Shown in pieces: positions 1 through 64,000 of a stretch of 64,000 nucleotides of DNA. The number at the start of each line of letters is the position of its first letter. The stretch's first letter is position 1. The notes under the pieces are model-generated. The model was given only the letters and a program-made list of their open reading frames with translations, ran no database searches and had not been told where the DNA came from. The stretch covers positions 434,001 to 498,000 of the forward strand of contig JASCOE010000002.1 of assembly GCA_029959285.1 (NCBI GenBank), written 5' to 3'. A program made the translations under genes and the position numbers. Source of the DNA: Flavobacteriaceae bacterium PS02337. GTDB lineage: Bacteria; Bacteroidota; Bacteroidia; Flavobacteriales; Flavobacteriaceae.

Positions 1-1591
1 TGCTGAAACAAGAAACTCTACACCTTACGTAGGTTTGATTTCGCCTCCTCCTCACCACGACATTTATTCAATTGAGGATTTATCTCAGTTGATTTACGAT
101 TTGAAAAATGCAAACCGTGAAGCTCGTATCAACGTGAAATTAGTTTCTGAAGTTGGAGTTGGAACCATCGCTGCCGGTGTTGCCAAAGCAAAAGCTGACG
201 TTATATTGATTTCTGGTTACGACGGAGGAACGGGAGCTGCACCATTAACATCTTTACAACACACAGGTATTCCATGGGAACTTGGTTTAGCGGAAGCACA
301 GCAAACTTTGATCTTAAACGATTTAAGAAGCCGTGTGGTTTTAGAATGTGACGGACAGTTGAAAACAGGTCGTGACGTTGCTATCGCAGCTTTATTAGGA
401 GCTGAGGAATTCGGTTTCGCAACTGCACCGCTTGTAGCTTCTGGATGTATCATGATGAGAGCTTGTCACTTAAATACTTGTCCAGTTGGTATTGCAACTC
501 AGGATCCTGAATTAAGAAAGAATTTCAAAGGAACTCCAGAGCACGTAATCAACTTCATGTATTTCATTGCTGAAGAGTTAAGAGAAATCATGGCGCAGTT
601 AGGTTTCAGAACTTTAAAAGAAATGGTTGGTCAATCACAAAAATTAAATGTGAACAAAGCCATCAAACATTATAAAGCAAATGGTTTAGACTTGTCATCA
701 ATTCTATACAAACCGGAAAAAGCGAAAACAGAGCCAAACCATAATACAACAACTCAAGATCACCAACTTGAAAATGTATTGGATTTTGACATCATCAAAG
801 AAGCGATTCCGTCTATCTATAGAAAAGAGAAAACAAGAGTAACCTTTAAAATTAAAAATACAGACCGTTCTGTAGGTGCGATTTTGAGTAACGAAATCTC
901 AAAAATCTACGGCGCACAAGGATTACCTGATGACACTATTTTAGTTGATTTTGAAGGTTCTGCCGGACAAAGTTTTGGTGCTTTTGCAACAAACGGATTG
1001 TCATTTAAAATTCACGGAAACTGTAATGATTATTTAGGAAAAGGACTTTCTGGAGGAAAATTAATTGTAAAAGTACCTCCTACTGCAACTTTCAAACCTG
1101 AAGACAACATCATTATTGGGAACGTTGCCCTTTACGGAGCTATTACCGGAGAGGCTTATATTAATGGAATGGCCGGAGAGCGTTTCTGTGTAAGAAATTC
1201 TGGAGCAACAGCAGTTGTTGAAGGAATTGGAGATCACGGATGCGAGTACATGACCGGTGGTACAGTAGTAGTTTTAGGAAAAACAGGAAGAAACTTCGCG
1301 GCTGGTATGAGCGGTGGTGTGGCTTATGTTTACGATCCAAATAAGAAATTCGATTCTACAGTTTGCAACATGGAAATGGTTGCATTCGACCCAATGGAAG
1401 AAGAAGATCTTACGAAACTAAGAAAACTGATCAAAAATCATTCATTGTACACAAGCAGTCCATTAGCAAAAAGAATTTTAGCAGACTGGGAAAACCAACA
1501 ACAGCACTTCGTAAAAGTAATGCCAACTGATTACAAAAAAGCATTACAAAGAATTGCAGAAGAGAAAAAAATAGAAGAATTAATAGCTTAA
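1..1591 (+). CDS. gltB: Glutamate synthase large subunit, C-terminal part (gene starts before the window)
   Basis: The open frame runs in from the left edge (first full codon at base 2) and covers about the last 530 residues of a protein that is normally about 1500. The enzyme makes two glutamates from glutamine and 2-oxoglutarate. The end of the FMN/synthase domain shows [14 protein letters not shown], followed by the 3Fe-4S cysteines spaced C-x5-C-x4-C ([12 protein letters not shown]). The last 250 or so residues are the glycine-rich GXGXG beta-helix domain (for example [14 protein letters not shown] and [13 protein letters not shown]). gltD follows 94 bases later, as expected for an operon encoding both subunits. 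Confidence 0.97.
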
Positions 1592-1685
1592 TTAAAAGGT
1601 TCTGAGATACAAAGGTGCAGAGGTGCTAAGTTTTTTAACTCACCTCTCACATTTTACAACTCACAACTAAATTTATTTAAATGTC

Positions 1686-3140
1686 ATGGGTAAAATAGGC
1701 GGATTTAAAGAATATAACAGAGCCGATGAAAGTAATTTAGCAGTAGCAGAACGTGTTTCTAACTACAATGAATTTACTATTCCGGTACCAAAAGATAAAA
1801 TAAAAGAACAAGGATCAAGATGTATGGACTGTGGAATTCCTTTTTGCCACAGTGGTTGTCCGTTAGGGAATTTAATTCCTGACTTCAACGACATGGTACA
1901 TCAGGAAGAATGGCAAAGTGCATTAGAGATTTTACAATCGACTAATAACTTTCCAGAATTTACAGGACGCTTATGCCCTGCTCCATGTGAGAAATCATGT
2001 GTGTTAGGAATCATCAAAGATCCGGTTTCTATCGAAAACATCGAAAAAAGCATCATCGAAAGAGGTTTCGCTGAAGGATGGATTAAACCACAGCCACCAA
2101 AAACAAGAACTGGTAAAACAGTTGCCGTTATTGGTTCAGGACCTGCAGGATTGGCAGCCGCTCAACAATTAAACAGAGCGGGACACACCGTTACTGTTTT
2201 TGAAAGAGACAACGCAATTGGAGGTTTATTACGTTACGGAATTCCGAATTTCAAATTAGAAAAGGGAATTATCGACCGTCGTGTAGTTGTTCTTGAAGCA
2301 GAAGGAATCACTTTCAAAACAAATGTAAATGTTGGGGTAAATTTCAGCGTTGAAGAATTAAACCAATTCGATTCTATCGTTTTATGCGGAGGAGCAACTG
2401 AAAGAAGAAGCTTGCCAACTAAAGGAATCGAAAGCAAAGGAGTTGTTCAGGCAATGGATTTCTTGACTCAACAAACTAAAGTTTTATTTGGAGAATCAAT
2501 TCCAGATCAAATTAAAGCAACTGGTAAAGATGTAATCGTTATTGGTGGTGGAGATACTGGTTCTGACTGTATCGGAACTTCAAACAGACACGGAGCTAAA
2601 TCGGTAACTAACTTTGAAATTTTACCAAAACCTCCAGTTGGAAGAAGCGAGTCAACTCCTTGGCCTTTCTGGCCGTTGCAGTTAAAAACATCTTCTTCTC
2701 ACGAAGAAGGCTGCGACAGAAACTGGCTAATCAACACAAAAGAATTCATTTCTAACGATAAAGGCGAATTAACTGGATTAAAAACAGTTGAAGTACAATG
2801 GAAAATGACTCCAGGTCAGCGTCCTGAATTAATCGAAAAAGAAGGTTCTGAGAAAATCTGGCCTTGCGATTTAGCTTTATTAGCTCTTGGATTTACAGGT
2901 CCTGAGAAAACATTAAGCGAGCAATTAGGAATCGAAACTGATTTTAGAAGCAATTACAAAGCACATAACTATCAGACAAACGTACCTCACATTTTCACTG
3001 CTGGTGATATGAGAAGAGGACAATCATTAATCGTGTGGGCTATTTCAGAAGGTCGCGAAGCAGCAAGAGAAGTAGATTTATTCCTTATGGGATCTACAAA
3101 CTTGCCTACTAAAGGAAAAGGAGATTTACCGAGTTTATAA
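1686..3140 (+). CDS. gltD: Glutamate synthase small subunit
   Basis: 484 aa, full length for the family. It passes electrons from NAD(P)H through FAD and Fe-S clusters to the GltB subunit. N-terminal cysteine clusters are visible (CMDCGIPFCHSGC and CPAPCEKSC), then the FAD site VIGSGPAGLAAAQQL near residue 150 and the NADPH site VIVIGGGDTGSDC near residue 285. The ATG at 1686 is used because an overlapping ATG at 1681 hits a stop after five codons. It is likely co-transcribed with gltB. Confidence 0.96.
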   Translation: MGKIGGFKEYNRADESNLAVAERVSNYNEFTIPVPKDKIKEQGSRCMDCGIPFCHSGCPLGNLIPDFNDMVHQEEWQSALEILQSTNNFPEFTGRLCPAPCEKSCVLGIIKDPVSIENIEKSIIERGFAEGWIKPQPPKTRTGKTVAVIGSGPAGLAAAQQLNRAGHTVTVFERDNAIGGLLRYGIPNFKLEKGIIDRRVVVLEAEGITFKTNVNVGVNFSVEELNQFDSIVLCGGATERRSLPTKGIESKGVVQAMDFLTQQTKVLFGESIPDQIKATGKDVIVIGGGDTGSDCIGTSNRHGAKSVTNFEILPKPPVGRSESTPWPFWPLQLKTSSSHEEGCDRNWLINTKEFISNDKGELTGLKTVEVQWKMTPGQRPELIEKEGSEKIWPCDLALLALGFTGPEKTLSEQLGIETDFRSNYKAHNYQTNVPHIFTAGDMRRGQSLIVWAISEGREAAREVDLFLMGSTNLPTKGKGDLPSL

Positions 3141-3235
3141 ATTTAAGACTCTAAGATGCTAAGGTTCTGAGATACTAAGTTTTTCTCTTAGGACTTTATT
3201 TAATCTTTATTCCGATAACAACATAACTACTAACA

Positions 3236-3270
3236 AACCCTTGAATTTATATTCAGGGGTTTTGTTTTTT
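3236..3270 (+). terminator. Terminator after gltD
   Basis: A 10-bp stem (AACCCTTGAA with TTCAGGGGTT, one G-U pair) and a 6-base loop are followed by a T-rich tract. It lies about 95 bases after the gltD stop and fits the end of the gltBD operon. Confidence 0.7.
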
Positions 3271-3302
3271 AAAGCATCACAATTGGCATTTTTATAAACA
3301 TA

Positions 3303-3366
3303 GTTCCCGCTTTCGGCTATATCTCTCCGTTCCACTGCGAGGATACCGCCTCAATCGGGGCTAGAT
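3303..3366. repeat. Dispersed palindromic repeat, family A, copy 1
   Basis: One of four copies in the window (others at 13729, 45075 and 55678). Here it reads in reverse: GTTCCCGCTTTCGGCTATAT, a central hairpin, then GGATACCGCC and CGGGGCTAGA. It lies in the 520-base gap between gltD and lysA. That gap also holds short runs of the form CTTAGCATCTCAGAACCTTAG (about 3147-3183 inverted and 3497-3530) and a piece of the AATCTGTGGCAAAAA repeat near 3420. No gene is seen in the gap. Confidence 0.7.
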
Positions 3367-3613
3367 CCAAACATTTGGCTTCTTTTAAAAATTAGGATAA
3401 AAAAGAAATCCATTTAATCTGTTTAATCTGTGGCAAAAAACAATTTCAACAGCATTTAAGAATAAGTTAATTCGTAAATACATGGCAAAAAAACTTAGTA
3501 TCTTAGCATCTCAGAACCTTAGCATCTTTAAAAAGGTTATAAAATTCCATAAACAGCAACTTTTTGTTTAAAAACAAACAATTTGTTACAATTTGTTATT
3601 TTTCTACAAATTA

Positions 3614-3644
3614 TTTGCTGATACACAAAAGAGTAATAACTTTG
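3614..3644 (+). promoter_or_regulatory. Bacteroidota-type promoter of lysA
   Basis: TTTG (3614-3617), 19 bases, then TAACTTTG (3637-3644) match the TTTG / TAnnTTTG consensus of Bacteroidota sigma-A promoters. Transcription would start near 3651. This rules out upstream in-frame starts and supports the ATG at 3662. Confidence 0.65.
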
Positions 3645-3661
3645 CCCAAAATGATTTAAAA

Positions 3662-4885
3662 ATGCAAGCAAAAGATTTACTGCAGTTAGCAGACCAATTT
3701 GGAAGTCCATTGTATGTTTACGATGCCGAAAAAATCCAATCTCAGTACAACAGATTAACTAAAGCTTTCTCTAAGGTAGAAAACTTAAGAGTTAATTACG
3801 CCATGAAGGCATTGTCAAACGTTGCGATTCTTCAGTTATTAAAGAACATGGGGTCTGGTTTAGATACTGTATCAATTCAGGAAGTTCAGTTAGGACTTCA
3901 TGCTGGCTATGAACCCGAAAGAATTTTCTTTACACCAAACGGCGTTTCTTTAGAAGAAATCGAAGAAGTTGCCGCAATGGGTGTACAAATCAATATCGAC
4001 AATTTATCTATTTTAGAGCAATTCGGAACAAAACATCCACATATTCCAGTATGTATCCGTATCAATCCGCACGTAATGGCGGGTGGAAACGCTAACATTT
4101 CTGTTGGACACATCGATAGTAAATTCGGAATTTCTGTTCACCAGATTCCGCATATCTTACGAATTGTCGAAAACACAAAAATGAGCATTGTTGGAATTCA
4201 CATGCACACAGGATCTGATATTTTAGATATCGAAGTATTCTTGTATGCTGCTGAAATCTTGTTCGATACCGCAAAACATTTCAAAGATTTACAATTCTTA
4301 GATTTCGGAAGCGGATTCAAAGTTCCTTACAAAAAAGACGATATCGAAACAGACATCGAAGAATTAGGAAAAAAATTATCTAAAAGATTCAATGCTTTCT
4401 GTACAGAATACGGAAGAGATTTAACGTTGATTTTCGAACCAGGAAAATTCTTGGTGAGCGAAGCAGGTCATTTCTTAGTAAAAGTAAACGTAGTAAAACA
4501 AACAACATCAACAGTTTTCGCTGGAGTTGACAGTGGTTTCAACCATTTAATTCGTCCAATGTTGTACGGATCTTCACACCATATCGAAAACATCTCAAAT
4601 CCAAAAGGAAAAGAGCGTTTTTACTCTGTTGTAGGATACATTTGCGAAACAGATACTTTTGCAAACAACCGCAGAATTCAAGAAATTACTGAAGGCGACA
4701 TTTTATCTTTCAGAAATGCTGGAGCATATTGTTTCTCAATGTCTTCGAACTACAACTCAAGATACAAACCAGCCGAAGTTTTATGGATGAACGGAAAAGG
4801 AATCTTAATTCGCCAAGCCGAAACATTTGAAGATTTATTAAAAAATCAAATTCCGTTGCCAGAAGAAGTTGCTGCTGCGGTTTAA
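3662..4885 (+). CDS. lysA: Diaminopimelate decarboxylase
   Basis: 407 aa. It decarboxylates meso-diaminopimelate to lysine, the last step of lysine synthesis. It is a PLP alanine-racemase-type barrel with the lysine motif NYAMKALSN near residue 45, HMHTGSDI near residue 180, the glycine loop FGSGFKVPY, EPGKFLVSEAG, and the substrate-side cysteine in YICETDTF. The frame is open upstream to 3593, but the predicted promoter lies inside that extension and the conserved protein begins MQAKDLLQLADQFG. The gene appears to be monocistronic, with a terminator just downstream. Confidence 0.93.
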   Translation: MQAKDLLQLADQFGSPLYVYDAEKIQSQYNRLTKAFSKVENLRVNYAMKALSNVAILQLLKNMGSGLDTVSIQEVQLGLHAGYEPERIFFTPNGVSLEEIEEVAAMGVQINIDNLSILEQFGTKHPHIPVCIRINPHVMAGGNANISVGHIDSKFGISVHQIPHILRIVENTKMSIVGIHMHTGSDILDIEVFLYAAEILFDTAKHFKDLQFLDFGSGFKVPYKKDDIETDIEELGKKLSKRFNAFCTEYGRDLTLIFEPGKFLVSEAGHFLVKVNVVKQTTSTVFAGVDSGFNHLIRPMLYGSSHHIENISNPKGKERFYSVVGYICETDTFANNRRIQEITEGDILSFRNAGAYCFSMSSNYNSRYKPAEVLWMNGKGILIRQAETFEDLLKNQIPLPEEVAAAV

Positions 4886-4912
4886 CAATAGAAAAAAAAG
4901 GAATATCACCCT

Positions 4913-4945
4913 AATCCCGTTTCTTAATTGAGGCGGGATTTTTTT
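4913..4945 (+). terminator. Terminator after lysA
   Basis: The stem AATCCCG / CGGGATT has a 14-base loop and is followed directly by seven Ts. It sits 28 bases after the lysA stop. Confidence 0.8.
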
Positions 4946-5125
4946 GTTGCAGATTTTTAGATTATGAATTGATAAATAATATATACTTTTTTATTTTTTC
5001 TATATAATAATATAATATTTTAGCAACAGCAAAATACGGTTTTAAAGAACATTCCTTTTAATGTTTCCTGAACTTTAGTTGCCTTTATTCAGATAACAAA
5101 AATCATAATCAATTTAAAATCAATT

Positions 5126-6187
5126 TTGAAAATTCAACAACTAACGTTTACAAGATTTATTGCTGCTATTTCAATTGTAATCTTTCATTACGGAACAAAG
5201 ACTTTTTTATTCGACAATTTTATTTTTAAACAAGCAAGTGTTGGCGTGAGCTACTTTTTTATGTTATCAGGTTTCGTTATGATTATCTCGTATGGAAACT
5301 TAGAAAAAATAGATTTTTTTCAATATTTAAAAAACAGATTAGCTAGAATTTATCCACTTTATGCTTTAGCGGCTTTTTTAGTTCTTGCTTCAGATCGCTT
5401 TCAAAACATTAATTTTTCGAATGTTTTAATACATTTTTCAATGCTGCAAACTTGGATTCCTGATCAGGCAGCAAAAATTAATCCTCCTGGATGGTCGTTA
5501 TCTGTCGAATTATTCTTTTATATTGTTTTTCCAATCCTCGCAAACAAGTTTTATTCTAAACTAAAACTAACAACAAGTGCAATTTTGATTATTTTATTCT
5601 GGATTGTCAGCATTGTTGTTTATAATAGTTTTATATATAGCTCAGTAGCAATAAAAAATTATCTTCCAGATCCTTTATCATATTTAAACACATTTTTAAT
5701 CGGTAATCTTGCTGGTCTTTTTTATATCCATAAATTGAAAGATAAGCAGAGGAATTATCTAATACAAATATTCATTTGCTTTTTATTATTGATTTTAGTG
5801 TTACAATTTCCAACACAATTAGATATTCATAATGGTTTATTTGCGATCTTTTTTATTCCGCTAATCATTTTTATATCATTAAGCACAGATAAGCTGACTG
5901 TTTTTTTTACAAGAAAAGAATTTATCTTTTTAGGTGAAATAAGTTTTGGCATTTATATACTTCAATTTCCTGTTTGGACTATTTTTTCAGATTTTAGATT
6001 TAGTAATTATTTAGGAACTGATAAAGAAAATGATTACACGTTAACTTTTTTCATCAGATTAGTAATTTTGATTATAGCCTCTATTTTAAGTTATCTATAT
6101 TTTGAAAAACCCATGAGAAATCTAATAAAGAACTATGGTCAAAGAAAATCAGAACGAAAAGAAATACTTGCTGAAAGGTTAAAATAA
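5126..6187 (+). CDS. Acyltransferase-3 family membrane protein, copy 1
   Basis: 353 aa. This OafA/YrhL-type integral membrane acyltransferase has about ten hydrophobic segments and the family N-terminus (QLTFTRFIAAISIVIFHYG, with the conserved His), plus PGWSLSVELFFY and FLGEISFGIYILQF. Such enzymes usually O-acetylate surface polysaccharides or lipids; the substrate is unknown here. The start is a TTG at 5126, and no better ATG exists before the conserved N-terminus. The first 345 bases or so are almost identical to the next gene at 6484, while the rest has diverged. The C-terminus is slightly longer and charged. Confidence 0.88.
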   Translation: MKIQQLTFTRFIAAISIVIFHYGTKTFLFDNFIFKQASVGVSYFFMLSGFVMIISYGNLEKIDFFQYLKNRLARIYPLYALAAFLVLASDRFQNINFSNVLIHFSMLQTWIPDQAAKINPPGWSLSVELFFYIVFPILANKFYSKLKLTTSAILIILFWIVSIVVYNSFIYSSVAIKNYLPDPLSYLNTFLIGNLAGLFYIHKLKDKQRNYLIQIFICFLLLILVLQFPTQLDIHNGLFAIFFIPLIIFISLSTDKLTVFFTRKEFIFLGEISFGIYILQFPVWTIFSDFRFSNYLGTDKENDYTLTFFIRLVILIIASILSYLYFEKPMRNLIKNYGQRKSERKEILAERLK

Positions 6188-6407
6188 TATAAAACTAGAA
6201 AGTTATTTATCATATATGTGAGTAAAAAAAAGCACTAAATAAAACTCAAAAGCCATGAAAATTAATATTTTATCTGTCGCGAATATTCCTGATTACTTAA
6301 AAAAGCAAACACAAATTAAAAATAAAATATAAAAGCAATTCTAAGTTTTTGCAGATGAAAAGACAATATTTCTTCTGTTCAAAATGAATCCATTTTGATA
6401 AAATTTC

Positions 6408-6449
<42 letters not shown>

Positions 6450-6483
6450 TTAATATTTTAGCAACCTCAATTTAAAATCAATT

Positions 6484-7548
6484 TTGAAAATTCAACAACT
6501 AACGTTTACAAGATTTATTGCTGCTATTTCAATTGTAATCTTTCATTACGGAACAAAGACTTTTTTATTCGACAATTTTATTTTTAAACAAGCAAGTGTT
6601 GGCGTGAGCTACTTTTTTATGTTATCAGGTTTCGTTATGATTATCTCGTATGGAAACTTAGAAAAAATAGATTTTTTTCAATATCTAAAAAACAGATTAG
6701 CTAGAATTTATCCACTTTATGCTTTAGCGGCTTTTTTAGTTCTTGCTTCAGATCGCTTTATAAACATTAATTTTTCGAATGTTTTAATACATTTTTCAAT
6801 GCTGCAAACTTGGATACCTGGACAAGCTCCAAAAATTAATCCACCTGGTTGGTCGTTGTCTGCAGAACTATTCTTTTATGTAACTTTTCCTTTCTTTGCA
6901 AACAGATTTTATTCAAAACTAAAATTAAAAACAAATGCAATCTGGATCATTCTATTTTGGATTGTCAGTCTTATCATTTTCAATTGTTTTATATATAGCA
7001 TTATTACCATAAAAAACTTTCCTCCAAATGCTATTGCTTATCATCCAGTATTGTATTTAAATACTTTTTTGATGGGAAATCTTGCGGGACTTTTTTATAT
7101 CCACAAACTTAAAAATCTTCACGGAAATTATTTAATTCCAATATTAATTTGTCTTCTGTTTTTAGTTTTAGCGTTACGATTTCCAACAGTATTAGATTTT
7201 CATAATGGTTTGTTTGCTGTAGTTTTTATTCCGCTTATTATTTTTATTTCGCTAAGTACAGACAAGTTAACAACGTTTTTCAGCAAAAAAGAATTTGTTT
7301 TTTTAGGTGAAATCAGTTTCGGAATTTACATTCTTCAATTTCCAGTATGGGCAATTTTTTCAGATTTTAGATTAAGTAAGTTTTTAGGAACAGACCGAGA
7401 AGAAGATTATACCTTAACTTTTTTTATCAGATTAGCCATTCTAATTATACTGTCTGTTTTGAGCTATTTGTATTTTGAAAAACCAATGCGAAACCTAATC
7501 AAAAATTACGGACAACCAAAATTAGAGCAAGAAAAAAATAAAGCATAA
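6484..7548 (+). CDS. Acyltransferase-3 family membrane protein, copy 2
   Basis: 354 aa, a tandem paralog of the gene at 5126. It has the same TTG start, and the DNA from 17 bases before the start to about base 345 of the gene matches copy 1 with only a handful of differences. After that the two diverge throughout, including PGQAPKINPPGWSLSAELFFY against PDQAAKINPPGWSLSVELFFY and a longer loop around residue 190. It is a membrane acyltransferase of unknown acceptor, probably acting on the cell surface. Expression may vary with the TAA tract just upstream. Confidence 0.88.
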   Translation: MKIQQLTFTRFIAAISIVIFHYGTKTFLFDNFIFKQASVGVSYFFMLSGFVMIISYGNLEKIDFFQYLKNRLARIYPLYALAAFLVLASDRFININFSNVLIHFSMLQTWIPGQAPKINPPGWSLSAELFFYVTFPFFANRFYSKLKLKTNAIWIILFWIVSLIIFNCFIYSIITIKNFPPNAIAYHPVLYLNTFLMGNLAGLFYIHKLKNLHGNYLIPILICLLFLVLALRFPTVLDFHNGLFAVVFIPLIIFISLSTDKLTTFFSKKEFVFLGEISFGIYILQFPVWAIFSDFRLSKFLGTDREEDYTLTFFIRLAILIILSVLSYLYFEKPMRNLIKNYGQPKLEQEKNKA

Positions 7549-7598
7549 AGTTTTTTATTGCACATCAATACAAAAATCATTTTCAATTATAAAAAATT

Positions 7599-7826
7599 AT
7601 GGGAATATTTGACTTTTTAAAAACAAAAAAAGTAAACGATGAAACATTCAACTCATCACAATTTCAAAATGAAACTTTAGCTTTTGCTTTATGGAAATTT
7701 AATGAAACTAATGATCATTATAAAGTTGAAAAAGAATTATGGGGAATTGAAGATTTTGATTTAAATGAAAAACAGATTAAAATTATTATTGAAAAACTAA
7801 AAGCTTTCAATGATAGAGAGAAGTAA
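7599..7826 (+). CDS. Hypothetical protein, 75 aa
   Basis: Small, soluble, acidic and lysine-rich protein beginning MGIFDFLKTKK. This start resembles other flavobacterial MG(I/L)FD(F/I) proteins, such as the one at 43257, but only over a few residues. There are no recognisable domains. It starts at an ATG 50 bases after the acyltransferase stop. The function is unknown. Confidence 0.6.
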   Translation: MGIFDFLKTKKVNDETFNSSQFQNETLAFALWKFNETNDHYKVEKELWGIEDFDLNEKQIKIIIEKLKAFNDREK

Positions 7827-7967
7827 ATCATTAAAATTCAATTTCTAAATATCAGAACTAACATATTTTATTTTCATTTAATAAAAGAAAATTCTAAATA
7901 AACATGAAAGATAGGCAACAACAAACTTGAATATTTAGAAAATTACTGAAAGAAATATAAATCCAAT

Positions 7968-8004
7968 AAAAGCACAGATATATTAAGATTTTGTGCTTTT
8001 TTTT
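7968..8004 (+). terminator. Terminator before the 8040 gene
   Basis: The stem AAAAGCACA / TGTGCTTTT with a 15-base loop runs into a T tract. It would end transcription from the acyltransferase and 75-aa region. Confidence 0.7.
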
Positions 8005-8039
8005 GTAACCAAGAAAATTCCAACCCAAATTTTAAACCA

Positions 8040-8681
8040 ATGAAATTAAAACTACTAACACTATTTTTTGTGCTATCATCATGCTTTACTTATTCACAAA
8101 AAAAGATTAATATAATCTTAGATCCAAAAATAAAAGCGCTTAGCCTTGAAAATATAAATACCACCAGTGATCGAACAAAATATACGACTGATTCGATCTA
8201 CGAAACTGTCTATAGAGGGAAAAATATGGTAGAAGATACCGTTTATTACGACAACTTAAAAAATGACTTTACAAGAAAAGATTTTAGTTGTAATCATTAT
8301 TACGTCAAGGATACATTAATAATCAAAGGCGGTTTTGGTAGTAGATTTCAGGTATACGGTTTCGTCGCAAAAGTATTTCCAAATAAAACTGCAGAAATAA
8401 AATTGCGCAAGTATTGGGGTTATCCATCTTATTTTACTAGCAGAGATCAAGTAGATGCGAAAAGTGAAATATTGGTTAAAACAAGAACGTCCAAACTTGT
8501 TCTGAACAGATTGCCAAAAAACAAAACTGATCGAAAACATATTTTTGGCTGTGTCGATTTTTTAAGTGAGGATTTCTTTATTGAAATGAAAGACAAAAAA
8601 ACAGGAGAACTTTATAAGGAAAAGAATACCATGGAATATAAGATTTATTTTGATAGCAGATATTTAAAAGATGATGAGTAA
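8040..8681 (+). CDS. Secreted hypothetical protein
   Basis: 213 aa. It begins with a signal peptide (MKLKLLTLFFVLSSCFTYSQ) ending in the TYSQ type of cleavage site common in Flavobacterium. The Cys at residue 15 could alternatively be a lipobox. The mature part is rich in beta-type sequence and charged residues, with no family I recognise. It is the first of a same-strand run of small exported proteins reaching 15 kb. Confidence 0.7.
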   Translation: MKLKLLTLFFVLSSCFTYSQKKINIILDPKIKALSLENINTTSDRTKYTTDSIYETVYRGKNMVEDTVYYDNLKNDFTRKDFSCNHYYVKDTLIIKGGFGSRFQVYGFVAKVFPNKTAEIKLRKYWGYPSYFTSRDQVDAKSEILVKTRTSKLVLNRLPKNKTDRKHIFGCVDFLSEDFFIEMKDKKTGELYKEKNTMEYKIYFDSRYLKDDE

Positions 8682-8727
8682 CATTATAAATCTGCTGTAA
8701 AATATAACCAATAACGAAAAAATAACA

Positions 8728-9177
8728 ATGAAACAAATAATCCCCCTATTCATTCTATTCTTCCTACTAACAACAAATCTATTCAGCCAGACCCTCGCAG
8801 ATTTAAAACTTAAACCAAAAGAAATTCCAAAAAATTATGTCTTAAGCGACGGCAACATTTGCATAACGCCTCAAGCGTGCACTTTTTATAACGATATTGA
8901 AACCTACAGCAATATTGTTGGAACTGTAAAAAGCAAAGCCATTCAAAGTTTTAAAAACAAAGCAGACAAAGGCTCAATTATGTATTTTGAATTTGATCAC
9001 GTTTTTAAAGGCGATCGTTTTCTTCAAGGTTTATTATGGGGAAAAGATGGTCAGCCAACTGATGAGCATCCAGAAGAATATCTTGCAAAAGGAAAATTTC
9101 TGATTATTTGGAGTTTCCGACCAGACAGCGCGATTAGGGAAAAATCAGAAGCAAAAATTGAAGGCATTTTACAATAA
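8728..9177 (+). CDS. Secreted hypothetical protein
   Basis: 149 aa with a clear signal peptide (MKQIIPLFILFFLLTTNLFSQ). The mature part contains two nearby cysteines (ICITPQAC) that could form a disulfide, and WSFRPDSAIREKSEAKIEG at the end. No family is recognised. It follows the 8040 gene by 46 bases and may be co-transcribed with it. Confidence 0.7.
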   Translation: MKQIIPLFILFFLLTTNLFSQTLADLKLKPKEIPKNYVLSDGNICITPQACTFYNDIETYSNIVGTVKSKAIQSFKNKADKGSIMYFEFDHVFKGDRFLQGLLWGKDGQPTDEHPEEYLAKGKFLIIWSFRPDSAIREKSEAKIEGILQ

Positions 9178-9276
9178 TAAACAAAAGGTCTGATTGAAAT
9201 ATTTCTTCTTCATTCAGTATTCATCTTTTAATATTATCTTCGTAATTAAAAAATCTACATCATAAATAATACAAAT

Positions 9277-9639
9277 ATGAAACCACAAATACGAATCCTT
9301 CTATATTCAATCTTATTCTTTTTATATCTTACTTCGACTCATTTTTTGCTTTCGTTAAACGAAAAAATAAAAGGCGATCCGTTTGTAGTTTTAGGAATTG
9401 GTTTCGGAGTATTAAATCTTATCTATGCTTTTTTTGCTTTAAAATGGAAGCCTTTGCTCAATGTACTTTGCGCTGTTGCAATTGCAGCATTATCTATGTT
9501 TTTGGCTTTACAATTTACCAATTTGCATCTTTTTGTAAATTACGATCCGTATCAGGTTAAAACAGCCATTTTTGCAAATGCTCTTTTTTCAATCATTTTT
9601 TGGGAGATTGTATATCAGGTAAAAATTAGAAAATCATAA
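9277..9639 (+). CDS. Small integral membrane protein
   Basis: 120 aa with about four hydrophobic segments (around residues 7-25, 36-54, 59-77 and 93-112) and few charged residues. No domain is recognised. It ends 12 bases before the broken membrane acetyltransferase-like gene and may share its transcript. Confidence 0.65.
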   Translation: MKPQIRILLYSILFFLYLTSTHFLLSLNEKIKGDPFVVLGIGFGVLNLIYAFFALKWKPLLNVLCAVAIAALSMFLALQFTNLHLFVNYDPYQVKTAIFANALFSIIFWEIVYQVKIRKS

Positions 9640-9651
9640 AAAATCAAAACC

Positions 9652-10811
9652 ATGAAACGTCAGCCATCAATAGACATTGTCCGCGGAATTGTAATGATTA
9701 TTATGGCTCTCGATCATGTGAGGGATTTGATGCATGTCGATTCGATTACGCAAAGTCCAACCGATTTGGCAACTACTTCGCCTTTGTTGTTTTTTACGCG
9801 TTTTATAACTCATTTCTGCGCACCAATTTTTGTTTTTCTGGCTGGAACTTCCGTATATCTTTCACTTCAAAATAAAAATAACGTAGCAGAAACAAGACAA
9901 TTTTTATTAAAAGAGGTTTTTGGTTACTATTGGTAGAATTTACCGTTGTTAATTTTGGATTGTTCTTCGATATCGGATTTCACTCACTTTTATTTGAAGT
10001 AATTGCCGCGATAGGTTTTGGGTTTATTATTTTAAGTTTACTATTGAAAATCAGTTCAAAAATTTTAGGAATTATTGGACTCGTAATTATCTTTTGTCAC
10101 AATCTCTTACTGTTAATTCCTTTCGCAGAAAATTCGGTATTAAAAATGGTTTTGGCGCCGTTGTTTAGTCCAATTGTGATTCCGTTTGCCGGAAAAGCAT
10201 TTATTATGGGATATCCTCCAATTCCTTGGTTGGGAATAATGTTAGTTGGTTTTGCAACAGGAAAATTCTTTGAATTAAAAGAAGAAAAAAGAAAAAAACT
10301 ATTTATCAGAATTGGTTTGAGTGCTTTAGTTTTATTTTTTGTACTTCGTCTTGTAAACATTTACGGCGATCCTGTTTTATGGACAACGCAGAAAGATTCG
10401 GTTTTCACCTTTTTATCTTTCATGAATATTACTAAATATCCGCCTTCACTTCTATTCTGTTTGATAACTTTAGGAATATTATTTTTACTGCTTGCCTTTG
10501 CCGAACAATTTAATACTACTTTTAAAAAAGTGACTTTAGTGTACGGAAAAGTACCTTTATTTTATTTTGTTGTTCATTTTTATATCATTCACATTTTAAC
10601 TTTGATCATGCTTTTTGCACAAGGATTTAATTGGTCGCAATTTGAATTTGCAACAGGAACATTTGGAAGACCAAAAAACTTAGAAAGCGGCCTTCCACTT
10701 TGGAGCATTTATTTGATTTGGATTTTCGTTGTCGCAATTCTTTATAAACCTTCAAAATGGTTTGGAAGTTACAAAGCTGAAAATCAGCATTGGTGGCTGA
10801 AATATATTTAA
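9652..10811 (+). pseudogene. DUF1624 / heparan-glucosaminide acetyltransferase-like membrane protein, frameshifted
   Basis: Two overlapping frames (9652-9936 and 9930-10811) together encode one membrane protein of about 386 aa. The first carries the family start RQPSIDIVRGIVMIIMALDH with its conserved Asp-His, and the second continues VEFTVVNFGLFFDIGFHSLL. The frame breaks at a run of four As (9909-9912). A fifth A would restore LLKRGFWLLLVEFTVVNFG without a gap. As written, the first frame stops at 9936. This could be a true pseudogene, a slippage-switchable gene or a sequencing error. Intact relatives are multi-helix proteins that move acetyl groups across the membrane. Confidence 0.82.
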
Positions 10812-10924
10812 ATCTTTCCAGAATAAATATCTACAGTACATTTTTACAAAACAAATAAAAAACCATTTTATTTAACAGGCATTTTATTATATTAGTATTT
10901 TATTTTCTAAGCCAAAATAATAGT

Positions 10925-11476
10925 ATGAAAATTAAATTCCTGATCTTTCTTTGCCTGATTACAATTTCTTGTAAAAAAGAAACCACAACAGACAATACAC
11001 ACACTACAACAAAAGATACTATACAGATTTCTTCCAAAAAAAAAACTAAAGCTTCACAATCTGACACAATAGCCCTTTCTACTAAACACAAAACAAACAA
11101 GATTTTGTGCGACTTAGACGGTGATAATCTTGATGAAACTGTCGAAATTGCAAGAAGCACCAAAAATCAAAAAAGCGGTTTAAAAATCACTTACGGAAAC
11201 GGCAAAAAAATTGATTATTTAGGTTTTGGAAATGACATTTTAAAACAAAGTTTTGATGAAATTGATTGGGTTGGAATTTTCGAAAAAGTGTCTAAAAATG
11301 AAGTTTATTTTAATAATGTAAATGATGATGGCGAAATTATTGGAGAAGAAGATGTCAAAGAAGAAGACAAAATAAAACTTCAAAATGACGGAATCTTTAT
11401 TCATGCCGACGAAAGTTGCGGCGGCGGAATTATTTATTTGAAAAATGGAAAATACGAATGGATTCAGCAAGAATAA
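10925..11476 (+). CDS. Lipoprotein with an EF/VCBS-like acidic motif
   Basis: 183 aa. The lipobox is LITISC near residue 17, so the protein is predicted to be lipid-anchored. A Thr/Lys-rich linker follows, then CDLDGDNLDETVEIA, which resembles the calcium-binding DxDxDxxxE loops of FG-GAP/VCBS proteins. The rest is short acidic beta sequence ending in GGGIIYLKNGKYEWIQQ. The function is unknown. Confidence 0.7.
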   Translation: MKIKFLIFLCLITISCKKETTTDNTHTTTKDTIQISSKKKTKASQSDTIALSTKHKTNKILCDLDGDNLDETVEIARSTKNQKSGLKITYGNGKKIDYLGFGNDILKQSFDEIDWVGIFEKVSKNEVYFNNVNDDGEIIGEEDVKEEDKIKLQNDGIFIHADESCGGGIIYLKNGKYEWIQQE

Positions 11477-11506
11477 ATTGTTTCTAATTTTTAAATTATT
11501 TTGAAT

Positions 11507-11977
11507 ATGAAAAACACTGTAGAAATTGCCAATCGGTTTAGAGAAGTTATTCTAAACGGAACTTGGATTGCCAACACTAATTTTAAAGATCAGCTAGAAA
11601 ATCTAGATTGGGAGATTGCGGTGAAGCCAATTCAAAATTTAAATACAATTGCAATTTTAGCCCAGCATATTCATTACTACATCAATGGAATAAATCAGGT
11701 TTTTAAAGGCGGAACATTAGATATAAAAGACAAATTCAGTTTTGACTTTCCTCCTATAGATTCACAAGAACAATGGAATAATTTTCTAATAAAATTTTGG
11801 AAAGACAGTGAAGAATTTGCTTTGTTAATTGAACAAATGTCTGACGAAAAACTAAATGAAAATTTTGTTGAAGAAAAATACGGCACTTACAAAAGAAATA
11901 TTGACGCAATTATTGAACACAGTTATTATCATTTAGGCCAAATTGTATCGATTAAAAAGCAACAACTTAAATTTTAA
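11507..11977 (+). CDS. DinB-like family protein
   Basis: 156 aa from the ATG at 11507 (a TTG two codons upstream is also open). It is predicted to be a four-helix bundle of the DinB/YfiT metalloprotein superfamily. Candidate metal ligands are a His in AQHIHYY (about residue 50) and two in EHSYYHLGQI near the C-terminus. Members include thiol transferases and many uncharacterised stress proteins. It is soluble, unlike its exported neighbours. Confidence 0.75.
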   Translation: MKNTVEIANRFREVILNGTWIANTNFKDQLENLDWEIAVKPIQNLNTIAILAQHIHYYINGINQVFKGGTLDIKDKFSFDFPPIDSQEQWNNFLIKFWKDSEEFALLIEQMSDEKLNENFVEEKYGTYKRNIDAIIEHSYYHLGQIVSIKKQQLKF

Positions 11978-11988
11978 ATTAAAAAAAC

Positions 11989-12483
11989 ATGAAAACACAA
12001 TTTCTAATAGTATCAATTTTTGCTTTCCTAAGTCTAACCAGCTGCAAAGAATCAAATAAAATTGAAAGAGAAAACGAACCAACAATTTATGGTGTCGAAG
12101 GCGAAGACAAAGAAATGAATGCCGCAATTGCAAAAGCAAATCAAACTTTAAAAGATTTCAATGACGGACTAACAAATCCGAATGCTGATAGTCAAGCTTT
12201 AAAGGTTAAGTTTTCAAATTCGAAAGGAATTGAACATATGTGGATTGGTGATATTGAATATAAAAATGGTAAATATTCTGGAATTTTAAACAATACGCCT
12301 GAGTATGTTACCGAATATAAACCTGGCGATAAAATAGATATTGATGCATCTAAAATTAGTGATTGGATGTATTTAATTAATGGAAAACTTTTTGGAGGCT
12401 ATACCATGAGAGTTTTGCGCGACAGAATGAGTGAAGATGAAAAAAAACAATTGGATCAAGAAAGCGGTATCCTTTTCGATTAA
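11989..12483 (+). CDS. DUF2314-domain lipoprotein
   Basis: 164 aa with lipobox LSLTSC near residue 19. The mature part matches the DUF2314 pattern: EDKEMNAAIAKANQTL, then VKFSNSKGIEHMWIGDIEY and PGDKIDIDASKISDWMYL. The molecular function of this domain is not established. It starts 12 bases after the DinB-like gene, so the two are probably on one transcript. Confidence 0.8.
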   Translation: MKTQFLIVSIFAFLSLTSCKESNKIERENEPTIYGVEGEDKEMNAAIAKANQTLKDFNDGLTNPNADSQALKVKFSNSKGIEHMWIGDIEYKNGKYSGILNNTPEYVTEYKPGDKIDIDASKISDWMYLINGKLFGGYTMRVLRDRMSEDEKKQLDQESGILFD

Positions 12484-12531
12484 TTTTTTGACTATTCTTT
12501 TTTCCATTTTTTAATTTTTCGAAAGTTTCAT

Positions 12532-13236
12532 ATGAAAAACATTTCAACTTTATTGCTTATTCTTATTCTGTTTACTAACTGCAAATCAGATAAAAAAGAA
12601 GAAAATCCAATTGTTTCAAAAACAGAAGAAAAAGAAATTCCTTTTGTTTTGAATGTAGAAAAAATCGATTCGACTCAATTTCCTAAATCAATAAAATATG
12701 AAGGTTTTGTAAAAAATGCTGTTCGATGGAAAGATAAATTGGGCGACAATATTGTGATTACAACTGAAACTGGTTATCACATCAATAAAAAATTCGAACA
12801 TGAAACTGACGGTTCAGATGCTGAATTGTTTGCCTATCATTTTATAGTTTCAGAAAATGAAGTAAAACAAACTTGGAAAGTTTATGATTTTATTTCTGAC
12901 TGTCCCGTAGATATCGTGGTTTCATTCGTAAAAAATACTTTTCAAGTTACAGACCTAAATCATGACGGAATTGCCGAAACTTGGCTAATGTACAAAACAA
13001 CTTGTCACGGCGATGTGAGTCCGTGCGACATGAAAATAATTATGTACGAAGGCCAACAAAAATATGCTATGCGAGGCGAAAATAAAGTTGAAGTCGGTAT
13101 TCTCGATAATGGCGAAAAACAATATTTAGGCGGAAGTTTTAAGTTTGATGAAAGCTTTAAAAACGGTCCGAAAATCTTTAAAGAATTTGCTCAAAAATTG
13201 TGGAATCAAAATATGATCGAAAAATGGGAAGATTAA
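12532..13236 (+). CDS. Lipoprotein of unknown function
   Basis: 234 aa with lipobox ILFTNC near residue 17. The mature domain includes AVRWKDKLGDNIVITTETG and TDLNHDGIAETWLMYKTTC, an acidic calcium-loop-like stretch. It faintly resembles a flavobacterial family that has been linked by name to surface polysaccharide, but I cannot confirm this. Its last 13 bases overlap the next gene. Confidence 0.7.
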   Translation: MKNISTLLLILILFTNCKSDKKEENPIVSKTEEKEIPFVLNVEKIDSTQFPKSIKYEGFVKNAVRWKDKLGDNIVITTETGYHINKKFEHETDGSDAELFAYHFIVSENEVKQTWKVYDFISDCPVDIVVSFVKNTFQVTDLNHDGIAETWLMYKTTCHGDVSPCDMKIIMYEGQQKYAMRGENKVEVGILDNGEKQYLGGSFKFDESFKNGPKIFKEFAQKLWNQNMIEKWED

Positions 13237-13697
13237 AAAAATTAAACTTCATGATGATTTTAGTCTTCTTATTTTGTGTTTCTTGTTCTAATAAAACCGA
13301 AATTGTGAGCAAAAACATTTCAGACAAAAATGAACGAATTCAAAAATTAATAGTCGAAATAAAATATTTTTCGGGAATACGCGATGCCGAATTTGATTTG
13401 TACAACGTTAACGGATTTAGCGATGATTTTGTTATGATACCCGGCAGTTCATCAATCGATTATAAATTTGTGGTAAAAGTAAATCCGAAGAAAGTTGCAG
13501 ATTGGACAACAGATTTAGAGAAAACAAATGGCGATATTCGAGCTGAAAAATGGGTTAATTCTTTAATTGAAACTAGAAAAAACAATTGGCAAACAACTTC
13601 TAAACCTATTTTCTACAAAAGAAAAGACGATGATACAATTAAAGTTATTGTATTTGAGAAAGAAGGCATTATTTTCAAACATATTTTGAAGCTCTAA
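13224..13697 (+). CDS. Small lipoprotein
   Basis: 157 aa from the ATG at 13224, which gives MGRLKKLNFMMILVFLF followed by lipobox FCVSC. A longer frame from 13200 has no signal-like start. The gene overlaps the 12532 gene by 13 bases, which suggests translational coupling. The mature part is lysine-rich and mixed alpha/beta, with no recognised domain. Confidence 0.68.
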   Translation: MGRLKKLNFMMILVFLFCVSCSNKTEIVSKNISDKNERIQKLIVEIKYFSGIRDAEFDLYNVNGFSDDFVMIPGSSSIDYKFVVKVNPKKVADWTTDLEKTNGDIRAEKWVNSLIETRKNNWQTTSKPIFYKRKDDDTIKVIVFEKEGIIFKHILKL

Positions 13698-13728
13698 TTG
13701 TAAACTTGTAAAAAAGAAAATATCTAAT

Positions 13729-13791
13729 CTAGCCCCGATAGAGCCGATATCCTCGTAATGAAATGGAGAGATAAAGGCGAAAGCGGGACTA
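13729..13791. repeat. Dispersed palindromic repeat, family A, copy 2
   Basis: Forward orientation: CTAGCCCCGATAGAGCCGAT, then a central hairpin (TATCCTC pairing with GAGAGATA, one bulge), then AAGGCGAAAGCGGGACT. It is the inverse of the copy at 3303 and fills the gap between two lipoprotein genes. Confidence 0.7.
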
Positions 13792-13847
13792 AGGGTTCTT
13801 ATGAAAACCTTTTGTTCTGCTTCAAATAAATTTAAGAAAAGGCATAG

Positions 13848-13875
13848 TTGTTGAAAGTTAAAAAAGATATATTTA
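13848..13875 (+). promoter_or_regulatory. Probable promoter of the 13895 gene
   Basis: TTG (13848-13850), 17 bases, then TATATTTA (13868-13875), one base off the TAnnTTTG consensus and 20 bases before the ATG. Confidence 0.45.
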
Positions 13876-13894
13876 CACCTTCAAAAGAACTACT

Positions 13895-15082
13895 ATGCAA
13901 AAAATTACTTTCCTATTTTCTATATTGTTTTTGGCTTTTTCGTCTTGCGGAGTTAAAACAACGCAGTCGATGTTGAGCGACGGAAATTATGATGGCGCAA
14001 TTGATCGTGCAGTTGAAGCGCTTCGAACTAAAAAAGATTCGAAAGGAAAACAAGATTATGTTTATCTGCTTGAAGAAGCATTTGCAAAGGCAAAAGACCG
14101 CGATTTGCGAAATCTGGAAATGCTAAACAAAGAAGGAAATTCTGCAAATGCCGAACGAATCTATAATACTTATTTACAGCTAAATAACCGTCAGGAAAAA
14201 ATTAGACCTATTTTGCCTTTGCCTTTATTAAAGCTTGGAAAAAATGCTAATTTCCCTTTTGACAATTATTCTGATGAAATTGTAAACAGTAAAAATGCGC
14301 TTTCGAAATATTTATATGAAAATGCTTCGAATCTTTTAAAGTCTAAAAACAAAATGGATTTTAGAAAAGCATACGACGATTTTGCTTATTTAGAAAGCAT
14401 TAATCCGAACTACAAAAACACCAAAAAGTTGATGGAGGATGCGCTTTTTAAAGGCACTGATTTCGTAGATGTGTATGCGAAAAACGAAACCAATATGGTG
14501 ATTCCGAAAATGCTTCAGGATGATTTATTGGATTTTAAAACGTATGGTTTAAATGATAAATGGACAGTTTATCACAGCGCAAGACAAAAAAATGTGGTTT
14601 ACGATTATAGTTTGATTCTTAATTTTAGACAAATTGCCATTTCTCCCGAACAAATAAAAGAGAAAGAATTTATTAAGGAAAGACAGATTAAAGACGGTGT
14701 AAAAACGCTTTTAGACAGCCGCGGAAGACCTGTAAAAGACAGTTTAGGAAAAGAAATTAAAGTTGATAATTATAAAATTCTTCGCGCAACAATTTACGAA
14801 TTCAGACAATTTAAGTCTTGTTTGGTAACTGCAAAAGTCGATTATGTAGATTTGAAAAGCAATCAATTGGTGCAAACATTTCCATTGAGCAGTGAATATA
14901 TTTTTGAGAATATTTACTCTAAATTTAGAGGAGATCGAAATGCTTGCGAAGATAATTATTTACAGTATTTTAGTAAACGTCCCGTACCTTTTCCGAACAA
15001 CGAACAAATGGTTTATGATACCGGCGAAGACTTGAAAGCTAAACTGAAAGATATTATTGTTCGGAATAAAATTAGACGATAA
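13895..15082 (+). CDS. TPR-like lipoprotein
   Basis: 395 aa. Lipobox AFSSC near residue 18. The N-terminal half is helical, with TPR-like spacing (DGNYDGAIDRAVEAL, KEGNSANAERIYNTYLQL and DFRKAYDDFAYLESINP). The C-terminal half is beta-rich, with VKDSLGKEIKVDNYKILRAT. It looks like a conserved periplasmic or outer-membrane lipoprotein of Bacteroidota with no assigned role. It has its own promoter and terminator. Confidence 0.78.
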   Translation: MQKITFLFSILFLAFSSCGVKTTQSMLSDGNYDGAIDRAVEALRTKKDSKGKQDYVYLLEEAFAKAKDRDLRNLEMLNKEGNSANAERIYNTYLQLNNRQEKIRPILPLPLLKLGKNANFPFDNYSDEIVNSKNALSKYLYENASNLLKSKNKMDFRKAYDDFAYLESINPNYKNTKKLMEDALFKGTDFVDVYAKNETNMVIPKMLQDDLLDFKTYGLNDKWTVYHSARQKNVVYDYSLILNFRQIAISPEQIKEKEFIKERQIKDGVKTLLDSRGRPVKDSLGKEIKVDNYKILRATIYEFRQFKSCLVTAKVDYVDLKSNQLVQTFPLSSEYIFENIYSKFRGDRNACEDNYLQYFSKRPVPFPNNEQMVYDTGEDLKAKLKDIIVRNKIRR

Positions 15083-15101
15083 TTATATAACATGACAATC
15101 T

Positions 15102-15133
15102 AAAAAAAGGCGCATCTTTGATGTGCTTTTTTT
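15102..15133 (+). terminator. Terminator after the TPR lipoprotein
   Basis: The stem GCGCATC / GATGTGC (one G-U) has a TTT loop and is flanked by A and T runs, so it could act in both directions. Confidence 0.8.
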
Positions 15134-15188
15134 GTTTACGATCATTTTATTTTAAAAAAAACGCTCATTTTTTATTGCGCAACCAAAA

Positions 15189-15208
15189 AGTTGCATATAT
15201 TTGCAACT
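15189..15208 (+). promoter_or_regulatory. Operator and promoter of the ArsR-SRPBCC operon
   Basis: The inverted repeat AGTTGCA-N6-TGCAACT contains the -7 box TATATTTG (15196-15203). Further GCAAC/GTTGC half-sites flank it on both sides (TTGCGCAAC and TAGTTGCTA). A regulator bound here would cover the polymerase site, which fits autorepression by the ArsR-type protein encoded just downstream. Confidence 0.65.
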
Positions 15209-15233
15209 GATTAGTTGCTATTTTATTTTTATA

Positions 15234-15563
15234 ATGATGAAACGAGATATTTTTCAGGCTATTGCCGATCCGACGCGAAGAGCGATTTTAGTTTTGATTT
15301 CTTCGACTGCATTGACTCCAAATGCCATTGCAGAACAGTTTCAAACCACAAGACAAGCCGTTTCTAAACACATTAAAATATTGAATGAATGTGAGTTATT
15401 GGAAGAAAAAAAAATGGGCAGAGAAATTTATTATCAGCTCAAAATTGATAAAATGAAAGAAGTTGATCAATGGCTGGAACAATTTAAAGCAATTTGGGAA
15501 CAGCGTTTTAGTCAGTTAGATCAAGTATTATTAAACTTAAAATCTAAAGAAAATGAAAACTGA
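15234..15563 (+). CDS. ArsR-family transcriptional regulator
   Basis: 109 aa from the ATG at 15234. The frame is open to 15201, but that stretch lies inside the promoter and operator. It is a winged helix with [19 protein letters not shown] and the recognition helix [19 protein letters not shown]. It lacks the metal-binding CVC motif, so it is not a classical metal sensor and fits the ArsR group that is paired with SRPBCC proteins. Its stop overlaps the next gene by 11 bases. Confidence 0.9.
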
Positions 15564-16053
15564 TTTGCTAATGAATTTTTCTGTAGACAAGGAAAATAAA
15601 GCCGTAAATGTAAAACGCGAATTTAATGCCCCGCTGTCTAATGTTTGGTCTGCGTGGACAGAACCTGAAATTCTAGATTTGTGGTGGGCGCCCGCCCCTT
15701 TTCAATCTAAAACCAAAAGTATGGAGTTTAAAGAAGGCGGAAAAAGATTGTATGCGATGGTTGGTCCAGACGGCATGGAACGTTGGAGTTATTTTGATTA
15801 TACTTCAATTTCTCCGAAAACAAACTTTAAACATTCTGCCACTTTTTGTGATGCTGATGGAAATGCGAATTCAGAATTTGGGAGTTCGTACTGGGATATT
15901 ACTTTTTCTGAACAAGGAGATTTAACAGTTGTTGATATTCATATTACTCGTGACAGTTTTGAAGAATTACAAAAAATAATTGAAATGGGTTTCAAAGAAG
16001 GATTTACGTCTGCAATGCAAGGTTTAGACAAAATTTTCGAAGCTCGAAAATAA
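15553..16053 (+). CDS. SRPBCC (AHSA1-like) domain protein, copy 1
   Basis: 166 aa, a single START/Bet v1-like domain. The family motifs [25 protein letters not shown] and [16 protein letters not shown] are present, with a C-terminal helix [19 protein letters not shown]. Proteins of this group bind hydrophobic ligands, and the specific role is unknown. It overlaps the ArsR gene, so the two are probably coupled and co-regulated. Confidence 0.88.
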
Positions 16054-16099
16054 AATCATTTCCATCGAATTAATTATAACAAATTAAAATCTAAAGAAA

Positions 16100-16603
16100 A
16101 TGAAATCAAATCTTTTAATGAATTTTACTGTAGATAAAGAAAATAATACTGTAAATGTAAAACGCGAATTTAAAGCGCCGTTAGCAAACGTTTGGTCTGC
16201 ATGGACTGAACCTGAAATTTTAGATTTATGGTGGGCGCCAGCTCCTTGGAAATCTAAAACAAAAAGCATGGATTTTAAAGAAGGCGGACGCAGATTGTAT
16301 GCGATGGTTGGCCCTCAAGGGGAAGAACATTGGGCAATTGCCGATTTTACTTCGATAAGTCCGAAAACAAATTTCAAATATGCAGATGCTTTTTCATACA
16401 GCGAAGGAAATTTAAATAACGATTTTCCGAGCTCAAAATGGGATGTAACTTTTTCTGAAAATGGCGATGCTACTTTTGTTAATATTGTAATTAAACACGA
16501 CAAACTTTCAGATTTGGAAATGATTATCGAAATGGGTTTCAAAGAAGGATTTACAATTGCAATGGAAGGTTTGGATGCTATTTTTGCTGAAGAATCTAAA
16601 TAA
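16100..16603 (+). CDS. SRPBCC (AHSA1-like) domain protein, copy 2
   Basis: 167 aa, a tandem paralog of the 15553 gene (both begin MK-LLMNF-VDKEN--VNVKREF). The duplication also copied the leader TTAAAATCTAAAGAAAATG, which in copy 1 is the coding end of the ArsR gene. Here it is non-coding. The ligand side has diverged ([11 protein letters not shown] against PWKSKTKSMDF, and different residues 95-130). Confidence 0.88.
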   Translation: MKSNLLMNFTVDKENNTVNVKREFKAPLANVWSAWTEPEILDLWWAPAPWKSKTKSMDFKEGGRRLYAMVGPQGEEHWAIADFTSISPKTNFKYADAFSYSEGNLNNDFPSSKWDVTFSENGDATFVNIVIKHDKLSDLEMIIEMGFKEGFTIAMEGLDAIFAEESK

Positions 16604-16606
16604 ATT

Positions 16607-16666
16607 TTAGTCGCAGTTTTCAGTCTCAGTTTGCACTGACTACTGCGACTGAAAACTGAGACTAAA
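16607..16666. terminator. 60-bp near-palindrome between convergent genes
   Basis: TTTAGTCGCAGTTTTCAGTC and its near-mirror GACTGAAAACTGAGACTAAA form a long imperfect hairpin between the SRPBCC gene and the 3' end of the comM remnant. It probably ends transcription from both sides. The CAGT-rich unit looks like another dispersed repeat. Confidence 0.6.
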
Positions 16667-16777
16667 TTATCCCAACCATCCTTCTCTATCCAAACTTCTA
16701 TATTGAATTGCCTCTGCAATATGCGATGAAACTATATTTGGTGCGTTATCTAAATCGGCAATAGTTCTCGAAACTTT
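16667..16777 (-). pseudogene. comM: comM (yifB), C-terminal remnant left of the island
   Basis: Read on the minus strand, this is the last 36 codons of the Mg-chelatase-like competence protein: [15 protein letters not shown], then [18 protein letters not shown] and a stop. This is the standard ComM/YifB C-terminus. Upstream of KVSRT the frame runs into island DNA. The N-terminal part is at 29557-30453 in the same orientation. Confidence 0.88.
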
Positions 16778-16836
16778 AATTATTATTTTTAATATATGGT
16801 TCATTTTGTTTTGTATTTTTACAAAAAATTAAATAA

Positions 16837-18333
16837 ATGAAAGCAGTTGCATATCTTCGAGTTAGTACGCAAGAACAATCTTTAGAAAGACAATATGAAG
16901 AAATTAAAGAATTTGCTTTTAAAAAGAATTTAGTACTTGCAAAAATATTTGAGGACAAAATAAGTGGTACAAAAACCAAAACTTATCAAAGAGATGGTTT
17001 TAATCAAATGAAAAAATACATAGAACTTAATGAGGATGTTAAACACATTTTATTTATTGAGCTTTCGAGAATTGGAAGAAAAAATAATGATATTCAAAAT
17101 GTTGTTGAGGAGTACACAGAAAAAGGAATTAACATTCACATTAAAGACTTAAACATCTCTACACTAGACGAAGAAGGTAAAATATCACTTGCTTCTGAAA
17201 TGATGATTTCGTTGTTAGGTGTAATGTCACATAACGAAGGACGACTTCTTGGTTCGAGAATAAGTTCTGGAAAAATGTCACGAGCAAGAAAAAACTTAGC
17301 TTTTGGTGGTAAAATTATTGGTTATAAAAAAGGAGAAAATGGCACACCAATGATTGATGATAAAGAATCCCCCATGATTGAAAAAATATTTGAATTTACT
17401 TCAAAAGGTCTTGGAATGCGCAATGTATCAGCAATGATTGAATCAGAATTTGGAATAAAAATTGCAATCGGAACATTAAGTGGCATCATAAGAAATAGTT
17501 TTCATAAAGGAGAAAGAAAATATCTAAATTTAGAACTTGATGTACCCGCAATAGTTTCTAAAGAATTGTGGCAAAAGGCAAATGATTCCATTAATAATAG
17601 AAGTAAGTTTGGAAGCAGGATTAACGTGAATACAAACATCTTGCATGGAAAAATTTATTGTGAATGCGGTAATGTTATGCATCAGAAGGTAATTCCCAAA
17701 GGAAGATTAGATGTTTTTATTTGCAAAGATGAAAAATGCAAAAATTCAATTAATAGACCGTGGTTATTTAGAATGGTACGAAAAGTTGTTGAAAGACATG
17801 CGCAAAAAACAAGAGATCAACAAGTTCGAGAAAACCTAAATATACAAATAGCTACATACAAAGCTAAAATTGATCTTAATAATAAAACAATTGAAAAGTT
17901 AAAAAACCGACAAAAAAAAGCACGAGACCTATATCTCGACTCAGAATACACTAAGGAAGAATACAATGAAATTAAAATTGAATCAATCATAAAAATAGAA
18001 GAATCTATTAATACTAATAATAAACTTCATGAAGTTATTAATGCTACGGAAAACGCCTTAAAAACAGATATTAAACATTTTAGCGATGACTTAGAATTAT
18101 TTAAAGTTGAGATTAAGGATATTATTAGTCATGTTATTATTAAAAAAGAAATTGTTTTAATAAATATTTTCGGATGGCGAGAATATGAACTATATAAACC
18201 TAATAGCACCAAACTTGGTTTTGAAGCTAGAAAACCATTAAATGAAAGATATCTTAATGAGGAACTTCCATTAAGATTTCCTATTGATGATGAAAATATA
18301 GAGATGATGATTGATGACTTTTTATCTAAATAA
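16837..18333 (+). CDS. Large serine recombinase (integrase of the island)
   Basis: 498 aa. The N-terminal resolvase domain starts KAVAYLRVSTQEQSLERQYE, with the nucleophile Ser10 and the SRIGRK arginine segment near residue 79. The recombinase domain covers about residues 140-270. A zinc-ribbon-like part (CECG and CKDEKC) sits near residues 275-305, then a long lysine-rich coiled coil at about 330-420. This is the architecture of phage- and transposon-type large serine integrases, which catalyse site-specific integration and excision. It begins 60 bases from the left comM junction. It is the likely enzyme that placed the island. Confidence 0.93.
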   Translation: MKAVAYLRVSTQEQSLERQYEEIKEFAFKKNLVLAKIFEDKISGTKTKTYQRDGFNQMKKYIELNEDVKHILFIELSRIGRKNNDIQNVVEEYTEKGINIHIKDLNISTLDEEGKISLASEMMISLLGVMSHNEGRLLGSRISSGKMSRARKNLAFGGKIIGYKKGENGTPMIDDKESPMIEKIFEFTSKGLGMRNVSAMIESEFGIKIAIGTLSGIIRNSFHKGERKYLNLELDVPAIVSKELWQKANDSINNRSKFGSRINVNTNILHGKIYCECGNVMHQKVIPKGRLDVFICKDEKCKNSINRPWLFRMVRKVVERHAQKTRDQQVRENLNIQIATYKAKIDLNNKTIEKLKNRQKKARDLYLDSEYTKEEYNEIKIESIIKIEESINTNNKLHEVINATENALKTDIKHFSDDLELFKVEIKDIISHVIIKKEIVLINIFGWREYELYKPNSTKLGFEARKPLNERYLNEELPLRFPIDDENIEMMIDDFLSK

Positions 18334-18495
18334 TGAATCGTAATTTAATTATATTAACAAATAAAATTCTTCGTTAAAAAGTAAAATATTTAATTTTACT
18401 CTATTTGTTTTAGGAAAAGAATATACAAAATTGACTATATAAAAAACTGATAAAAAACAATACTACTTTTTATTATCCATCGCACAATTAAACTT

Positions 18496-19395
18496 TCACA
18501 AGCTAAAATCAATCTCAGTTTGCTCATTGTCTTTATTAATTAGATGCTTTTTAAAACTAATTTCATCTTCAAAGATATACATACCTTTAAAAGGATTAGT
18601 TAATAATGTTTGAATTCCTGAATATTGCTCCAAATTATTCCATTCTTCTTTCATCTTATGCACCAACACTTGTCTTCCATATCTTTTGGCAAAATTAATT
18701 GTATGCATAGTTCCTGAATTTGTTCCCATTTCAATAGGTATAACGATATCTGATAAGGCTGATTGGATTCGGTTTCTTTGAACAAAACTTTTTTTACCTC
18801 TATTAATACCAAACATACTTTCTGAAATAAGACAACCTCCTGAATTTAGAATATCTATAGCTAATTCATAATTAGTAATTGGATATATCGAATCTAAAGA
18901 ATTAGGTAAAACTGCAATTGTATATTGATTATTTTTTAGAGCACATGAATGTGCAATAGTATCAATCCCCTCAGCAAGACCTGAAACAATTGAATACTTA
19001 TCTTGATTAAGCCAATTAACTACGTTTTTCGTATTTAAATTTGCAAAATTAGAAATCTCTCTACTCCCAACTACAGCGGCGGTTTTAGACTCTATGAATT
19101 TTCCTTTAACATATAATACGGGAGGAGCATCTTTAATTAACCTTAACTTCTTAGGATAATTATCGTCAAAAATAGACACAGCTTTAATTCTATGATATCT
19201 TAATTTTTGCAAACCAATTTTAGTTTTCTCAACAATTGAATTCAAATCTTTTGTATTCAATACCATACTATCTACACAAAATTCTAGAATTTTTTCTCTT
19301 TCTGTAAATTTTGACAAAGCTTCATACATTAAACCAATATCATAGTTGGTAACATACGTTAAAAATATTAAATCATGGACTTCTAACTTATTCAT
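18496..19395 (-). CDS. DprA/Smf-like Rossmann protein
   Basis: 299 aa. The DprA core is clear: VGSREISNFA, SIVSGLAEGIDTIAHSCAL, IAVLPNSLDSIYP, GGCLISES, FVQRNRIQSALSDIVIPIE and SGTMHTINFAKRYGRQVLV. A helical N-terminal segment of about 80 residues precedes it. The C-terminal winged helix of housekeeping DprA is missing. DprA proteins load RecA on incoming single strands, but stand-alone SLOG/DprA domains also occur in predicted nucleotide-sensing conflict systems. The ATG overlaps the stop of the HAD-PRTase gene by four bases (ATGA), so the two are made together and probably act together. Being on the island, it is unlikely to be the host dprA. Confidence 0.88.
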   Translation of the reverse strand: MNKLEVHDLIFLTYVTNYDIGLMYEALSKFTEREKILEFCVDSMVLNTKDLNSIVEKTKIGLQKLRYHRIKAVSIFDDNYPKKLRLIKDAPPVLYVKGKFIESKTAAVVGSREISNFANLNTKNVVNWLNQDKYSIVSGLAEGIDTIAHSCALKNNQYTIAVLPNSLDSIYPITNYELAIDILNSGGCLISESMFGINRGKKSFVQRNRIQSALSDIVIPIEMGTNSGTMHTINFAKRYGRQVLVHKMKEEWNNLEQYSGIQTLLTNPFKGMYIFEDEISFKKHLINKDNEQTEIDFSL

Positions 19396-20561
19396 AACAG
19401 AGCATCTTTCAGTGATTTTAAAATTTCTTCTGAGTTCTTATTATTTATTGTACCTCGTACTTCTGTATAATTTCCATTCTTTATATATGTGTAATTTGGT
19501 GAATATACATCTCCTTCTAAAGTATAATCATAAAGCTTATATGTATATTTAAATTTGCCTAGTGTAATAAAAATAACTCTATTTGCTCCTGCATGTTTTA
19601 ATAAGTGTCGTACAGTTTCACTTGAAGTTCCATGTGTACTAAAATCATCTATGATACAGAAATTTTTTCCTTTAATCTTTCCATTATAATAAGGATTAAG
19701 ATGAATAGAATCAAATTGTGAATTACAACCATCTAAAGAGCGGACATCAGGTGTTAATCTATTTCTTTTAACTGATACTTTATGACGGACAAGTAAGTCA
19801 TGAACTGTTCGACTTCCAAAAGACCTTCTTAAAATGTCTTTAATTGAGCTTAAAGCATCATTTGGCTTTCCGTCTGAAGATGGGTAATATGCCCAATAAT
19901 TAATATCTTTAATCTCCTTAAATATTCTATATATACTCAAAAGACTGTAAATTCTAAAAGGAGACTTTCCTTTATCAAATCCATCTTTTAAATGATTTCT
20001 TAAATGTTCGCAAATTTCAATTTCATTACTATCTTTCATTTGACCTGTCATGGCATTTGTTAAACCATATAGTGTAAATGATTCATCTACAGAATGAGAA
20101 AAAAACCATGGTTCATCAATATTTAGATAGTGATCGAAAAAATATTTGAGTCTCTCAACTGATAGAATACCTATGCCATACCCCCCCGTGTAAATTCTAT
20201 CAGCTGGATTGTTATTTCGTGCATAGTCTGCGGTAAGTAATAATATTCTAGCATTAGCTGCTAAAATCATATCATCCTCTTTAGATCCTAATACAATTAT
20301 GTCTTCAAAATTTATATTTAATTTAGAAGATATATATTCAATTAATTTTGGACTTCTTCTCAATGCCTTATTTCCCGAAAGATTTAATGTCTCAATTCCA
20401 TTGGGCATGATAGATAATGACTGAGCATGGTTTGATATCGCAACAACCCTATAATCTTCTTTTAAACTTTTAAAATATAATAAAGTTTCAATTATGTTTG
20501 GAAAAAAATCATTTGAAGTTTTATCAAACAAAGCATCAGGGTTGGTTATAATAAGCTTCAT
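19392..20561 (-). CDS. HAD-like plus phosphoribosyltransferase fusion protein
   Basis: 389 aa. Residues 1-130 look like a HAD domain: motif I TNPDALFD, motif II AISN and motif IV VLGSKEDDMILAANA. The usual nucleophile Asp of motif I appears as Asn7, so catalysis may be lost. Residues 160-389 end in a type I PRTase with the PRPP loop FCIIDDFSTHGTSSETV near residue 305, similar to ComF-type enzymes. The reaction and base are unknown. It is the first gene of a two-gene operon with the DprA-like protein and has its own -7 box. I know no named system with exactly this order. Confidence 0.82.
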   Translation of the reverse strand: MKLIITNPDALFDKTSNDFFPNIIETLLYFKSLKEDYRVVAISNHAQSLSIMPNGIETLNLSGNKALRRSPKLIEYISSKLNINFEDIIVLGSKEDDMILAANARILLLTADYARNNNPADRIYTGGYGIGILSVERLKYFFDHYLNIDEPWFFSHSVDESFTLYGLTNAMTGQMKDSNEIEICEHLRNHLKDGFDKGKSPFRIYSLLSIYRIFKEIKDINYWAYYPSSDGKPNDALSSIKDILRRSFGSRTVHDLLVRHKVSVKRNRLTPDVRSLDGCNSQFDSIHLNPYYNGKIKGKNFCIIDDFSTHGTSSETVRHLLKHAGANRVIFITLGKFKYTYKLYDYTLEGDVYSPNYTYIKNGNYTEVRGTINNKNSEEILKSLKDALL

Positions 20562-20588
20562 GTAATATTGAAGATTTTAGTTCTTTAA

Positions 20589-20596
20589 CAAATATA
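20589..20596 (-). promoter_or_regulatory. -7 box of the HAD-PRTase/DprA operon
   Basis: On the minus strand this reads TATATTTG, an exact TAnnTTTG match 28 bases before the ATG. No clear -33 TTTG is seen. The rest of the 279-base gap up to the XRE gene is AT-rich with nothing else recognised. Confidence 0.5.
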
Positions 20597-20840
20597 AACT
20601 TAATAACTAATTGAAATAATATTATTAAGTATAAAAATTAATTTAATTTTTAAAAGTCTTCGATTTAAAACTAATCAATTCAAAAACACACTTTTTAACC
20701 TTATTCATCAAAAAGTAAGTATTTAATAACTTTTCAAGATTTTTAATCGAATTTATAAATCAATAAGATTTTTCAAGTTTAAGTAACAATTTGTCGTAAT
20801 GAATTAAGTTGAAAAAACAATTTAGTTAGTACAAAATTAT

Positions 20841-21104
20841 CTACTCAATCACAAATAATTCTTTAATATCAATTTCAAGTGCTAACGAAAGCTTAATTAT
20901 TGTTGATAAGGTTACGTTAGTACGGGAATTTTCAATTCGTGAAATTGTACTCTTTTCAATGAATGAATCGGAAGTTAAATTATTCATAGCAGTCGCCAGA
21001 TCCAGTTGAGTCATCTGTTTGGATTCTCTAATAATCTTAAGGTTTTTTCCGAATAGATTTTTATATAATTCTATTTTTTTTAATTCTGTTGACATAGATG
21101 TCAA
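20841..21104 (-). CDS. XRE-family helix-turn-helix regulator
   Basis: 87 aa (or 84 from an internal Met). Single HTH domain: FGKNLKIIRESKQMTQLDLA, then EKSTISRIENSRTNVTLSTI, ending in IDIKELFVIE. It probably controls island genes. It lies upstream of the HAD-PRTase operon on the same strand and divergent from the 21220 gene, so either could be its target. Confidence 0.85.
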   Translation of the reverse strand: MTSMSTELKKIELYKNLFGKNLKIIRESKQMTQLDLATAMNNLTSDSFIEKSTISRIENSRTNVTLSTIIKLSLALEIDIKELFVIE

Positions 21105-21219
21105 TGATACTTCATATATTTACAGACAAGGTAAACATATGTGTCAACTTAAAAAGATAACTTTATTCTTACTTTTAAACTAAAAATATAAATTATTAAA
21201 AACAAACAAATTAAACAAA

Positions 21220-21753
21220 ATGAATAAATCAAAAACAATTATTGCTTTAATAGCTCTAACATTATCAATTAGTTTATCGGCACAAGTTGCTCCAACAACT
21301 GGCGAAAAAGTGCTAGAGGTAAAAGAAAGTTATTCTGGTGAATATCTTCAAATAGTCAATCAAGGAAATCTTTCGGACGTAGTTGTAAAAGCTATTACTG
21401 AAAGAATACCAAAAAAAATCGCTAAATATGGTTTTTCAGATATTACTATCTCTGAAGTTGGTCAAGTTCCATCTCCTGAAAATTGGACTGATAAATTGGC
21501 TAAAAGTTCTGGATTGAATACAAATAGAGCCAAAGGAGAAAATATGTTAAAACTTGCATCTACAACAACTGAAATAATTGCAGCAATTAATAAAATGTAT
21601 GAACCAGATGGAAATGAAGGAAATTGGAAATTTCAAGTAAATTTTATTGACAACGTTTCAAAAGAAACATACAAAGTTAGAATAAATATGATGTATAATC
21701 CTATATATATTATTAAAAAAAGCGATCTAATAAAAGATACAGACAAAAGCTAG
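21220..21753 (+). CDS. Secreted hypothetical protein of the island
   Basis: 177 aa with a signal peptide (KTIIALIALTLSISLSAQ). The mature part has alternating charged and hydrophobic residues, an NWTDKLAKSSGLNTNRAKG stretch and a beta-type C-terminus (KVRINMMYNPIYII). No family is recognised. It is followed by a broken lipoprotein gene. Confidence 0.65.
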   Translation: MNKSKTIIALIALTLSISLSAQVAPTTGEKVLEVKESYSGEYLQIVNQGNLSDVVVKAITERIPKKIAKYGFSDITISEVGQVPSPENWTDKLAKSSGLNTNRAKGENMLKLASTTTEIIAAINKMYEPDGNEGNWKFQVNFIDNVSKETYKVRINMMYNPIYIIKKSDLIKDTDKS

Positions 21754-21791
21754 CAATTTTATTCAAAACTTAACCAAAATAATAAAGTAAA

Positions 21792-22180
21792 ATAAAACTA
21801 CTACTAATTATACTATTTAGCACAATAAGTTGTACTCAACAATGTAAATTAGAAAATTTGTTGAAAACAACGTAAAAAGTAAATTAAGTGACCCAGCGAG
21901 CTTTGAACTGATAAGTTTAAGGCAGGAAAAAACCGAGACAGTTAATATTTTATTCGAAAATATAAAAGAGGAAGTAAAAATAAGAAAACTAAATTATGAT
22001 AAATATGGAGATAGTGAAAGTACAAGTAAATACAATTTAGCCAAGAAAACACAAGATAATCTTTTTAAAGTAAATAACGGAAGTACCGTTTATGTAACAT
22101 ATAAGTATCGTGCTAAAAATTTAATTGGCGGTATAGTTAATGAAACCAAGTTTTCTTTTATCGACTTAATTAAAATATAA
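21792..22180 (+). pseudogene. Broken small lipoprotein gene
   Basis: A lipoprotein signal (KLLLIILFSTISC) is encoded from 21795, but the codon where a start would sit is ATA (21792). The frame ends after QQCKLENLLKTT. Adding one A to the four-A run at 21853-21856 joins it to the rest, KLEKFVENNVKSKLSDPASF through KFSFIDLIKI, ending at 22180. The repaired protein would be about 130 aa. It therefore carries two lesions, loss of ATG and a one-base deletion. A terminator still follows it. Confidence 0.7.
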
Positions 22181-22188
22181 AATAATGA

Positions 22189-22214
22189 AAAAAGGCACCC
22201 ATGGGTGTCTTTTT
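22189..22214. terminator. Terminator after the broken lipoprotein gene
   Basis: AAAGGCACCCATGGGTGTCTTT forms a stem with one G-U pair, with A and T runs at either side. It can serve both the plus-strand gene and the minus-strand resolvase. Confidence 0.8.
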
Positions 22215-22243
22215 AGTTACTGTTAAATTCCACAATATTCTGA

Positions 22244-22831
22244 CTAAATCATAGTTTTTATCTTTCTGATTGTATTGATTGAAAGATTTGTTAATTTGCT
22301 CAATTGACTTAATGAAAAAGACTCATTTCTAATAAATTTTATTTCAGCTTTATATTTACTTAAAAAATCATCATTAGTCTCTTTAATACCCTTAACTCTC
22401 CCCTTATATTTACCTTGTAATTTAGCTATTGCAATACCCTCCGCAATTCTTTCTTTAATAGACTCTCTTTCAATTTGAGATACGTTTGCCAATAGGTCAC
22501 AAATCATCTTAAAAATTGGGTTCTGTTTTCCGTCGATTCTTGAATGTAATCCAAGATTCTCTACAATTAGATTTACGTTTTGTTCATTTAATAATTCCAT
22601 CGTAGTTTGGATATCAAATGCATTTCGACCTAATCTATCAACTGAATGAACTACAATTGTTTTAATTTTTCCAATTCTAACATCCTCTAAAAGTTTGATT
22701 GCTTGTGGTCTTTCGATAAATGGGACTACTCCAGATATTATGTCGAAATACTCAATCATCGAAGAGTCCCTCTGTCTACTTTCATTTTGTCCATTTGTAG
22801 ATATCCTAATATATTTTGCTGTTGCTATCAT
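22244..22831 (-). CDS. Small serine recombinase (Tn3/Hin-type resolvase)
   Basis: 195 aa from the ATG at 22831. It has the catalytic Ser11 in AKYIRISTNGQNESRQ, VVHSVDRLGRNAFD, a long E-helix with IERESIKERIAEGIAIAKLQ, the GRVKG linker and a C-terminal HTH (SLSQLSKLTNLSINTIRKI). A longer start (TTG at 22855) falls inside the -7 box and is rejected. It may resolve multimers or invert DNA in the island, or belong to an older nested element. Confidence 0.9.
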   Translation of the reverse strand: MIATAKYIRISTNGQNESRQRDSSMIEYFDIISGVVPFIERPQAIKLLEDVRIGKIKTIVVHSVDRLGRNAFDIQTTMELLNEQNVNLIVENLGLHSRIDGKQNPIFKMICDLLANVSQIERESIKERIAEGIAIAKLQGKYKGRVKGIKETNDDFLSKYKAEIKFIRNESFSLSQLSKLTNLSINTIRKIKTMI

Positions 22832-22852
22832 ATTGTATTTATTTTCAAAATA

Positions 22853-22885
22853 CAAATATAATGTATTTTCCTACAATATATCAAA
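22853..22885 (-). promoter_or_regulatory. Promoter of the resolvase
   Basis: On the minus strand there is TTTG (22885-22882), 21 bases, then TATATTTG (22860-22853), about 20 bases before the ATG. Confidence 0.6.
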
Positions 22886-23130
22886 AATAGCCTCATATCT
22901 TTTGATACTATAAGATGCTAAGGAATTCGTTAGTGACCATATGAAATCTCATATTAATTTTTAAGTATAATCTATTATTGCACATCTCACGATGATAGAT
23001 ATTACAGCCTAGTTCTTTGCTAAAGTTGAAATTCAAATATTAACAACTATATTTCAATGGGCATCACAAATTCTGATTCTTTGGATTTACCAAAGATTGC
23101 CAGATTTGTTGGGCATAAAAAAACGAGACC

Positions 23131-23277
23131 TTAGCCTCGTGATTTTGATTGCAGTAATTCAGAAAGTTCCGAAAGTTCTTTAACCGTAAAATTTGTTCCT
23201 TTATAACTGATTGGAAATTTCAGCTTTTCACTTTTAAGAATTTTCTTTAACTGTGAAATTGTCAGTATTAATTTCAT
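23131..23277 (-). CDS. 48-aa ORF coupled to the Rep-like gene
   Basis: MKLILTISQLKKILKSEKLK starts it and SKSRG ends it, with a central FPISYKGTNFTVKELSELSE. Its ATG overlaps the TGA stop of the Rep-like gene (ATGA), a classic coupled arrangement. Its stop lies in a hairpin (ACGAG / CTCGT) followed by seven Ts on the minus strand, so it ends the transcript. The sequence is helical and basic, with no known domain. The gap at 22886-23130 to its right holds nothing else recognised. Confidence 0.6.
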   Translation of the reverse strand: MKLILTISQLKKILKSEKLKFPISYKGTNFTVKELSELSELLQSKSRG

Positions 23278-23909
23278 AATGCTATTGTTTTATTTTTTCC
23301 TATAAAATCCCAATCCTCTCCATTAAGACCTTCCTTGGACATATAGAATAATCCTGCTTTATATTTATCATACTGACTCACATCTGTTCTGTCATAATGA
23401 AAATACTCCTGAATATCAGTGATGATTTCCTGATGCAGTTTTTTATCTTCGATATAAACGACAAAATGGTTGTGGTAGCCTGTTCGATTGGCAAATGGCT
23501 CGGTAGTAAAGAAAATTCTTAAATCTGTGGTATTTCCATATTTTTCGCTCAGATACTCATAAACCCCATGCATCTGCTTGAAACAGCTGTTCTTTTTACG
23601 GTCGAGCTTATAGGCAACTGTAAAAAAGAAACTCCAATCCATCCGCCAGAGCGTGTATTGCAGACTGTTTTTATCTTCCAAACAATCAATCAGATTTCTC
23701 ATAGACTGATTTTCCTGTCTTAAAATCTTGTTCTGGTCAAACATGACCTCACTGTCAAAGTATCTGGCATGGTCTGCTGGAAACAATCTTTTTCCATTCC
23801 TCATTCTGGTATCAGAAAACAAATCCTCATTTCTCTTATAGAAACGGTATATCTTACTTTTGCTTGTTTTAGTATTCTTTGTAAATTCTATTATATTCTC
23901 ATATTTCAT
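23274..23909 (-). CDS. Putative HUH-type replication/mobilisation protein
   Basis: 211 aa from the ATG at 23909; the frame extends to 23963 with a low-complexity lead. The N-terminus is a MerR-like HTH (NTKTSKSKIYRFYKRNEDLF, then GKRLFPADHARYF). The C-terminal half has MDWSFFFTVAY, TGYHNHFVVYIED with a His-x-His pair, and a distal KYKAGLFYMSKE Tyr segment. This order resembles rolling-circle Rep or relaxase-like HUH enzymes, which nick DNA with a Tyr. The match is by motif only. A GC-rich hairpin region sits just upstream and could be its origin. Confidence 0.6.
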   Translation of the reverse strand: MKYENIIEFTKNTKTSKSKIYRFYKRNEDLFSDTRMRNGKRLFPADHARYFDSEVMFDQNKILRQENQSMRNLIDCLEDKNSLQYTLWRMDWSFFFTVAYKLDRKKNSCFKQMHGVYEYLSEKYGNTTDLRIFFTTEPFANRTGYHNHFVVYIEDKKLHQEIITDIQEYFHYDRTDVSQYDKYKAGLFYMSKEGLNGEDWDFIGKNKTIAL

Positions 23910-24199
23910 TATTTTAAATGTGTTTGTATTCTTTATATTACTGTTCAGACACAAGAACTCCATACAAGGGGATTAATCAAGCATCTATACAATAAATACT
24001 AACAAATCTTCCAAAGTATATCTTATTGGCACATTTTTTTAAAAAATATTTTTTTTCGGATGCAGAAATTACTGTTTCAAAGTGACACAGCTAACATGCA
24101 GATGCAGGTTATTTAAAAAAAATTTGCTTACGGCATCAAAGGAATACTTAAATACCGTTATGAACACATCTTGTAAGAAAAGTAACCAACAAATAAAAA

Positions 24200-24320
24200 A
24201 TGCAGAATTTTGTCCTGAGGGTACGCCCCTGCGGGGTCTCGGGTCAGGGGCTGTCTGGCTTTCTTAATTAAGGCTTTTTCTTATATACGTGCTCGAAGCA
24301 CCTCCTAAAGTAGGTTAATT
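24200..24320. other. GC-rich hairpin cluster, possible origin of the island
   Basis: In the 500-base gap 23910-24408 there is an abrupt GC-rich patch: CCTGAGG, CGCCCCTGCGGGG and CTCGGGTCAGGGGC, which can fold in several ways. The perfect palindrome GTGCTCGAAGCAC (24290-24302) follows. It lies upstream of the putative HUH protein, so a replication or nicking origin is plausible. A 61-codon open frame across it looks incidental. Confidence 0.4.
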
Positions 24321-24354
24321 CGCATTTTAACACCCGTTTTTGACCTAATAAATG

Positions 24355-24386
24355 CAAAAAACCACCCTGTTATGGAGTGGTTTTTT
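24355..24386. terminator. Terminator of the two-lipoprotein operon
   Basis: AAAACCAC / GTGGTTTT with an 11-base loop and flanking A/T runs, 23 bases past the stop of the minus-strand gene at 24409. Confidence 0.75.
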
Positions 24387-24408
24387 GAGAACTATTAACG
24401 TTGCGTAG

Positions 24409-24981
24409 CTATCTGCAAGAAGGACAGGAGCTTCTTCTGGCTTCACTACAACATTTCCTTGAGCAGTAATAACCTATTGATGTTGTGGCATTTGTACTGT
24501 AACAGTCCGACATTTTACCTAAATGAGTATAATGCTCCCCACTAAATGACTTTCCGCACCATGAGCACGTCTTGCTTGCAGAATAGGAGCTACTGACTGA
24601 AGTGCTTTCATTTGAATATTCCTCAGCGGGTTTGGACATTTTATTGAAATATGAAATTTTCTGGTCAATATCTTTTAACACTTCATCGTTATTAATCGGA
24701 AATCCTCTTTTATTGGATTCAGCAGTGTAATCTTCCACATCCTTTTTCAGCTTGGCATAATCGGTAACTAATCTGTCATACTCCCAATCCATTTTAATCG
24801 TATCTTCTCTAGCAATGAGCTTGTCATACTCCACAATGCACGTTTTCTTCTTGGCTTGTAAATCAGATGGCTGATTATTACAACCGACTGATAAAATAGA
24901 AATCATCAGGACTAAGGTAATTTGGTAGAGCATCCTGTAATCTGCTTTCTGCTTTAGTTTTCTTAAAATTGATTTTCTCAT
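24409..24981 (-). CDS. Lipoprotein with a C-terminal Cys-rich (zinc-ribbon-like) tail
   Basis: 190 aa. A basic N-terminus of about 20 residues precedes a hydrophobic stretch and lipobox SVGC (about residue 34). The middle is helical and charged (YDKLIAREDTIKMDWEYDRL). A Ser-rich linker leads to the tail TCSWCGKSFSGEHYTHLG and then YYCSRKCCSEARRSSCPSC, which could bind metal through CxxC pairs. Such a tail on an exported lipoprotein is unusual. It follows the 25021 gene by 39 bases on the same strand. Confidence 0.7.
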   Translation of the reverse strand: MRKSILRKLKQKADYRMLYQITLVLMISILSVGCNNQPSDLQAKKKTCIVEYDKLIAREDTIKMDWEYDRLVTDYAKLKKDVEDYTAESNKRGFPINNDEVLKDIDQKISYFNKMSKPAEEYSNESTSVSSSYSASKTCSWCGKSFSGEHYTHLGKMSDCYSTNATTSIGYYCSRKCCSEARRSSCPSCR

Positions 24982-25020
24982 CCTTATTCTGCTTTATGGG
25001 TCTGAATTTTAGTTTTTATT

Positions 25021-26451
25021 TTAATTAGCATCGATTTCTAAGAAATAAACATTCCCCTTTACGTAAAAGAATTTGCCTTCTATTCCCGGAATAAAGCCTG
25101 TGACTTTTGACCCTGCATAAATCCTCATTTTCCTGTCCTTTGCTTCTGCGAACGGAATATCCATGTCCCGCTCATACAGTTCATATATCTGCGGTTCATT
25201 TCTTCCATTGTCAATTTTAATCTGCGCTCCGTAATATTCTTTAATATCATTCCCTTCGTGCATCTGCTCTTCCAAAGTGCCGTACAATAAAACCCATATT
25301 TTCCCCTGAGGGACAGTCATTTCATCTGAACACCATCTATTGATATTACCGACCATATTGCTCCTTTTCCACATACCCGTTTTGGTCTTATTATCCCATT
25401 GCAGGGTTATTATTTTTTCATTAACCCCTAATTCCTGTCCGTTCCAGACCACTTTATTTAAAACTGCTGGAGTCTCTGGCTGGGATTGGGATAGTGTATC
25501 GATTTTTGAAACCGTCTGTGGTGCACTCTCTGTGTCATTATCTCCGTAATATTCGATAGTGCGCTCTACAATATAGCCTGGATAGTCTGCATTGTTGTCG
25601 CTTGTTCTCTTTATCCAGTTGCCATGCTTATCAAATTCATACTTGTAATTGATTTTGTAGTACTCTGAACCATCCAGATTTTTGGCGCTCTCTTGGATTA
25701 AATTATCATTTTCATCATACACGAAATAATTCATCTGAAACTGATTTGCTTTTAAATCAAAGCATTTGCCCTCTTCAATTTTATTATTTCTCTGGTCGTA
25801 TTTAAAGATTTCCGTGGTGGCTCTTTTACCGTCTTTCTGGGTCTGCTGTTGGAAAATCACATTGTTATTTGCATCGTATTTGTAAGTCGTTTTGCTTGGA
25901 TTAAAATCAAGTGCTTTGACATCCAATTTCTCTATAACATTCTTTTTCCCATCGTATTTGTATTGGTATTTTCTGCTGATATAGGGGCTTCCCGAATTAT
26001 TATAGGTCATATTTTCTTCCAGCAGGTTGTTTTTTTCATCGTATTTATAAGAAATAACTGATTCTAATCCGCCAGTTAGATTATATTCCTTTGTTTCTAT
26101 CACGTTATTTTGCGGGTCAAGCTTATATGTGGTCAGTGTTTTATACGCATCGCCCTCGCTACTGCCTGTTTCTTCCTTTTCTATGATATTATGTTTTTCA
26201 TCTCTTTTGTACCTCGAATGTTTTGGAAAATCAGATTCTTTTATATCGGTCTCAATTTCATACCCGCTGAGATTATAAGTTATATTACTGTAGAAGAATC
26301 CATTACTATCTCTAGTCGAAATGGATTTTACTTTTCCTCTTAGTTTAGCCTTTACTAGGTCGTTATCATATTTGCTCTCCATGTTTTTGCAAGCCGAAAA
26401 AAGCAATGCTATCAAAAATGATACGATGAAAATTGAGTCTTTTTTTCTCAT
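25021..26451 (-). CDS. YD-repeat lipoprotein
   Basis: 476 aa. Lipobox ALLFSAC near residue 20. Residues 40-300 are about nine imperfect repeats built around YKYDxxNNxIEE, in the style of RHS/YD repeats (for example YKYDEKNNLLEENMTYN and YKYDANNNVIFQQQTQKD). The C-terminal 140 residues form a separate domain (WNGQELGVNEKIITLQWDN to VKGNVYFLEIDAN). It is surface or periplasmic with an unknown role. It begins 109 bases from the divergent XRE gene, with an operator-like palindrome between. Confidence 0.78.
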   Translation of the reverse strand: MRKKDSIFIVSFLIALLFSACKNMESKYDNDLVKAKLRGKVKSISTRDSNGFFYSNITYNLSGYEIETDIKESDFPKHSRYKRDEKHNIIEKEETGSSEGDAYKTLTTYKLDPQNNVIETKEYNLTGGLESVISYKYDEKNNLLEENMTYNNSGSPYISRKYQYKYDGKKNVIEKLDVKALDFNPSKTTYKYDANNNVIFQQQTQKDGKRATTEIFKYDQRNNKIEEGKCFDLKANQFQMNYFVYDENDNLIQESAKNLDGSEYYKINYKYEFDKHGNWIKRTSDNNADYPGYIVERTIEYYGDNDTESAPQTVSKIDTLSQSQPETPAVLNKVVWNGQELGVNEKIITLQWDNKTKTGMWKRSNMVGNINRWCSDEMTVPQGKIWVLLYGTLEEQMHEGNDIKEYYGAQIKIDNGRNEPQIYELYERDMDIPFAEAKDRKMRIYAGSKVTGFIPGIEGKFFYVKGNVYFLEIDAN

Positions 26452-26494
26452 TTTGTTATGATTTCTTAATTTGATTTTTTGATGTTAATTTTTA

Positions 26495-26525
26495 CAAATA
26501 TATAAATTATAGCACAAGTGCTATA
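26495..26525 (-). promoter_or_regulatory. Promoter of the lipoprotein operon with perfect operator palindrome
   Basis: On the minus strand the -7 box TATATTTG is at 26502-26495. Just upstream is TATAGCACAAGTGCTATA (26508-26525), a palindrome with 8-bp arms around AA. It lies between two divergent genes, one encoding an XRE regulator, and is the natural binding site for it. Confidence 0.6.
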
Positions 26526-26559
26526 ACAATTTTCATGTTTATATCTTCATTTTGATAAA

Positions 26560-26832
26560 GTGAAAAAAGATGAAACTAAATCCAGAAAATTAATCTTCGA
26601 CCAAGAAGGATTACAATTGTTAGCGAAACGATTAAAAGAGATACGTGCAGAAAAAGGAATATCGCAAGAAGAACTTGCTTATCGTTCTGAAACAACTTTA
26701 TCACAAATCGCTAGGATAGAAACCGTAAGAATAAATCCAACTGTCAGTACTATATTCAAAATTGCTAGAGCATTAGATATTCCTCCAAGTGAAATATTTA
26801 ATTTTGAATTAAATCCATTTACAATTGATTAA
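26560..26832 (+). CDS. XRE-family helix-turn-helix regulator
   Basis: 90 aa with a GTG start. HTH: LLAKRLKEIRAEKGISQEEL, then AYRSETTLSQIARIETVRIN and STIFKIARALDIPPSEIFNF. It is divergent from the YD-repeat lipoprotein. The shared gap contains a perfect palindrome that it probably binds to control both directions. Confidence 0.88.
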   Translation: MKKDETKSRKLIFDQEGLQLLAKRLKEIRAEKGISQEELAYRSETTLSQIARIETVRINPTVSTIFKIARALDIPPSEIFNFELNPFTID

Positions 26833-26917
26833 AGTCCTTAAAAAATTATATATTTACGTACACCCCAACTTATAATTCTCTATACTATTTAATGATTCAC
26901 TTAAAAAAATTAGAAAT

Positions 26918-27124
26918 ATGAGTACGTATTTTTCTTTAACAGTTCCTGATTCAAAGGAGCTATTAAATCCAAACATTAAAAGATTTGTTATTCAACAACA
27001 AAAATCATTTGAAATTATACCAACTAAAGACGGCACTATTTATCAGATTGAATTCACTTCAGAATTACAGAAAAAATCATTTGAAATACAACTGAATGAA
27101 AAATTCCCGTTTTTGTTTTATTAA
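26918..27124 (+). CDS. Hypothetical protein, 68 aa
   Basis: MSTYFSLTVPDSKELLNPNI starts it. It is small and soluble, with two similar QQKSFEI / QKKSFEI segments. No domain is recognised. It is downstream of the XRE gene with an 85-base gap that includes the weak -7-like TATATTTA. Its 3' end contains the -33 of the next promoter. Confidence 0.5.
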   Translation: MSTYFSLTVPDSKELLNPNIKRFVIQQQKSFEIIPTKDGTIYQIEFTSELQKKSFEIQLNEKFPFLFY

Positions 27125-27142
27125 ATTTATTTATTAAATTTG
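27112..27142 (+). promoter_or_regulatory. Strong-consensus promoter of a short transcript
   Basis: TTTG (27112-27115), 19 bases, TAAATTTG (27135-27142): an exact Bacteroidota consensus. The predicted start near 27149 gives a leader of about 95 bases with the small palindromes TAAATAAGTATGATTTATTTA-like (ends 6 bp) and GCATTTTAAATGC. Confidence 0.6.
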
Positions 27143-27242
27143 CAACGTAGTAAATAAGTATGATTTATTTACAACGGCATTTTAAATGCATCATACACAT
27201 TTAAAGTGAGAAAGTTTAAAAATCTTCTAAAAACAAATAAAA

Positions 27243-27368
27243 ATGTTAACAAGAAGGTATTTTACAAAAGAAAACATAACATTTTTCATTTTGGTTTACC
27301 AATTTCTATTGGATGACCTTTTACCAAAATTGATAAAACTGATTGAATTTCTTACAAAATTAGCATAA
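27243..27368 (+). CDS. 41-aa hydrophobic small ORF
   Basis: It starts MLTRRYFTKENITFFILVYQ and ends LIKLIEFLTKLA: a basic N-terminus, then an amphipathic or membrane-type helix. It has a consensus promoter upstream and a perfect 12-bp terminator five bases downstream. A degenerate relative lies at about 29360-29500. The profile fits a small membrane peptide, such as a type I toxin, but the RNA itself could be the functional product. Confidence 0.45.
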   Translation: MLTRRYFTKENITFFILVYQFLLDDLLPKLIKLIEFLTKLA

Positions 27369-27372
27369 AATT

Positions 27373-27410
27373 CAAACCCTTACGGCTAGCAACGTAAGGG
27401 TTTGTCATTT
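27373..27410 (+). terminator. Terminator of the short transcript
   Basis: The perfect 12-bp stem CAAACCCTTACG / CGTAAGGGTTTG has an 8-base loop, then a T-rich tail. A decayed copy (CAAACCCTTATGG, then AAGTTTTTTTTT) is at about 29490-29524. Confidence 0.85.
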
Positions 27411-27414
27411 TATT

Positions 27415-27505
27415 TAAAATTGCTTTCTTCCAGTCCCTATCAACCTTTATCTTCATTTTAATCCTGTAATCTCCCCAACGCAATGAACCCTGTTATCAAG
27501 GTTAA
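27415..27505 (-). repeat. Element-end repeat, copy 1
   Basis: About 75% identical by eye to 29528-29612 on the minus strand. In one frame both encode GDY-IKMK-KV--DW-K, with many differences at third positions, so both look like leftover 3' ends of the same gene. In this copy stops lie just upstream. Confidence 0.6.
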
Positions 27506-27565
27506 TTACTTATATCGATTAAGAATATTTTAAGCTACCTAAATTAATTTAGGCAACTTTTTATT

Positions 27566-27964
27566 TTAGTTTTTAACCAATCTAATTGATTCTGAAATTC
27601 TTTCCGTGTAAACAGATTTATCATTAGTAACAAATGTTATTTCATCTCCATTAATCTGTATCACCTCAACAGACTCGGAATCAACTTTAAACTCTAAGGT
27701 TGATTTTAAATTGCTAAGCCTGATAAATTCTGGCTGTATCGAATGACGAGTGTTAAAGTCAAAAGGAATTTTCCTATCTCTCTTAAAAATCGGGATATCT
27801 GCGCTAACCAAATAACTTCTCAAAAAATCAACAGTACTAGCGGTTTCGTTATCTTGCGAAACTCTTGATAAAAATACTTTTAAATTCTCTGGTTCGTGAA
27901 GTTTATCTATTGCTCCATCAAATTTATATTCGAAATGTGCTTTAAATGGAATTAATCCTGTCAT
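27566..27964 (-). CDS. Hypothetical protein, 132 aa
   Basis: Soluble protein starting MTGLIPFKAHFEYKFDGAID and ending ERISESIRLVKN, predicted mixed alpha/beta. No family is recognised. It sits 13 bases after the 81-aa gene on the same strand, so the two form a small operon. The hairpin AGCTACCTAAATTAATTTAG (27533-27552) extended by GCAACT lies beyond its stop. Confidence 0.6.
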   Translation of the reverse strand: MTGLIPFKAHFEYKFDGAIDKLHEPENLKVFLSRVSQDNETASTVDFLRSYLVSADIPIFKRDRKIPFDFNTRHSIQPEFIRLSNLKSTLEFKVDSESVEVIQINGDEITFVTNDKSVYTERISESIRLVKN

Positions 27965-27977
27965 TTTATTTTAGTTA

Positions 27978-28223
27978 TTAAGTTAGTAAATTTTGTATTT
28001 CTTCTATCGCTGATTCAAGTAAGGCTTTATTATTATCGTTAGGAAAATTTGAATAATTTTTCGCAATCTCAACGTAATTCATATGAGCACTCATTTGTTC
28101 TGTCACCGACTTTTCTTTAAATCGGGCTGGCGGTGTAGACATAATCTCTAAGTATGCGCCTTTTATATTTCCTCTATCACTTTCAAGAAGATTTTTGAAA
28201 TTTTTTATATATTTTGATTCCAT
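27978..28223 (-). CDS. Hypothetical protein, 81 aa
   Basis: Mostly helical, charged (YIKNFKNLLESDRGNIKGAY and EQMSAHMNYVEIAKNYSNF). No domain is recognised. It is the first gene of a pair with the 132-aa protein. It faces away from the predicted RNA promoter at 28290. Confidence 0.55.
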   Translation of the reverse strand: MESKYIKNFKNLLESDRGNIKGAYLEIMSTPPARFKEKSVTEQMSAHMNYVEIAKNYSNFPNDNNKALLESAIEEIQNLLT

Positions 28224-28289
28224 ATATACTCTATAATCTTTTTAATATTTTATTATTTTCTACTTTTGTTTTATAAACACAAACTTTTG

Positions 28290-28320
28290 TTGTGATTTGT
28301 AATTATTTTTTATACCTTTG
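28290..28320 (+). promoter_or_regulatory. Promoter of a possible non-coding RNA
   Basis: TTG (28290-28292), 20 bases, TACCTTTG (28313-28320), an exact TAnnTTTG. No gene of useful length follows on this strand for 530 bases. Confidence 0.55.
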
Positions 28321-28326
28321 CGCCTG

Positions 28327-28660
28327 TTATAAGTTTTATATAGAGCCGATGTTTGCAACCACCGACTCTAAAAGTTAAACAAATACAGCTAATTACGATA
28401 ATTAGCCAATAAACTAAATGTAGCTCCTAGCAATCACAGCCACATTTATGTAATTTATAAGTTTTGTATATATACTTACAAACTGCTGGAAGATTTGTAA
28501 CAAAAATTCCTCCACAAATAATTAAGACAAACTGACTTATCATTCTTTGTTGGTTTTAGTTAAATTCGAAGGTTTAGCGCCTTCCTCGCCAAGAACATTT
28601 GCCTCCCAAAAGACAATAAAAAATCACGACTACCTCAGTAGTCGAGTATCAAGCTATTTT
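28327..28660 (+). ncRNA. Candidate structured RNA of about 330 nt
   Basis: It sits in a 630-base gene-free gap and follows a consensus promoter. Possible stems, in order: TAGAGCCG with CGACTCTA (28341-28370), GCTAATTA with TAATTAGC (28388-28406, perfect), AAATGT with ACATTT (28416-28447), TTTGTA with TACAAA (28473-28492), GAAGG with CCTTC (28568-28584), and CGACTAC with GTAGTCG on a CTCA loop (28627-28644), followed by a T tract. The only frames inside are tiny (a 9-codon frame at 28350). It matches no RNA family I recognise. AT-rich DNA gives chance stems, so this stays tentative. Confidence 0.4.
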
Positions 28661-28852
28661 TCCGAAATTTTTTAAGTCGCGAATTTAATCATAATATTTC
28701 TTACCATCTAATTTTTGACTATAAATTATTGTTAAATTTTTTGGTGTTTAAAAATTATTTTTGTAAAATACGCGAAAAATTATTTTTTTTGACATCATAC
28801 TATTATTTACTCCCTAAAAATTACAATTAACCATTATTTAAAATTGAAATAT

Positions 28853-29113
28853 ATGACCGAAGAAGAAATAAAAGAAATAATACAAAATTACAGGATAAAA
28901 AGAACGACATACAACAATGAATGCAATCATATTACAAAGGAATGGCAAGAAGGAAGGATGTATTCATTTAATCTAGATGCTCAAATGAAAGAACTGCACT
29001 ATGATTTTAAGAATAGTATTGAAAAGAAAAACCATGACAAATTAAAAGAGTACTGCAAGAATGACCTAAAAAACGAACAAATTTATGAACGGCTTCATAG
29101 AGAAATCTGGTAA
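28853..29113 (+). CDS. Hypothetical protein, 86 aa
   Basis: From the ATG at 28853 (a TTG at 28844 is also open). Highly charged and helical: MTEEEIKEIIQNYRIKRTTY, a central ITKEWQEGRMYSFNLDAQMK and ending YERLHREIW. The -7-like TATTTTTG is at 28756-28763. No family is recognised. A strong terminator follows. Confidence 0.6.
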   Translation: MTEEEIKEIIQNYRIKRTTYNNECNHITKEWQEGRMYSFNLDAQMKELHYDFKNSIEKKNHDKLKEYCKNDLKNEQIYERLHREIW

Positions 29114-29119
29114 TAACAA

Positions 29120-29154
29120 AATAATAAAGGGTGATTAAATCACCCTTTATTATT
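29120..29154. terminator. Bidirectional terminator, 15-bp perfect stem
   Basis: AATAATAAAGGGTGA and TCACCCTTTATTATT around a 5-base loop, between two convergent genes. Confidence 0.88.
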
Positions 29155-29281
29155 TCTCCCAGCCACATAGCTTTGTATAACCACGTTGATTAGCATCTTT
29201 CAAACTGATTTTTTTTATCTCGTGAGTACATTCTTTTAATCCTTTACAACTTGGTGATAAATGACACTTAGAAGCAGTCAT
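29150..29281 (-). CDS. 43-aa Cys-rich small protein
   Basis: Sequence features in order: MTASKCHLSPSCKGLKECTH, then EIKKISLKDANQRGYTKLCG and WEK. Four Cys and two His suggest a small metal-binding or disulfide knot. Its stop lies inside the shared terminator hairpin. The SLKDAN-x-GYTKLCGWE ending looks like a conserved motif. The function is unknown. Confidence 0.5.
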   Translation of the reverse strand: MTASKCHLSPSCKGLKECTHEIKKISLKDANQRGYTKLCGWEK

Positions 29282-29329
29282 GCTAAAACATATATATACA
29301 TCCGAATTATTAGCTCAAGATGTAAAAAG

Positions 29330-29612
29330 ACTAAAAAAAATGATTTGCAGTAATGTTTTCATATGTTAAGAAGATTTTTACGAAATAAAATTTACTGATT
29401 TTTATGATGTCACATCAATACATCTCACAGGTATTAATGCCCGACTTAATAAAATTTTTTAAATTTCTAACGCATCTATAGAACAAAACACAAACCCTTA
29501 TGGCTTACCATATAAGTTTTTTTTTATTTTACTCTAAAGTTATTTTATCCCAGTCTTTAGTTACTTTTACCTTCATCTTTATACTGTAATCGCCCCCACA
29601 CATTGAACTCTG
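29330..29612. repeat. Element-end repeat, copy 2 (decayed)
   Basis: A degenerate version of 27240-27505. It starts at a start-like ATGTTAAGAAGATTTTTACG, contains AAATTTCTAACG and CAAACCCTTATGG, and ends with the minus-strand segment coding GDYSIKMKVKVTKDWDK. It abuts the comM N-terminal fragment and so marks the outer right end of the island. The rest of the gap 29282-29556 shows nothing else. Confidence 0.5.
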
Positions 29613-30453
29613 CTTCCTTCGAAATAGTATGATGAGGACTTCTAAAAGGTCTTTGATTCATTAGTCCAACTTCTTTTAATTTTCCGGCAACGCTATGAAT
29701 TTTAGTGGTTTCCAAAGCTTCACGTAAAGTCATTGGCGGTAAAATACTCGGAACACGTTTTGCCAGCATTGTTTTTCCTGCTCCAGGAGGACCAATCAAA
29801 ATAATATTATGACCGCCCGCTGCCGCAATTTCCATACAACGTTTGATACTTTCTTGTCCGCGGACATCTGAAAAATCAAATTCTGGAAAATCTAATGTTT
29901 TATAAAATTCAGATCTTGTATCGATTACAGTTGGTTGTAAAGTTCCTTTTCCTGCAAAAAAATCAATTATTTCTTTTAGATTTTCAACGCCATAAACATC
30001 TAAACCAGATACAATTGCGGCTTCTTTTACATTTTGAATTGGGAGAAAAAATCCTTTATATCCTTCTTCTTTCGCTTTTATCGCAATCGGCAAAGCGCCG
30101 CGAATAGGCTGCAGACTTCCGTCTAAAGAAAGTTCGCCCATAATAATATATTGTTCAATTTCTGGAGCTTTAATCTGATCTGAACCAACCAAAATTCCCA
30201 TTGCCAAAGTCAAATCATAAGAAGAACCTTCTTTTCGAAGATCGGCAGGCGCCATATTAATTGTAATTTTCTTTCCCGGAAAATTTAATCCGTTGTTTTT
30301 TAAAGCGGCGGCAATTCTATAACTGCTTTCTTTTATCGCATTATCTGGAAGTCCAACTAAATGATAACCAATTCCTTTATCCATATGAACCTCAACTGTA
30401 ATTGTTGTGGCCTCAACTCCAAAAACAGCACTTCCGTAAACTTTTACTAACAT
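29557..30453 (-). pseudogene. comM: comM (yifB), N-terminal part, truncated by the island
   Basis: 298 codons. The first 278 are native ComM: MLVKVYGSAVFGVEATTITV, the Lon-protease-like ChlI N-domain, then Walker A LIGPPGAGKTMLAKR near residue 215 and RPFRSPHHTIS. After HHTIS the family continues DVALVGGG, but here the frame enters island DNA (KEAEFNVWGRLQYKDEGKSN) and stops. ComM is a helicase that helps integrate DNA taken up by natural transformation. Without the Walker B and sensor parts it should be inactive. The C-terminus is at 16667. Confidence 0.92.
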
Positions 30454-30557
30454 AAAATCTTTTTCATTAAATAATTTTAAATCTAATAAAAAGATTTAAA
30501 TCATAATCTTTTTACTACAAAAAAAATAAGAAAAATAATCTTATTTATATTTTAATA

Positions 30558-30917
30558 TTACTTAACTAAACTTTTATGTTTTGCCCCCCAATTTTCCAAC
30601 TGACGCCATATTGGAATCAAATCGTTTGCTATTTGCGTTAATTCATAATCAACTCGTGGCGGAACTTCTGCATAAACAGTTCGCTTTAGCAGACCTTCTT
30701 TTTCTAAATCACGCAACTGTAAAGTCAACATTCTTTCTGTAATATTTGGAATCTGCTTTCTTATTTCACTAAATCTTAACTTCCCTTTTTCAAGTTTACA
30801 GAGTATTAACAATTTCCACCTTCCGCCTATTTTACAAACCGCGTAGGTTAAATCACAACCTTCAACAATGCTTTTCTCATTTAGCATATTGGTTGAGTTT
30901 TCCTTTCTATTTCCCAT
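30558..30917 (-). CDS. HxlR-family transcriptional regulator
   Basis: 119 aa, a winged helix typical of HxlR: CDLTYAVCKIGGRWKLLILC, LRFSEIRKQIPNITERMLTL, LRDLEKEGLLKRTVYAEVPP and VDYELT. Cys in EGCDLTYAVCKIGG could sense redox or electrophiles, as in some relatives. It is divergent from the MFS exporter at 31015, with an operator-like palindrome in between, so it probably represses both. Confidence 0.92.
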   Translation of the reverse strand: MGNRKENSTNMLNEKSIVEGCDLTYAVCKIGGRWKLLILCKLEKGKLRFSEIRKQIPNITERMLTLQLRDLEKEGLLKRTVYAEVPPRVDYELTQIANDLIPIWRQLENWGAKHKSLVK

Positions 30918-30933
30918 TACTTACAAATTTGTT

Positions 30934-30969
30934 AGTACCATACATTTGAATGTGTACTGTGCAAATTTA
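30934..30969. promoter_or_regulatory. Divergent promoters with HxlR-type operator
   Basis: The imperfect palindrome at 30934-30958 has outer GTAC half-sites and inner ACATT-TG-AATGT. A plus-strand -7 box TACATTTG (30941-30948) lies within it. A minus-strand -7 box TAAATTTG (30969-30962) lies next to it. A second plus-strand -7, TACTTTTG, is at 30982-30989. Confidence 0.55.
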
Positions 30970-31014
30970 ATAGATTAAAAATACTTTTGCCTAGTTTAAT
31001 TAAATTAATAGTAA

Positions 31015-32181
31015 ATGAAAAAATACGCATACATTGGTTGCCTTGGTTTTTTAGCAGTCATTACAACAGAATTTGGTATCATTGGCATCTTACCGCAAGT
31101 TGCAGAACATTATAAAATCACAATAGATAAGGCAGGATCGCTACTGAGTGCGTTTGCTTTGGTAATAGCACTAACAGGTCCTTTTATGACTTTACTTACA
31201 TCTCGTTTTGACCGTAAAAAAGTTATGCTTGCAGCAATCTCTATTTTTTTAATAACTGGAATTGTTTCTTCTTTTTCACCGCCTTTCTGGTTATTAATGC
31301 TGGTAAGAATTCTACCCGCTTTTTTACAGCCGGTTTATATAGCAACTGCTTTGGCTGTAGCAGTTTCACGGGCTGATAAAAAAAGAGAAAACGAATTGAT
31401 GAGTATTGTTTTTAGTGGTGTCGCCATTGCAATGGTAACAACAGTTCCTTTTGCAACTTGGCTGGCGGGTTTATGGTCTTGGGAATATTCTTTTATGGTA
31501 CAAACAATTGTGAGTATCATAGCGTTTGCAGGAATTTATTTTGTATTGCCTCCAATGCCTGTAAAAGAAAAAAAATCTAATGGCAGTCAATTAAAAATAT
31601 TAACGAAACCTACTTTTATTATTAGTACAGCAATGAATTTTTTTATGATTACTGCTTGGTTTTCAACATATAGTTATTTCGCAGAATACTTAAATAAAGC
31701 TAAAGGAATGGATATTACTATGGTTAGTTATATGTTGTTTTTATTTGGTATTATTGGAGTTTTTGCCAATTGGATTGCAGGTAAAATGCTGAATAAAAAT
31801 ATAGCAAAAACTACAGCATTTTTTCTCTCAGGAACTATTTTAATTCCTGTCTTATTATATTTTTCTGATGGAAATAATGTTGCAACAATTATTGTAATCG
31901 GAATTTGGGGATTTCTATATTCGCCTAGTTTCTTAAATGCCTCTACTTATATGATTTCTTCTGTTCCAGATAGTTTAGAATTTGCTAACAGTCTTGCAAC
32001 CTCTTTTGGCAATTTAGGTGTAACATTAGGAACAACTTTGGGAGGCTGGATAATCGTTACCAAAGGAGTAGAATATAATCCGTGGTTAGGAACGATTTTC
32101 GGTGCTTTGGCTTTTCTGATGATTGCATTAAGAAGTTTTCTAGAACACAATACTTTTAAAGCAATTCAAAGTTGTTCTTAA
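31015..32181 (+). CDS. MFS transporter (DHA1, NepI/AraJ-like exporter)
   Basis: 388 aa with twelve hydrophobic segments. Family motifs: ITTEFGIIGILPQVAEHY in TM1 and LLTSRFDRKKVMLAA in the loop between TM2 and TM3. Relatives export nucleosides, arabinose or drugs by proton antiport. The adjacent divergent HxlR regulator suggests induction by the exported compound. The substrate is not predictable. Confidence 0.88.
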   Translation: MKKYAYIGCLGFLAVITTEFGIIGILPQVAEHYKITIDKAGSLLSAFALVIALTGPFMTLLTSRFDRKKVMLAAISIFLITGIVSSFSPPFWLLMLVRILPAFLQPVYIATALAVAVSRADKKRENELMSIVFSGVAIAMVTTVPFATWLAGLWSWEYSFMVQTIVSIIAFAGIYFVLPPMPVKEKKSNGSQLKILTKPTFIISTAMNFFMITAWFSTYSYFAEYLNKAKGMDITMVSYMLFLFGIIGVFANWIAGKMLNKNIAKTTAFFLSGTILIPVLLYFSDGNNVATIIVIGIWGFLYSPSFLNASTYMISSVPDSLEFANSLATSFGNLGVTLGTTLGGWIIVTKGVEYNPWLGTIFGALAFLMIALRSFLEHNTFKAIQSCS

Positions 32182-32213
32182 TTTAAAAATACTTTATCAA
32201 TAAGCTTATATCT

Positions 32214-32257
32214 GAATTTGATTATTCTTAGTCTTTAGATTGGGAATAATCAAATTC
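32214..32257. terminator. Bidirectional terminator, 14-bp perfect stem
   Basis: GAATTTGATTATTC pairs with GAATAATCAAATTC around a 16-base loop between the convergent MFS and oxidoreductase genes. Confidence 0.8.
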
Positions 32258-32269
32258 ATTTCTTCTAAA

Positions 32270-33244
32270 TTAAAACGGTAATCCGATTTGTGTTTTAATT
32301 TCTTCCACAATCTTACTCAAATCCAAACTATTCTGATGCGACCAAAGTTTACTTTCAATTTGATTGTTTTGAATACAATTTTGACATTCTATAATTTCAT
32401 GCGAATATCCTTTTCCTAAAGTCGGTAAACTTACAACAGCTTCTTTTCCTTCATTCATAAATAAAGAATATCCATCGGCAACATACCAAGGTGCATTTAA
32501 TTCGATTCTTCCTTTTGTTCCCGAAATAACAGCTTTCATATCAGATTCTGAAACTATAGAAGCATGCAGAATTGATTGAGCCGATTCGTATTCCAAAATC
32601 ATAGAAGTTTGCAAATCAATATCATTTTTATGTTTTATGGCCTTTGCAAAAATCTCTTTCGGATTTCCTAATAGTATATATGACAAGAATAAAGGATAAA
32701 CGCCAATATCAAATAATGCGCCGCCTCCTAATTCTTTATCAAAAAGTCTTTTGTTTTCTATTTCACTTCCGTGAAAGGCAAAATCGGCTTTTACATAATT
32801 TACCTCACCAATTATACCACTATTTATTTTTTGTAAAACGTCTTGAACCGACGGAATAAATCGCGTCCAGAAAGCTTCCATAAAAAATTTATTGTTTTTT
32901 TTAGAAGCTTCGATCATTCTTTGAGCATCTTTATAAGACAATGATAAAGGCTTTTCACAAAGTACATGCTTACCATTTTCTAAAGCTTTTATAGCTAATT
33001 CGGCGTGTGAATTATGAGGAGTTGCAATGTAGACGATTTCTACTTCAGAATCTTCAAAAAGTAAATCATAAGAATTATACATTCTTAAAGCATTAAATTT
33101 TCCGCCAAATTCCTCAGCTTTAGCCAAATCTCTTGAAGCAACTGCCGTCAATTCAGCATTTTCTACTAATAATAGATCTGAAGCAAATTGACTTGCGATA
33201 TTTCCAAGACCAATTATTCCCCATTTTATTTTTCTACTTTTCAT
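32270..33244 (-). CDS. Gfo/Idh/MocA-family oxidoreductase
   Basis: 324 aa. N-terminal Rossmann NAD(P) fold (KWGIIGLGNIASQFASDL), VYIATPHNSHAELAIKALEN and the family EKPLSLSY Lys motif near residue 98. The C-terminal alpha/beta domain carries GGGALFDIGVYPLFLSYILL with the conserved D-x3-Y. It most resembles the dihydrodiol-dehydrogenase subgroup. It oxidises or reduces a sugar-like substrate, identity unknown. There is no cytoplasmic-exit signal, unlike the paralog at 50002. Confidence 0.88.
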   Translation of the reverse strand: MKSRKIKWGIIGLGNIASQFASDLLLVENAELTAVASRDLAKAEEFGGKFNALRMYNSYDLLFEDSEVEIVYIATPHNSHAELAIKALENGKHVLCEKPLSLSYKDAQRMIEASKKNNKFFMEAFWTRFIPSVQDVLQKINSGIIGEVNYVKADFAFHGSEIENKRLFDKELGGGALFDIGVYPLFLSYILLGNPKEIFAKAIKHKNDIDLQTSMILEYESAQSILHASIVSESDMKAVISGTKGRIELNAPWYVADGYSLFMNEGKEAVVSLPTLGKGYSHEIIECQNCIQNNQIESKLWSHQNSLDLSKIVEEIKTQIGLPF

Positions 33245-33495
33245 TCTTTAAATTTTACTCATCAAAATTGTTAAAAAGATTAAAAAATATCTTCTATAAC
33301 AAACTGAAGACGTTTTTTAAACAACAAATATCCATTATCCTACAAAAAATAGCAATCAATTACCCCAAAAATTATCAAAATTGATACTTTGAGCAAAAAA
33401 AATGTTGCTAAATTGTAAATTTTAAGTTTGTTTTAAGATATTCATGCAAAATGAAAGGGGTTAAATTTTAAATTTAACAAAAATTAAACATTGAA

Positions 33496-33511
33496 CCCTA
33501 TTTTTTTAGGG
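33496..33511 (+). promoter_or_regulatory. Leader hairpin before amtB
   Basis: CCCTA / TAGGG around six Ts, about 50 bases before the ATG, with a weak -7-like TACTTTTA at about 33530. No sigma-54 or other nitrogen-type site is recognised. The remaining 317-base gap is AT-rich with no gene. Confidence 0.3.
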
Positions 33512-33561
33512 GGTATTAAATGATTTTATACTTTTATCAAAAATTTTAAAACTAAATAACT

Positions 33562-34878
33562 ATGCGAAAAATTATTTTAAGTGTGATTCTTATCACGATT
33601 TTGGTACTAACCTTTATTTCAAACTTTATCATTGCAGATAACCCAATTCCAGCAGAAGCTGTAAAGTTTGATACGGGAGATACTGCCTGGATGATCGTTG
33701 CAACTGCATTTGTATTGTTAATGACACCTGGATTAGGATTTTTCTACGGAGGTATGGTAGGTAAGAAGAACGTAATTAGTACTATGCTACAAAGTTTTAT
33801 GGCAATGGTAATTGTTACAATTTTATGGGTTGTTGTTGCTTTCGGATTAGCTTTTGGACCAACTATTGGAGGTATTATTGGTAATCCATCTTCTAATTTA
33901 TTCTTTGAAGGTGTTGGAACAAACACAGCTTGGAGCCTTGCACCAACTATTCCTTTTATGTTATTCGCATTATTTCAGGCAAAATTTGCTATCATTACTC
34001 CTGCTTTAATTACAGGTGCTTTTGCAGAACGTATTCGTTTTTGGGCATATTTGTTATTCATGGTTTTATTTATCATTTTAATATACGCACCACTTGCTCA
34101 CATGACTTGGCATCCTGATGGAGTTTTCTTCAAAATGGGAGTTCTTGACTTCGCTGGAGGAACTGTAGTACACATGAGCGCTGGATGGGCTGCATTGGCT
34201 GGAGCTATTTTCTTAGGAAAAAGAAAAGTTCAAAAAGCTAATCCTGCTAGAATTACTTATGTATTGTTAGGAACAGGTTTACTTTGGTTCGGATGGTTTG
34301 GTTTCAACGCTGGTTCTGCTTTAGGAGCAAATGGTCTTGCAACTCAGGCTTTAGGAACAACTACTGTTGCTGCTGCTGCTGCTGCAATGGCTTGGGTTTT
34401 CCTTGACAAAATTTTAGGTCACAAATTATCTGCTCTTGGAGCTTGTATCGGAGCTGTTGTAGGTCTTGTTGCTATTACACCTGCTGCTGGATTCGTAAGT
34501 ATTTCTCACGCAATTTTCATCGGTTTATTCTCTGCAATTGTAAGTAACATTGTTGTGAGTAAATTCCCTAAAGGAAAAATTGATGATGCTTTAGATGTAT
34601 TTGCTTGTCACGGTGTTGGTGGTATGGTAGGTATGTTGTTAACTGGAGTTTTTGCTTCAAAAGCAATCAACCCTGCAGTTGGAGATAATCAAGGTTTAAT
34701 CTTCGGGACTCCAACATTATTCATCAACCAATTAACTGCTTTAGTTGTGGTTTCGATCTTTGCTTTTGTAGCTTCTTATGTTTTATTCTTCATCGTTAAT
34801 AAAATTACTCCTCTAAGAGTTACTGAAGAAAAAGAAGAGCTAGGATTAGATATTTCTCAACACGGAGAATTCTTATAA
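33562..34878 (+). CDS. amtB: Ammonium transporter
   Basis: 438 aa, about eleven membrane segments after a hydrophobic leader. Amt signatures are clear: DTAWMIVATAFVLLMTPGLG, FFYGGMVGKKNVISTMLQS, DFAGGTVVHMSAGWAALAGA, GWFGFNAGSALGANG and CHGVGGMVGMLLTGVFAS. The pore His pair is in VVHMSAG and CHGVGG. It conducts ammonia/ammonium for assimilation by enzymes such as the GltBD encoded at the left. No PII (glnK) gene is adjacent, unlike in many bacteria. Confidence 0.96.
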   Translation: MRKIILSVILITILVLTFISNFIIADNPIPAEAVKFDTGDTAWMIVATAFVLLMTPGLGFFYGGMVGKKNVISTMLQSFMAMVIVTILWVVVAFGLAFGPTIGGIIGNPSSNLFFEGVGTNTAWSLAPTIPFMLFALFQAKFAIITPALITGAFAERIRFWAYLLFMVLFIILIYAPLAHMTWHPDGVFFKMGVLDFAGGTVVHMSAGWAALAGAIFLGKRKVQKANPARITYVLLGTGLLWFGWFGFNAGSALGANGLATQALGTTTVAAAAAAMAWVFLDKILGHKLSALGACIGAVVGLVAITPAAGFVSISHAIFIGLFSAIVSNIVVSKFPKGKIDDALDVFACHGVGGMVGMLLTGVFASKAINPAVGDNQGLIFGTPTLFINQLTALVVVSIFAFVASYVLFFIVNKITPLRVTEEKEELGLDISQHGEFL

Positions 34879-34908
34879 GAAATTAATTTTCACTTTCGCT
34901 TGATAAAT

Positions 34909-34944
34909 AAAAGGGGCTGTCTTTAAAAGAACAGCCCTTTTTTT
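34909..34944 (+). terminator. Terminator after amtB
   Basis: AAGGGGCTGT / ACAGCCCTTTT stem and a run of Ts, 30 bases past the stop. Confidence 0.85.
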
Positions 34945-35097
34945 ATAATATAGTTTCAACAGAGCAAACATACGACAGATAACAAAAAATGTCGCTACCT
35001 TGGAGTTCTTAAACTCGTAACAATGGAAATCTATAAATATTGAATTCCTCTTGAGGTTTCTCTCATAAAAGAAATAAGTTTTTGTAAAAGCTAGCAT

Positions 35098-35136
35098 AAA
35101 AAAAGCGCTCTAAAATTAATTAGAGCGCTTTTATTT
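35098..35136. terminator. Strong symmetric hairpin in the amtB-dsbD gap
   Basis: AAAAGCGCTCTAA pairs with TTAGAGCGCTTTT around AATTAA, with A and T runs on either side. It is the likely terminator of the minus-strand dsbD transcript, or a second amtB terminator. No gene is seen in 34945-35097. Confidence 0.7.
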
Positions 35137-35199
35137 GAATTAATTTCAACCCCCAAGAAAATATATTATATCTTTTAGAATAAAGATTTTAAAACCAGT

Positions 35200-35269
35200 A
35201 ATTCTTAATTCTTAATTCTTAATTCTTAATTCTTAATTCTTAATTCTTAATTCTTAATTCTTAATTCTT
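35200..35269. repeat. Heptanucleotide tandem repeat, ten perfect AATTCTT units
   Basis: Ten uninterrupted copies occupy 70 bases and end directly against the stop codon of dsbD (35270). It is non-coding. The copy number is likely to vary between strains. Confidence 0.95.
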
Positions 35270-37348
35270 TTATTTAAAATTCGAAATTCCTTCTTTCAAC
35301 CAATTTAAATATTCATCAGCGCTTACATAACTAATTGTTGGTTTAGAAGCATTCAAATTATTTCCTTCTAAATCTGTAATTACATACAAAGGCTGTGTGT
35401 TAGTTTTATATTTTGAGATCATAAACTCGGTCCATTTATCGCCAGTTGTTATGATTTTATCTCCTGAAGCTGTTGTAAATTGCTTTTCTTTTGGAAGTTC
35501 GCGTTTATCATCAACATAAAGCGAAATCAAAACAACATCATTTTTTAGAATTGGCAAAATTGTTGGCTCAGACCAAACATTGTTTTCCATTTTTCTACAA
35601 TTTACACAAGCATATCCTGTAAAATCTAGCATAATTGGCTTTTTGATTTCTTTTGCATAAGCCAAACCATCTTCGTAATCGTGGAAAACCATAATGCCGT
35701 GCGGTCCTAATTCTGCACCTTCTGGAAGACCTTTTCCAGCTTCTGCAGAAACTGCACCCTTTCCTGATCCTCCTACTCCAAACGGACTTTCGCTATATGT
35801 TGGCGGCGGCGGAAATGCACTGATTAATTTCAATGGCGCTCCCCAAAGTCCAGGAATTAAATACATCGTAAATACCAAAGTCAATAATCCTAAATACAAT
35901 CTTCCAACCGAAATATGATTTGTCGGACTATCGTGAGGCAACGTAATTTTTCCGAATAAATATAATGTCATTGCGAAGAAAATTGCAATCCAGATTGCTA
36001 AGAAAACTTCTCTTTCTAAGAAATGTAATTGTAAAACTAAATCGGCATTTGATAAAAATTTAAATGCAAATGCTAATTCTAAAAACCCTAAAACAACTTT
36101 TACAGTATTTAACCAACCACCAGATTTTGGTAATGAATTTAACCAGCCTGGAAACATTGCAAACAACATAAATGGAAGTGCCAATGCAGAAGAAAATCCT
36201 AACATTCCAACCGCTGGAGCAATTCCTCCATTTGTTGCAGCTTCAACCAAAATTGTTCCTACAATTGGTCCTGTACAAGAAAAAGATACAATTGCTAAAG
36301 CCAAAGCCATAAACAATATACCAATTATTCCGCCTCTGTCGGCTTGTTGATCTGCTTTGTTTGCCCATGAATTTGGAAGCATAATTTCAAAAGCTCCTAA
36401 AAACGAAGTGGCAAAAACAACTAAAATCACAAAGAAAATAAGATTAAACCAAACATCTGTAGACAAAGCGTTTAAGGCATCTGCACCAAATATTTTAGTA
36501 ACAATCAATCCTAAACCAACATATATTACAATAATAGCAATACCATAAATAATAGCATTTCTTATTCCCGCTGCTCTTGTTTTACTTTGTTTTGTAAAGA
36601 AACTTACTGTCATCGGAATCATTGGAAAAACGCATGGTGTCAACAATGCTGTGAATCCGAATAAAAAGGCAACAAAAAATATAGACCACAAACTTCTTGA
36701 AGCTGGAGCAGGAATTTCTTCCTTCGCTGTTTCTTTCTTTTTATCTACTTTTTGCTGTACAGCTTCTTCTTTCTTTACGGTATCAACGGCAATACCAGTT
36801 ACTTTAGTTTCATCAACTTTAGCTTCAGCAACAACTGGCATTTCTTCTATTTTAAAAGTCGAAGGAACTGCAATTGAGAATTTCTTGCTAGAATTGATAC
36901 AAACTTCTTTACAAACCTGAAAATCAAAATCTACATCAACCGTTTTTAAGTTTGGATTGATGATTTTTATTTCTTGTTCGATATGCGCTTTTCCTTCAAA
37001 GAAAGTTTCATTTACTTCAAAAACATCGTTGTAAGCAGTTCTGGTTTTGCCTTCTTTTGCTTTTCCAACCAATTCGTAGTTTCCTTTTTGGTTTTTAAAA
37101 GTAATTTCTAATGCTAAAGGTCCGCCTTCTGGTGTAAATTGCGAATACATATGCCAATCTTTTTCAATTGTTCCATCAAAAATTAAAACAGCATTATTCC
37201 CTTTTTTTTCAATTTTAGAAGTCCATTTTACTGGTTCTAAAATTTGTGCATTTCCTTTTGCAAAAGCAAAGAAAAACAAGAAAAGCAAAAGCGATTTAGT
37301 CCAAATATTTCTTGACAAACTTGTCTGAGGATTTTGAGTAAAGTTCAT
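35270..37348 (-). CDS. dsbD: Thiol:disulfide interchange protein (protein-disulfide reductase)
   Basis: 692 aa, full DsbD layout. A signal/anchor comes first, then an N-terminal immunoglobulin-like domain with the FDFQVCKEVCINS Cys pair near residue 140. The central CcdA-like eight-helix part has TPCVFPMIPMTVSFF (about 240) and FSCTGPIVGTILV (about 365). The C-terminal thioredoxin domain has YACVNCRKMENNVW near residue 590. It carries electrons from cytoplasmic thioredoxin to periplasmic proteins and cytochrome maturation. Its ATG overlaps the tilS stop by one base. Confidence 0.95.
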   Translation of the reverse strand: MNFTQNPQTSLSRNIWTKSLLLFLFFFAFAKGNAQILEPVKWTSKIEKKGNNAVLIFDGTIEKDWHMYSQFTPEGGPLALEITFKNQKGNYELVGKAKEGKTRTAYNDVFEVNETFFEGKAHIEQEIKIINPNLKTVDVDFDFQVCKEVCINSSKKFSIAVPSTFKIEEMPVVAEAKVDETKVTGIAVDTVKKEEAVQQKVDKKKETAKEEIPAPASRSLWSIFFVAFLFGFTALLTPCVFPMIPMTVSFFTKQSKTRAAGIRNAIIYGIAIIVIYVGLGLIVTKIFGADALNALSTDVWFNLIFFVILVVFATSFLGAFEIMLPNSWANKADQQADRGGIIGILFMALALAIVSFSCTGPIVGTILVEAATNGGIAPAVGMLGFSSALALPFMLFAMFPGWLNSLPKSGGWLNTVKVVLGFLELAFAFKFLSNADLVLQLHFLEREVFLAIWIAIFFAMTLYLFGKITLPHDSPTNHISVGRLYLGLLTLVFTMYLIPGLWGAPLKLISAFPPPPTYSESPFGVGGSGKGAVSAEAGKGLPEGAELGPHGIMVFHDYEDGLAYAKEIKKPIMLDFTGYACVNCRKMENNVWSEPTILPILKNDVVLISLYVDDKRELPKEKQFTTASGDKIITTGDKWTEFMISKYKTNTQPLYVITDLEGNNLNASKPTISYVSADEYLNWLKEGISNFK

Positions 37349-38658
37349 TATTGTAATTCTATTTTATATATTTTTTTTGTGGCTTTTTCAATTTTAAAAC
37401 GTTCATCTTGTCTAATTCCGGCAACCCAAACTATTTGATCGTCAGAACATAAAATCCATGTTTTTTCTTTTTCTATTAATGAAAGTTTCTCATCTTTAAA
37501 AAGTTTACTGACTTTTTTTGACTTTCCGTGCATTCCAAAAGGCTGAAAAACATCTCCTTCTTTCCATTTACGTAATACCAAAGGGAAACGGATTTTATCG
37601 GCGTCGACAAATATAACTCTATTTGAGTCATAAGTTGTGTGACCTACGTTACAAAGACTTATTTTTAAGGGAAAATTAACGTCTGTATCGTTTTCATTAA
37701 TTTCATATTCTTCCTTTTCTGACGTTTCAGCAAACGGACTTAAAATCAAAGTTTCTCTGTTTTTTAATAATCTAAATTCATCAGCAAACACTTGTTTTCC
37801 AGATTGTCCTTCAACTAAATCATAAATATCATTCCAAGCAGAAAATCCAAATTCATTCAACCATTGATATAAATATGATTTATAATTCGGAAGTTTTTTT
37901 AATTGATTTAAATCGAAATGAATATCATCGCCAGCTTCTTTTGCCACTTGTTGATAAATCATAATCGACGCATCTTCAACCATTTCTTTTGATTCCTGAA
38001 GAAAAGATTGCGTTTTCTGAAAAGCATCTAAAAAATTAGGATTGATTTCTTTTAAAACCGGAACCAAATTATGGCGGATTTTATTTCGCAGATATTTAGT
38101 CGAAGCATTACTGCTGTCTTCGCGCCATTCTATTTTATTTTCTTCGGCATATTTCAAAATTTCTTCTCTTGAAAAAGGCAAAAGCGGACGAATAATTTTA
38201 TCGTTTTGCTCTGGAATTCCAGTTAAACCTTCTAAACCAGTTCCGCGAGTTAAATTGATAATAAAAGTTTCCAGATTATCGTCGGCGTGATGGGCAGTCA
38301 GAATATAATCGAAGTTTTTTTCTTCTAAAAGTTCGTAAAACCAACTGTAACGAAGTTCTCTTGCCGCAACTTGAGTAGACAATTTATAATCTTTCGCGAA
38401 AGCTTCTGTATCAAAATGAGTTGTAAATATTGGAATATTATTTTGATCGCAATAATTCTGAATAAATTCCTGATCGCCAAAACTTTCTATTCCACGAAGT
38501 TGAAAATTGCAATGCAAAACCGCAATTTCATAAGGTAATTGATTCAATAAATGCAGTAAAACCATACTGTCTAATCCGCCGCTTACAGCGAGAAAAAGTT
38601 TTTTTTCTGCTAAAAAAGGAAATCTTGAAACGATATGATTTTGAAATTTTGAAAACAT
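37348..38658 (-). CDS. tilS: tRNA(Ile)-lysidine synthase
   Basis: 436 aa. N-terminal PP-loop ATPase motif AVSGGLDSMVLLHLL at residues 25-39, TAHHADDNLETFIINLTRG, and substrate-domain segments STKYLRNKIRHNLVP. The C-terminal TilS domain follows (KEGDVFQPFGMHGKSKKVSK). It makes lysidine at C34 of tRNA-Ile(CAU), so it is essential for AUA decoding. It is coupled by a one-base overlap to dsbD. Confidence 0.96.
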   Translation of the reverse strand: MFSKFQNHIVSRFPFLAEKKLFLAVSGGLDSMVLLHLLNQLPYEIAVLHCNFQLRGIESFGDQEFIQNYCDQNNIPIFTTHFDTEAFAKDYKLSTQVAARELRYSWFYELLEEKNFDYILTAHHADDNLETFIINLTRGTGLEGLTGIPEQNDKIIRPLLPFSREEILKYAEENKIEWREDSSNASTKYLRNKIRHNLVPVLKEINPNFLDAFQKTQSFLQESKEMVEDASIMIYQQVAKEAGDDIHFDLNQLKKLPNYKSYLYQWLNEFGFSAWNDIYDLVEGQSGKQVFADEFRLLKNRETLILSPFAETSEKEEYEINENDTDVNFPLKISLCNVGHTTYDSNRVIFVDADKIRFPLVLRKWKEGDVFQPFGMHGKSKKVSKLFKDEKLSLIEKEKTWILCSDDQIVWVAGIRQDERFKIEKATKKIYKIELQ

Positions 38659-38718
38659 TGGATAAATGTAAAAAATTAAATTCGATCTATTTTTAAATGA
38701 AATGTTAAGTCATGTTTC

Positions 38719-38872
38719 TTTGCCACTAATTACACGAATTATTTTTTTTGCTAAATTCTATAAAAAATAGCCACAGATTAAAAGGATTAAAATGATTAAA
38801 AAAATCTGTGTAAATCTTTTTAATCTGTGGCAAAAAAAAATAATTCGTGCAAATTCGTGCAATTCGTGGCGA
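38719..38872. repeat. Nested intergenic palindromes, family B
   Basis: GCCACAGATTAAAAGGATTA and its inverse AATCTTTTTAATCTGTGGC, enclosed by GCCACTAATTACACGAATT and AATTCGTGCAATTCGTGGC. The same units recur at 46497, 49877, 51169, 51350 and 59994. They fill the gap between tilS and pabB and could form hairpins. Confidence 0.75.
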
Positions 38873-38878
38873 AAAAAA

Positions 38879-40177
38879 TTATTGCAAAACTTCGTGCATT
38901 GCTTTTGCCTTCAACAAACATTCTTCGTATTCTTTTTCAGGAATTGACAACGACGTAATCGCACTTCCAACCGAAAATGAAACATATTGATTCTCCTGAT
39001 TGTATAAAATACTTCTGATAACCACATTAAAATCAAAATCGCCTTCGGGCGTAAAATAACCAATCGCACCGCTGTACAAACCTCTTTTTGTTTCTTCCAA
39101 ATTCTCAATAATTTCCATTACAGAAATTTTTGGTGCGCCCGTCATGCTTCCCATCGGAAATGTTGTTTTTAAAACATCTACAGCAGAAAATTGAGGATCT
39201 AATTTTGAAGTTACCGTAGAAATCATTTGATGAACTTGCAGAAAAGAATAGATTCCGCAAAGTTCTTCAACTTCAACAGAACCTTTTTGCGCTGTATGCG
39301 ATAAATCATTGCGAACCAAATCGGTTATCATGATATTTTCGGCGCGTTCTTTTTCATCAGAAACTAAAATTGATTTTGATTTTTCATCTTCAATCGGATC
39401 TAAAAAACGTTTAGATGTTCCTTTAATTGGCTGCGAGATAATCTTGTCTCCAACTTTAGTTACGTAACGTTCCGGTGAAGCAGAAAGCAAATATTGCTTA
39501 TTATTTTTAAAGAAAACTGTAAATGGAGCCTGTGAAATCTCATTCAATTTCTGAAACTTTTCCAATGGATTAATATTTGCATTTTCTGCGTAAAATTCCA
39601 TACAGAAATTCGCTTCGTACATATCGCCAATATGAATATGCTCCAGTATTTTATTCACTTTTTGAACATATATTTCTTTAGAAATACGTTGCTTCACTTC
39701 TCCCGAAGCCCCGGGATCGCTGAGTGTGACAAATGTTTCGTTTTGAATGTTGACTATTTCTTCAAAATCTTCTTCAACCTCATCATCACAAAGCATTAAA
39801 TATTGAATTTCAAGTTTGTCTTCTTTCAAAATAAAAATCTTTTTAGGTTGAAAGAAAAACAAATCAGGGAAATTTAAACCGTCAAAATTATTAGAGTGAA
39901 GATTTTCAATATCATTTTTCAAATCGTAGGAAAGATAACCAAAAAGCCAGTCTTTTGTATTTTGCTGATATTGTTTTAAATCTTCAAAAGCATTGTAATA
40001 ATCTGTTTTTAAAGACGTAAAAGCATCTACAGCCAATACACAATCGAAATTAGAATATTGTTGCGGATAGGAATTACTGTCTAAAAAAATGACTTCGCGA
40101 AACTGCTGCGCCCAACTTAAAAGCTGTTCTCTAAACAGTTTGGGATTGGCAATATTTTTATGAATGGAAACTCTCAA
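38879..40177 (-). CDS. pabB: Aminodeoxychorismate synthase component I
   Basis: 432 aa, a chorismate-binding enzyme. GDMYEANFCMEFYAE near residue 190, then SQPIKGTSKR. The Lys of PIKGT is diagnostic for PabB over TrpE (which has Ala there). ITDLVRNDLS, FPMGSMTGAPKISVMEII and SGAIGYFTPEGDFDFNVVIR complete the active site. It forms 4-amino-4-deoxychorismate for folate synthesis. No pabA or pabC is adjacent. Confidence 0.93.
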   Translation of the reverse strand: MRVSIHKNIANPKLFREQLLSWAQQFREVIFLDSNSYPQQYSNFDCVLAVDAFTSLKTDYYNAFEDLKQYQQNTKDWLFGYLSYDLKNDIENLHSNNFDGLNFPDLFFFQPKKIFILKEDKLEIQYLMLCDDEVEEDFEEIVNIQNETFVTLSDPGASGEVKQRISKEIYVQKVNKILEHIHIGDMYEANFCMEFYAENANINPLEKFQKLNEISQAPFTVFFKNNKQYLLSASPERYVTKVGDKIISQPIKGTSKRFLDPIEDEKSKSILVSDEKERAENIMITDLVRNDLSHTAQKGSVEVEELCGIYSFLQVHQMISTVTSKLDPQFSAVDVLKTTFPMGSMTGAPKISVMEIIENLEETKRGLYSGAIGYFTPEGDFDFNVVIRSILYNQENQYVSFSVGSAITSLSIPEKEYEECLLKAKAMHEVLQ

Positions 40178-40287
40178 AAAAGGTAATTTTAAACTTCAAA
40201 ATTACGACAAAATTCTTGCATAACGAGAACAAAATAAATATTGAAAAATATTGAAACAGCAATTCAAAACTGTTAAAAAGATATCAA

Positions 40288-40413
40288 TTTGATAAGAAAA
40301 AAATTCGTTATATTTGATATAGTATTAGATTAATACCAAAATCAACTTAATTTGATTGAAAAATTCTCAAAAAAGAATTAAAAAATTTGATTTGTGATTT
40401 AATTTTGAGAATT
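40288..40413 (+). promoter_or_regulatory. Promoter and long leader of the DoxX gene
   Basis: TTTG (40288-40291), 17 bases, TATATTTG (40309-40316). The leader of about 150 bases contains an 11-bp stem, AATTCTCAAAA (40362-40372) with TTTTGAGAATT (40403-40413). Confidence 0.5.
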
Positions 40414-40475
40414 ACAGATTGCCCCTATTCCAATAGCTTAATTATATTTTTTAACCTTAAAAAATCCTAAGTATT

Positions 40476-40850
40476 ATGAAAATTGCTACAATTATTGTCC
40501 GCGTTTTAATTGGTCTTTTGTTACTTTTTGCTTCTATCAGTTACTTTTTTCATTTAATGCCAGAACCTGAAACTACAGGAAACTTTAAAGCTTTTAATGT
40601 AGGTTTAATGGCTTCAACTTATTTAATTCCTTTGGCAAAATCAATTGAGTTGCTTTGCGGAATTGCATTTATAACTGGGCGTTATGTAACTCTAGCAAAT
40701 ATTTTGATCTTACCCATTACGGTAAACATCTTGTTTATCAATTATTTTCTTGCCCCAGAAGGACTGCCAATCGCAATTTTACTATTTCTGGCAAACTTAT
40801 TTTTGATTTACAGATATTGGAATAATTACAAAAGTGTTTTCACTGCTTAA
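40476..40850 (+). CDS. DoxX-like membrane protein
   Basis: 124 aa with four hydrophobic segments. DoxX-type features include IIVRVLIGLLLLFASISYFF, then LAKSIELLCGIAFITGRYV with the conserved E-x2-x-G, and AILLFLANLFLIYRYW. The role of such proteins is mostly unknown; some are linked to redox stress. It has its own promoter and a shared terminator. Confidence 0.8.
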   Translation: MKIATIIVRVLIGLLLLFASISYFFHLMPEPETTGNFKAFNVGLMASTYLIPLAKSIELLCGIAFITGRYVTLANILILPITVNILFINYFLAPEGLPIAILLFLANLFLIYRYWNNYKSVFTA

Positions 40851-40871
40851 AGCTTTTCCAATTTAAAAATA

Positions 40872-40902
40872 AAACCCGACAGCAAAACTGTCGGGTTTCT
40901 TA
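40872..40902. terminator. Bidirectional terminator
   Basis: AAACCCGACAG / CTGTCGGGTTT with a CAAAA loop between the convergent DoxX and lipocalin genes. Confidence 0.9.
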
Positions 40903-40903
40903 T

Positions 40904-41446
40904 TTAATTTACTTTGTCATGTTTTACCCAGACTAAATTGGTTACGTTGTAACCAATGTCCTGCGCTTTAATGAGAAAATCTGCCTTTACACTTTCTGGG
41001 ATTGTTTTTTCTCTAGAAAGTATCCACATGTATTTTAAGCTTTCTCCAGCAACCAATGCATATTTGTAATCTTGATCGATTGCTACGACATTATAACCTG
41101 AATAAAAAGGACCAAAAAATGAGACCTTAAGCATACCAATATTGTCTTTTTTGACAAATTTAGCTTTCCCGATACTTTCCTCCCATTTGTCTTTTCTGAC
41201 ATTATAGCCCTTATTATCGACTTTTATAGTTTTATCTTCGTTTAAAGAATATTCTGCAGTTACATTGTTTAAATCTCTTTCCCATTTGTAATCTAATCTC
41301 GCGATTTCATACCATTTTCCGAGATATTTATTGCTGTCAAAGTTTGTTACAGCTGTCGCTTTCTTCGGAATTCCTCCTCCACAAGAATACAATGCGATTC
41401 CTATTCCCGCTCCAATTAAGACTGGAACTATATATTTAGTTTTCAT
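40904..41446 (-). CDS. Lipocalin family lipoprotein (Blc-like)
   Basis: 180 aa with lipobox ALYSC near residue 22. Lipocalin signature NKYLGKWYEIARLDYKWERD near residue 39, then VTAEYSLNEDKTIKVDNKGY, SFFGPFYSGYNVVAIDQDY and the C-terminal MWILSREKTIPE. It is an eight-strand barrel that binds fatty acids or lysophospholipids at the outer membrane. A stem CTATCTTT / AAAGATAG lies just upstream in its leader. Confidence 0.92.
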   Translation of the reverse strand: MKTKYIVPVLIGAGIGIALYSCGGGIPKKATAVTNFDSNKYLGKWYEIARLDYKWERDLNNVTAEYSLNEDKTIKVDNKGYNVRKDKWEESIGKAKFVKKDNIGMLKVSFFGPFYSGYNVVAIDQDYKYALVAGESLKYMWILSREKTIPESVKADFLIKAQDIGYNVTNLVWVKHDKVN

Positions 41447-41552
41447 AACACTATCTTTTTAATTATCATAAAGATAGCACCAGAAATACACATCTAATTT
41501 ACAAAATTAATTTCAATTATTATATTATATAAAGCTTAAAAATAATGCATAA

Positions 41553-41584
41553 AAAAACCGCCAGATCACTCCGACGGTTTTGTA
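41553..41584 (-). terminator. Terminator after lpd
   Basis: AAAACCG / CGGTTTT flanked by A and T runs, downstream of the minus-strand lpd gene. Confidence 0.7.
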
Positions 41585-41601
41585 ATTATGTTTGACGTAA
41601 A

Positions 41602-43005
41602 TTATACGTGAATTGCTCTGTTTTCAGTAGCTGCCAATGCTGCTTCTTTTACCGCTTCCGCGAAAGTTGGGTGCGCGTGGCTCATTCTAGAAATATCTTC
41701 AGCAGAAGCTTTAAACTCCATTGCAGTAACCGCTTCAGCAATTAAGTCTGCTGTACGTGCTCCAATCATGTGAACTCCTAAAACCTCATCTGTTTTTTCG
41801 TCAGCCAAGATTTTTACGAATCCATCTAAGTCAGCACTTGCTCTTGCACGTCCTAAAGCTTTGAATGGGAAACTTCCAGATTTGTACGCCACTCCAGCAG
41901 CTTTCAATTGTTCTTCAGTTTGTCCAACTGCAGCAACCTCTGGCCAAGTGTATACAACACCAGGAATTAAGTTATAATCAATATGTGGTTTTTGACCCGC
42001 TAAGATTTCAGCAACCATTGTTCCTTCTTCCTCTGCTTTGTGCGCCAACATTGCTCCACGAACAACGTCACCAATTGCGTAAATATTTGGAACATTAGTT
42101 TGTAAATGATCGTTTACTTCAACTTGTCCTCTGTCTGAAATTTTCACTCCAGCTTTGTCAGCGTTTAATCCGTCTGTGTAAGGACGACGACCAACAGAAA
42201 CTAATGAATAATCTCCTTCAAGAGTGATTGTTTCTCCTTTTGCATTTTCAGCTTGAACTATAACAGCATCGCCGTTTCTTTCAACTGATTTTACTTTGTG
42301 AGAAACGTAGAATTTCATACCTTGTTTTTTCAATACTTTAGTTAATTCTTTAGAAAGAGAACCGTCCATTCCAGGAATAATTCTATCCATGAATTCCACT
42401 ACAGAAACCTGAGCTCCTAAACGAAGGTAAACTTGTCCAAGCTCGATTCCGATAACTCCTCCACCGATGATAACTAAGTGTTTTGGAACTTCTTTTAAAG
42501 CTAAAGCTTCAGTAGAAGTGATGATTCTTTCTTTATCAATTTTAATGAATGGTAAAGAAGATGGTTTTGATCCTGTAGCAATTACAGTATATTTTGCTTC
42601 GATAGTTTCTGATGTTCCGTCAGCTTTTGCAACAGCGATGTGCGTTGCATCTACGAAAGAACCTAAACCATTGAAAACAGTAATTTTATTTTTATCCATT
42701 AAGTAGTTGATTCCACCTACGGTTTGATCTACAACGGCTTGTTTGCGCGCGATCATTTTCTCTAAATTGATTTTTACATCACCAGAAACTTCGATTCCGT
42801 GATCTGCAAAATGAGCAATTTCAGCATAATGATGAGAAGAAGATAATAATGCTTTTGAAGGAATACAACCTACGTTAAGGCAAGTTCCGCCTAATGAATT
42901 ATATTTTTCTACAATTGCAGTTTTGAAACCTAATTGTGCGCAACGAATTGCTGATACATATCCTCCAGGACCTGAACCTATAATGACTACGTCAAATGAA
43001 CTCAT
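41602..43005 (-). CDS. lpd: Dihydrolipoyl dehydrogenase (E3)
   Basis: 467 aa, full length. FAD site VVIIGSGPGGYVSAIRCAQL, redox disulfide GGTCLNVGCIPSKALL near residue 40, NAD site LVIIGGGVIGIELGQVYLRL, and active-site His-Glu MSHAHPTFAEAVKEA at the end. It reoxidises lipoamide in the pyruvate and 2-oxoglutarate dehydrogenase complexes and in glycine cleavage. It stands alone here, with no E1/E2 genes beside it. Confidence 0.96.
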   Translation of the reverse strand: MSSFDVVIIGSGPGGYVSAIRCAQLGFKTAIVEKYNSLGGTCLNVGCIPSKALLSSSHHYAEIAHFADHGIEVSGDVKINLEKMIARKQAVVDQTVGGINYLMDKNKITVFNGLGSFVDATHIAVAKADGTSETIEAKYTVIATGSKPSSLPFIKIDKERIITSTEALALKEVPKHLVIIGGGVIGIELGQVYLRLGAQVSVVEFMDRIIPGMDGSLSKELTKVLKKQGMKFYVSHKVKSVERNGDAVIVQAENAKGETITLEGDYSLVSVGRRPYTDGLNADKAGVKISDRGQVEVNDHLQTNVPNIYAIGDVVRGAMLAHKAEEEGTMVAEILAGQKPHIDYNLIPGVVYTWPEVAAVGQTEEQLKAAGVAYKSGSFPFKALGRARASADLDGFVKILADEKTDEVLGVHMIGARTADLIAEAVTAMEFKASAEDISRMSHAHPTFAEAVKEAALAATENRAIHV

Positions 43006-43256
43006 AGTATTTTGTTTTTATTTTAGCGGTTACAAAATTAAGGAATAAAGTTTTGTTTGAAGTTTAATTTTCAATGTTTTTTGTGTGAAATTTTGTGTTG
43101 GAGTTTTACTCCTAAGAGCGCTAAGTATTGTGCAATTCGAATAGCTATCGGGACGTTACGTTTTTTTGTTTTTTAAGAATAATTTTACTTTAAAAGAAAA
43201 ATAATTAAATTGGCTGAGCTTTAAAAACAATTCTAGGAGTAAACAAAAGACAAAAA

Positions 43257-44276
43257 ATGGGATTATTTGATATATTTAAAAAGAAAACCGAATCAACATT
43301 TCCAGAGAATGAACTAGAAAAATGTTTAATGCAAGCAGCATTAAATTTTTCTGCTCAAAAGCAATTTTATCAAAAATTGTTATGGAATCAATTATTTATA
43401 TTGACAAGCGAAAATTCTATTTCTCAAATTGGAAATGAAAATACAGAAGATAATACAACTATTCAGTGTGTTATTTTTGAAAACGGACATATTCCAATCT
43501 TTACATCAACAAACAGAATATTTGATAAAGGAATAATAAAAGAAATGGTTCCGCATCTTAGTTTAAAAGGACAAGATTTGTTTAAAGTTTTGAAAGGGTC
43601 GACATTTATACTAAATCCTTACTCCGATTTTGCAAAAGAATTAATTCCAGAAGAAATTGAAAGTCTTTTAAATGGAACCATTTATAATAGAATTGACGAG
43701 CAGGAACTTGAGAACAAAAAAAGTCAAGAATTCGAAGAAATCTTTGTGCAGGCTGGAAAAAAACAAGAAGGACTTATTGTCTTAGATGGATATAAAAATA
43801 AAGAATTGAAAGAAGCAGAAAAGTCGAAGCTTGAAGAGTCTATAAAAGGCTTTCAAAAATGTCTGGAGATAAATCCAGAACACTGGCAAAGTATGGTATT
43901 AATGTCTAAAGCGCTTCAAAGACTAGAAAGACACCAGGAAGCTCTTGAACAATTAGAAATTGCTTTTAAAATTGAATTAGAAAACCATATAATTCCTATG
44001 GAAGCGTCACTAGAAGCTTTGCACCTGAAAGATATTGAGAAGGCTATATTTTATTCTGAAGAATCTTTAAAAAGAAACCCCAATGATTTTGCACTATTGG
44101 GCAATCACGCAATGACTTTACTTGTTGCTAAAAAAGACCAAGAAGCAAAAGAAACAATTGACAAAGCAATTAAATTACAACCAAATGATGCTATAAATAA
44201 AAATGTTCAATCAATTATAAGAGACGTTATAGCTAAAAAAAGAAAACGACCAACTTTTGAGGATGCTGTCAGATAA
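43257..44276 (+). CDS. SseB-domain plus TPR protein
   Basis: 339 aa. Residues 15-135 resemble the SseB N-terminal domain (NELEKCLMQAALNFSAQKQF, IPIFTSTNRIFDKG and FILNPYSDFAKELIPEEIES). Residues 200-330 are TPR repeats (YKNKELKEAEKSKLEESIKG, HQEALEQLEIAFKIELEN and KDQEAKETIDKAIKLQPND). It is cytoplasmic and probably a protein-binding scaffold. A half copy of the GATAGCTATCGGGA repeat lies upstream at 43141-43153. Confidence 0.78.
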   Translation: MGLFDIFKKKTESTFPENELEKCLMQAALNFSAQKQFYQKLLWNQLFILTSENSISQIGNENTEDNTTIQCVIFENGHIPIFTSTNRIFDKGIIKEMVPHLSLKGQDLFKVLKGSTFILNPYSDFAKELIPEEIESLLNGTIYNRIDEQELENKKSQEFEEIFVQAGKKQEGLIVLDGYKNKELKEAEKSKLEESIKGFQKCLEINPEHWQSMVLMSKALQRLERHQEALEQLEIAFKIELENHIIPMEASLEALHLKDIEKAIFYSEESLKRNPNDFALLGNHAMTLLVAKKDQEAKETIDKAIKLQPNDAINKNVQSIIRDVIAKKRKRPTFEDAVR

Positions 44277-44374
44277 TAACTGTTGCTAATTAAAATCTTG
44301 TCTGAAGATAGTTTAATAGATTAAATTGGCATTATGCTAATAATCAACTTTTATGAAATGACATACTAGATGTT

Positions 44375-44394
44375 AGACGCACTGCAGTGCGTCT
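44375..44394. repeat. 20-bp perfect palindrome, dispersed-repeat type
   Basis: AGACGCACTGCAGTGCGTCT followed by CTACA. This kind of motif recurs between genes in many Bacteroidota. It lies between convergent genes. Confidence 0.7.
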
Positions 44395-44439
44395 CTACAG
44401 AAAACCTTTGTCCCTTTACTTCTCTGAACCTTTGAACCT

Positions 44440-44898
44440 CTAAAAAGAAATCACTGTTGAATTCTTCACTTCACTAATCATAAACATACTTTGTGTACTC
44501 CCAATGTGTTGTAACGAAGTCAGTTTTGTTACTAAAAATTCTCTGTAGGCTTCCATATCTTTTACTAAGACTTTTAGAATATAATCGTAATCACCGCTTA
44601 CGTGATGACATTCTAAAACTTCATTTAGTTTTATGACTTCGCTTTCGAATTTGGTTAGGAATTCTTTTGTATGTTGAATCAATTTTAAGTGACAAAAAAC
44701 CACAAATCCTTTTTCTATTTTGGATTTATCGACTAATGCCACATAGTTTTTAATTATTCCTTCTCTTTCTAACTTTTTGATTCGTTCGTACACTGCTGTA
44801 ACCGAAAGGTCCAATTTTAAGGATAATTCTTTGGTTGTTTTTTTACTATCGGTTTGAAGTAAAACCAAGAGTTTTTTATCTGTGGCGTCTAAAGTCAT
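44440..44898 (-). CDS. Lrp/AsnC-family regulator
   Basis: 152 aa from the ATG at 44898 (frame open to 44934). N-terminal HTH: DKKLLVLLQTDSKKTTKELS, LSVTAVYERIKKLEREGIIK. C-terminal RAM ligand domain: CHHVSGDYDYILKVLVKDME and STQSMFMISEVKNSTVI. Divergent from a Cys/Met PLP lyase 330 bases away, so it probably senses an amino acid and controls that gene. Confidence 0.92.
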   Translation of the reverse strand: MTLDATDKKLLVLLQTDSKKTTKELSLKLDLSVTAVYERIKKLEREGIIKNYVALVDKSKIEKGFVVFCHLKLIQHTKEFLTKFESEVIKLNEVLECHHVSGDYDYILKVLVKDMEAYREFLVTKLTSLQHIGSTQSMFMISEVKNSTVISF

Positions 44899-45074
44899 TT
44901 TGTTTGTTTTTTGAGATGAAAGAAAATCTATCAATTGGGTTTTCTTAATTCAAATTTAGATTAAAAATCATAATAAATATATTTTAATAGTTTTAAAATC
45001 TAATTATTCATTTTATAGTTGATTAATTTTCTTATTAGATCTTATTTTGAACAGAATTTCTTTTGAAAACGAAT

Positions 45075-45155
45075 GCCCTAGCCCTGATAGAAGCGGCATC
45101 CTTTTATGGTGGGGTTCACCATAAAAGATACAGCGGATAGCAGGAAACAGCTCCT
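45075..45155. repeat. Dispersed palindromic repeat, family A, copy 3
   Basis: CCTAGCCCTGATAGAAGCGG at the left and ATACAGCGGATAGCAGGAAA at the right enclose a perfect 10-bp stem, TTTTATGGTG with CACCATAAAA. It lies in the divergent promoter region between the Lrp regulator and the PLP lyase, unlike the other three copies. Confidence 0.8.
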
Positions 45156-45230
45156 AATTATTCAACTGAAAAATCTCCACAATAAAGAACTTGAAACTTG
45201 AAACAAATAAAAACTTGAAACTAACATAAA

Positions 45231-46475
45231 ATGAAAAACTTCAACCCAGCAGATAAAATTCAAGATTTGCAATACTTTGGTGAATTTGGCGGTGTGAATC
45301 CGTCGATTTCTGATTCTTCGACTTATACTTTTCTTTCGGCTAAAACTATGTTTGATACTTTTGAAGGAAATATGGAAGGCTGTTATTTGTATTCGCGCCA
45401 TTCATCGCCAAGTAATTTATATTTGGATCAGGCTTTGGCAGCGATGGAAGGAACAGAAACGGCGAATGTTTCGGCTTCGGGAATGGGAGCGATTACACCT
45501 ACTCTATTACAACTTTGTGGCGCGGGCGATCATATTGTTTCGAGCCGAACTATTTATGGCGGAACATATGCTTTCTTAAAAAACTTTACACCAAGATTCG
45601 GAATTGAAACGAGCTTTGTTGACATTACTAAATTGGATGTTGTAGAAGCTGCGATTACGCCTAAAACAAAAGTTTTGTATTGCGAAACGGTTAGTAATCC
45701 GTTATTAGAAGTTGCTGATATTTCGGGTTTGGCTAAAATTGCTAAAAAGCATAATTTGAAATTGGTTGTCGATAATACTTTTTCGCCATTATCGGTTTCT
45801 CCTGCAAAATTAGGTGCTGATATTGTGATTCACAGTTTGACAAAATACATTAACGGAAGTAGTGATACGGTTGGCGGCGTTACTTGTGCATCGAAAGAAT
45901 TTATTAATTCGCTAAAAAATGTGAATTCCGGAGCAAGCATGCTTTTGGGACCAACAATGGATAGTTTGCGCTCTGCTAGTGTTATGAAAAATCTTCGTAC
46001 GCTTCATATTAGAATTAAACAGCACAGTCATAATGCGCATTTTCTAGCGGATCAATTTGAAAAAGATGGTGTGAAAACGGTTTATCCAGGATTGAAAAGT
46101 CATCCGAGTCATGAATTGTACAAAACGATGATTAATCCAGAATATGGTTTTGGAGGAATGTTGACGATTGATGTCGGAACTTTAGAGAAAGCAAATGAAT
46201 TGATGGAATTGATGCAAGAGCGAAATTTAGGATATTTGGCTGTAAGTTTAGGTTTTTACAAAACATTATTCAGCGCTCCAGGAACCTCAACTTCTAGTGA
46301 AATTCCGTTAGAAGAACAAAAAGAAATGGGATTAACCGATGGATTGATTCGTTTTTCTATTGGTTTGGATAATGATATTGATCGTACTTATGAAATGATG
46401 AAACAATGTATGATTGAAGTTGGAGTTTTGAATTCCAAAGAGATTCGCAAAGAAGTTTTCACAGAGATGCAATAA
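45231..46475 (+). CDS. Cys/Met metabolism PLP enzyme (methionine gamma-lyase / cystathionine lyase type)
   Basis: 414 aa. PLP fold type I of the Cys/Met family: YSRHSSPSNLYLDQALAAME, ASGMGAITPTLLQL, KVLYCETVSNPLLEV, VVDNTFSPL and the PLP lysine in DIVIHSLTKYINGSSDTVGG. C-terminal GLIRFSIGLDNDIDRTYEMM. The exact reaction (methionine gamma-lyase, cystathionine gamma-lyase or O-acetylhomoserine sulfhydrylase) cannot be told by eye. The Lrp neighbour fits methionine or branched-chain degradation. Confidence 0.88.
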   Translation: MKNFNPADKIQDLQYFGEFGGVNPSISDSSTYTFLSAKTMFDTFEGNMEGCYLYSRHSSPSNLYLDQALAAMEGTETANVSASGMGAITPTLLQLCGAGDHIVSSRTIYGGTYAFLKNFTPRFGIETSFVDITKLDVVEAAITPKTKVLYCETVSNPLLEVADISGLAKIAKKHNLKLVVDNTFSPLSVSPAKLGADIVIHSLTKYINGSSDTVGGVTCASKEFINSLKNVNSGASMLLGPTMDSLRSASVMKNLRTLHIRIKQHSHNAHFLADQFEKDGVKTVYPGLKSHPSHELYKTMINPEYGFGGMLTIDVGTLEKANELMELMQERNLGYLAVSLGFYKTLFSAPGTSTSSEIPLEEQKEMGLTDGLIRFSIGLDNDIDRTYEMMKQCMIEVGVLNSKEIRKEVFTEMQ

Positions 46476-46496
46476 GTTTTTTTGTTTGCCACGAAT

Positions 46497-46570
46497 TTCA
46501 CAAATTTTCACAAATTTCTCTCAAGAAGATTAATTTTCAAATTCGTGATAATTGGTGAAATTCGTGGCTA
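46497..46570. repeat. Intergenic palindrome, family B
   Basis: GCCACGAATTTCACAAATTT inverted against GTGATAATTGGTGAAATTCG and TGGC. It lies between two convergent genes and may terminate both. Confidence 0.65.
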
Positions 46571-46575
46571 TAAAA

Positions 46576-47670
46576 TTATCTCGGCTCGTAATGCCTAAAC
46601 GTTTTCCAATATTTGTCTTTGTATATTTCGTAACTTATATCGAAAGAACCACTATATTTTTCAATTAATTGGTCGGCGACTTTTGTTGGTTTTCTAAAGT
46701 TTTTACAGGCAAAAAAGATTTCTCGTCTGTTTGCCAATGTTTCTCTTCCTACATTTAAATAACCCATCAAATCTTTAAGATCTAATATAACTTCATCTTC
46801 AATTTCATTTAATAATTCATACGTTTCTTTGTCTGGCATTCCATTATTATTAGTCCCATCAAATGGAATTGTGATAATGAACATCCACGGATGCGATGCT
46901 TTTTGATCCCAGCTTAAAAGATCAGTATTCATTAATCCTATGACAATTCTTCCATCTTTTGTATTTGATTCAAAACCTGAATAATTGTCTTTTTCAGTAT
47001 TATGCCTTGTGCCTTCGTATTTCTCAACAAACTCCTTTTCTCTCCAAATTAAATAATCTTCTAATTTTTCGATCGGAATCAATTCTTCAGAAATATCATT
47101 ATTTCCAGTCACAGTCAAATTATCTATTAAAGTAACTGAGTGTAATTCTCCTAAGTAATTATCTAAGAAAATATAAACTCCATTTGTTATTTCGGCCTTT
47201 TTTTCATCCGTATAACTTTCATAAATAATAGTCAGATCAATCTCGTCAGGATAGTTTTTATTCAGGTTAGGAAAAAACTTTATATTATCTTTATTAAAAT
47301 CAAAGTTTTCATAGTTAATGCTCACATCTTTAATATCTGAAGCTGGTTTCAAAGCAGTAAATCTCCAACCTTGAATTTGAGGCGCCTCATTTACCAATTC
47401 TTCAATTGCATAAATATTTCTAATTGCTCCGTCTGGCGTAAGAATTAATTCAGCGGTTTGATTATCAAACATTCCAGTCAAAAAGTAGATTCCATCGTGA
47501 ACTTCTTCTAGTTTTGGAGCTAGTTTATCAAGAAATCCTTTGTGTATGTTTTTTCCATCTTTAACAACTTCAAAAAACTCTTTTTCGTGTTTTAAAAACC
47601 AATTCCAAAAATCATGTTTGGATTGTATTGGAGCTTCTTTTTTGCCCAATATTTTATCTAGAAAACCCAT
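46576..47670 (-). CDS. DUF695-domain protein
   Basis: 364 aa, cytoplasmic. It begins MGFLDKILGKKEAPIQSKHD. The N-terminal 200 residues describe one domain (FWNWFLKHEKEFFEVVKDGK, FFPNLNKNYPDEIDLTIIYE). The C-terminal 140 match DUF695 (ASHPWMFIITIPFDGTNNNG, NRREIFFACKNFRKPTKVAD). The function is not established. It has a promoter region with no clear consensus. Confidence 0.75.
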   Translation of the reverse strand: MGFLDKILGKKEAPIQSKHDFWNWFLKHEKEFFEVVKDGKNIHKGFLDKLAPKLEEVHDGIYFLTGMFDNQTAELILTPDGAIRNIYAIEELVNEAPQIQGWRFTALKPASDIKDVSINYENFDFNKDNIKFFPNLNKNYPDEIDLTIIYESYTDEKKAEITNGVYIFLDNYLGELHSVTLIDNLTVTGNNDISEELIPIEKLEDYLIWREKEFVEKYEGTRHNTEKDNYSGFESNTKDGRIVIGLMNTDLLSWDQKASHPWMFIITIPFDGTNNNGMPDKETYELLNEIEDEVILDLKDLMGYLNVGRETLANRREIFFACKNFRKPTKVADQLIEKYSGSFDISYEIYKDKYWKTFRHYEPR

Positions 47671-47765
47671 GTATTACTTATTAAATTTTAAAATTTCACT
47701 AAAGCAAACTTAAGAAAAAGCGTTTTAAAAACATAAGAATAATTCTATAAAAAAATACAAATAAA

Positions 47766-47798
47766 AAAAGCCGTTTTGAGTATTTCAAAACGGCTTCT
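47766..47798 (-). terminator. Terminator after the permease
   Basis: AAGCCGTTTTGA / TCAAAACGGCTT, a 12-bp perfect stem with a 5-base loop, 24 bases past the permease stop, with an A tract on the plus strand (T tract for the minus transcript). Confidence 0.88.
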
Positions 47799-47821
47799 TA
47801 ATTATAATTTATAACTCTTAA

Positions 47822-49756
47822 CTATATCTTCTCAACAAAGTTAAGTTTACTATTTTTTCTACTATAAGTAAAGTAAATAAATAATCCAATCAATAACCAG
47901 ATTGTAAAGTAAATCCAATTCCAAACGCTTAATTCGGCCATCATGTAAAGACAGCAAATTAAACCTAAAAGTGGAATTAAAGATAGATTTTTTCTGAAAG
48001 CCCAAACGGTTAATCCAACCAAAACAAATAAGAAAATCCACATCGGGATTTTGTGTTTGAATAAACTAAATCCTGATTCATATTTTGCTGAATCATTGAT
48101 TGGCAATCCTTTTACAACTTCAACATATTTAGTTTCATCATCTTGATATTGTCCTAATAAATGTTCTAAATCTGAAGTTTCGGCAGTTTTATTATTTTCT
48201 TCAATGCTTTTCAAATAATTAAATACCTTTTCAGATTCTGTTTTATCTAAAGAAGTTACAATTGAAGTCGCATCATAAATCTGAGGCTCATTATTAATAA
48301 AAGCCATCGTAGCTTTATTATTAAAAGCAAATGCATAATACAATCCAGCGATAATTAAAACTGGTAAAATATATTTTGAATTTACATACGGCGTTTTGAA
48401 TTTTCCTCTCGGAATTTCAGGTTTATTTTGTAAAACTAAAACTCCCGCACAAACCAATACAAAGGCAAATAAAGTTCCTATACTGCATAAATCGGTTACC
48501 ATTGTTAAGTTTAAAAATAATGCAGGAACTGCTACTACAAAACCTGTTACAATTGTCGCAAAAGAAGGCGTTTTGAATTTCGGGTGAACCGTAGAAAATT
48601 TCTTTGGCAATAAACCATCACGACTCATACTCATCCAAATACGAGGTTGTCCCATTTGAAAAACTAATAAAACACTTGCCATTGCTACTACTGCACTTAC
48701 AGCAATAATTCCCGACATCCATTTTAAGTCTAATTTATCGAAAACAAATGCCAAAGGATCTCCAACATTTAATTCGTGATATTTTACCATTCCGGTTAAA
48801 ACCAAGGCAATAGCAATATAAAGAATCGTACAAATTATAATTGCCCACATCATTCCGCGTGGTAAGTCTCTTTGTGGATTTTTACATTCTTCGGCAGTTG
48901 TCGAAATAGCGTCAAAACCAATATAAGCAAAGAAAACCGCCGAAACTCCTTTTAAAACTCCACCAACTCCATTTGGAGCAAAAGGATCCCAATTTGCTGT
49001 ATCTACATAAAATACTCCAACAGCAATTACTAAAAGAACGACACAAAGTTTAACCACAACCATTAAGTTACTCGCATTACGAGATTCTTTCATTCCTCTG
49101 TAAACCAAAGCAGTAATTAAAATAATAATGAATAAAGCTGGAATATCTGTAACAAAATGAAATGATCCTAAAGTTGGCGCTGTTGTCCAGGCTGTGTGCG
49201 CTTGTTGTAAAGCTGTGCTTAAATTTTCGAATGATTTTCCGCCACGCATTAAAGCTTCGGCGTCATTATATCCGTTTGAAGCGGTTAAATAATCCATTTG
49301 AATCCATTGCGGTAAATGAATTCCGCCGCTCTGGAGCAGTCCTGTAAAATAATCACTCCACGATATGGCAACCGTTATATTCCCAACAGCATATTCCATA
49401 ATTAAAGCCCAGCCTATAATCCAAGCGATAATTTCGCCAAAAGCAACATAAGAATACGTATAAGCACTTCCTGAAACTGGAACCATCGAAGCAAATTCCG
49501 CATAAGCAAAAGCAGCAAAACTACACGCCAAAGCTGTAAACAAGAACAAAAATATCACGGCTGGTCCACCGTCTGCACTTGCTTTTCCGATGGTACTAAA
49601 AATACCTGCTCCAACAATTGCGGCAATTCCAAAAGCAGTTAAATCTTTGGTTGTAAGGTGTTTTCCCAACGCTCCATGTCCATCTGCTTCATTCTTTGCA
49701 ACCTGTTTCAGAATATCCTGCACTGTTTTCTTTCGGAATAAACTTGAAAATGCCAT
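47822..49756 (-). CDS. Amino acid permease (APC superfamily, cationic-type)
   Basis: 644 aa with about 14 hydrophobic segments. APC signatures: LTTKDLTAFGIAAIVGAGIF with the GxG of TM1, GPAVIFLFLFTALACSFAAF, YAEFASMVPVSGSAYTYSYV and FFAYIGFDAISTTAEECKNP. It is longer than YfnA-like permeases because of a loop at about residues 150-190 and a charged loop at about 500-560 between late TMs. It imports amino acids by ion coupling. The substrate is unknown. Confidence 0.92.
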   Translation of the reverse strand: MAFSSLFRKKTVQDILKQVAKNEADGHGALGKHLTTKDLTAFGIAAIVGAGIFSTIGKASADGGPAVIFLFLFTALACSFAAFAYAEFASMVPVSGSAYTYSYVAFGEIIAWIIGWALIMEYAVGNITVAISWSDYFTGLLQSGGIHLPQWIQMDYLTASNGYNDAEALMRGGKSFENLSTALQQAHTAWTTAPTLGSFHFVTDIPALFIIILITALVYRGMKESRNASNLMVVVKLCVVLLVIAVGVFYVDTANWDPFAPNGVGGVLKGVSAVFFAYIGFDAISTTAEECKNPQRDLPRGMMWAIIICTILYIAIALVLTGMVKYHELNVGDPLAFVFDKLDLKWMSGIIAVSAVVAMASVLLVFQMGQPRIWMSMSRDGLLPKKFSTVHPKFKTPSFATIVTGFVVAVPALFLNLTMVTDLCSIGTLFAFVLVCAGVLVLQNKPEIPRGKFKTPYVNSKYILPVLIIAGLYYAFAFNNKATMAFINNEPQIYDATSIVTSLDKTESEKVFNYLKSIEENNKTAETSDLEHLLGQYQDDETKYVEVVKGLPINDSAKYESGFSLFKHKIPMWIFLFVLVGLTVWAFRKNLSLIPLLGLICCLYMMAELSVWNWIYFTIWLLIGLFIYFTYSRKNSKLNFVEKI

Positions 49757-50001
49757 ATATTTTTTGCTGTTATAAATTAATTTAATTCAGTCCTTCTTGT
49801 TTTATTTTGCAAATAATGCAAAAAATATCTTGAAATCAAATATATAAAACCATTTTGTTTTTTTGTGATTTTTTTTCTGCCACGAATTCACGAATTATTT
49901 TTAAAATCTTACTTTTCAGTTAAATCTATTTTTATCACAAATGTAACTTTTCTCAAAATCAGCTTACTAATAAGTACTATTTAATTTTAAAGAATCATTT
50001 T

Positions 50002-51159
50002 ATGGAAAAAATTACAAGACGCTCTTTTGTCAATAAATTTGGACTTGGTGTTGGAGCTTCGGTTGTTATGACTACGCTTCCTTCTTTTATAACTGAAACA
50101 GAAAAGGTACATAAACCTTATACTGGGAAAAAATTAAATATTGCGCTTTGTGGTCTTGGAAACTATGCTTCATTACTTGCTGAAGGTCTTCAGGTTTCCG
50201 AATATTGCCAGCTTGCGGGAATTGTTACTGGAACGCCTTCTAAAGCTGAAAAATGGAAAAAACAATATAATATTCCTGAAAAGAATATTTACAATTACGA
50301 AAATTTCGATTCAATCGTAAAAAACAAAGATATTGATTTAGTGTATGTTGTCACGCCAAATGCACTTCATAAAGAATTTACTGTTCGCGCTGCAAAAGCA
50401 GGAAAACACGTTATTGTCGAAAAACCTATGGCAATTACACCTGAAGATTGCGTAGAAATGATAAAAGTCTGCAATGATAATAATGTGCAATTGGCAATGG
50501 GTTATCGCTTGCATTACGAACCTAATCATCTAGAAATAAAACGTCTCGGACAAGAAAAAGTTATGGGACAAGTTCGTTATATTGAAACTGGTTTGGGTTA
50601 CAGTACTTATGATGTTCGTGACATCAATAAACCTGTAGATCTAAACGCCCGCAACGAATGGAGACTGACTAAAAAATGGGCCGGCGGCGGTTGTTTGATT
50701 AATTTAGGAATTTATTGCATTCAGGTTTCGCGTTATGTTTTAGGCGAAGAACCAATTGCCGTTACTGCACAATTTGGACATGTCAATAACAAAAATATGT
50801 TTTCTCAAGTTGAAGAAAATATCACTTGGCAAATGGAATTCCCGAGCGGTGCCGTTGCAAATTGCAGCAGTTCGTGTGGTTTTGGAATTGATCGTTTCTA
50901 CGCGGCCGCAGATGAAGGCTTTTTTGAAATGAGTCCTGCTGTCAGTTATGGTCCTTTTGTTGGTAAAAGATCGGATGGAAAACCATTCAATTTTCCTGTT
51001 ATAAATCAACAGCAAACTCAAATGGATGAGATTTCGAAAGTAATTTTAGAAAACCAAAAACTTCCAAATCATATTACGGGAGAAGAAGGAATTAAAGACG
51101 TCAAAATCATCAATGCCATTTATAAAGCCGCTGAAACGGGGAAGAAAGTCAAGCTTTAA
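50002..51159 (+). CDS. Exported Gfo/Idh/MocA-family oxidoreductase
   Basis: 385 aa. The N-terminus is a Tat-type signal (TRRSFVNKFGLGVGASVVMT), so the enzyme is probably folded with NADP and exported to the periplasm, as glucose-fructose oxidoreductase is. Rossmann part LNIALCGLGNYASLLAEGLQ, VYVVTPNALHKEFTVRAAKA, the EKPMAITPEDC Lys motif and GGGCLINLGIYCIQVSRYVL. Substrate unknown, likely a sugar. Confidence 0.88.
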   Translation: MEKITRRSFVNKFGLGVGASVVMTTLPSFITETEKVHKPYTGKKLNIALCGLGNYASLLAEGLQVSEYCQLAGIVTGTPSKAEKWKKQYNIPEKNIYNYENFDSIVKNKDIDLVYVVTPNALHKEFTVRAAKAGKHVIVEKPMAITPEDCVEMIKVCNDNNVQLAMGYRLHYEPNHLEIKRLGQEKVMGQVRYIETGLGYSTYDVRDINKPVDLNARNEWRLTKKWAGGGCLINLGIYCIQVSRYVLGEEPIAVTAQFGHVNNKNMFSQVEENITWQMEFPSGAVANCSSSCGFGIDRFYAAADEGFFEMSPAVSYGPFVGKRSDGKPFNFPVINQQQTQMDEISKVILENQKLPNHITGEEGIKDVKIINAIYKAAETGKKVKL

Positions 51160-51168
51160 TATTTTTCT

Positions 51169-51440
51169 GCCACAGATTAAAAGGATTTTTTAAGATTTTA
51201 TTCATAAAATCTGTCATTTCGACGAAGGAGAAATCTCCACAAGTAACTCCGCAACGAGAGTCCAATCTTTGTCGAGCTTCTCGCGGAGATTTCTCCTTCG
51301 TCGAAATGACAAACTTTGCGTGTTTGCTCTTCGTTTTATTTAGAAATAAAAAATCTTTTAAATCCTTTAATCTGTGGCAAAAAAATCATTGCGGCCTTTG
51401 CGTTCCCGATAGCTATCGGGATTGCGACCTTTGCGGTTAA
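51169..51440. repeat. Cluster of three dispersed repeats
   Basis: From left to right: family B GCCACAGATTAAAAGGATTT (51169) with its inverse near 51350-51383. Inside that lies a long inverted repeat TGTCATTTCGACGAAGGAGA (51212) against TCTCCTTCGTCGAAATGACA (ending 51311), which encloses a second stem-forming GAGCTTCTCGCGGAGA area. Last comes the perfect 16-bp palindrome CCCGATAGCTATCGGG (51405-51420) inside a CCTTTGCG direct repeat. This is a 280-base gap with no gene, between convergent genes. Confidence 0.8.
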
Positions 51441-51441
51441 C

Positions 51442-54348
51442 TTACTTCAAACAGCTATGCAAAATACTAACAGGATGTTGCGCTTCACGCTTTGTTCCAT
51501 CATAAATTTGATGACGACAGCTTGTTCCTGCAGCGGCAATTTTTACATTTTCGGCAGTATTACGAACTTTTGGAAATAAAGTATCCTCGCCCATCTGCAT
51601 ACTCACTTGATAATGTTCTTTTTCATAACCAAAAGAACCTGCCATTCCGCAGCAACCTGAATTATAAATGGTAACCGTATTATTTTTAGGCAGATTCAGC
51701 ATAGCAAAAGTTGCTTCAACAGAACTCAATGACTTTTGGTGACAATGCCCGTGAATTTTAATTTCTTTCGTTTCTTCTGAAAAAGAATCTGGCGTTATTT
51801 TTCCGTCGATGATTTCTTTTTTGAAGAATTCTTCAATCGTAAAAGCATTTCTCGACAAGTTTTCTGCCGCTTCTTTATCATCGGCTAAACGGAGATATTC
51901 ATCTCTAAAAGTCAAAATCGCCGAAGGTTCAATTCCGATTAAAGGTGCATTTCCTAAAACCAGATCTTTAAAAACATTCACATTATGATTGGCAATTTTC
52001 TTGGCTTCTTCCAAAAATCCTTTTGAAAGATAGGTTCTTCCGCTTTCTTCATGATCGACAATCAGAACTTGATAACCTAATTTTGTCAATAATTCAAAAG
52101 CATCGATTCCGATATTTACGTCGTAATAATTCGTGAATTCATCAACAAACAGATACAATCTTCCATTCGGAAAATCTTTTTGTGAAGGTTTATTGTTGGC
52201 GTACCATTTTCTAAAAGTCTTTTTCGCCAAAAGCGGAACTTGTCTTTCGGACGCAATTCCCATGGTTTTTTTAACCAAAGACTGATTCGAAATAAAATTC
52301 GTAATCGACGGGAATTTACTTCCCATTTTATTCAATTTGGCGTTATTGGCAAAAATCTTATTTCGAGTCGAAAATCCGTTTGCTTTTTGATATTGATATA
52401 AAAATTCGGCTTTTAAAGTCGCTACATCCACATTACTCGGACATTCGCTTGCGCAGGCTTTACAGCTTACACACAATTCAAAAACTTCGTATAATTCTTT
52501 CTGGTCAAATTTATTTTCTTTTTCAGAATACGTTAAATATTCTCGTAATGCATTGGCACGAGCGCGAGTCGTTTCTTTTTCGTTTCGAGTCGCACGATAA
52601 CTCGGACACATCGCTCCTCCGCCTGACGGCAATTTTCGGCAATCTCCAGAACCGTTGCATTTTTCGGCGGCACGTAAAATTCCTAAACTGTCTGAGAAAT
52701 CCTGAAACGTTTTAATATCTGGTTCAATTCTTCCTGAAATTACACGATGGTTTTCATCCATTTTCAAAGCATTGACAATCTTCCCGATATTCAAAACCGA
52801 ATTTGGATCGAAAGCCAATTTGATTCTTTTCAGCAATTCGTAATTTTTATCGCCAATCATAAACGGAATAAACTCTCCACGTACAATTCCATCGCCGTGT
52901 TCACCGCTTAAAGAACCTTTATATTTTTTTACCAAATGCGCCACATCAGTCGCAATAGTTCTGAATAATTTTAAATCTTCCGTTTTCTTCAAATTCAAAA
53001 CCGGACGAAGGTGCAATTCTCCCGCGCCGGCGTGCGCATAATAAATTGCTTCTTGTCCGTGACGCAACATCATCGCCGAGAATTCTTCAATATAAGCTGG
53101 CAAATCACTCAATTCAACCGCTGTATCTTCAATAGAATCTGCCGCTTTATTGTCACCTACAATACTTCCTAAAAGTCCAAGACCCGCTTTTCTAAGTTCG
53201 TTGGCTTTGTCAATATCATTTCCGTAGATTTTTACACGAGCGTATCCGAAATTGTTTTTTTCTAAATCTGCAATCAAATCGTTCGCTTGTCTTTCGGCAT
53301 CTTCCAACGTGTGTGAAGCCACTTCAAAAAGCATAATCGCTTTGGGTTCTCCAACCAAAAAGAAACGGTTTTTAATGTGTTCTCGATTCGTTTTCGTACA
53401 ATCTAAAATCGTATCGTCGATCATTTCACAAGTGTACAAATGATGTTTCATTGCCACGACAACCGATTCTAAAGATTCCTGAATCGTATGATAATGTCCC
53501 ACAACCATAATACTGTGAGGCGGAGGTAAATCGTCTACTTTTAAGGTAACTTCGGTTGTAAAAGCCAAAGTTCCTTCGCTTCCGCAAAGCAGTTTTCCAA
53601 GATTTATGGTTGGTTCTGTTCCGCCAAATATTTCTGATTTCAAAAGAATATCAACCGCGTAACCTGTATTTCTTCTGTGAATTTCAGGTTTCGGAAACTC
53701 TTTTACAATTTCTTCCTGATTTTCTTTTACCGAAAGTTCGTCGTAAATACTTTTGTAAATTTTATTTTCTAAAGAATCTCCTTTGGTTTTTTCAATAAAT
53801 TCAGTCGAAGTCAAGTCTTTAAAAACCACTTCAGAACCATCGCTTAAAATTGCTTTTACCTCAGCAATTTTATCGCGCGTAACACCATATCGAATTGAAG
53901 TTGTTCCAGAAGAATTATTTCCTACCATTCCGCCAATCATCGCGCGGTTTGATGTTGATGTAATTGGAGCAAAAAATACGCCGTGAGGTTTTAAGAATAA
54001 ATTCAGTTCATCGCGAATTACGCCTGGCTGAACGGTTACGGTTTTCTTTGCTGCATCAAACGAAATAATTTTTGTAAAATGCTTCGAAACATCAATCACC
54101 AATCCGTCGCCTACTGCTTGCCCTGCCAGCGAAGTTCCCGCAGTTCTTGGCGTAATCGATATATTATGCTGTGCCGCAAATTGAATTAATTTGGCAATAT
54201 CGGCAGTCGATTTAGGCAATGCCACCGCATTGGGTTTAATTCGGTAAACCGAAGCATCTGTAGAATAAAGCGTTTTATGAAGCTCATCGAATAAAAGTGT
54301 GCCTTCGAGACTAGCGGCTAATTGCTCTAAATGAGATTGGGTCAACAT
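51442..54348 (-). CDS. FAD-linked oxidase and Fe-S protein fusion (Ydij-type D-2-hydroxyacid dehydrogenase)
   Basis: 968 aa. N-terminal FAD_binding_4 domain (ITPRTAGTSLAGQAVGDGLV, MIGGMVGNNSSGTTSIRYG), then the FAD-oxidase C domain (about residues 250-530, with GSLSGEHGDGIVRGEF). Two 4Fe-4S cysteine sets follow at about 575-660 (CNGSGDCRKL and CVSCKACASECPSNVD). The C-terminal CCG-type cluster domain has HGHCHQKSL and NSGCCGMAGSFGYE. It oxidises a D-2-hydroxyacid such as D-lactate or 2-hydroxyglutarate into the electron chain. Which acid is unknown. Confidence 0.92.
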   Translation of the reverse strand: MLTQSHLEQLAASLEGTLLFDELHKTLYSTDASVYRIKPNAVALPKSTADIAKLIQFAAQHNISITPRTAGTSLAGQAVGDGLVIDVSKHFTKIISFDAAKKTVTVQPGVIRDELNLFLKPHGVFFAPITSTSNRAMIGGMVGNNSSGTTSIRYGVTRDKIAEVKAILSDGSEVVFKDLTSTEFIEKTKGDSLENKIYKSIYDELSVKENQEEIVKEFPKPEIHRRNTGYAVDILLKSEIFGGTEPTINLGKLLCGSEGTLAFTTEVTLKVDDLPPPHSIMVVGHYHTIQESLESVVVAMKHHLYTCEMIDDTILDCTKTNREHIKNRFFLVGEPKAIMLFEVASHTLEDAERQANDLIADLEKNNFGYARVKIYGNDIDKANELRKAGLGLLGSIVGDNKAADSIEDTAVELSDLPAYIEEFSAMMLRHGQEAIYYAHAGAGELHLRPVLNLKKTEDLKLFRTIATDVAHLVKKYKGSLSGEHGDGIVRGEFIPFMIGDKNYELLKRIKLAFDPNSVLNIGKIVNALKMDENHRVISGRIEPDIKTFQDFSDSLGILRAAEKCNGSGDCRKLPSGGGAMCPSYRATRNEKETTRARANALREYLTYSEKENKFDQKELYEVFELCVSCKACASECPSNVDVATLKAEFLYQYQKANGFSTRNKIFANNAKLNKMGSKFPSITNFISNQSLVKKTMGIASERQVPLLAKKTFRKWYANNKPSQKDFPNGRLYLFVDEFTNYYDVNIGIDAFELLTKLGYQVLIVDHEESGRTYLSKGFLEEAKKIANHNVNVFKDLVLGNAPLIGIEPSAILTFRDEYLRLADDKEAAENLSRNAFTIEEFFKKEIIDGKITPDSFSEETKEIKIHGHCHQKSLSSVEATFAMLNLPKNNTVTIYNSGCCGMAGSFGYEKEHYQVSMQMGEDTLFPKVRNTAENVKIAAAGTSCRHQIYDGTKREAQHPVSILHSCLK

Positions 54349-54545
54349 GTAAATGGTGCTTTTTAAAAAAATATTTCCTGAAAAAACTCAGATCACAAAG
54401 ATAAAAATATCGCAAGGCAAAATGATGAATTTTGAGAAATTATCTAACAACTCCGTGAGATTTTATAAAATTCTGAGAGAATCCTGTAAAGCATTGTGCT
54501 GACTAAAAAGGTAATTTTAAAATTTTCATTTATTGGAAAGATTTT

Positions 54546-54706
54546 TAAACACATAGAAACATAGATTTATTTTAAAAATTTAAAGTATGAGAATAGTTGA
54601 AAAAATCTAGATTTTAACACATAGCACTGCAAGCTTAGCTATGTGAACTCAAACAAATGAAATGTCTTTAAGCGCAAAGAAAATCTATATTTCTATGTGT
54701 TTAAAA
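54546..54706. repeat. Intergenic repeat, family C (CACATAGAAACATAG type)
   Basis: AAACACATAGAAACATAGAT and its inverse ATCTATATTTCTATGTGTTT bracket a 120-base stretch that also contains ATAGCACTGCAAGCTTAGCT. A related copy is at 58594-58676. It occupies most of the 400-base gap before mscS, with no gene in it. Confidence 0.7.
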
Positions 54707-54749
54707 CTCATTCAACAATTTAAACTCTTTTACGCTTTATTATTTTATT

Positions 54750-55562
54750 ATGGAAAATTTCTTTCAAGACGTCATCAATCACTTAGAAGGTTACTACAAT
54801 AGCATTGTCGATCTTACGCCCAAATTCATTCTTGCCGTTTTGGTTATTCTCGTTTCATGGTTTGTGGCAAGCCGTGTGGGCATTTTTGCAGGAAACCGAC
54901 TCAAAGTCAGAATGCACGATCGTTTGTTGGCGGTTTTTATTGCGCGATTAATTAAATCGGTTTTAATCATTATCGGAATCTTATTTATGTTCCGAATTAT
55001 TGGTTTAGATGGTGTTGCGCAAAGCATGCTTGCCGGCGCGGGAATCTCGGCTTTTGTGATTGGTTTTGCGCTTAAAGATATTGGAGAAAACTTTCTTGCG
55101 GGAATTCTGCTGGCTTTCAAACGTCCGTTTTCTATTGGCGATATTATCGAAAGTAACGGTGTAAAAGGCGAAGTGATCAACCTCAACCTTCGTGATACCG
55201 AAGTAAAAAGCGATTCGAAAATCATCTATATTCCCAACGCACTTTTAATAAAAAATACACTTATCAACTACAATAGCGAAGGATTTCTGCTCCAAACTTT
55301 CACAGTCGGACTCGAATATGGTTCTGATTACACACGCGCCATCGAACTCGTAAAAGAAGTTCTAGGAAACAGCGAAGACGTAACCGAAAAAGACCACGAA
55401 AATGCTGCCGTCATTACCGATGTTGCTGGCGGGGGCATCATTCAGCTTAATATTCGTTATTGGGTTAAAACTGCCTCAACAACTCAAAATTCAGAATGCC
55501 GTTCTAAAATTATTGCCGCCGTTTTGAAAAAGTTGAAAGAAAATGAGTTTGTTTTGAAATAA
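54750..55562 (+). CDS. Small-conductance mechanosensitive channel (MscS family)
   Basis: 270 aa with three TM segments and the MscS core: LAGAGISAFVIGFALKDIGE with the TM3 Gly/Ala packing, NFLAGILLAFKRPFSIGDII, then the beta domain KGEVINLNLRDTEVKSDSKI and IYIPNALLIKNTLINYN. It releases solutes upon hypo-osmotic shock. It is a short, minimal version with no extra N-terminal domain. Confidence 0.93.
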   Translation: MENFFQDVINHLEGYYNSIVDLTPKFILAVLVILVSWFVASRVGIFAGNRLKVRMHDRLLAVFIARLIKSVLIIIGILFMFRIIGLDGVAQSMLAGAGISAFVIGFALKDIGENFLAGILLAFKRPFSIGDIIESNGVKGEVINLNLRDTEVKSDSKIIYIPNALLIKNTLINYNSEGFLLQTFTVGLEYGSDYTRAIELVKEVLGNSEDVTEKDHENAAVITDVAGGGIIQLNIRYWVKTASTTQNSECRSKIIAAVLKKLKENEFVLK

Positions 55563-55677
55563 GGGACATAGGTTCAAAGTAGCAAAGGAACAAAGGTTTT
55601 CTCTCCAAACTCAATTGTCATCCTGAGCGAAGTCGAAAGCTTATGAAACCAATTTTTCACTTTAGAATTTTAAATAG

Positions 55678-55757
55678 AAGCTGTTTCCTGCTGTCTGCTA
55701 TATCTTTTACGCCGAACCCTGGCGCAAAAGGATGCCGCTTCCATCAGGGCTAGGGCG
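55678..55757. repeat. Dispersed palindromic repeat, family A, copy 4
   Basis: Reverse orientation: AGCTGTTTCCTGCTGTCTGC on the left and GGATGCCGCTTCCATCAGGG on the right, with central stem TTTTACGCC / GGCGCAAAA (one mismatch). The stem bases differ from copy 3 while pairing holds. Just upstream (55617-55640) is another common type, TCATCCTGAGCGAAGTCGAA. Confidence 0.8.
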
Positions 55758-55777
55758 TTTGGTTTCATAATAACATT

Positions 55778-56020
55778 TTAGTGGAACATAAATAGATAGA
55801 GTCGTTTCAAAACTTCAAACAACATCGCGATAATTCCAAGTCCTGCAATAATGTAAATGCTCCAACTACGCATTTTAGTTATTGAATCCATTTCTTGATT
55901 TTGTTCTTGTAATTTTTTTGATTCTTTTATATTAAAGTTTCTAATCCAGCAAATCAATAATGCAAAAATTAAAACTCCTAAAATTAAAATAAAAACATTT
56001 TCGTTTTGTATATATTTCAT
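55778..56020 (-). CDS. Small membrane protein, 80 aa
   Basis: From the ATG at 56020 (MKYIQNENVFILILGVLIFA). The frame is open to 56077 with a less likely start. Two hydrophobic segments (about 9-26 and 52-72) enclose a charged loop (NIKESKKLQEQNQEMDSITK). No family is recognised. Confidence 0.55.
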   Translation of the reverse strand: MKYIQNENVFILILGVLIFALLICWIRNFNIKESKKLQEQNQEMDSITKMRSWSIYIIAGLGIIAMLFEVLKRLYLFMFH

Positions 56021-56140
56021 GTATTTAAATATTCTCTTTTGTAAAAATAACATTTTACATTTGCTACATAGAAACAATTTAATGGATACTACTAAATATA
56101 ATCTTTTTCTTACTTAAAATATTTTTTGATATCTTTGAAG

Positions 56141-56281
56141 TCCTAAACACAAAGAAATATGATATCAAAAAAGCTTTTGCCCGCGCGGTATGGTGGCGGT
56201 ATTGGAAACAACTGCAACGCACTTTGTGGCGTAGGACACCTTAGCTGTGCGGGTTCTTTTCCTAAACACAAAGATTATGAT
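56141..56281 (+). repeat. Duplicated leader around a GC-rich insert
   Basis: TCCTAAACACAAAGA occurs at 56141-56155 and again at 56260-56274, each followed within 6 bases by ATGAT. The 104 bases between are much richer in GC, with a possible closing stem (GCCCGCGC with GTGCGGG). A -7 box TATCTTTG (56130-56137) precedes the first copy. The frame from ATG 56159 would give a Gly/Cys-rich peptide (YGGGIGNNCNALCGVGHLSC) and run into the next gene in another frame. Confidence 0.55.
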
Positions 56282-56510
56282 TACCAACACAATTTCAAAA
56301 CAAACCGAAATCAAACTTTTGAATTTTTTCAACGACAGGATTGATCCTGTTGAAATGGCTAAAACTTTAAGGCAAGTAAATTTTACACTCGCTTTATGTG
56401 TTTTGAGCGAACACGAAACCTTTCAAAGCGAAATCATCAAATTAAGAGACAGTTTTTACTGGCTCAATGAATTAGCAGAAACTCTAAATCCTTATTTGGA
56501 GTTGGAGTGA
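56277..56510 (+). CDS. Hypothetical protein, 77 aa
   Basis: From the ATG at 56277: MITNTISKQTEIKLLNFFND, then RIDPVEMAKTLRQVNFTLAL and WLNELAETLNPYLELE. It is predicted to be helical and soluble. An alternative start at 56247 adds ten residues. Its leader has been duplicated (see 56141). A strong terminator follows. No family is recognised. Confidence 0.65.
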   Translation: MITNTISKQTEIKLLNFFNDRIDPVEMAKTLRQVNFTLALCVLSEHETFQSEIIKLRDSFYWLNELAETLNPYLELE

Positions 56511-56525
56511 GATTTTTAAATGAAA

Positions 56526-56557
56526 AAAACCTCGATTTTTTAATCGAGGTTTTTTTA
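56526..56557. terminator. Bidirectional terminator
   Basis: AAAACCTCGATT / AATCGAGGTTTT with a TTTT loop between convergent genes. Confidence 0.9.
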
Positions 56558-56598
56558 TAACATAATTAGTTCTTTGAATTTTACTATTAAATCAAAAA

Positions 56599-56973
56599 TT
56601 ACATTAAATCTTTAAATGAAATATTCAATAAATTTTCTTCTGATTTTAAAAGCAATTCGTCAATATTATCTTCAATAAAAGAAAATTCTTTTTTATCAAC
56701 TAATATGCTAATCCATTTTGGTCTTGAAAACGAATAACCATCATCAAAAATAGCGACATTAAGAAAATTCCAAATATTAGAATTTACACCATTAACTTCA
56801 AAATTAGGTTGAATTATAACAGCTTTCATTATGCCATTGTCTATCCAATCAATTCTTCTTTCCTCAAATGTTCTCAAATTTTGAGGATAATCGGGTCTAT
56901 CTCTAGTCAATCGCGCATTAATCTTATTTGCTAAGTCATCTAACTTCCAATCTATATTTTCAAATCTGCTCAA
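56599..56973 (-). CDS. Hypothetical protein, 124 aa
   Basis: MSRFENIDWKLDDLANKINA start, then IDWIDNGIMKAVIIQPNFEV and RPKWISILVDKKEFSFIEDN. Soluble alpha/beta. No family is recognised. It follows the DUF3137 gene on the same strand with a 32-base gap and may be the third gene of that operon. Confidence 0.6.
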   Translation of the reverse strand: MSRFENIDWKLDDLANKINARLTRDRPDYPQNLRTFEERRIDWIDNGIMKAVIIQPNFEVNGVNSNIWNFLNVAIFDDGYSFSRPKWISILVDKKEFSFIEDNIDELLLKSEENLLNISFKDLM

Positions 56974-57005
56974 ATTCTAAATTTATATATAACAAAGTTT
57001 GTTTT

Positions 57006-57962
57006 CTACTCCTTCCCCCAAATCCTAGTATTCAAATCCAATTCCTGAACAATATTCTGCATAAACTGAACTATCGAAATATCATCGGAAAGCAAATCGG
57101 GAACTAAAAGCGACGAATGTATTGGCGCTTCAAAGTAATTGTGAGACAACGGAAAAGCGATATAAATTTTAGAATGAATAAAAGAAATCGAAATTGTTTC
57201 GTCGCATTTTTTATTTAAATCTAAAATTCTTTCCATCATTGCAGGCGTTAAAATATATCGCGCTTCAATTTGGTTTCTAGAATAGGTTACGAACTTGTTA
57301 TCAAAATCGATGTTTTCGAGTTGCACCACTTCGGTATTTCCAAAACTAAAAACGCTTTTAGAAAACCACGCTCCAAGACTAGCACCAAAGCTTTTTGGAC
57401 GCACAACTGTCGAAACTTCAAAGTTTTTATTAAAATCGGCAACAAAAATAATTCCTTTAAAAATCGTGTGCCAAGTTGTTTTTGTTCCGTTTTTTGTTTG
57501 CGTTTCCGTTTTATATTCGGCATGAACTTCGGCAAACCAAAAAGAAGTTTTATCGACTGTTCCGCTAATTAAATCTTGCGTTTTATAACGATCTGGTCTC
57601 ATCGTAAAAAGCTCTGAACTTCTAAACTCATATTCTGGAAGTCCGCTTTGTGGTGTAAAAACTAAACTTCCATTTATATTTTTCAATGCCGACGCTATAA
57701 CTTTTGTTTTGTAGGCAACTTTGTATTTTATTGCTTCATCGTTTATTTTAAAATACATTACGATTCCAATAATTATAGGAACAAGACCAGCTATTACGGC
57801 AAAAGCGCCAAATCCGATAAATATACCTGCAGCTATAATTAATGCGGCAAAACCAAATAATATATAGGAGGTTTTATAGGTTTCGGCTATTTTTTTTCTA
57901 TCAACTTCTAACGTATTCAAAACCTCTTGCAAGGCTGCATTCGAATTTATTTCTGAATCCAT
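57006..57962 (-). CDS. DUF3137 membrane protein
   Basis: 318 aa. Two adjacent TM segments near residues 32-70 (SYILFGFAALIIAAGIFIGF, then VIAGLVPIIIGIVMYF). The large C-terminal cytoplasmic domain includes SELFTMRPDRYKTQDLISGT, FSFGNTEVVQLENIDFDNKF and YILTPAMMERILDLNKK. DUF3137 proteins are commonly encoded beside LemA, as here (one-base overlap). Their role is not known, possibly in envelope stress. Confidence 0.85.
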   Translation of the reverse strand: MDSEINSNAALQEVLNTLEVDRKKIAETYKTSYILFGFAALIIAAGIFIGFGAFAVIAGLVPIIIGIVMYFKINDEAIKYKVAYKTKVIASALKNINGSLVFTPQSGLPEYEFRSSELFTMRPDRYKTQDLISGTVDKTSFWFAEVHAEYKTETQTKNGTKTTWHTIFKGIIFVADFNKNFEVSTVVRPKSFGASLGAWFSKSVFSFGNTEVVQLENIDFDNKFVTYSRNQIEARYILTPAMMERILDLNKKCDETISISFIHSKIYIAFPLSHNYFEAPIHSSLLVPDLLSDDISIVQFMQNIVQELDLNTRIWGKE

Positions 57963-58519
57963 TAATTATTGAATAATTCTTTTGCACTTATATTTTTACG
58001 CTCTTCTTCTGGAGTTGCCAAAACTTCAATTTTAGTGTAACCTAACATTCCTGCAAACATATTTCCAGGAAACATCATAATTGCATTATTATAATCTGTA
58101 ACAGAAGCATTGTACGTTCTTCTTGCTGCCGCAATTTGTTCTTCGCTTTCTGTCCATGTAGATTGCAGGTTTAAGAAATTGGTATTGGCTTTTAAATCTG
58201 GATAATTTTCAACCGTTACCATCAAACCTTTTACAGCTGAACTTAATTCGGTATCTAAACTTGCTTTTTCTGCGTCTGTCAAATTTCCTGAAGTTGCTTT
58301 TGTACGAAGTTCTACAATTTTCGTTAAAGTACTTTGCTCATAATTAGTATATTGTTTTACCACTTCAACCAAATTCGGAATCAAATCGAAACGTTTTTTC
58401 AGCATAACATCAATTGCAGAAAAAGCATTGGTTACCTGATTTCTTTTTCCGATAAGCGAATTATAGATTACAATTCCAACAATAAGAAGAAAAACAATTA
58501 GTCCTAGAATAATAAACAT
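57962..58519 (-). CDS. lemA: LemA family protein
   Basis: 185 aa. N-terminal TM (FIILGLIVFLLIVGIVIYNS), then a helical bundle: RNQVTNAFSAIDVMLKKRFD, LIPNLVEVVKQYTNYEQSTL, ENYPDLKANTNFLNLQSTWT and NAIMMFPGNMFAGMLGY. All are typical of LemA. The molecular role is not settled. It is the first gene of the lemA-DUF3137 operon. Confidence 0.95.
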   Translation of the reverse strand: MFIILGLIVFLLIVGIVIYNSLIGKRNQVTNAFSAIDVMLKKRFDLIPNLVEVVKQYTNYEQSTLTKIVELRTKATSGNLTDAEKASLDTELSSAVKGLMVTVENYPDLKANTNFLNLQSTWTESEEQIAAARRTYNASVTDYNNAIMMFPGNMFAGMLGYTKIEVLATPEEERKNISAKELFNN

Positions 58520-58593
58520 GATTTATATTTTTTAAATTGGTTATGAGCAAATATATAAAAAGAGATGTAAGTTTTATCTGCTGGTTCTCTTTT

Positions 58594-58676
58594 TGTTTAA
58601 ACATAGCTATCTATGTTTTTTTAAACAAGTAAAACGCCTTTCACCGCAAAACAAACTATGTTTCTATGTGTTTGAA
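58594..58676. repeat. Intergenic repeat, family C, second copy
   Basis: AAACATAGCTATCTATGTTT, then AAACGCCTTTCACCGC and ACTATGTTTCTATGTGTTT. It sits upstream of anmK, in the divergent gap with lemA. Confidence 0.65.
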
Positions 58677-58765
58677 AATAAAATTTCACAATTTCGCTAT
58701 ATTTATATCTAAAATAATCTGATTTTAGCGTTACAAATAAACCGATTCCTAAAAATATCATTTTA

Positions 58766-59974
58766 ATGAATAAAAATATAACCGCACTCTACAATATCGC
58801 TCAAAAAGAAACCCGAAAAATACTAGGCTTAATGTCTGGAACTTCGCTCGACGGACTCGATTTGGCACTTTGTGAAGTTTCGGATTCGGGAGAAAACACA
58901 ATTGTAAAAATCGAACATTTTGAAACCATCGATTATAGCGACGATATCAAAACCGAAATCAGAAAAGTGTTTGCAAAAAAAACAATCGATTTTCAGCATT
59001 TGGTTTTACTTAACGAATGGATTGCAGATTTACATGCCGAAATGATTAATAATTGTCTTAAAAAATGGAATATTTCGTCAAGCGAAGTTGATTTAATCGC
59101 TTCGCACGGACAAACGGTTTTACACGCTCCGAAGTTTTTGCATCAGCAGGAAAAATTTCCTAATGCAACTTTACAAATTGGCGACGGCGATCATATTGCG
59201 GTAAAAACTGGAATTATCACACTTTCCGATTTCAGACAAAAACACGTCGCGGCGGGTGGCGAAGGCGCGCCGTTGGCTGTTTATGGCGATTATTTGTTGT
59301 TCAGCAAAAAGGGCGAAAACCGAATTATGCTCAATATGGGCGGAATCGCCAATTTTACTTATTTACCCGCTTCACAAAACGCCGATGAAGTTTTTGTCAC
59401 CGATACGGGAACGGCAAATACTTTGATTGACATTTTTTCCAAACATTTTTTTCCTGAAAAAAGTTACGATAAAGATGCCGAAATCGCGAAACAAGGAACT
59501 GTAAATCAAGAACTTTTAAGCGAATTAAAAAGCAATGCGTTCTTCCAGAAAAGTTTTCCAAAAACGATTGGTCAGGAATTATTCAATCATGATTTTGTGA
59601 ATTCGGCTTTGATAAAATTAGGTTTAGAAAACATTTCGGCATCAGATTTGCTTGCGACTTTAACACGTTTGAGCGCCGAAACAATTGCCGAATCGGTTTT
59701 GTTTGTCATACAAAATACTAAAACACCAATAGAAGAGTTTACAATTTATATGTCTGGCGGAGGCGCACGAAATCCGTTATTGGTAAAGTGGCTACAGGAA
59801 TTATTATCTTGTAAATTTGAAAAAAGCGACGTTCTCGGCATCTCAGGCGATGCAAAAGAAGCGGTTTTATTTGCTGTTTTAGCCAATGAAACGGTATCGG
59901 GAGGAAATTATAATTTTGGTTCAAAAAAAGGAATTCCATCTGTAACAATGGGAAAAATTTCTTTTCCAGATTAA
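58766..59974 (+). CDS. anmK: Anhydro-N-acetylmuramic acid kinase
   Basis: 402 aa, full length. ASKHA-fold motifs: KILGLMSGTSLDGLDLALCE near residue 18, LIASHGQTVLHAPK, MGGIANFTYLP, VTDTGTANTLIDIFSKHFF and YMSGGGARNPLLVKWL. It phosphorylates 1,6-anhydro-MurNAc with hydration to MurNAc-6-P during peptidoglycan recycling. It heads a gene run with a hydrolase and an AmpG-like importer, which supports this role. No murQ is seen here. Confidence 0.96.
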   Translation: MNKNITALYNIAQKETRKILGLMSGTSLDGLDLALCEVSDSGENTIVKIEHFETIDYSDDIKTEIRKVFAKKTIDFQHLVLLNEWIADLHAEMINNCLKKWNISSSEVDLIASHGQTVLHAPKFLHQQEKFPNATLQIGDGDHIAVKTGIITLSDFRQKHVAAGGEGAPLAVYGDYLLFSKKGENRIMLNMGGIANFTYLPASQNADEVFVTDTGTANTLIDIFSKHFFPEKSYDKDAEIAKQGTVNQELLSELKSNAFFQKSFPKTIGQELFNHDFVNSALIKLGLENISASDLLATLTRLSAETIAESVLFVIQNTKTPIEEFTIYMSGGGARNPLLVKWLQELLSCKFEKSDVLGISGDAKEAVLFAVLANETVSGGNYNFGSKKGIPSVTMGKISFPD

Positions 59975-59993
59975 ATAATAAATTTGCCACAGA

Positions 59994-60126
59994 TTGAAAG
60001 GATTAAAAAGATTAATCCAAATAATCCTTTTAATCTGTGGCAAAAAAACTGCCACTAATTACACTAATTTTTGTTCTTAATTATTCTTTTAAAAAATAAT
60101 TCGTGAAAATTCGTGTAATTCGTGGC
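59994..60126. repeat. Nested intergenic palindromes, family B
   Basis: GCCACAGATTGAAAGGATTA with AATCCTTTTAATCTGTGGCA, next to GCCACTAATTACACTAATTT with GAAAATTCGTGTAATTCGTG and GC. Same composite as at 38719. It lies between anmK and the YngK-like gene. Confidence 0.75.
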
Positions 60127-60215
60127 GAAAAAAAATTACACCATATAATTATCTCAATTATTAATTATAATCGGTTAAAAAAACTATTTTTGGTTCTTGT
60201 TAAAAAAAGATTGAA

Positions 60216-61787
60216 ATGCATAAAAATCAGCACTTACTATACTCTATTCTATTTTTATTTTTCTTCGGATGGACATCTGTTTCTCAGGAAAAAACAATGC
60301 ATCCTAAAAACGAATTTAGAGGTGTATGGATTGCAACGGTTGTTAATATTGACTGGCCAAAAATGGCAACAGATAACGTAGAAAAAGAAAAAGCTGATTA
60401 TCTAGAGATTTTAGAAACCTACAAAAAGCTGAATTATAATGCTGTAATTGTTCAAGTTCGTAGTGTTGGAGATGCTCTTTATCCTTCAGAAATGGCGCCT
60501 TGGTCAAGATTTTTAACCGGAAAAGAAGGTTTAGCGCCAAATCCATATTATGATGCTTTGGAGTGGATGATCGAACAGGCACACAACAGAGGTTTTGAAT
60601 TTCACGCGTGGCTGAATCCGTATCGTGCTACTTTCGATTTAAACAAAAACATTCTAAGTCCGGGTCACGATCTTTTTAAACATCCAGAGTGGATGATTGA
60701 ATATGGCGGAAAATATTATTACGATCCTGCTTTACCCGAAGTGCAAGAACATTTGACAAAAGTGGTAAAAGAAGTCGTTGATAAATATGATATCGATGCG
60801 ATTCATTTTGATGATTATTTCTATCCATATGCCGTTCCTGGAAAAGTTTTTAATGATACCGCTTCGTACAAAAAATACGGTGCAGGCTTAAGTCTTGCCG
60901 ATTGGCGTCGTGCGAATGTGAGCAACTTTGTGCACACGATTTCAACAACTATAAAAACCAGCAAACCTTGGGTTCAATTCGGAATTAGTCCGTTTGGGGT
61001 TTGGAGAAACAAATCGGTTGATCCGAGAGGTTCTGAAACGCAATCTACTGCCAATTACGATGATTTATACGCAGATCCACTTTTATGGATGGATCAAAAA
61101 TGGATCGATTATATCTTGCCTCAATTGTATTGGAGCATGAATAATCCGAGAGCTTCGTATTCTAAATTGGTAAAATGGTGGGCAGAAAATTCAAATAGCA
61201 CAGCCGTTTATATCGGACACGCTTCTTATAAAATTAGAGGCGATAGCGATAAAAGCTGGAATTTTATGACTGAAATTCCAACTCAGGTTGATTTTGCTAG
61301 AAGTTTTAAAAATGTTTCTGGAAGTGCTTATTTTAGTGCCAAATGGTTCATGGGAAAAAACTTTGATGTTGTTCGTCATTTAGAAGAAAATCAATATAAA
61401 TATCCTGCACTTCCTGCAGCTGTGCCAAATTTAAGACATGTTATTATCGATACGCCTAAATTGGTTGAGTACAGTAAAGACAGTATTCGTTATAATTTCT
61501 CATTCAAAAGTCCGCTGAATACAAAAGTGCGTTATATAGTGGTTTATGGCGGTGAACATGTTTCGAAAATTGACATAAACGACGCAACCAAAATTGTCGA
61601 AAAAGTAACCGTAAAAGAAGTTGATGGAAAAATTACTTTCTCAATTGCTGCCGGAAAACTAAATCTTTATAAAGCTGCTGCAGTAACGTTTATCGATTAT
61701 TATGCTAACGAAAGTACACCAACTGCAATAGACTTAAAAAAGCCATTAAAAAACTATACACCAGCTCAACCAAATGAAAACAGATAA
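60216..61787 (+). CDS. Glycosyl hydrolase-like 10 family protein (YngK-like)
   Basis: 523 aa with signal peptide (MHKNQHLLYSILFLFFFGWT SVSQ). Barrel domain of about 330 residues: NEFRGVWIATVVNIDWP, NAVIVQVRSVGDALYPSEMA, FEFHAWLNPYRATFDLN, DAIHFDDYFYPYAVPGK and QFGISPFGVWRNKS. C-terminal beta (fibronectin-like) domain. It is probably secreted and cuts a glycan. Relatives are lipoproteins tied to peptidoglycan, and this position between anmK and an AmpG-like permease supports that. Its stop overlaps the next gene by 14 bases. Confidence 0.9.
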   Translation: MHKNQHLLYSILFLFFFGWTSVSQEKTMHPKNEFRGVWIATVVNIDWPKMATDNVEKEKADYLEILETYKKLNYNAVIVQVRSVGDALYPSEMAPWSRFLTGKEGLAPNPYYDALEWMIEQAHNRGFEFHAWLNPYRATFDLNKNILSPGHDLFKHPEWMIEYGGKYYYDPALPEVQEHLTKVVKEVVDKYDIDAIHFDDYFYPYAVPGKVFNDTASYKKYGAGLSLADWRRANVSNFVHTISTTIKTSKPWVQFGISPFGVWRNKSVDPRGSETQSTANYDDLYADPLLWMDQKWIDYILPQLYWSMNNPRASYSKLVKWWAENSNSTAVYIGHASYKIRGDSDKSWNFMTEIPTQVDFARSFKNVSGSAYFSAKWFMGKNFDVVRHLEENQYKYPALPAAVPNLRHVIIDTPKLVEYSKDSIRYNFSFKSPLNTKVRYIVVYGGEHVSKIDINDATKIVEKVTVKEVDGKITFSIAAGKLNLYKAAAVTFIDYYANESTPTAIDLKKPLKNYTPAQPNENR

Positions 61788-63045
61788 TAATAAACCTTGG
61801 TTTTGGATTCCGCTTTTAAACTTTGCATCAGGTTTACCTTATGCCGTAATTATCTCAGTTTCGGTAATTATGTACAAAAATCTAGGAATTTCAAATGAAG
61901 ACATTGGAGTCTACACCAGTTTATTATATCTGCCTTGGGTTATAAAACCGCTTTGGAGCCCTTTTATTGAATTGAATGGAACCAAAAGAAAATGGTTTTT
62001 ATCCATGCAATTATTGATTTCAATTGCATTTTTATTGGTCGGATTTACGATTCCGCTTAATGGATTTTTTATCATGTCTTTAGCCATATTTTGGGTTGCT
62101 GCTTTTGCATCGGCTTCGAATGATATTGCGAGCGATGGTTTCTATTTATTAGTTTTACCAAAAGAACAGCAGTCTTTTTTCCTCGGAATCAGAAGTACTT
62201 TTTATAGACTTTCAATGTTAGCCGGAAACGGATTAATTGTACTTTTTGCAGGTTATTTAGAACACAAATTCGGCGACAATACAAAAGCTTGGTCTTATAC
62301 AATGATTGGCGTAGGTTTATTAATGACTTTTATTACGATCTATAATTTTATTTTTACTCCAAGAAACGAAATTAACACGGTAGAAAGTAAAGACCATCAT
62401 CATCAAAATTTCGCAACGATTTTCACGAGTTTCTTCAAGAAAAAACAAATCGGTTTAGTTTTGGCTTTTATCTTGGTTTTTAGATTAGGAGAATCGCAAT
62501 TACTTAAAATGTTGAGTCCGTTTTTGCTAGATCCGAAAGAATCAGGCGGAATGGGACTAGATACAGAAGCCGTTGGAATTATTTACGGAACTTGCGGCGT
62601 GGCTGCTTTAACAATTGGAGGAATTTTGGGCGGAATTGCGATTTCTAAACAAGGACTTACCAAATGGATGTTTCCCATGTTTTTAGCAATGCATCTTCCA
62701 ATTATTGGATTTATCTTATTAGCATTCTTTCATCCTACTTCAATTTATTACATTTATGCCGTTGTAATTTTAGAACAATTCGGTTATGGTTTTGGTTTTA
62801 CGGCATTTATGATGTATTTAATTCATGTAGCCGAAGGAGAATCAAAAACAGCACATTATGCACTGGCAACTGGTTTTATGGCAATGGGAATGATGCTGCC
62901 AGGAATGTTAAGCGGTTTTATACAACAATATTTAGGCTATCAAAATTTCTTTATTTGGGTTTTGCTAGCTACAATTCCAGGTCTTATTTTATCACGTTTT
63001 TTAATTTTCCCGAAAGATTTTGGGAAGAAAACAGAAGAAGTTTAA
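61774..63045 (+). CDS. AmpG-like MFS permease
   Basis: 423 aa with twelve TM segments. It begins KPWFWIPLLNFASGLPYAVI, and YTSLLYLPWVIKPLWSPFIE and DIASDGFYLLVLPKEQQSFF resemble AmpG muropeptide importers. It overlaps the hydrolase gene by 14 bases and is therefore translationally coupled to it. Likely imports anhydro-muropeptides or sugars freed outside, feeding AnmK. Confidence 0.85.
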   Translation: MKTDNNKPWFWIPLLNFASGLPYAVIISVSVIMYKNLGISNEDIGVYTSLLYLPWVIKPLWSPFIELNGTKRKWFLSMQLLISIAFLLVGFTIPLNGFFIMSLAIFWVAAFASASNDIASDGFYLLVLPKEQQSFFLGIRSTFYRLSMLAGNGLIVLFAGYLEHKFGDNTKAWSYTMIGVGLLMTFITIYNFIFTPRNEINTVESKDHHHQNFATIFTSFFKKKQIGLVLAFILVFRLGESQLLKMLSPFLLDPKESGGMGLDTEAVGIIYGTCGVAALTIGGILGGIAISKQGLTKWMFPMFLAMHLPIIGFILLAFFHPTSIYYIYAVVILEQFGYGFGFTAFMMYLIHVAEGESKTAHYALATGFMAMGMMLPGMLSGFIQQYLGYQNFFIWVLLATIPGLILSRFLIFPKDFGKKTEEV

Positions 63046-63066
63046 TCCCAAATCAAACTTTTACAT

Positions 63067-63408
63067 ATGGAAATCAATGAAAATTTGCAGGCCGAACGAA
63101 ATCTGAAAGGAACTGAGTTCGAAAAAAATGGAAATCTTGAAAAAGCGATTGAATTGTATGAAGAAAATGTTGCAGAAGGCTTTAAAGGAAATCACCCTTA
63201 CGATCGATTGGCTACGATTTACAAAAATCAAAACGATCTCGATAATGAAATTCGAGTTTTAGAAAAAGCCATTATTGTTTACGAAGAAATCACGATTGAA
63301 GACCGATTAGAAGGTTTGCCGAAACTTTTCCGTTTTAAAAACCGATTGGAAAAAGCGATTGAAACCAAAAAACAATTGGCTAAACAAAAAAAGGCAAAAT
63401 TGAAATAA
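63067..63408 (+). CDS. TPR-like small protein
   Basis: 113 aa. Two helix pairs of TPR type: GTEFEKNGNLEKAIELYEEN and HPYDRLATIYKNQNDLDNEI, and RVLEKAIIVYEEI. Lysine-rich C-terminus. Starts 21 bases after the permease stop. Role unknown; carried in the same operon. Confidence 0.75.
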   Translation: MEINENLQAERNLKGTEFEKNGNLEKAIELYEENVAEGFKGNHPYDRLATIYKNQNDLDNEIRVLEKAIIVYEEITIEDRLEGLPKLFRFKNRLEKAIETKKQLAKQKKAKLK

Positions 63409-63433
63409 AACTACTTTTTAGCATTTAGAAATC

Positions 63434-63877
63434 ATGTTAAAACGAACCAATTCAGACGATATCGATTTTATAAATCTAGTTGCTTTATTAGATAAAGATT
63501 TGGCAATTAGAGACGGAGAAGATCATGCGTTTTACAATCAGTTTAATAAAACCGATAAAATAAAACATACGATTGTTTATTACGAAAACGGGATTCCAGT
63601 CGCTTGTGGCGCTTTTCGCGAAAAAGAAAGCGATAAAACCGAAATCAAACGAATGTATGTTCATCCTGATTATCGCAAAAAAGGAATTGCTTCAAAAGTT
63701 TTAGCCGAATTAGAAATTTGGGCGAAAGAAGTGGGTTATACGTATACCATTTTAGAAACTGGAAAAAACCAACCAGAAGCCATCAACTTATATCAAAAAT
63801 TAAATTACACCATAATTCCAAATTATCCTCCTTACGAAGAAATGGATAATAGTGTTTGCATGAAAAAGACTTTATAA
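63434..63877 (+). CDS. GNAT-family N-acetyltransferase
   Basis: 147 aa with the GNAT acetyl-CoA loop KRMYVHPDYRKKGIASKVLA near residue 76, ACGAFREKESDKTEIKRMYV before it and the C-terminal ILETGKNQPEAINLYQKLNY. Substrate unknown. Its stop overlaps the ATG of the next gene by one base. Confidence 0.9.
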   Translation: MLKRTNSDDIDFINLVALLDKDLAIRDGEDHAFYNQFNKTDKIKHTIVYYENGIPVACGAFREKESDKTEIKRMYVHPDYRKKGIASKVLAELEIWAKEVGYTYTILETGKNQPEAINLYQKLNYTIIPNYPPYEEMDNSVCMKKTL

Positions 63878-64000
63878 TGAAAATTACTGCCGAAGCATTA
63901 CGACAAAGAATAGGACAATTTTTCTTTCCTGCTGTTTTTATCAACGATACCGAAGAAAATATCCAAGAAACAGAACGCCTTATTAGAGAACATAATATTG
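63877..64000 (+). CDS. GH3-family glycosidase (NagZ-like), start only
   Basis: The first 41 codons are in the window: MKITAEALRQRIGQFFFPAV, then FINDTEENIQETERLIREHN I. The pattern QRIGQ(F/L)FFPAV with EEN(I)xxxExLIxE(H/Y)xI is the usual opening of GH3 beta-N-acetylglucosaminidases. In this operon it would release GlcNAc from anhydro-muropeptides. The family call rests on a short piece. Confidence 0.6.
   Translation, partial: MKITAEALRQRIGQFFFPAVFINDTEENIQETERLIREHNI

Follow-up and report, generated by a model that had tools for sequence, protein, structure and literature searches.

Do two overlapping genes in the genome of Flavobacteriaceae bacterium PS02337 encode an undescribed nucleotide-based system, as an earlier note on their sequence proposed, or do they belong to a system that already has a name? 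The genes lie in a 64,000-nucleotide stretch of DNA, called the window below. The first, shosT (19392..20561, minus strand), encodes a 389-aa toxin candidate with a HAD-like N-terminus and a C-terminal phosphoribosyltransferase (PRTase) domain. The second, shosA (18496..19395, minus strand), encodes a 299-aa DprA/SLOG Rossmann protein with a helical N-terminus, in which no winged-helix tail was found.

The profile and structure searches that the note suggested name both proteins as ShosTA components, and structures of ShosT and ShosA lead the matches. Because profiles, PDB matches and fold searches all name ShosTA, a pairing of DprA and PRTase with its own profiles and solved structures, the reading as an undescribed system is wrong and that candidate is closed. 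Sequence, fold, gene linkage and phylogeny make it very likely that the two genes form a ShosTA toxin-antitoxin system for phage defence, with its function predicted. Specifically, the window pair is a diverged member of ShosTA, and its putative mechanism is transferred by analogy from ShosTA of E. coli.

The gene pair and its two proteins

Both frames, of 389 and 299 aa, are open on the minus strand in the order shosT then shosA, and they share a stop/start overlap of ATGA (19392..19395, minus strand), just as had been described; the end originally given for the pair, 20596, lies 35 bases upstream of the shosT ATG. Comparison with the F. nitrogenifigens pair (75% and 80% identity) yields dN/dS values of 0.096 and 0.084, which are rough because dS, at 1.8 and 1.4, is near saturation. 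The corresponding values for the pairs of F. terrigena and F. sp. SM15 are 0.21 and 0.25. By this measure both genes look constrained, and not like chance frames. Upstream of shosT, a Bacteroidetes-type promoter pattern, as known in general, was absent from the five loci examined.

An island gene for an 87-aa HTH regulator (20841..21104, minus strand) lies upstream of shosT and was considered as a third component. This candidate was rejected: in F. nitrogenifigens the homologue is on the far side of shosA, about 6 kb away, and a phmmer search with the regulator found no homologue in the Tunicatimonas stretch. An annotated HTH gene is present upstream of shosT in the latter.

The 389-aa protein matches the PADLOC model PDLC03962 (E 4e-42), and its only clearly significant PDB sequence matches are to ShosT (E 2.3e-9). 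The ShosT structures 8zvc, 8zvd and 8zvb are the first three matches in a fold search with its model, while the PRTase models of Pfam and NCBIfam match weakly, below cut-off. The proposed fusion of a HAD-like domain to a PRTase with a PRPP loop is upheld by these matches and by the presence of the loop, KNFCIIDDFSTHGTSS, near residues 299-315. The acidic pair DD of this loop is aligned in 20 of the 20 family rows that cover it (L052, the wrong ORF for its locus, is left out). Structure comparison backs a HAD-like fold for about residues 1-148, as judged from a model of modest confidence (mean pLDDT 67) that aligns to 8zvc over model residues 1-377 with an rmsd of 7.3. The protein shares only about 20% identity with E. 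coli ShosT.

Catalytic HAD phosphatases carry an Asp as the motif I nucleophile. In the window protein Asn7 holds this position, as placed by sequence alignment alone, and the earlier note had seen it there too. The assignment of the position stands, whereas its reading as an unusual loss or as a sign of a new system does not, since the family has Asp at this position in only three of 19 rows. The column holds Ser in ten rows (including E. coli and P. fragi), Phe or Tyr in four, Asp in three, Asn in the window row and a gap in one (L009, which reads Ser in another alignment), in a tally of 19 of 21 rows that leaves out L052 and L054 as wrong or partial pieces and in which the N-terminal alignment of the lactobacillus and Enterococcus rows is uncertain. 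All three Asp rows, from Streptomyces avidinii, S. cadmiisoli and Embleya, are actinomycete plasmids. All six Bacteroidota rows retain the second motif I Asp (D9), and 19 of 19 rows the motif IV Asp97. Because 16 of the 19 rows lack Asp at the first motif I position, classical HAD catalysis appears unlikely, and in most of the ShosT family the domain is most likely no classical Asp-nucleophile phosphatase. It may serve in ligand binding or in shaping the toxin.

The 299-aa protein matches PF02481 (DprA, 2.1e-54) and the PADLOC model PDLC03961 (E 2e-72). As had been noticed from the sequence, it appears to lack the winged helix: no DprA_WH match was found at E values up to 1, and this model is likewise unmatched in ShosA of F. 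nitrogenifigens, Tunicatimonas and E. coli. The housekeeping DprA of the same genome scores 21.7 bits with DprA_WH, just under the 22.9 cut-off. Against the housekeeping DprA model TIGR00732 the window protein, the only one scored, reaches 167.2 bits, with a cut-off of 191.15. ShosA 8zva is the first match by E-value in the fold search (5.3e-18), only slightly ahead of DprA 3maj, which has the higher TM-score on the query (0.80, versus 0.73 for 8zva).

In a tree of 33 DprA-domain proteins, which leaves out L052 and takes as housekeeping rows the best PF02481 match in each of 11 genomes, the window ShosA falls within a Bacteroidota ShosA clade of six (100/99) and outside the group formed by the 11 housekeeping DprAs (93/94). 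Streptomyces avidinii and Embleya (the Embleya row being a 476-aa ORF that exceeds the annotated gene in length) fall closer to the housekeeping group. The ShosA-linked rows do not form a single branch on the best tree, where three changes are counted; a single clade of 19 ShosA-linked rows and the second Sinorhizobium DprA is merely unrejected (p-AU 0.204) in a tree with several long branches.

Linkage, distribution and the competence relatives

The neighbourhood survey proposed in the earlier note was carried out on 22 distinct ShosT-like loci: the window, all six loci from genome_contigs and 15 of 39 plasmid records. Six loci that repeat others (L004, L006, L048, L049, L050 and L051) were dropped from the co-occurrence count, and one of three phage records, which nearly repeats the E. 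coli plasmid copy, was not counted. ShosT has a DprA-like ORF as its neighbour at 20 of the 22. The two exceptions are L047, with only a weak 33.6-bit match, and L056, whose record starts 177 bases before ShosT; the DprA match of L052 is spread over two overlapping ORFs, and in L054 ShosT is in two ORFs. ShosT comes first in all six Bacteroidota loci and on one Streptomyces plasmid, DprA comes first in 12 loci, and the genes are divergent on one Embleya plasmid. The Bacteroidota genes overlap by four bases in five of the six loci and by one base in F. terrigena.

ShosT is rare in the genomes surveyed. It was found in four of 399 genomes of Flavobacterium, the genus to which the window's genome belongs (E <= 1e-10), and in one of 395 across the phylum, the window's own, and an alignment scan of genome_contigs recovered only the six loci. 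Plasmids are a further source, with ShosT-like genes in 39 records. A search of viral_contigs with a single protein as query confirmed no relative, and the three phage records matched weakly.

Two related arrangements were also observed. On the Streptomyces and Embleya plasmids L055 and L061, where the motif I Asp is kept, the ShosT-like gene adjoins both a DprA and a ComF-family gene, possibly as a three-gene variant. At L072/L005 (G016:C8), a second DprA (a 332-aa frame) and a weak ShosT-like PRTase match are separated by about 1 kb, and the two are perhaps a more distant pair.

Some care is required in reading profile matches for this family. PDLC03962 is unspecific on its own: probably due to ComF, it gives matches in 391 of 395 genomes and also in 13 of 14 controls. 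PDLC03961 also matches the genome's housekeeping DprA at 4.4e-63, not far from the value for the window protein. Thus, neither model by itself separates ShosT from ComF-like proteins or ShosA from housekeeping DprA, and counts that rest on one of them could be inflated.

This cross-matching, together with the fact that DprA and ComF are competence proteins, is what speaks for reading the pair as housekeeping genes that serve DNA uptake. We regard that reading as very improbable. The genome has a separate 366-aa housekeeping DprA and a 240-aa ComF-like gene, both on contig C11 (the latter at 98.6 bits, below the curated ComF cut-off, as are the ComF matches in 12 of 14 control genomes). The window's DprA-like protein stands apart from the housekeeping DprAs in the tree, and its pair occurs in few genomes of the genus and in an island, not among native competence neighbours. 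Still less credible, and rejected here, is a system of the PsyrTA/RqlHI type, in which a DprA-like antitoxin is joined to a helicase toxin. The PsyrA profile does match the DprA-like protein (5.1e-26), but the ShosA profile does so far better, and no helicase is seen in its partner: the PsyrT match has an E value of only 0.05, and the HAD-like and PRTase fold speaks against such a toxin.

An island in comM

The earlier note had placed the pair on an integrated island, and its boundaries bear this out. An element of about 12.8 kb (16784..29610) is inserted in the DNA-uptake gene comM, splitting it into a 3' fragment of codons 474-511 (16670..16783, minus strand) and a 5' fragment of codons 1-281 (29611..30453, minus strand). 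In the relatives G015 and G006 comM is uninterrupted, with 511 codons aligned and the same left neighbours as in the window. A tblastn search of the window did not recover codons 282-473, and with full comM as query the whole genome yielded only the piece of codons 1-281 at E <= 1e-20; PF01078 marks two weak places on contig C8, just over cut-off, at odds with that search.

A large serine recombinase (16837..18333, plus strand) sits at the left end of the island, adjoining the comM 3' fragment, and is its probable integrase; a small resolvase/invertase (22244..22855, minus strand) lies farther inside. A search for a shared att core gave nothing longer than 7-8 bp. On the window's island PADLOC found no other convincing defence gene: a type I methyltransferase match at 25021-26451 reaches 21 bits only, and HTH/control-protein models match at 26560-26832 and 20841-21104. 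Just inside the right end, a stretch of about 167 bases is directly repeated with 71% identity (27330-27492 and 29446-29612).

Four of the five Flavobacteriaceae ShosTA loci lie in or beside a broken comM. The gene is split in three in F. nitrogenifigens (G609), into codons 1-283, 278-477 and 475-511. The second and third pieces flank the ShosTA element, which has beside codon 475 a serine recombinase that is 31.6% identical to the window's over query residues 2-496, and a second element with its own serine recombinase sits at about codon 280 (G609:C140:46001-103999, L092-L094). On its left side the window's island joins comM at the same codon as the ShosTA element of F. nitrogenifigens, in both cases next to a serine recombinase, and its right junction falls where F. 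nitrogenifigens has the second element. A deletion between two elements would be the simplest reading of the window.

In F. terrigena (G575), 27.7 kb that include ShosTA separate comM codons 1-148 from codons 141-511, and a search of this locus for the window's large recombinase found no homologue, only one of the small resolvase. In Ulvibacter, a comM piece of codons 1-285 is located 2.7 kb upstream of shosT; the stretch examined lacks the remainder of the gene, and no recombinase homologue was seen there. An EcoRI-type adenine methylase (L043 4552-5610) lies between this comM fragment and ShosTA. In F. sp. SM15 comM is whole and ShosTA lies elsewhere. Breaks in comM across the genus fall at several codons (about 145, 205-230, 280 and 475), and a serine recombinase stands beside the break at four junctions that were looked at, one in the window, two in G609 and one in G001.

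Among 150 genomes of the genus, comM was matched (E <= 1e-20) in 143 and not in seven. It is full length in 125 of the 143 and incomplete in 18, the window's genome included, by hand counts in which some of the 18 reflect contig breaks or poor assemblies. comM is broken in three of the four ShosTA carriers and in 17 of 141 other genomes (Fisher 0.008). For comM pieces lying far apart on one contig the counts are three of four and at least five of 141 (Fisher 0.0004), a value that is too favourable because five is a lower bound. The test was formed after the data were seen, the carriers are few, a common origin is possible for the window and F. nitrogenifigens cases, and the non-carrier status of the 141 genomes rests on the sampling of the genus ShosT survey. 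For these reasons the enrichment of ShosTA at broken comM is a lead, not a result.

Predicted function and known systems

The earlier guess that the pair is defence cargo agrees with its placement in ShosTA. In the relevant passages of PMC9122126, a DprA and PRTase system from a P2-like phage hotspot is reported to protect against T7 and lambda, and its authors, who cite shosTA, propose DprA as a sensor of phage DNA that activates the PRTase. ShosTA is listed among systems activated by a phage ssDNA-binding protein in part of PMC10732053, is described in a Pf phage in an excerpt of PMC11878078 and appears in a table of PMC10286901; a review, in the section concerned, reports PRTase/pyrophosphatase activity of ShosT on the purine pool.

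By analogy with the E. coli literature, ShosT would use PRPP at its PRTase site, unbalance the purine nucleotide pool, damage DNA, and kill or stop the cell. ShosA, a DNA-binding DprA relative, would normally counteract ShosT; its predicted role is that of antitoxin and probable sensor. Phage takeover would then tip the balance, halting the infected cell and keeping the phage from being multiplied. In Bacteroidota we infer that shosT is translated first and that shosA is translationally coupled to it through the short ATGA overlap, and therefore that no toxin would be made without antitoxin. The pair would act as cargo of a comM island with a serine recombinase at one end.

Two other readings accept the family and change what the pair does. 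ShosTA might be mainly an addiction module that ensures retention of the island in the chromosome, phage defence being a lesser role. The toxin-antitoxin layout fits this, as do the ShosT-like genes on plasmids and the disruption of comM, given that mobile genetic elements (MGEs) in comM are discussed, in part of PMC4774983, as blocking a transformation process that can delete them; the report of phage defence by E. coli ShosTA (PMC9122126, in the passages cited above) weighs against it, and we consider it possible but unlikely. We judge it more doubtful that the pair has a changed effector output, for example through a HAD-like domain active on a different nucleotide. The low identity to E. 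coli ShosT and the retention of D9 and Asp97 would suit such a change, yet the PRPP loop and overall architecture are conserved and the motif I column makes classical HAD catalysis unlikely.

A broader proposal joins these strands: comM would be a hotspot in Flavobacteriaceae for islands, several with serine recombinases, and ShosTA a favoured cargo of those that break comM; a DprA-like antitoxin that could sense the very ssDNA or recombination intermediates through which the island risks removal would let the pair guard both island and cell. Taken as a whole we think this rather improbable. If true, the element would disable a late step of transformation by its insertion while also carrying a DprA-like/ComF-like toxin-antitoxin pair, which would protect the island from loss through DNA uptake and the cell from phage. 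Should a wider survey agree, the breaking of competence genes by mobile elements would extend to another phylum, and comM islands would be linked to a defence pair. Judging by titles in a limited literature collection, no paper was found on ShosTA in Flavobacterium, nor on comM insertion or transformation in that genus.

Among known systems, ShosTA of E. coli is closest. It has the same HAD-like and PRTase toxin architecture, an antitoxin that is likewise DprA-like with no DprA_WH match, and adjacent genes on mobile DNA, and its structures rank top for both window proteins. It differs in that the antitoxin gene comes first, whereas all six Bacteroidota loci have the toxin first; in Ser at motif I, where the window has Asn; and in its location in a P2-like phage rather than an island in comM. 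The diverged Bacteroidota clade, with its reversed gene order, should be useful for comparing toxin and antitoxin balance. The toxin of PsyrTA/RqlHI is a helicase, unlike the HAD-like and PRTase protein of the window; its partner is likewise a DprA-like antitoxin, according to the text cited from PMC9122126. ComF and DprA of natural transformation have the same two folds, PRTase and DprA-like Rossmann, but the island pair has a HAD-like domain and a phylogenetic branch of its own, and the housekeeping copies are separate.

MGEs inserted in comM are known from Aggregatibacter and others, and are discussed there as inhibiting transformation, by which MGEs can be deleted (PMC4774983, in part); defence systems, too, interrupt the gene in Acinetobacter (PMC11472951, in part). 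Compared with these, the present elements are found in Flavobacteriaceae, at several insertion codons, with serine recombinases at four junctions and ShosTA as cargo. Thus, ShosTA itself is already known, and what is new is its genomic context, the toxin-first order and the broken comM.
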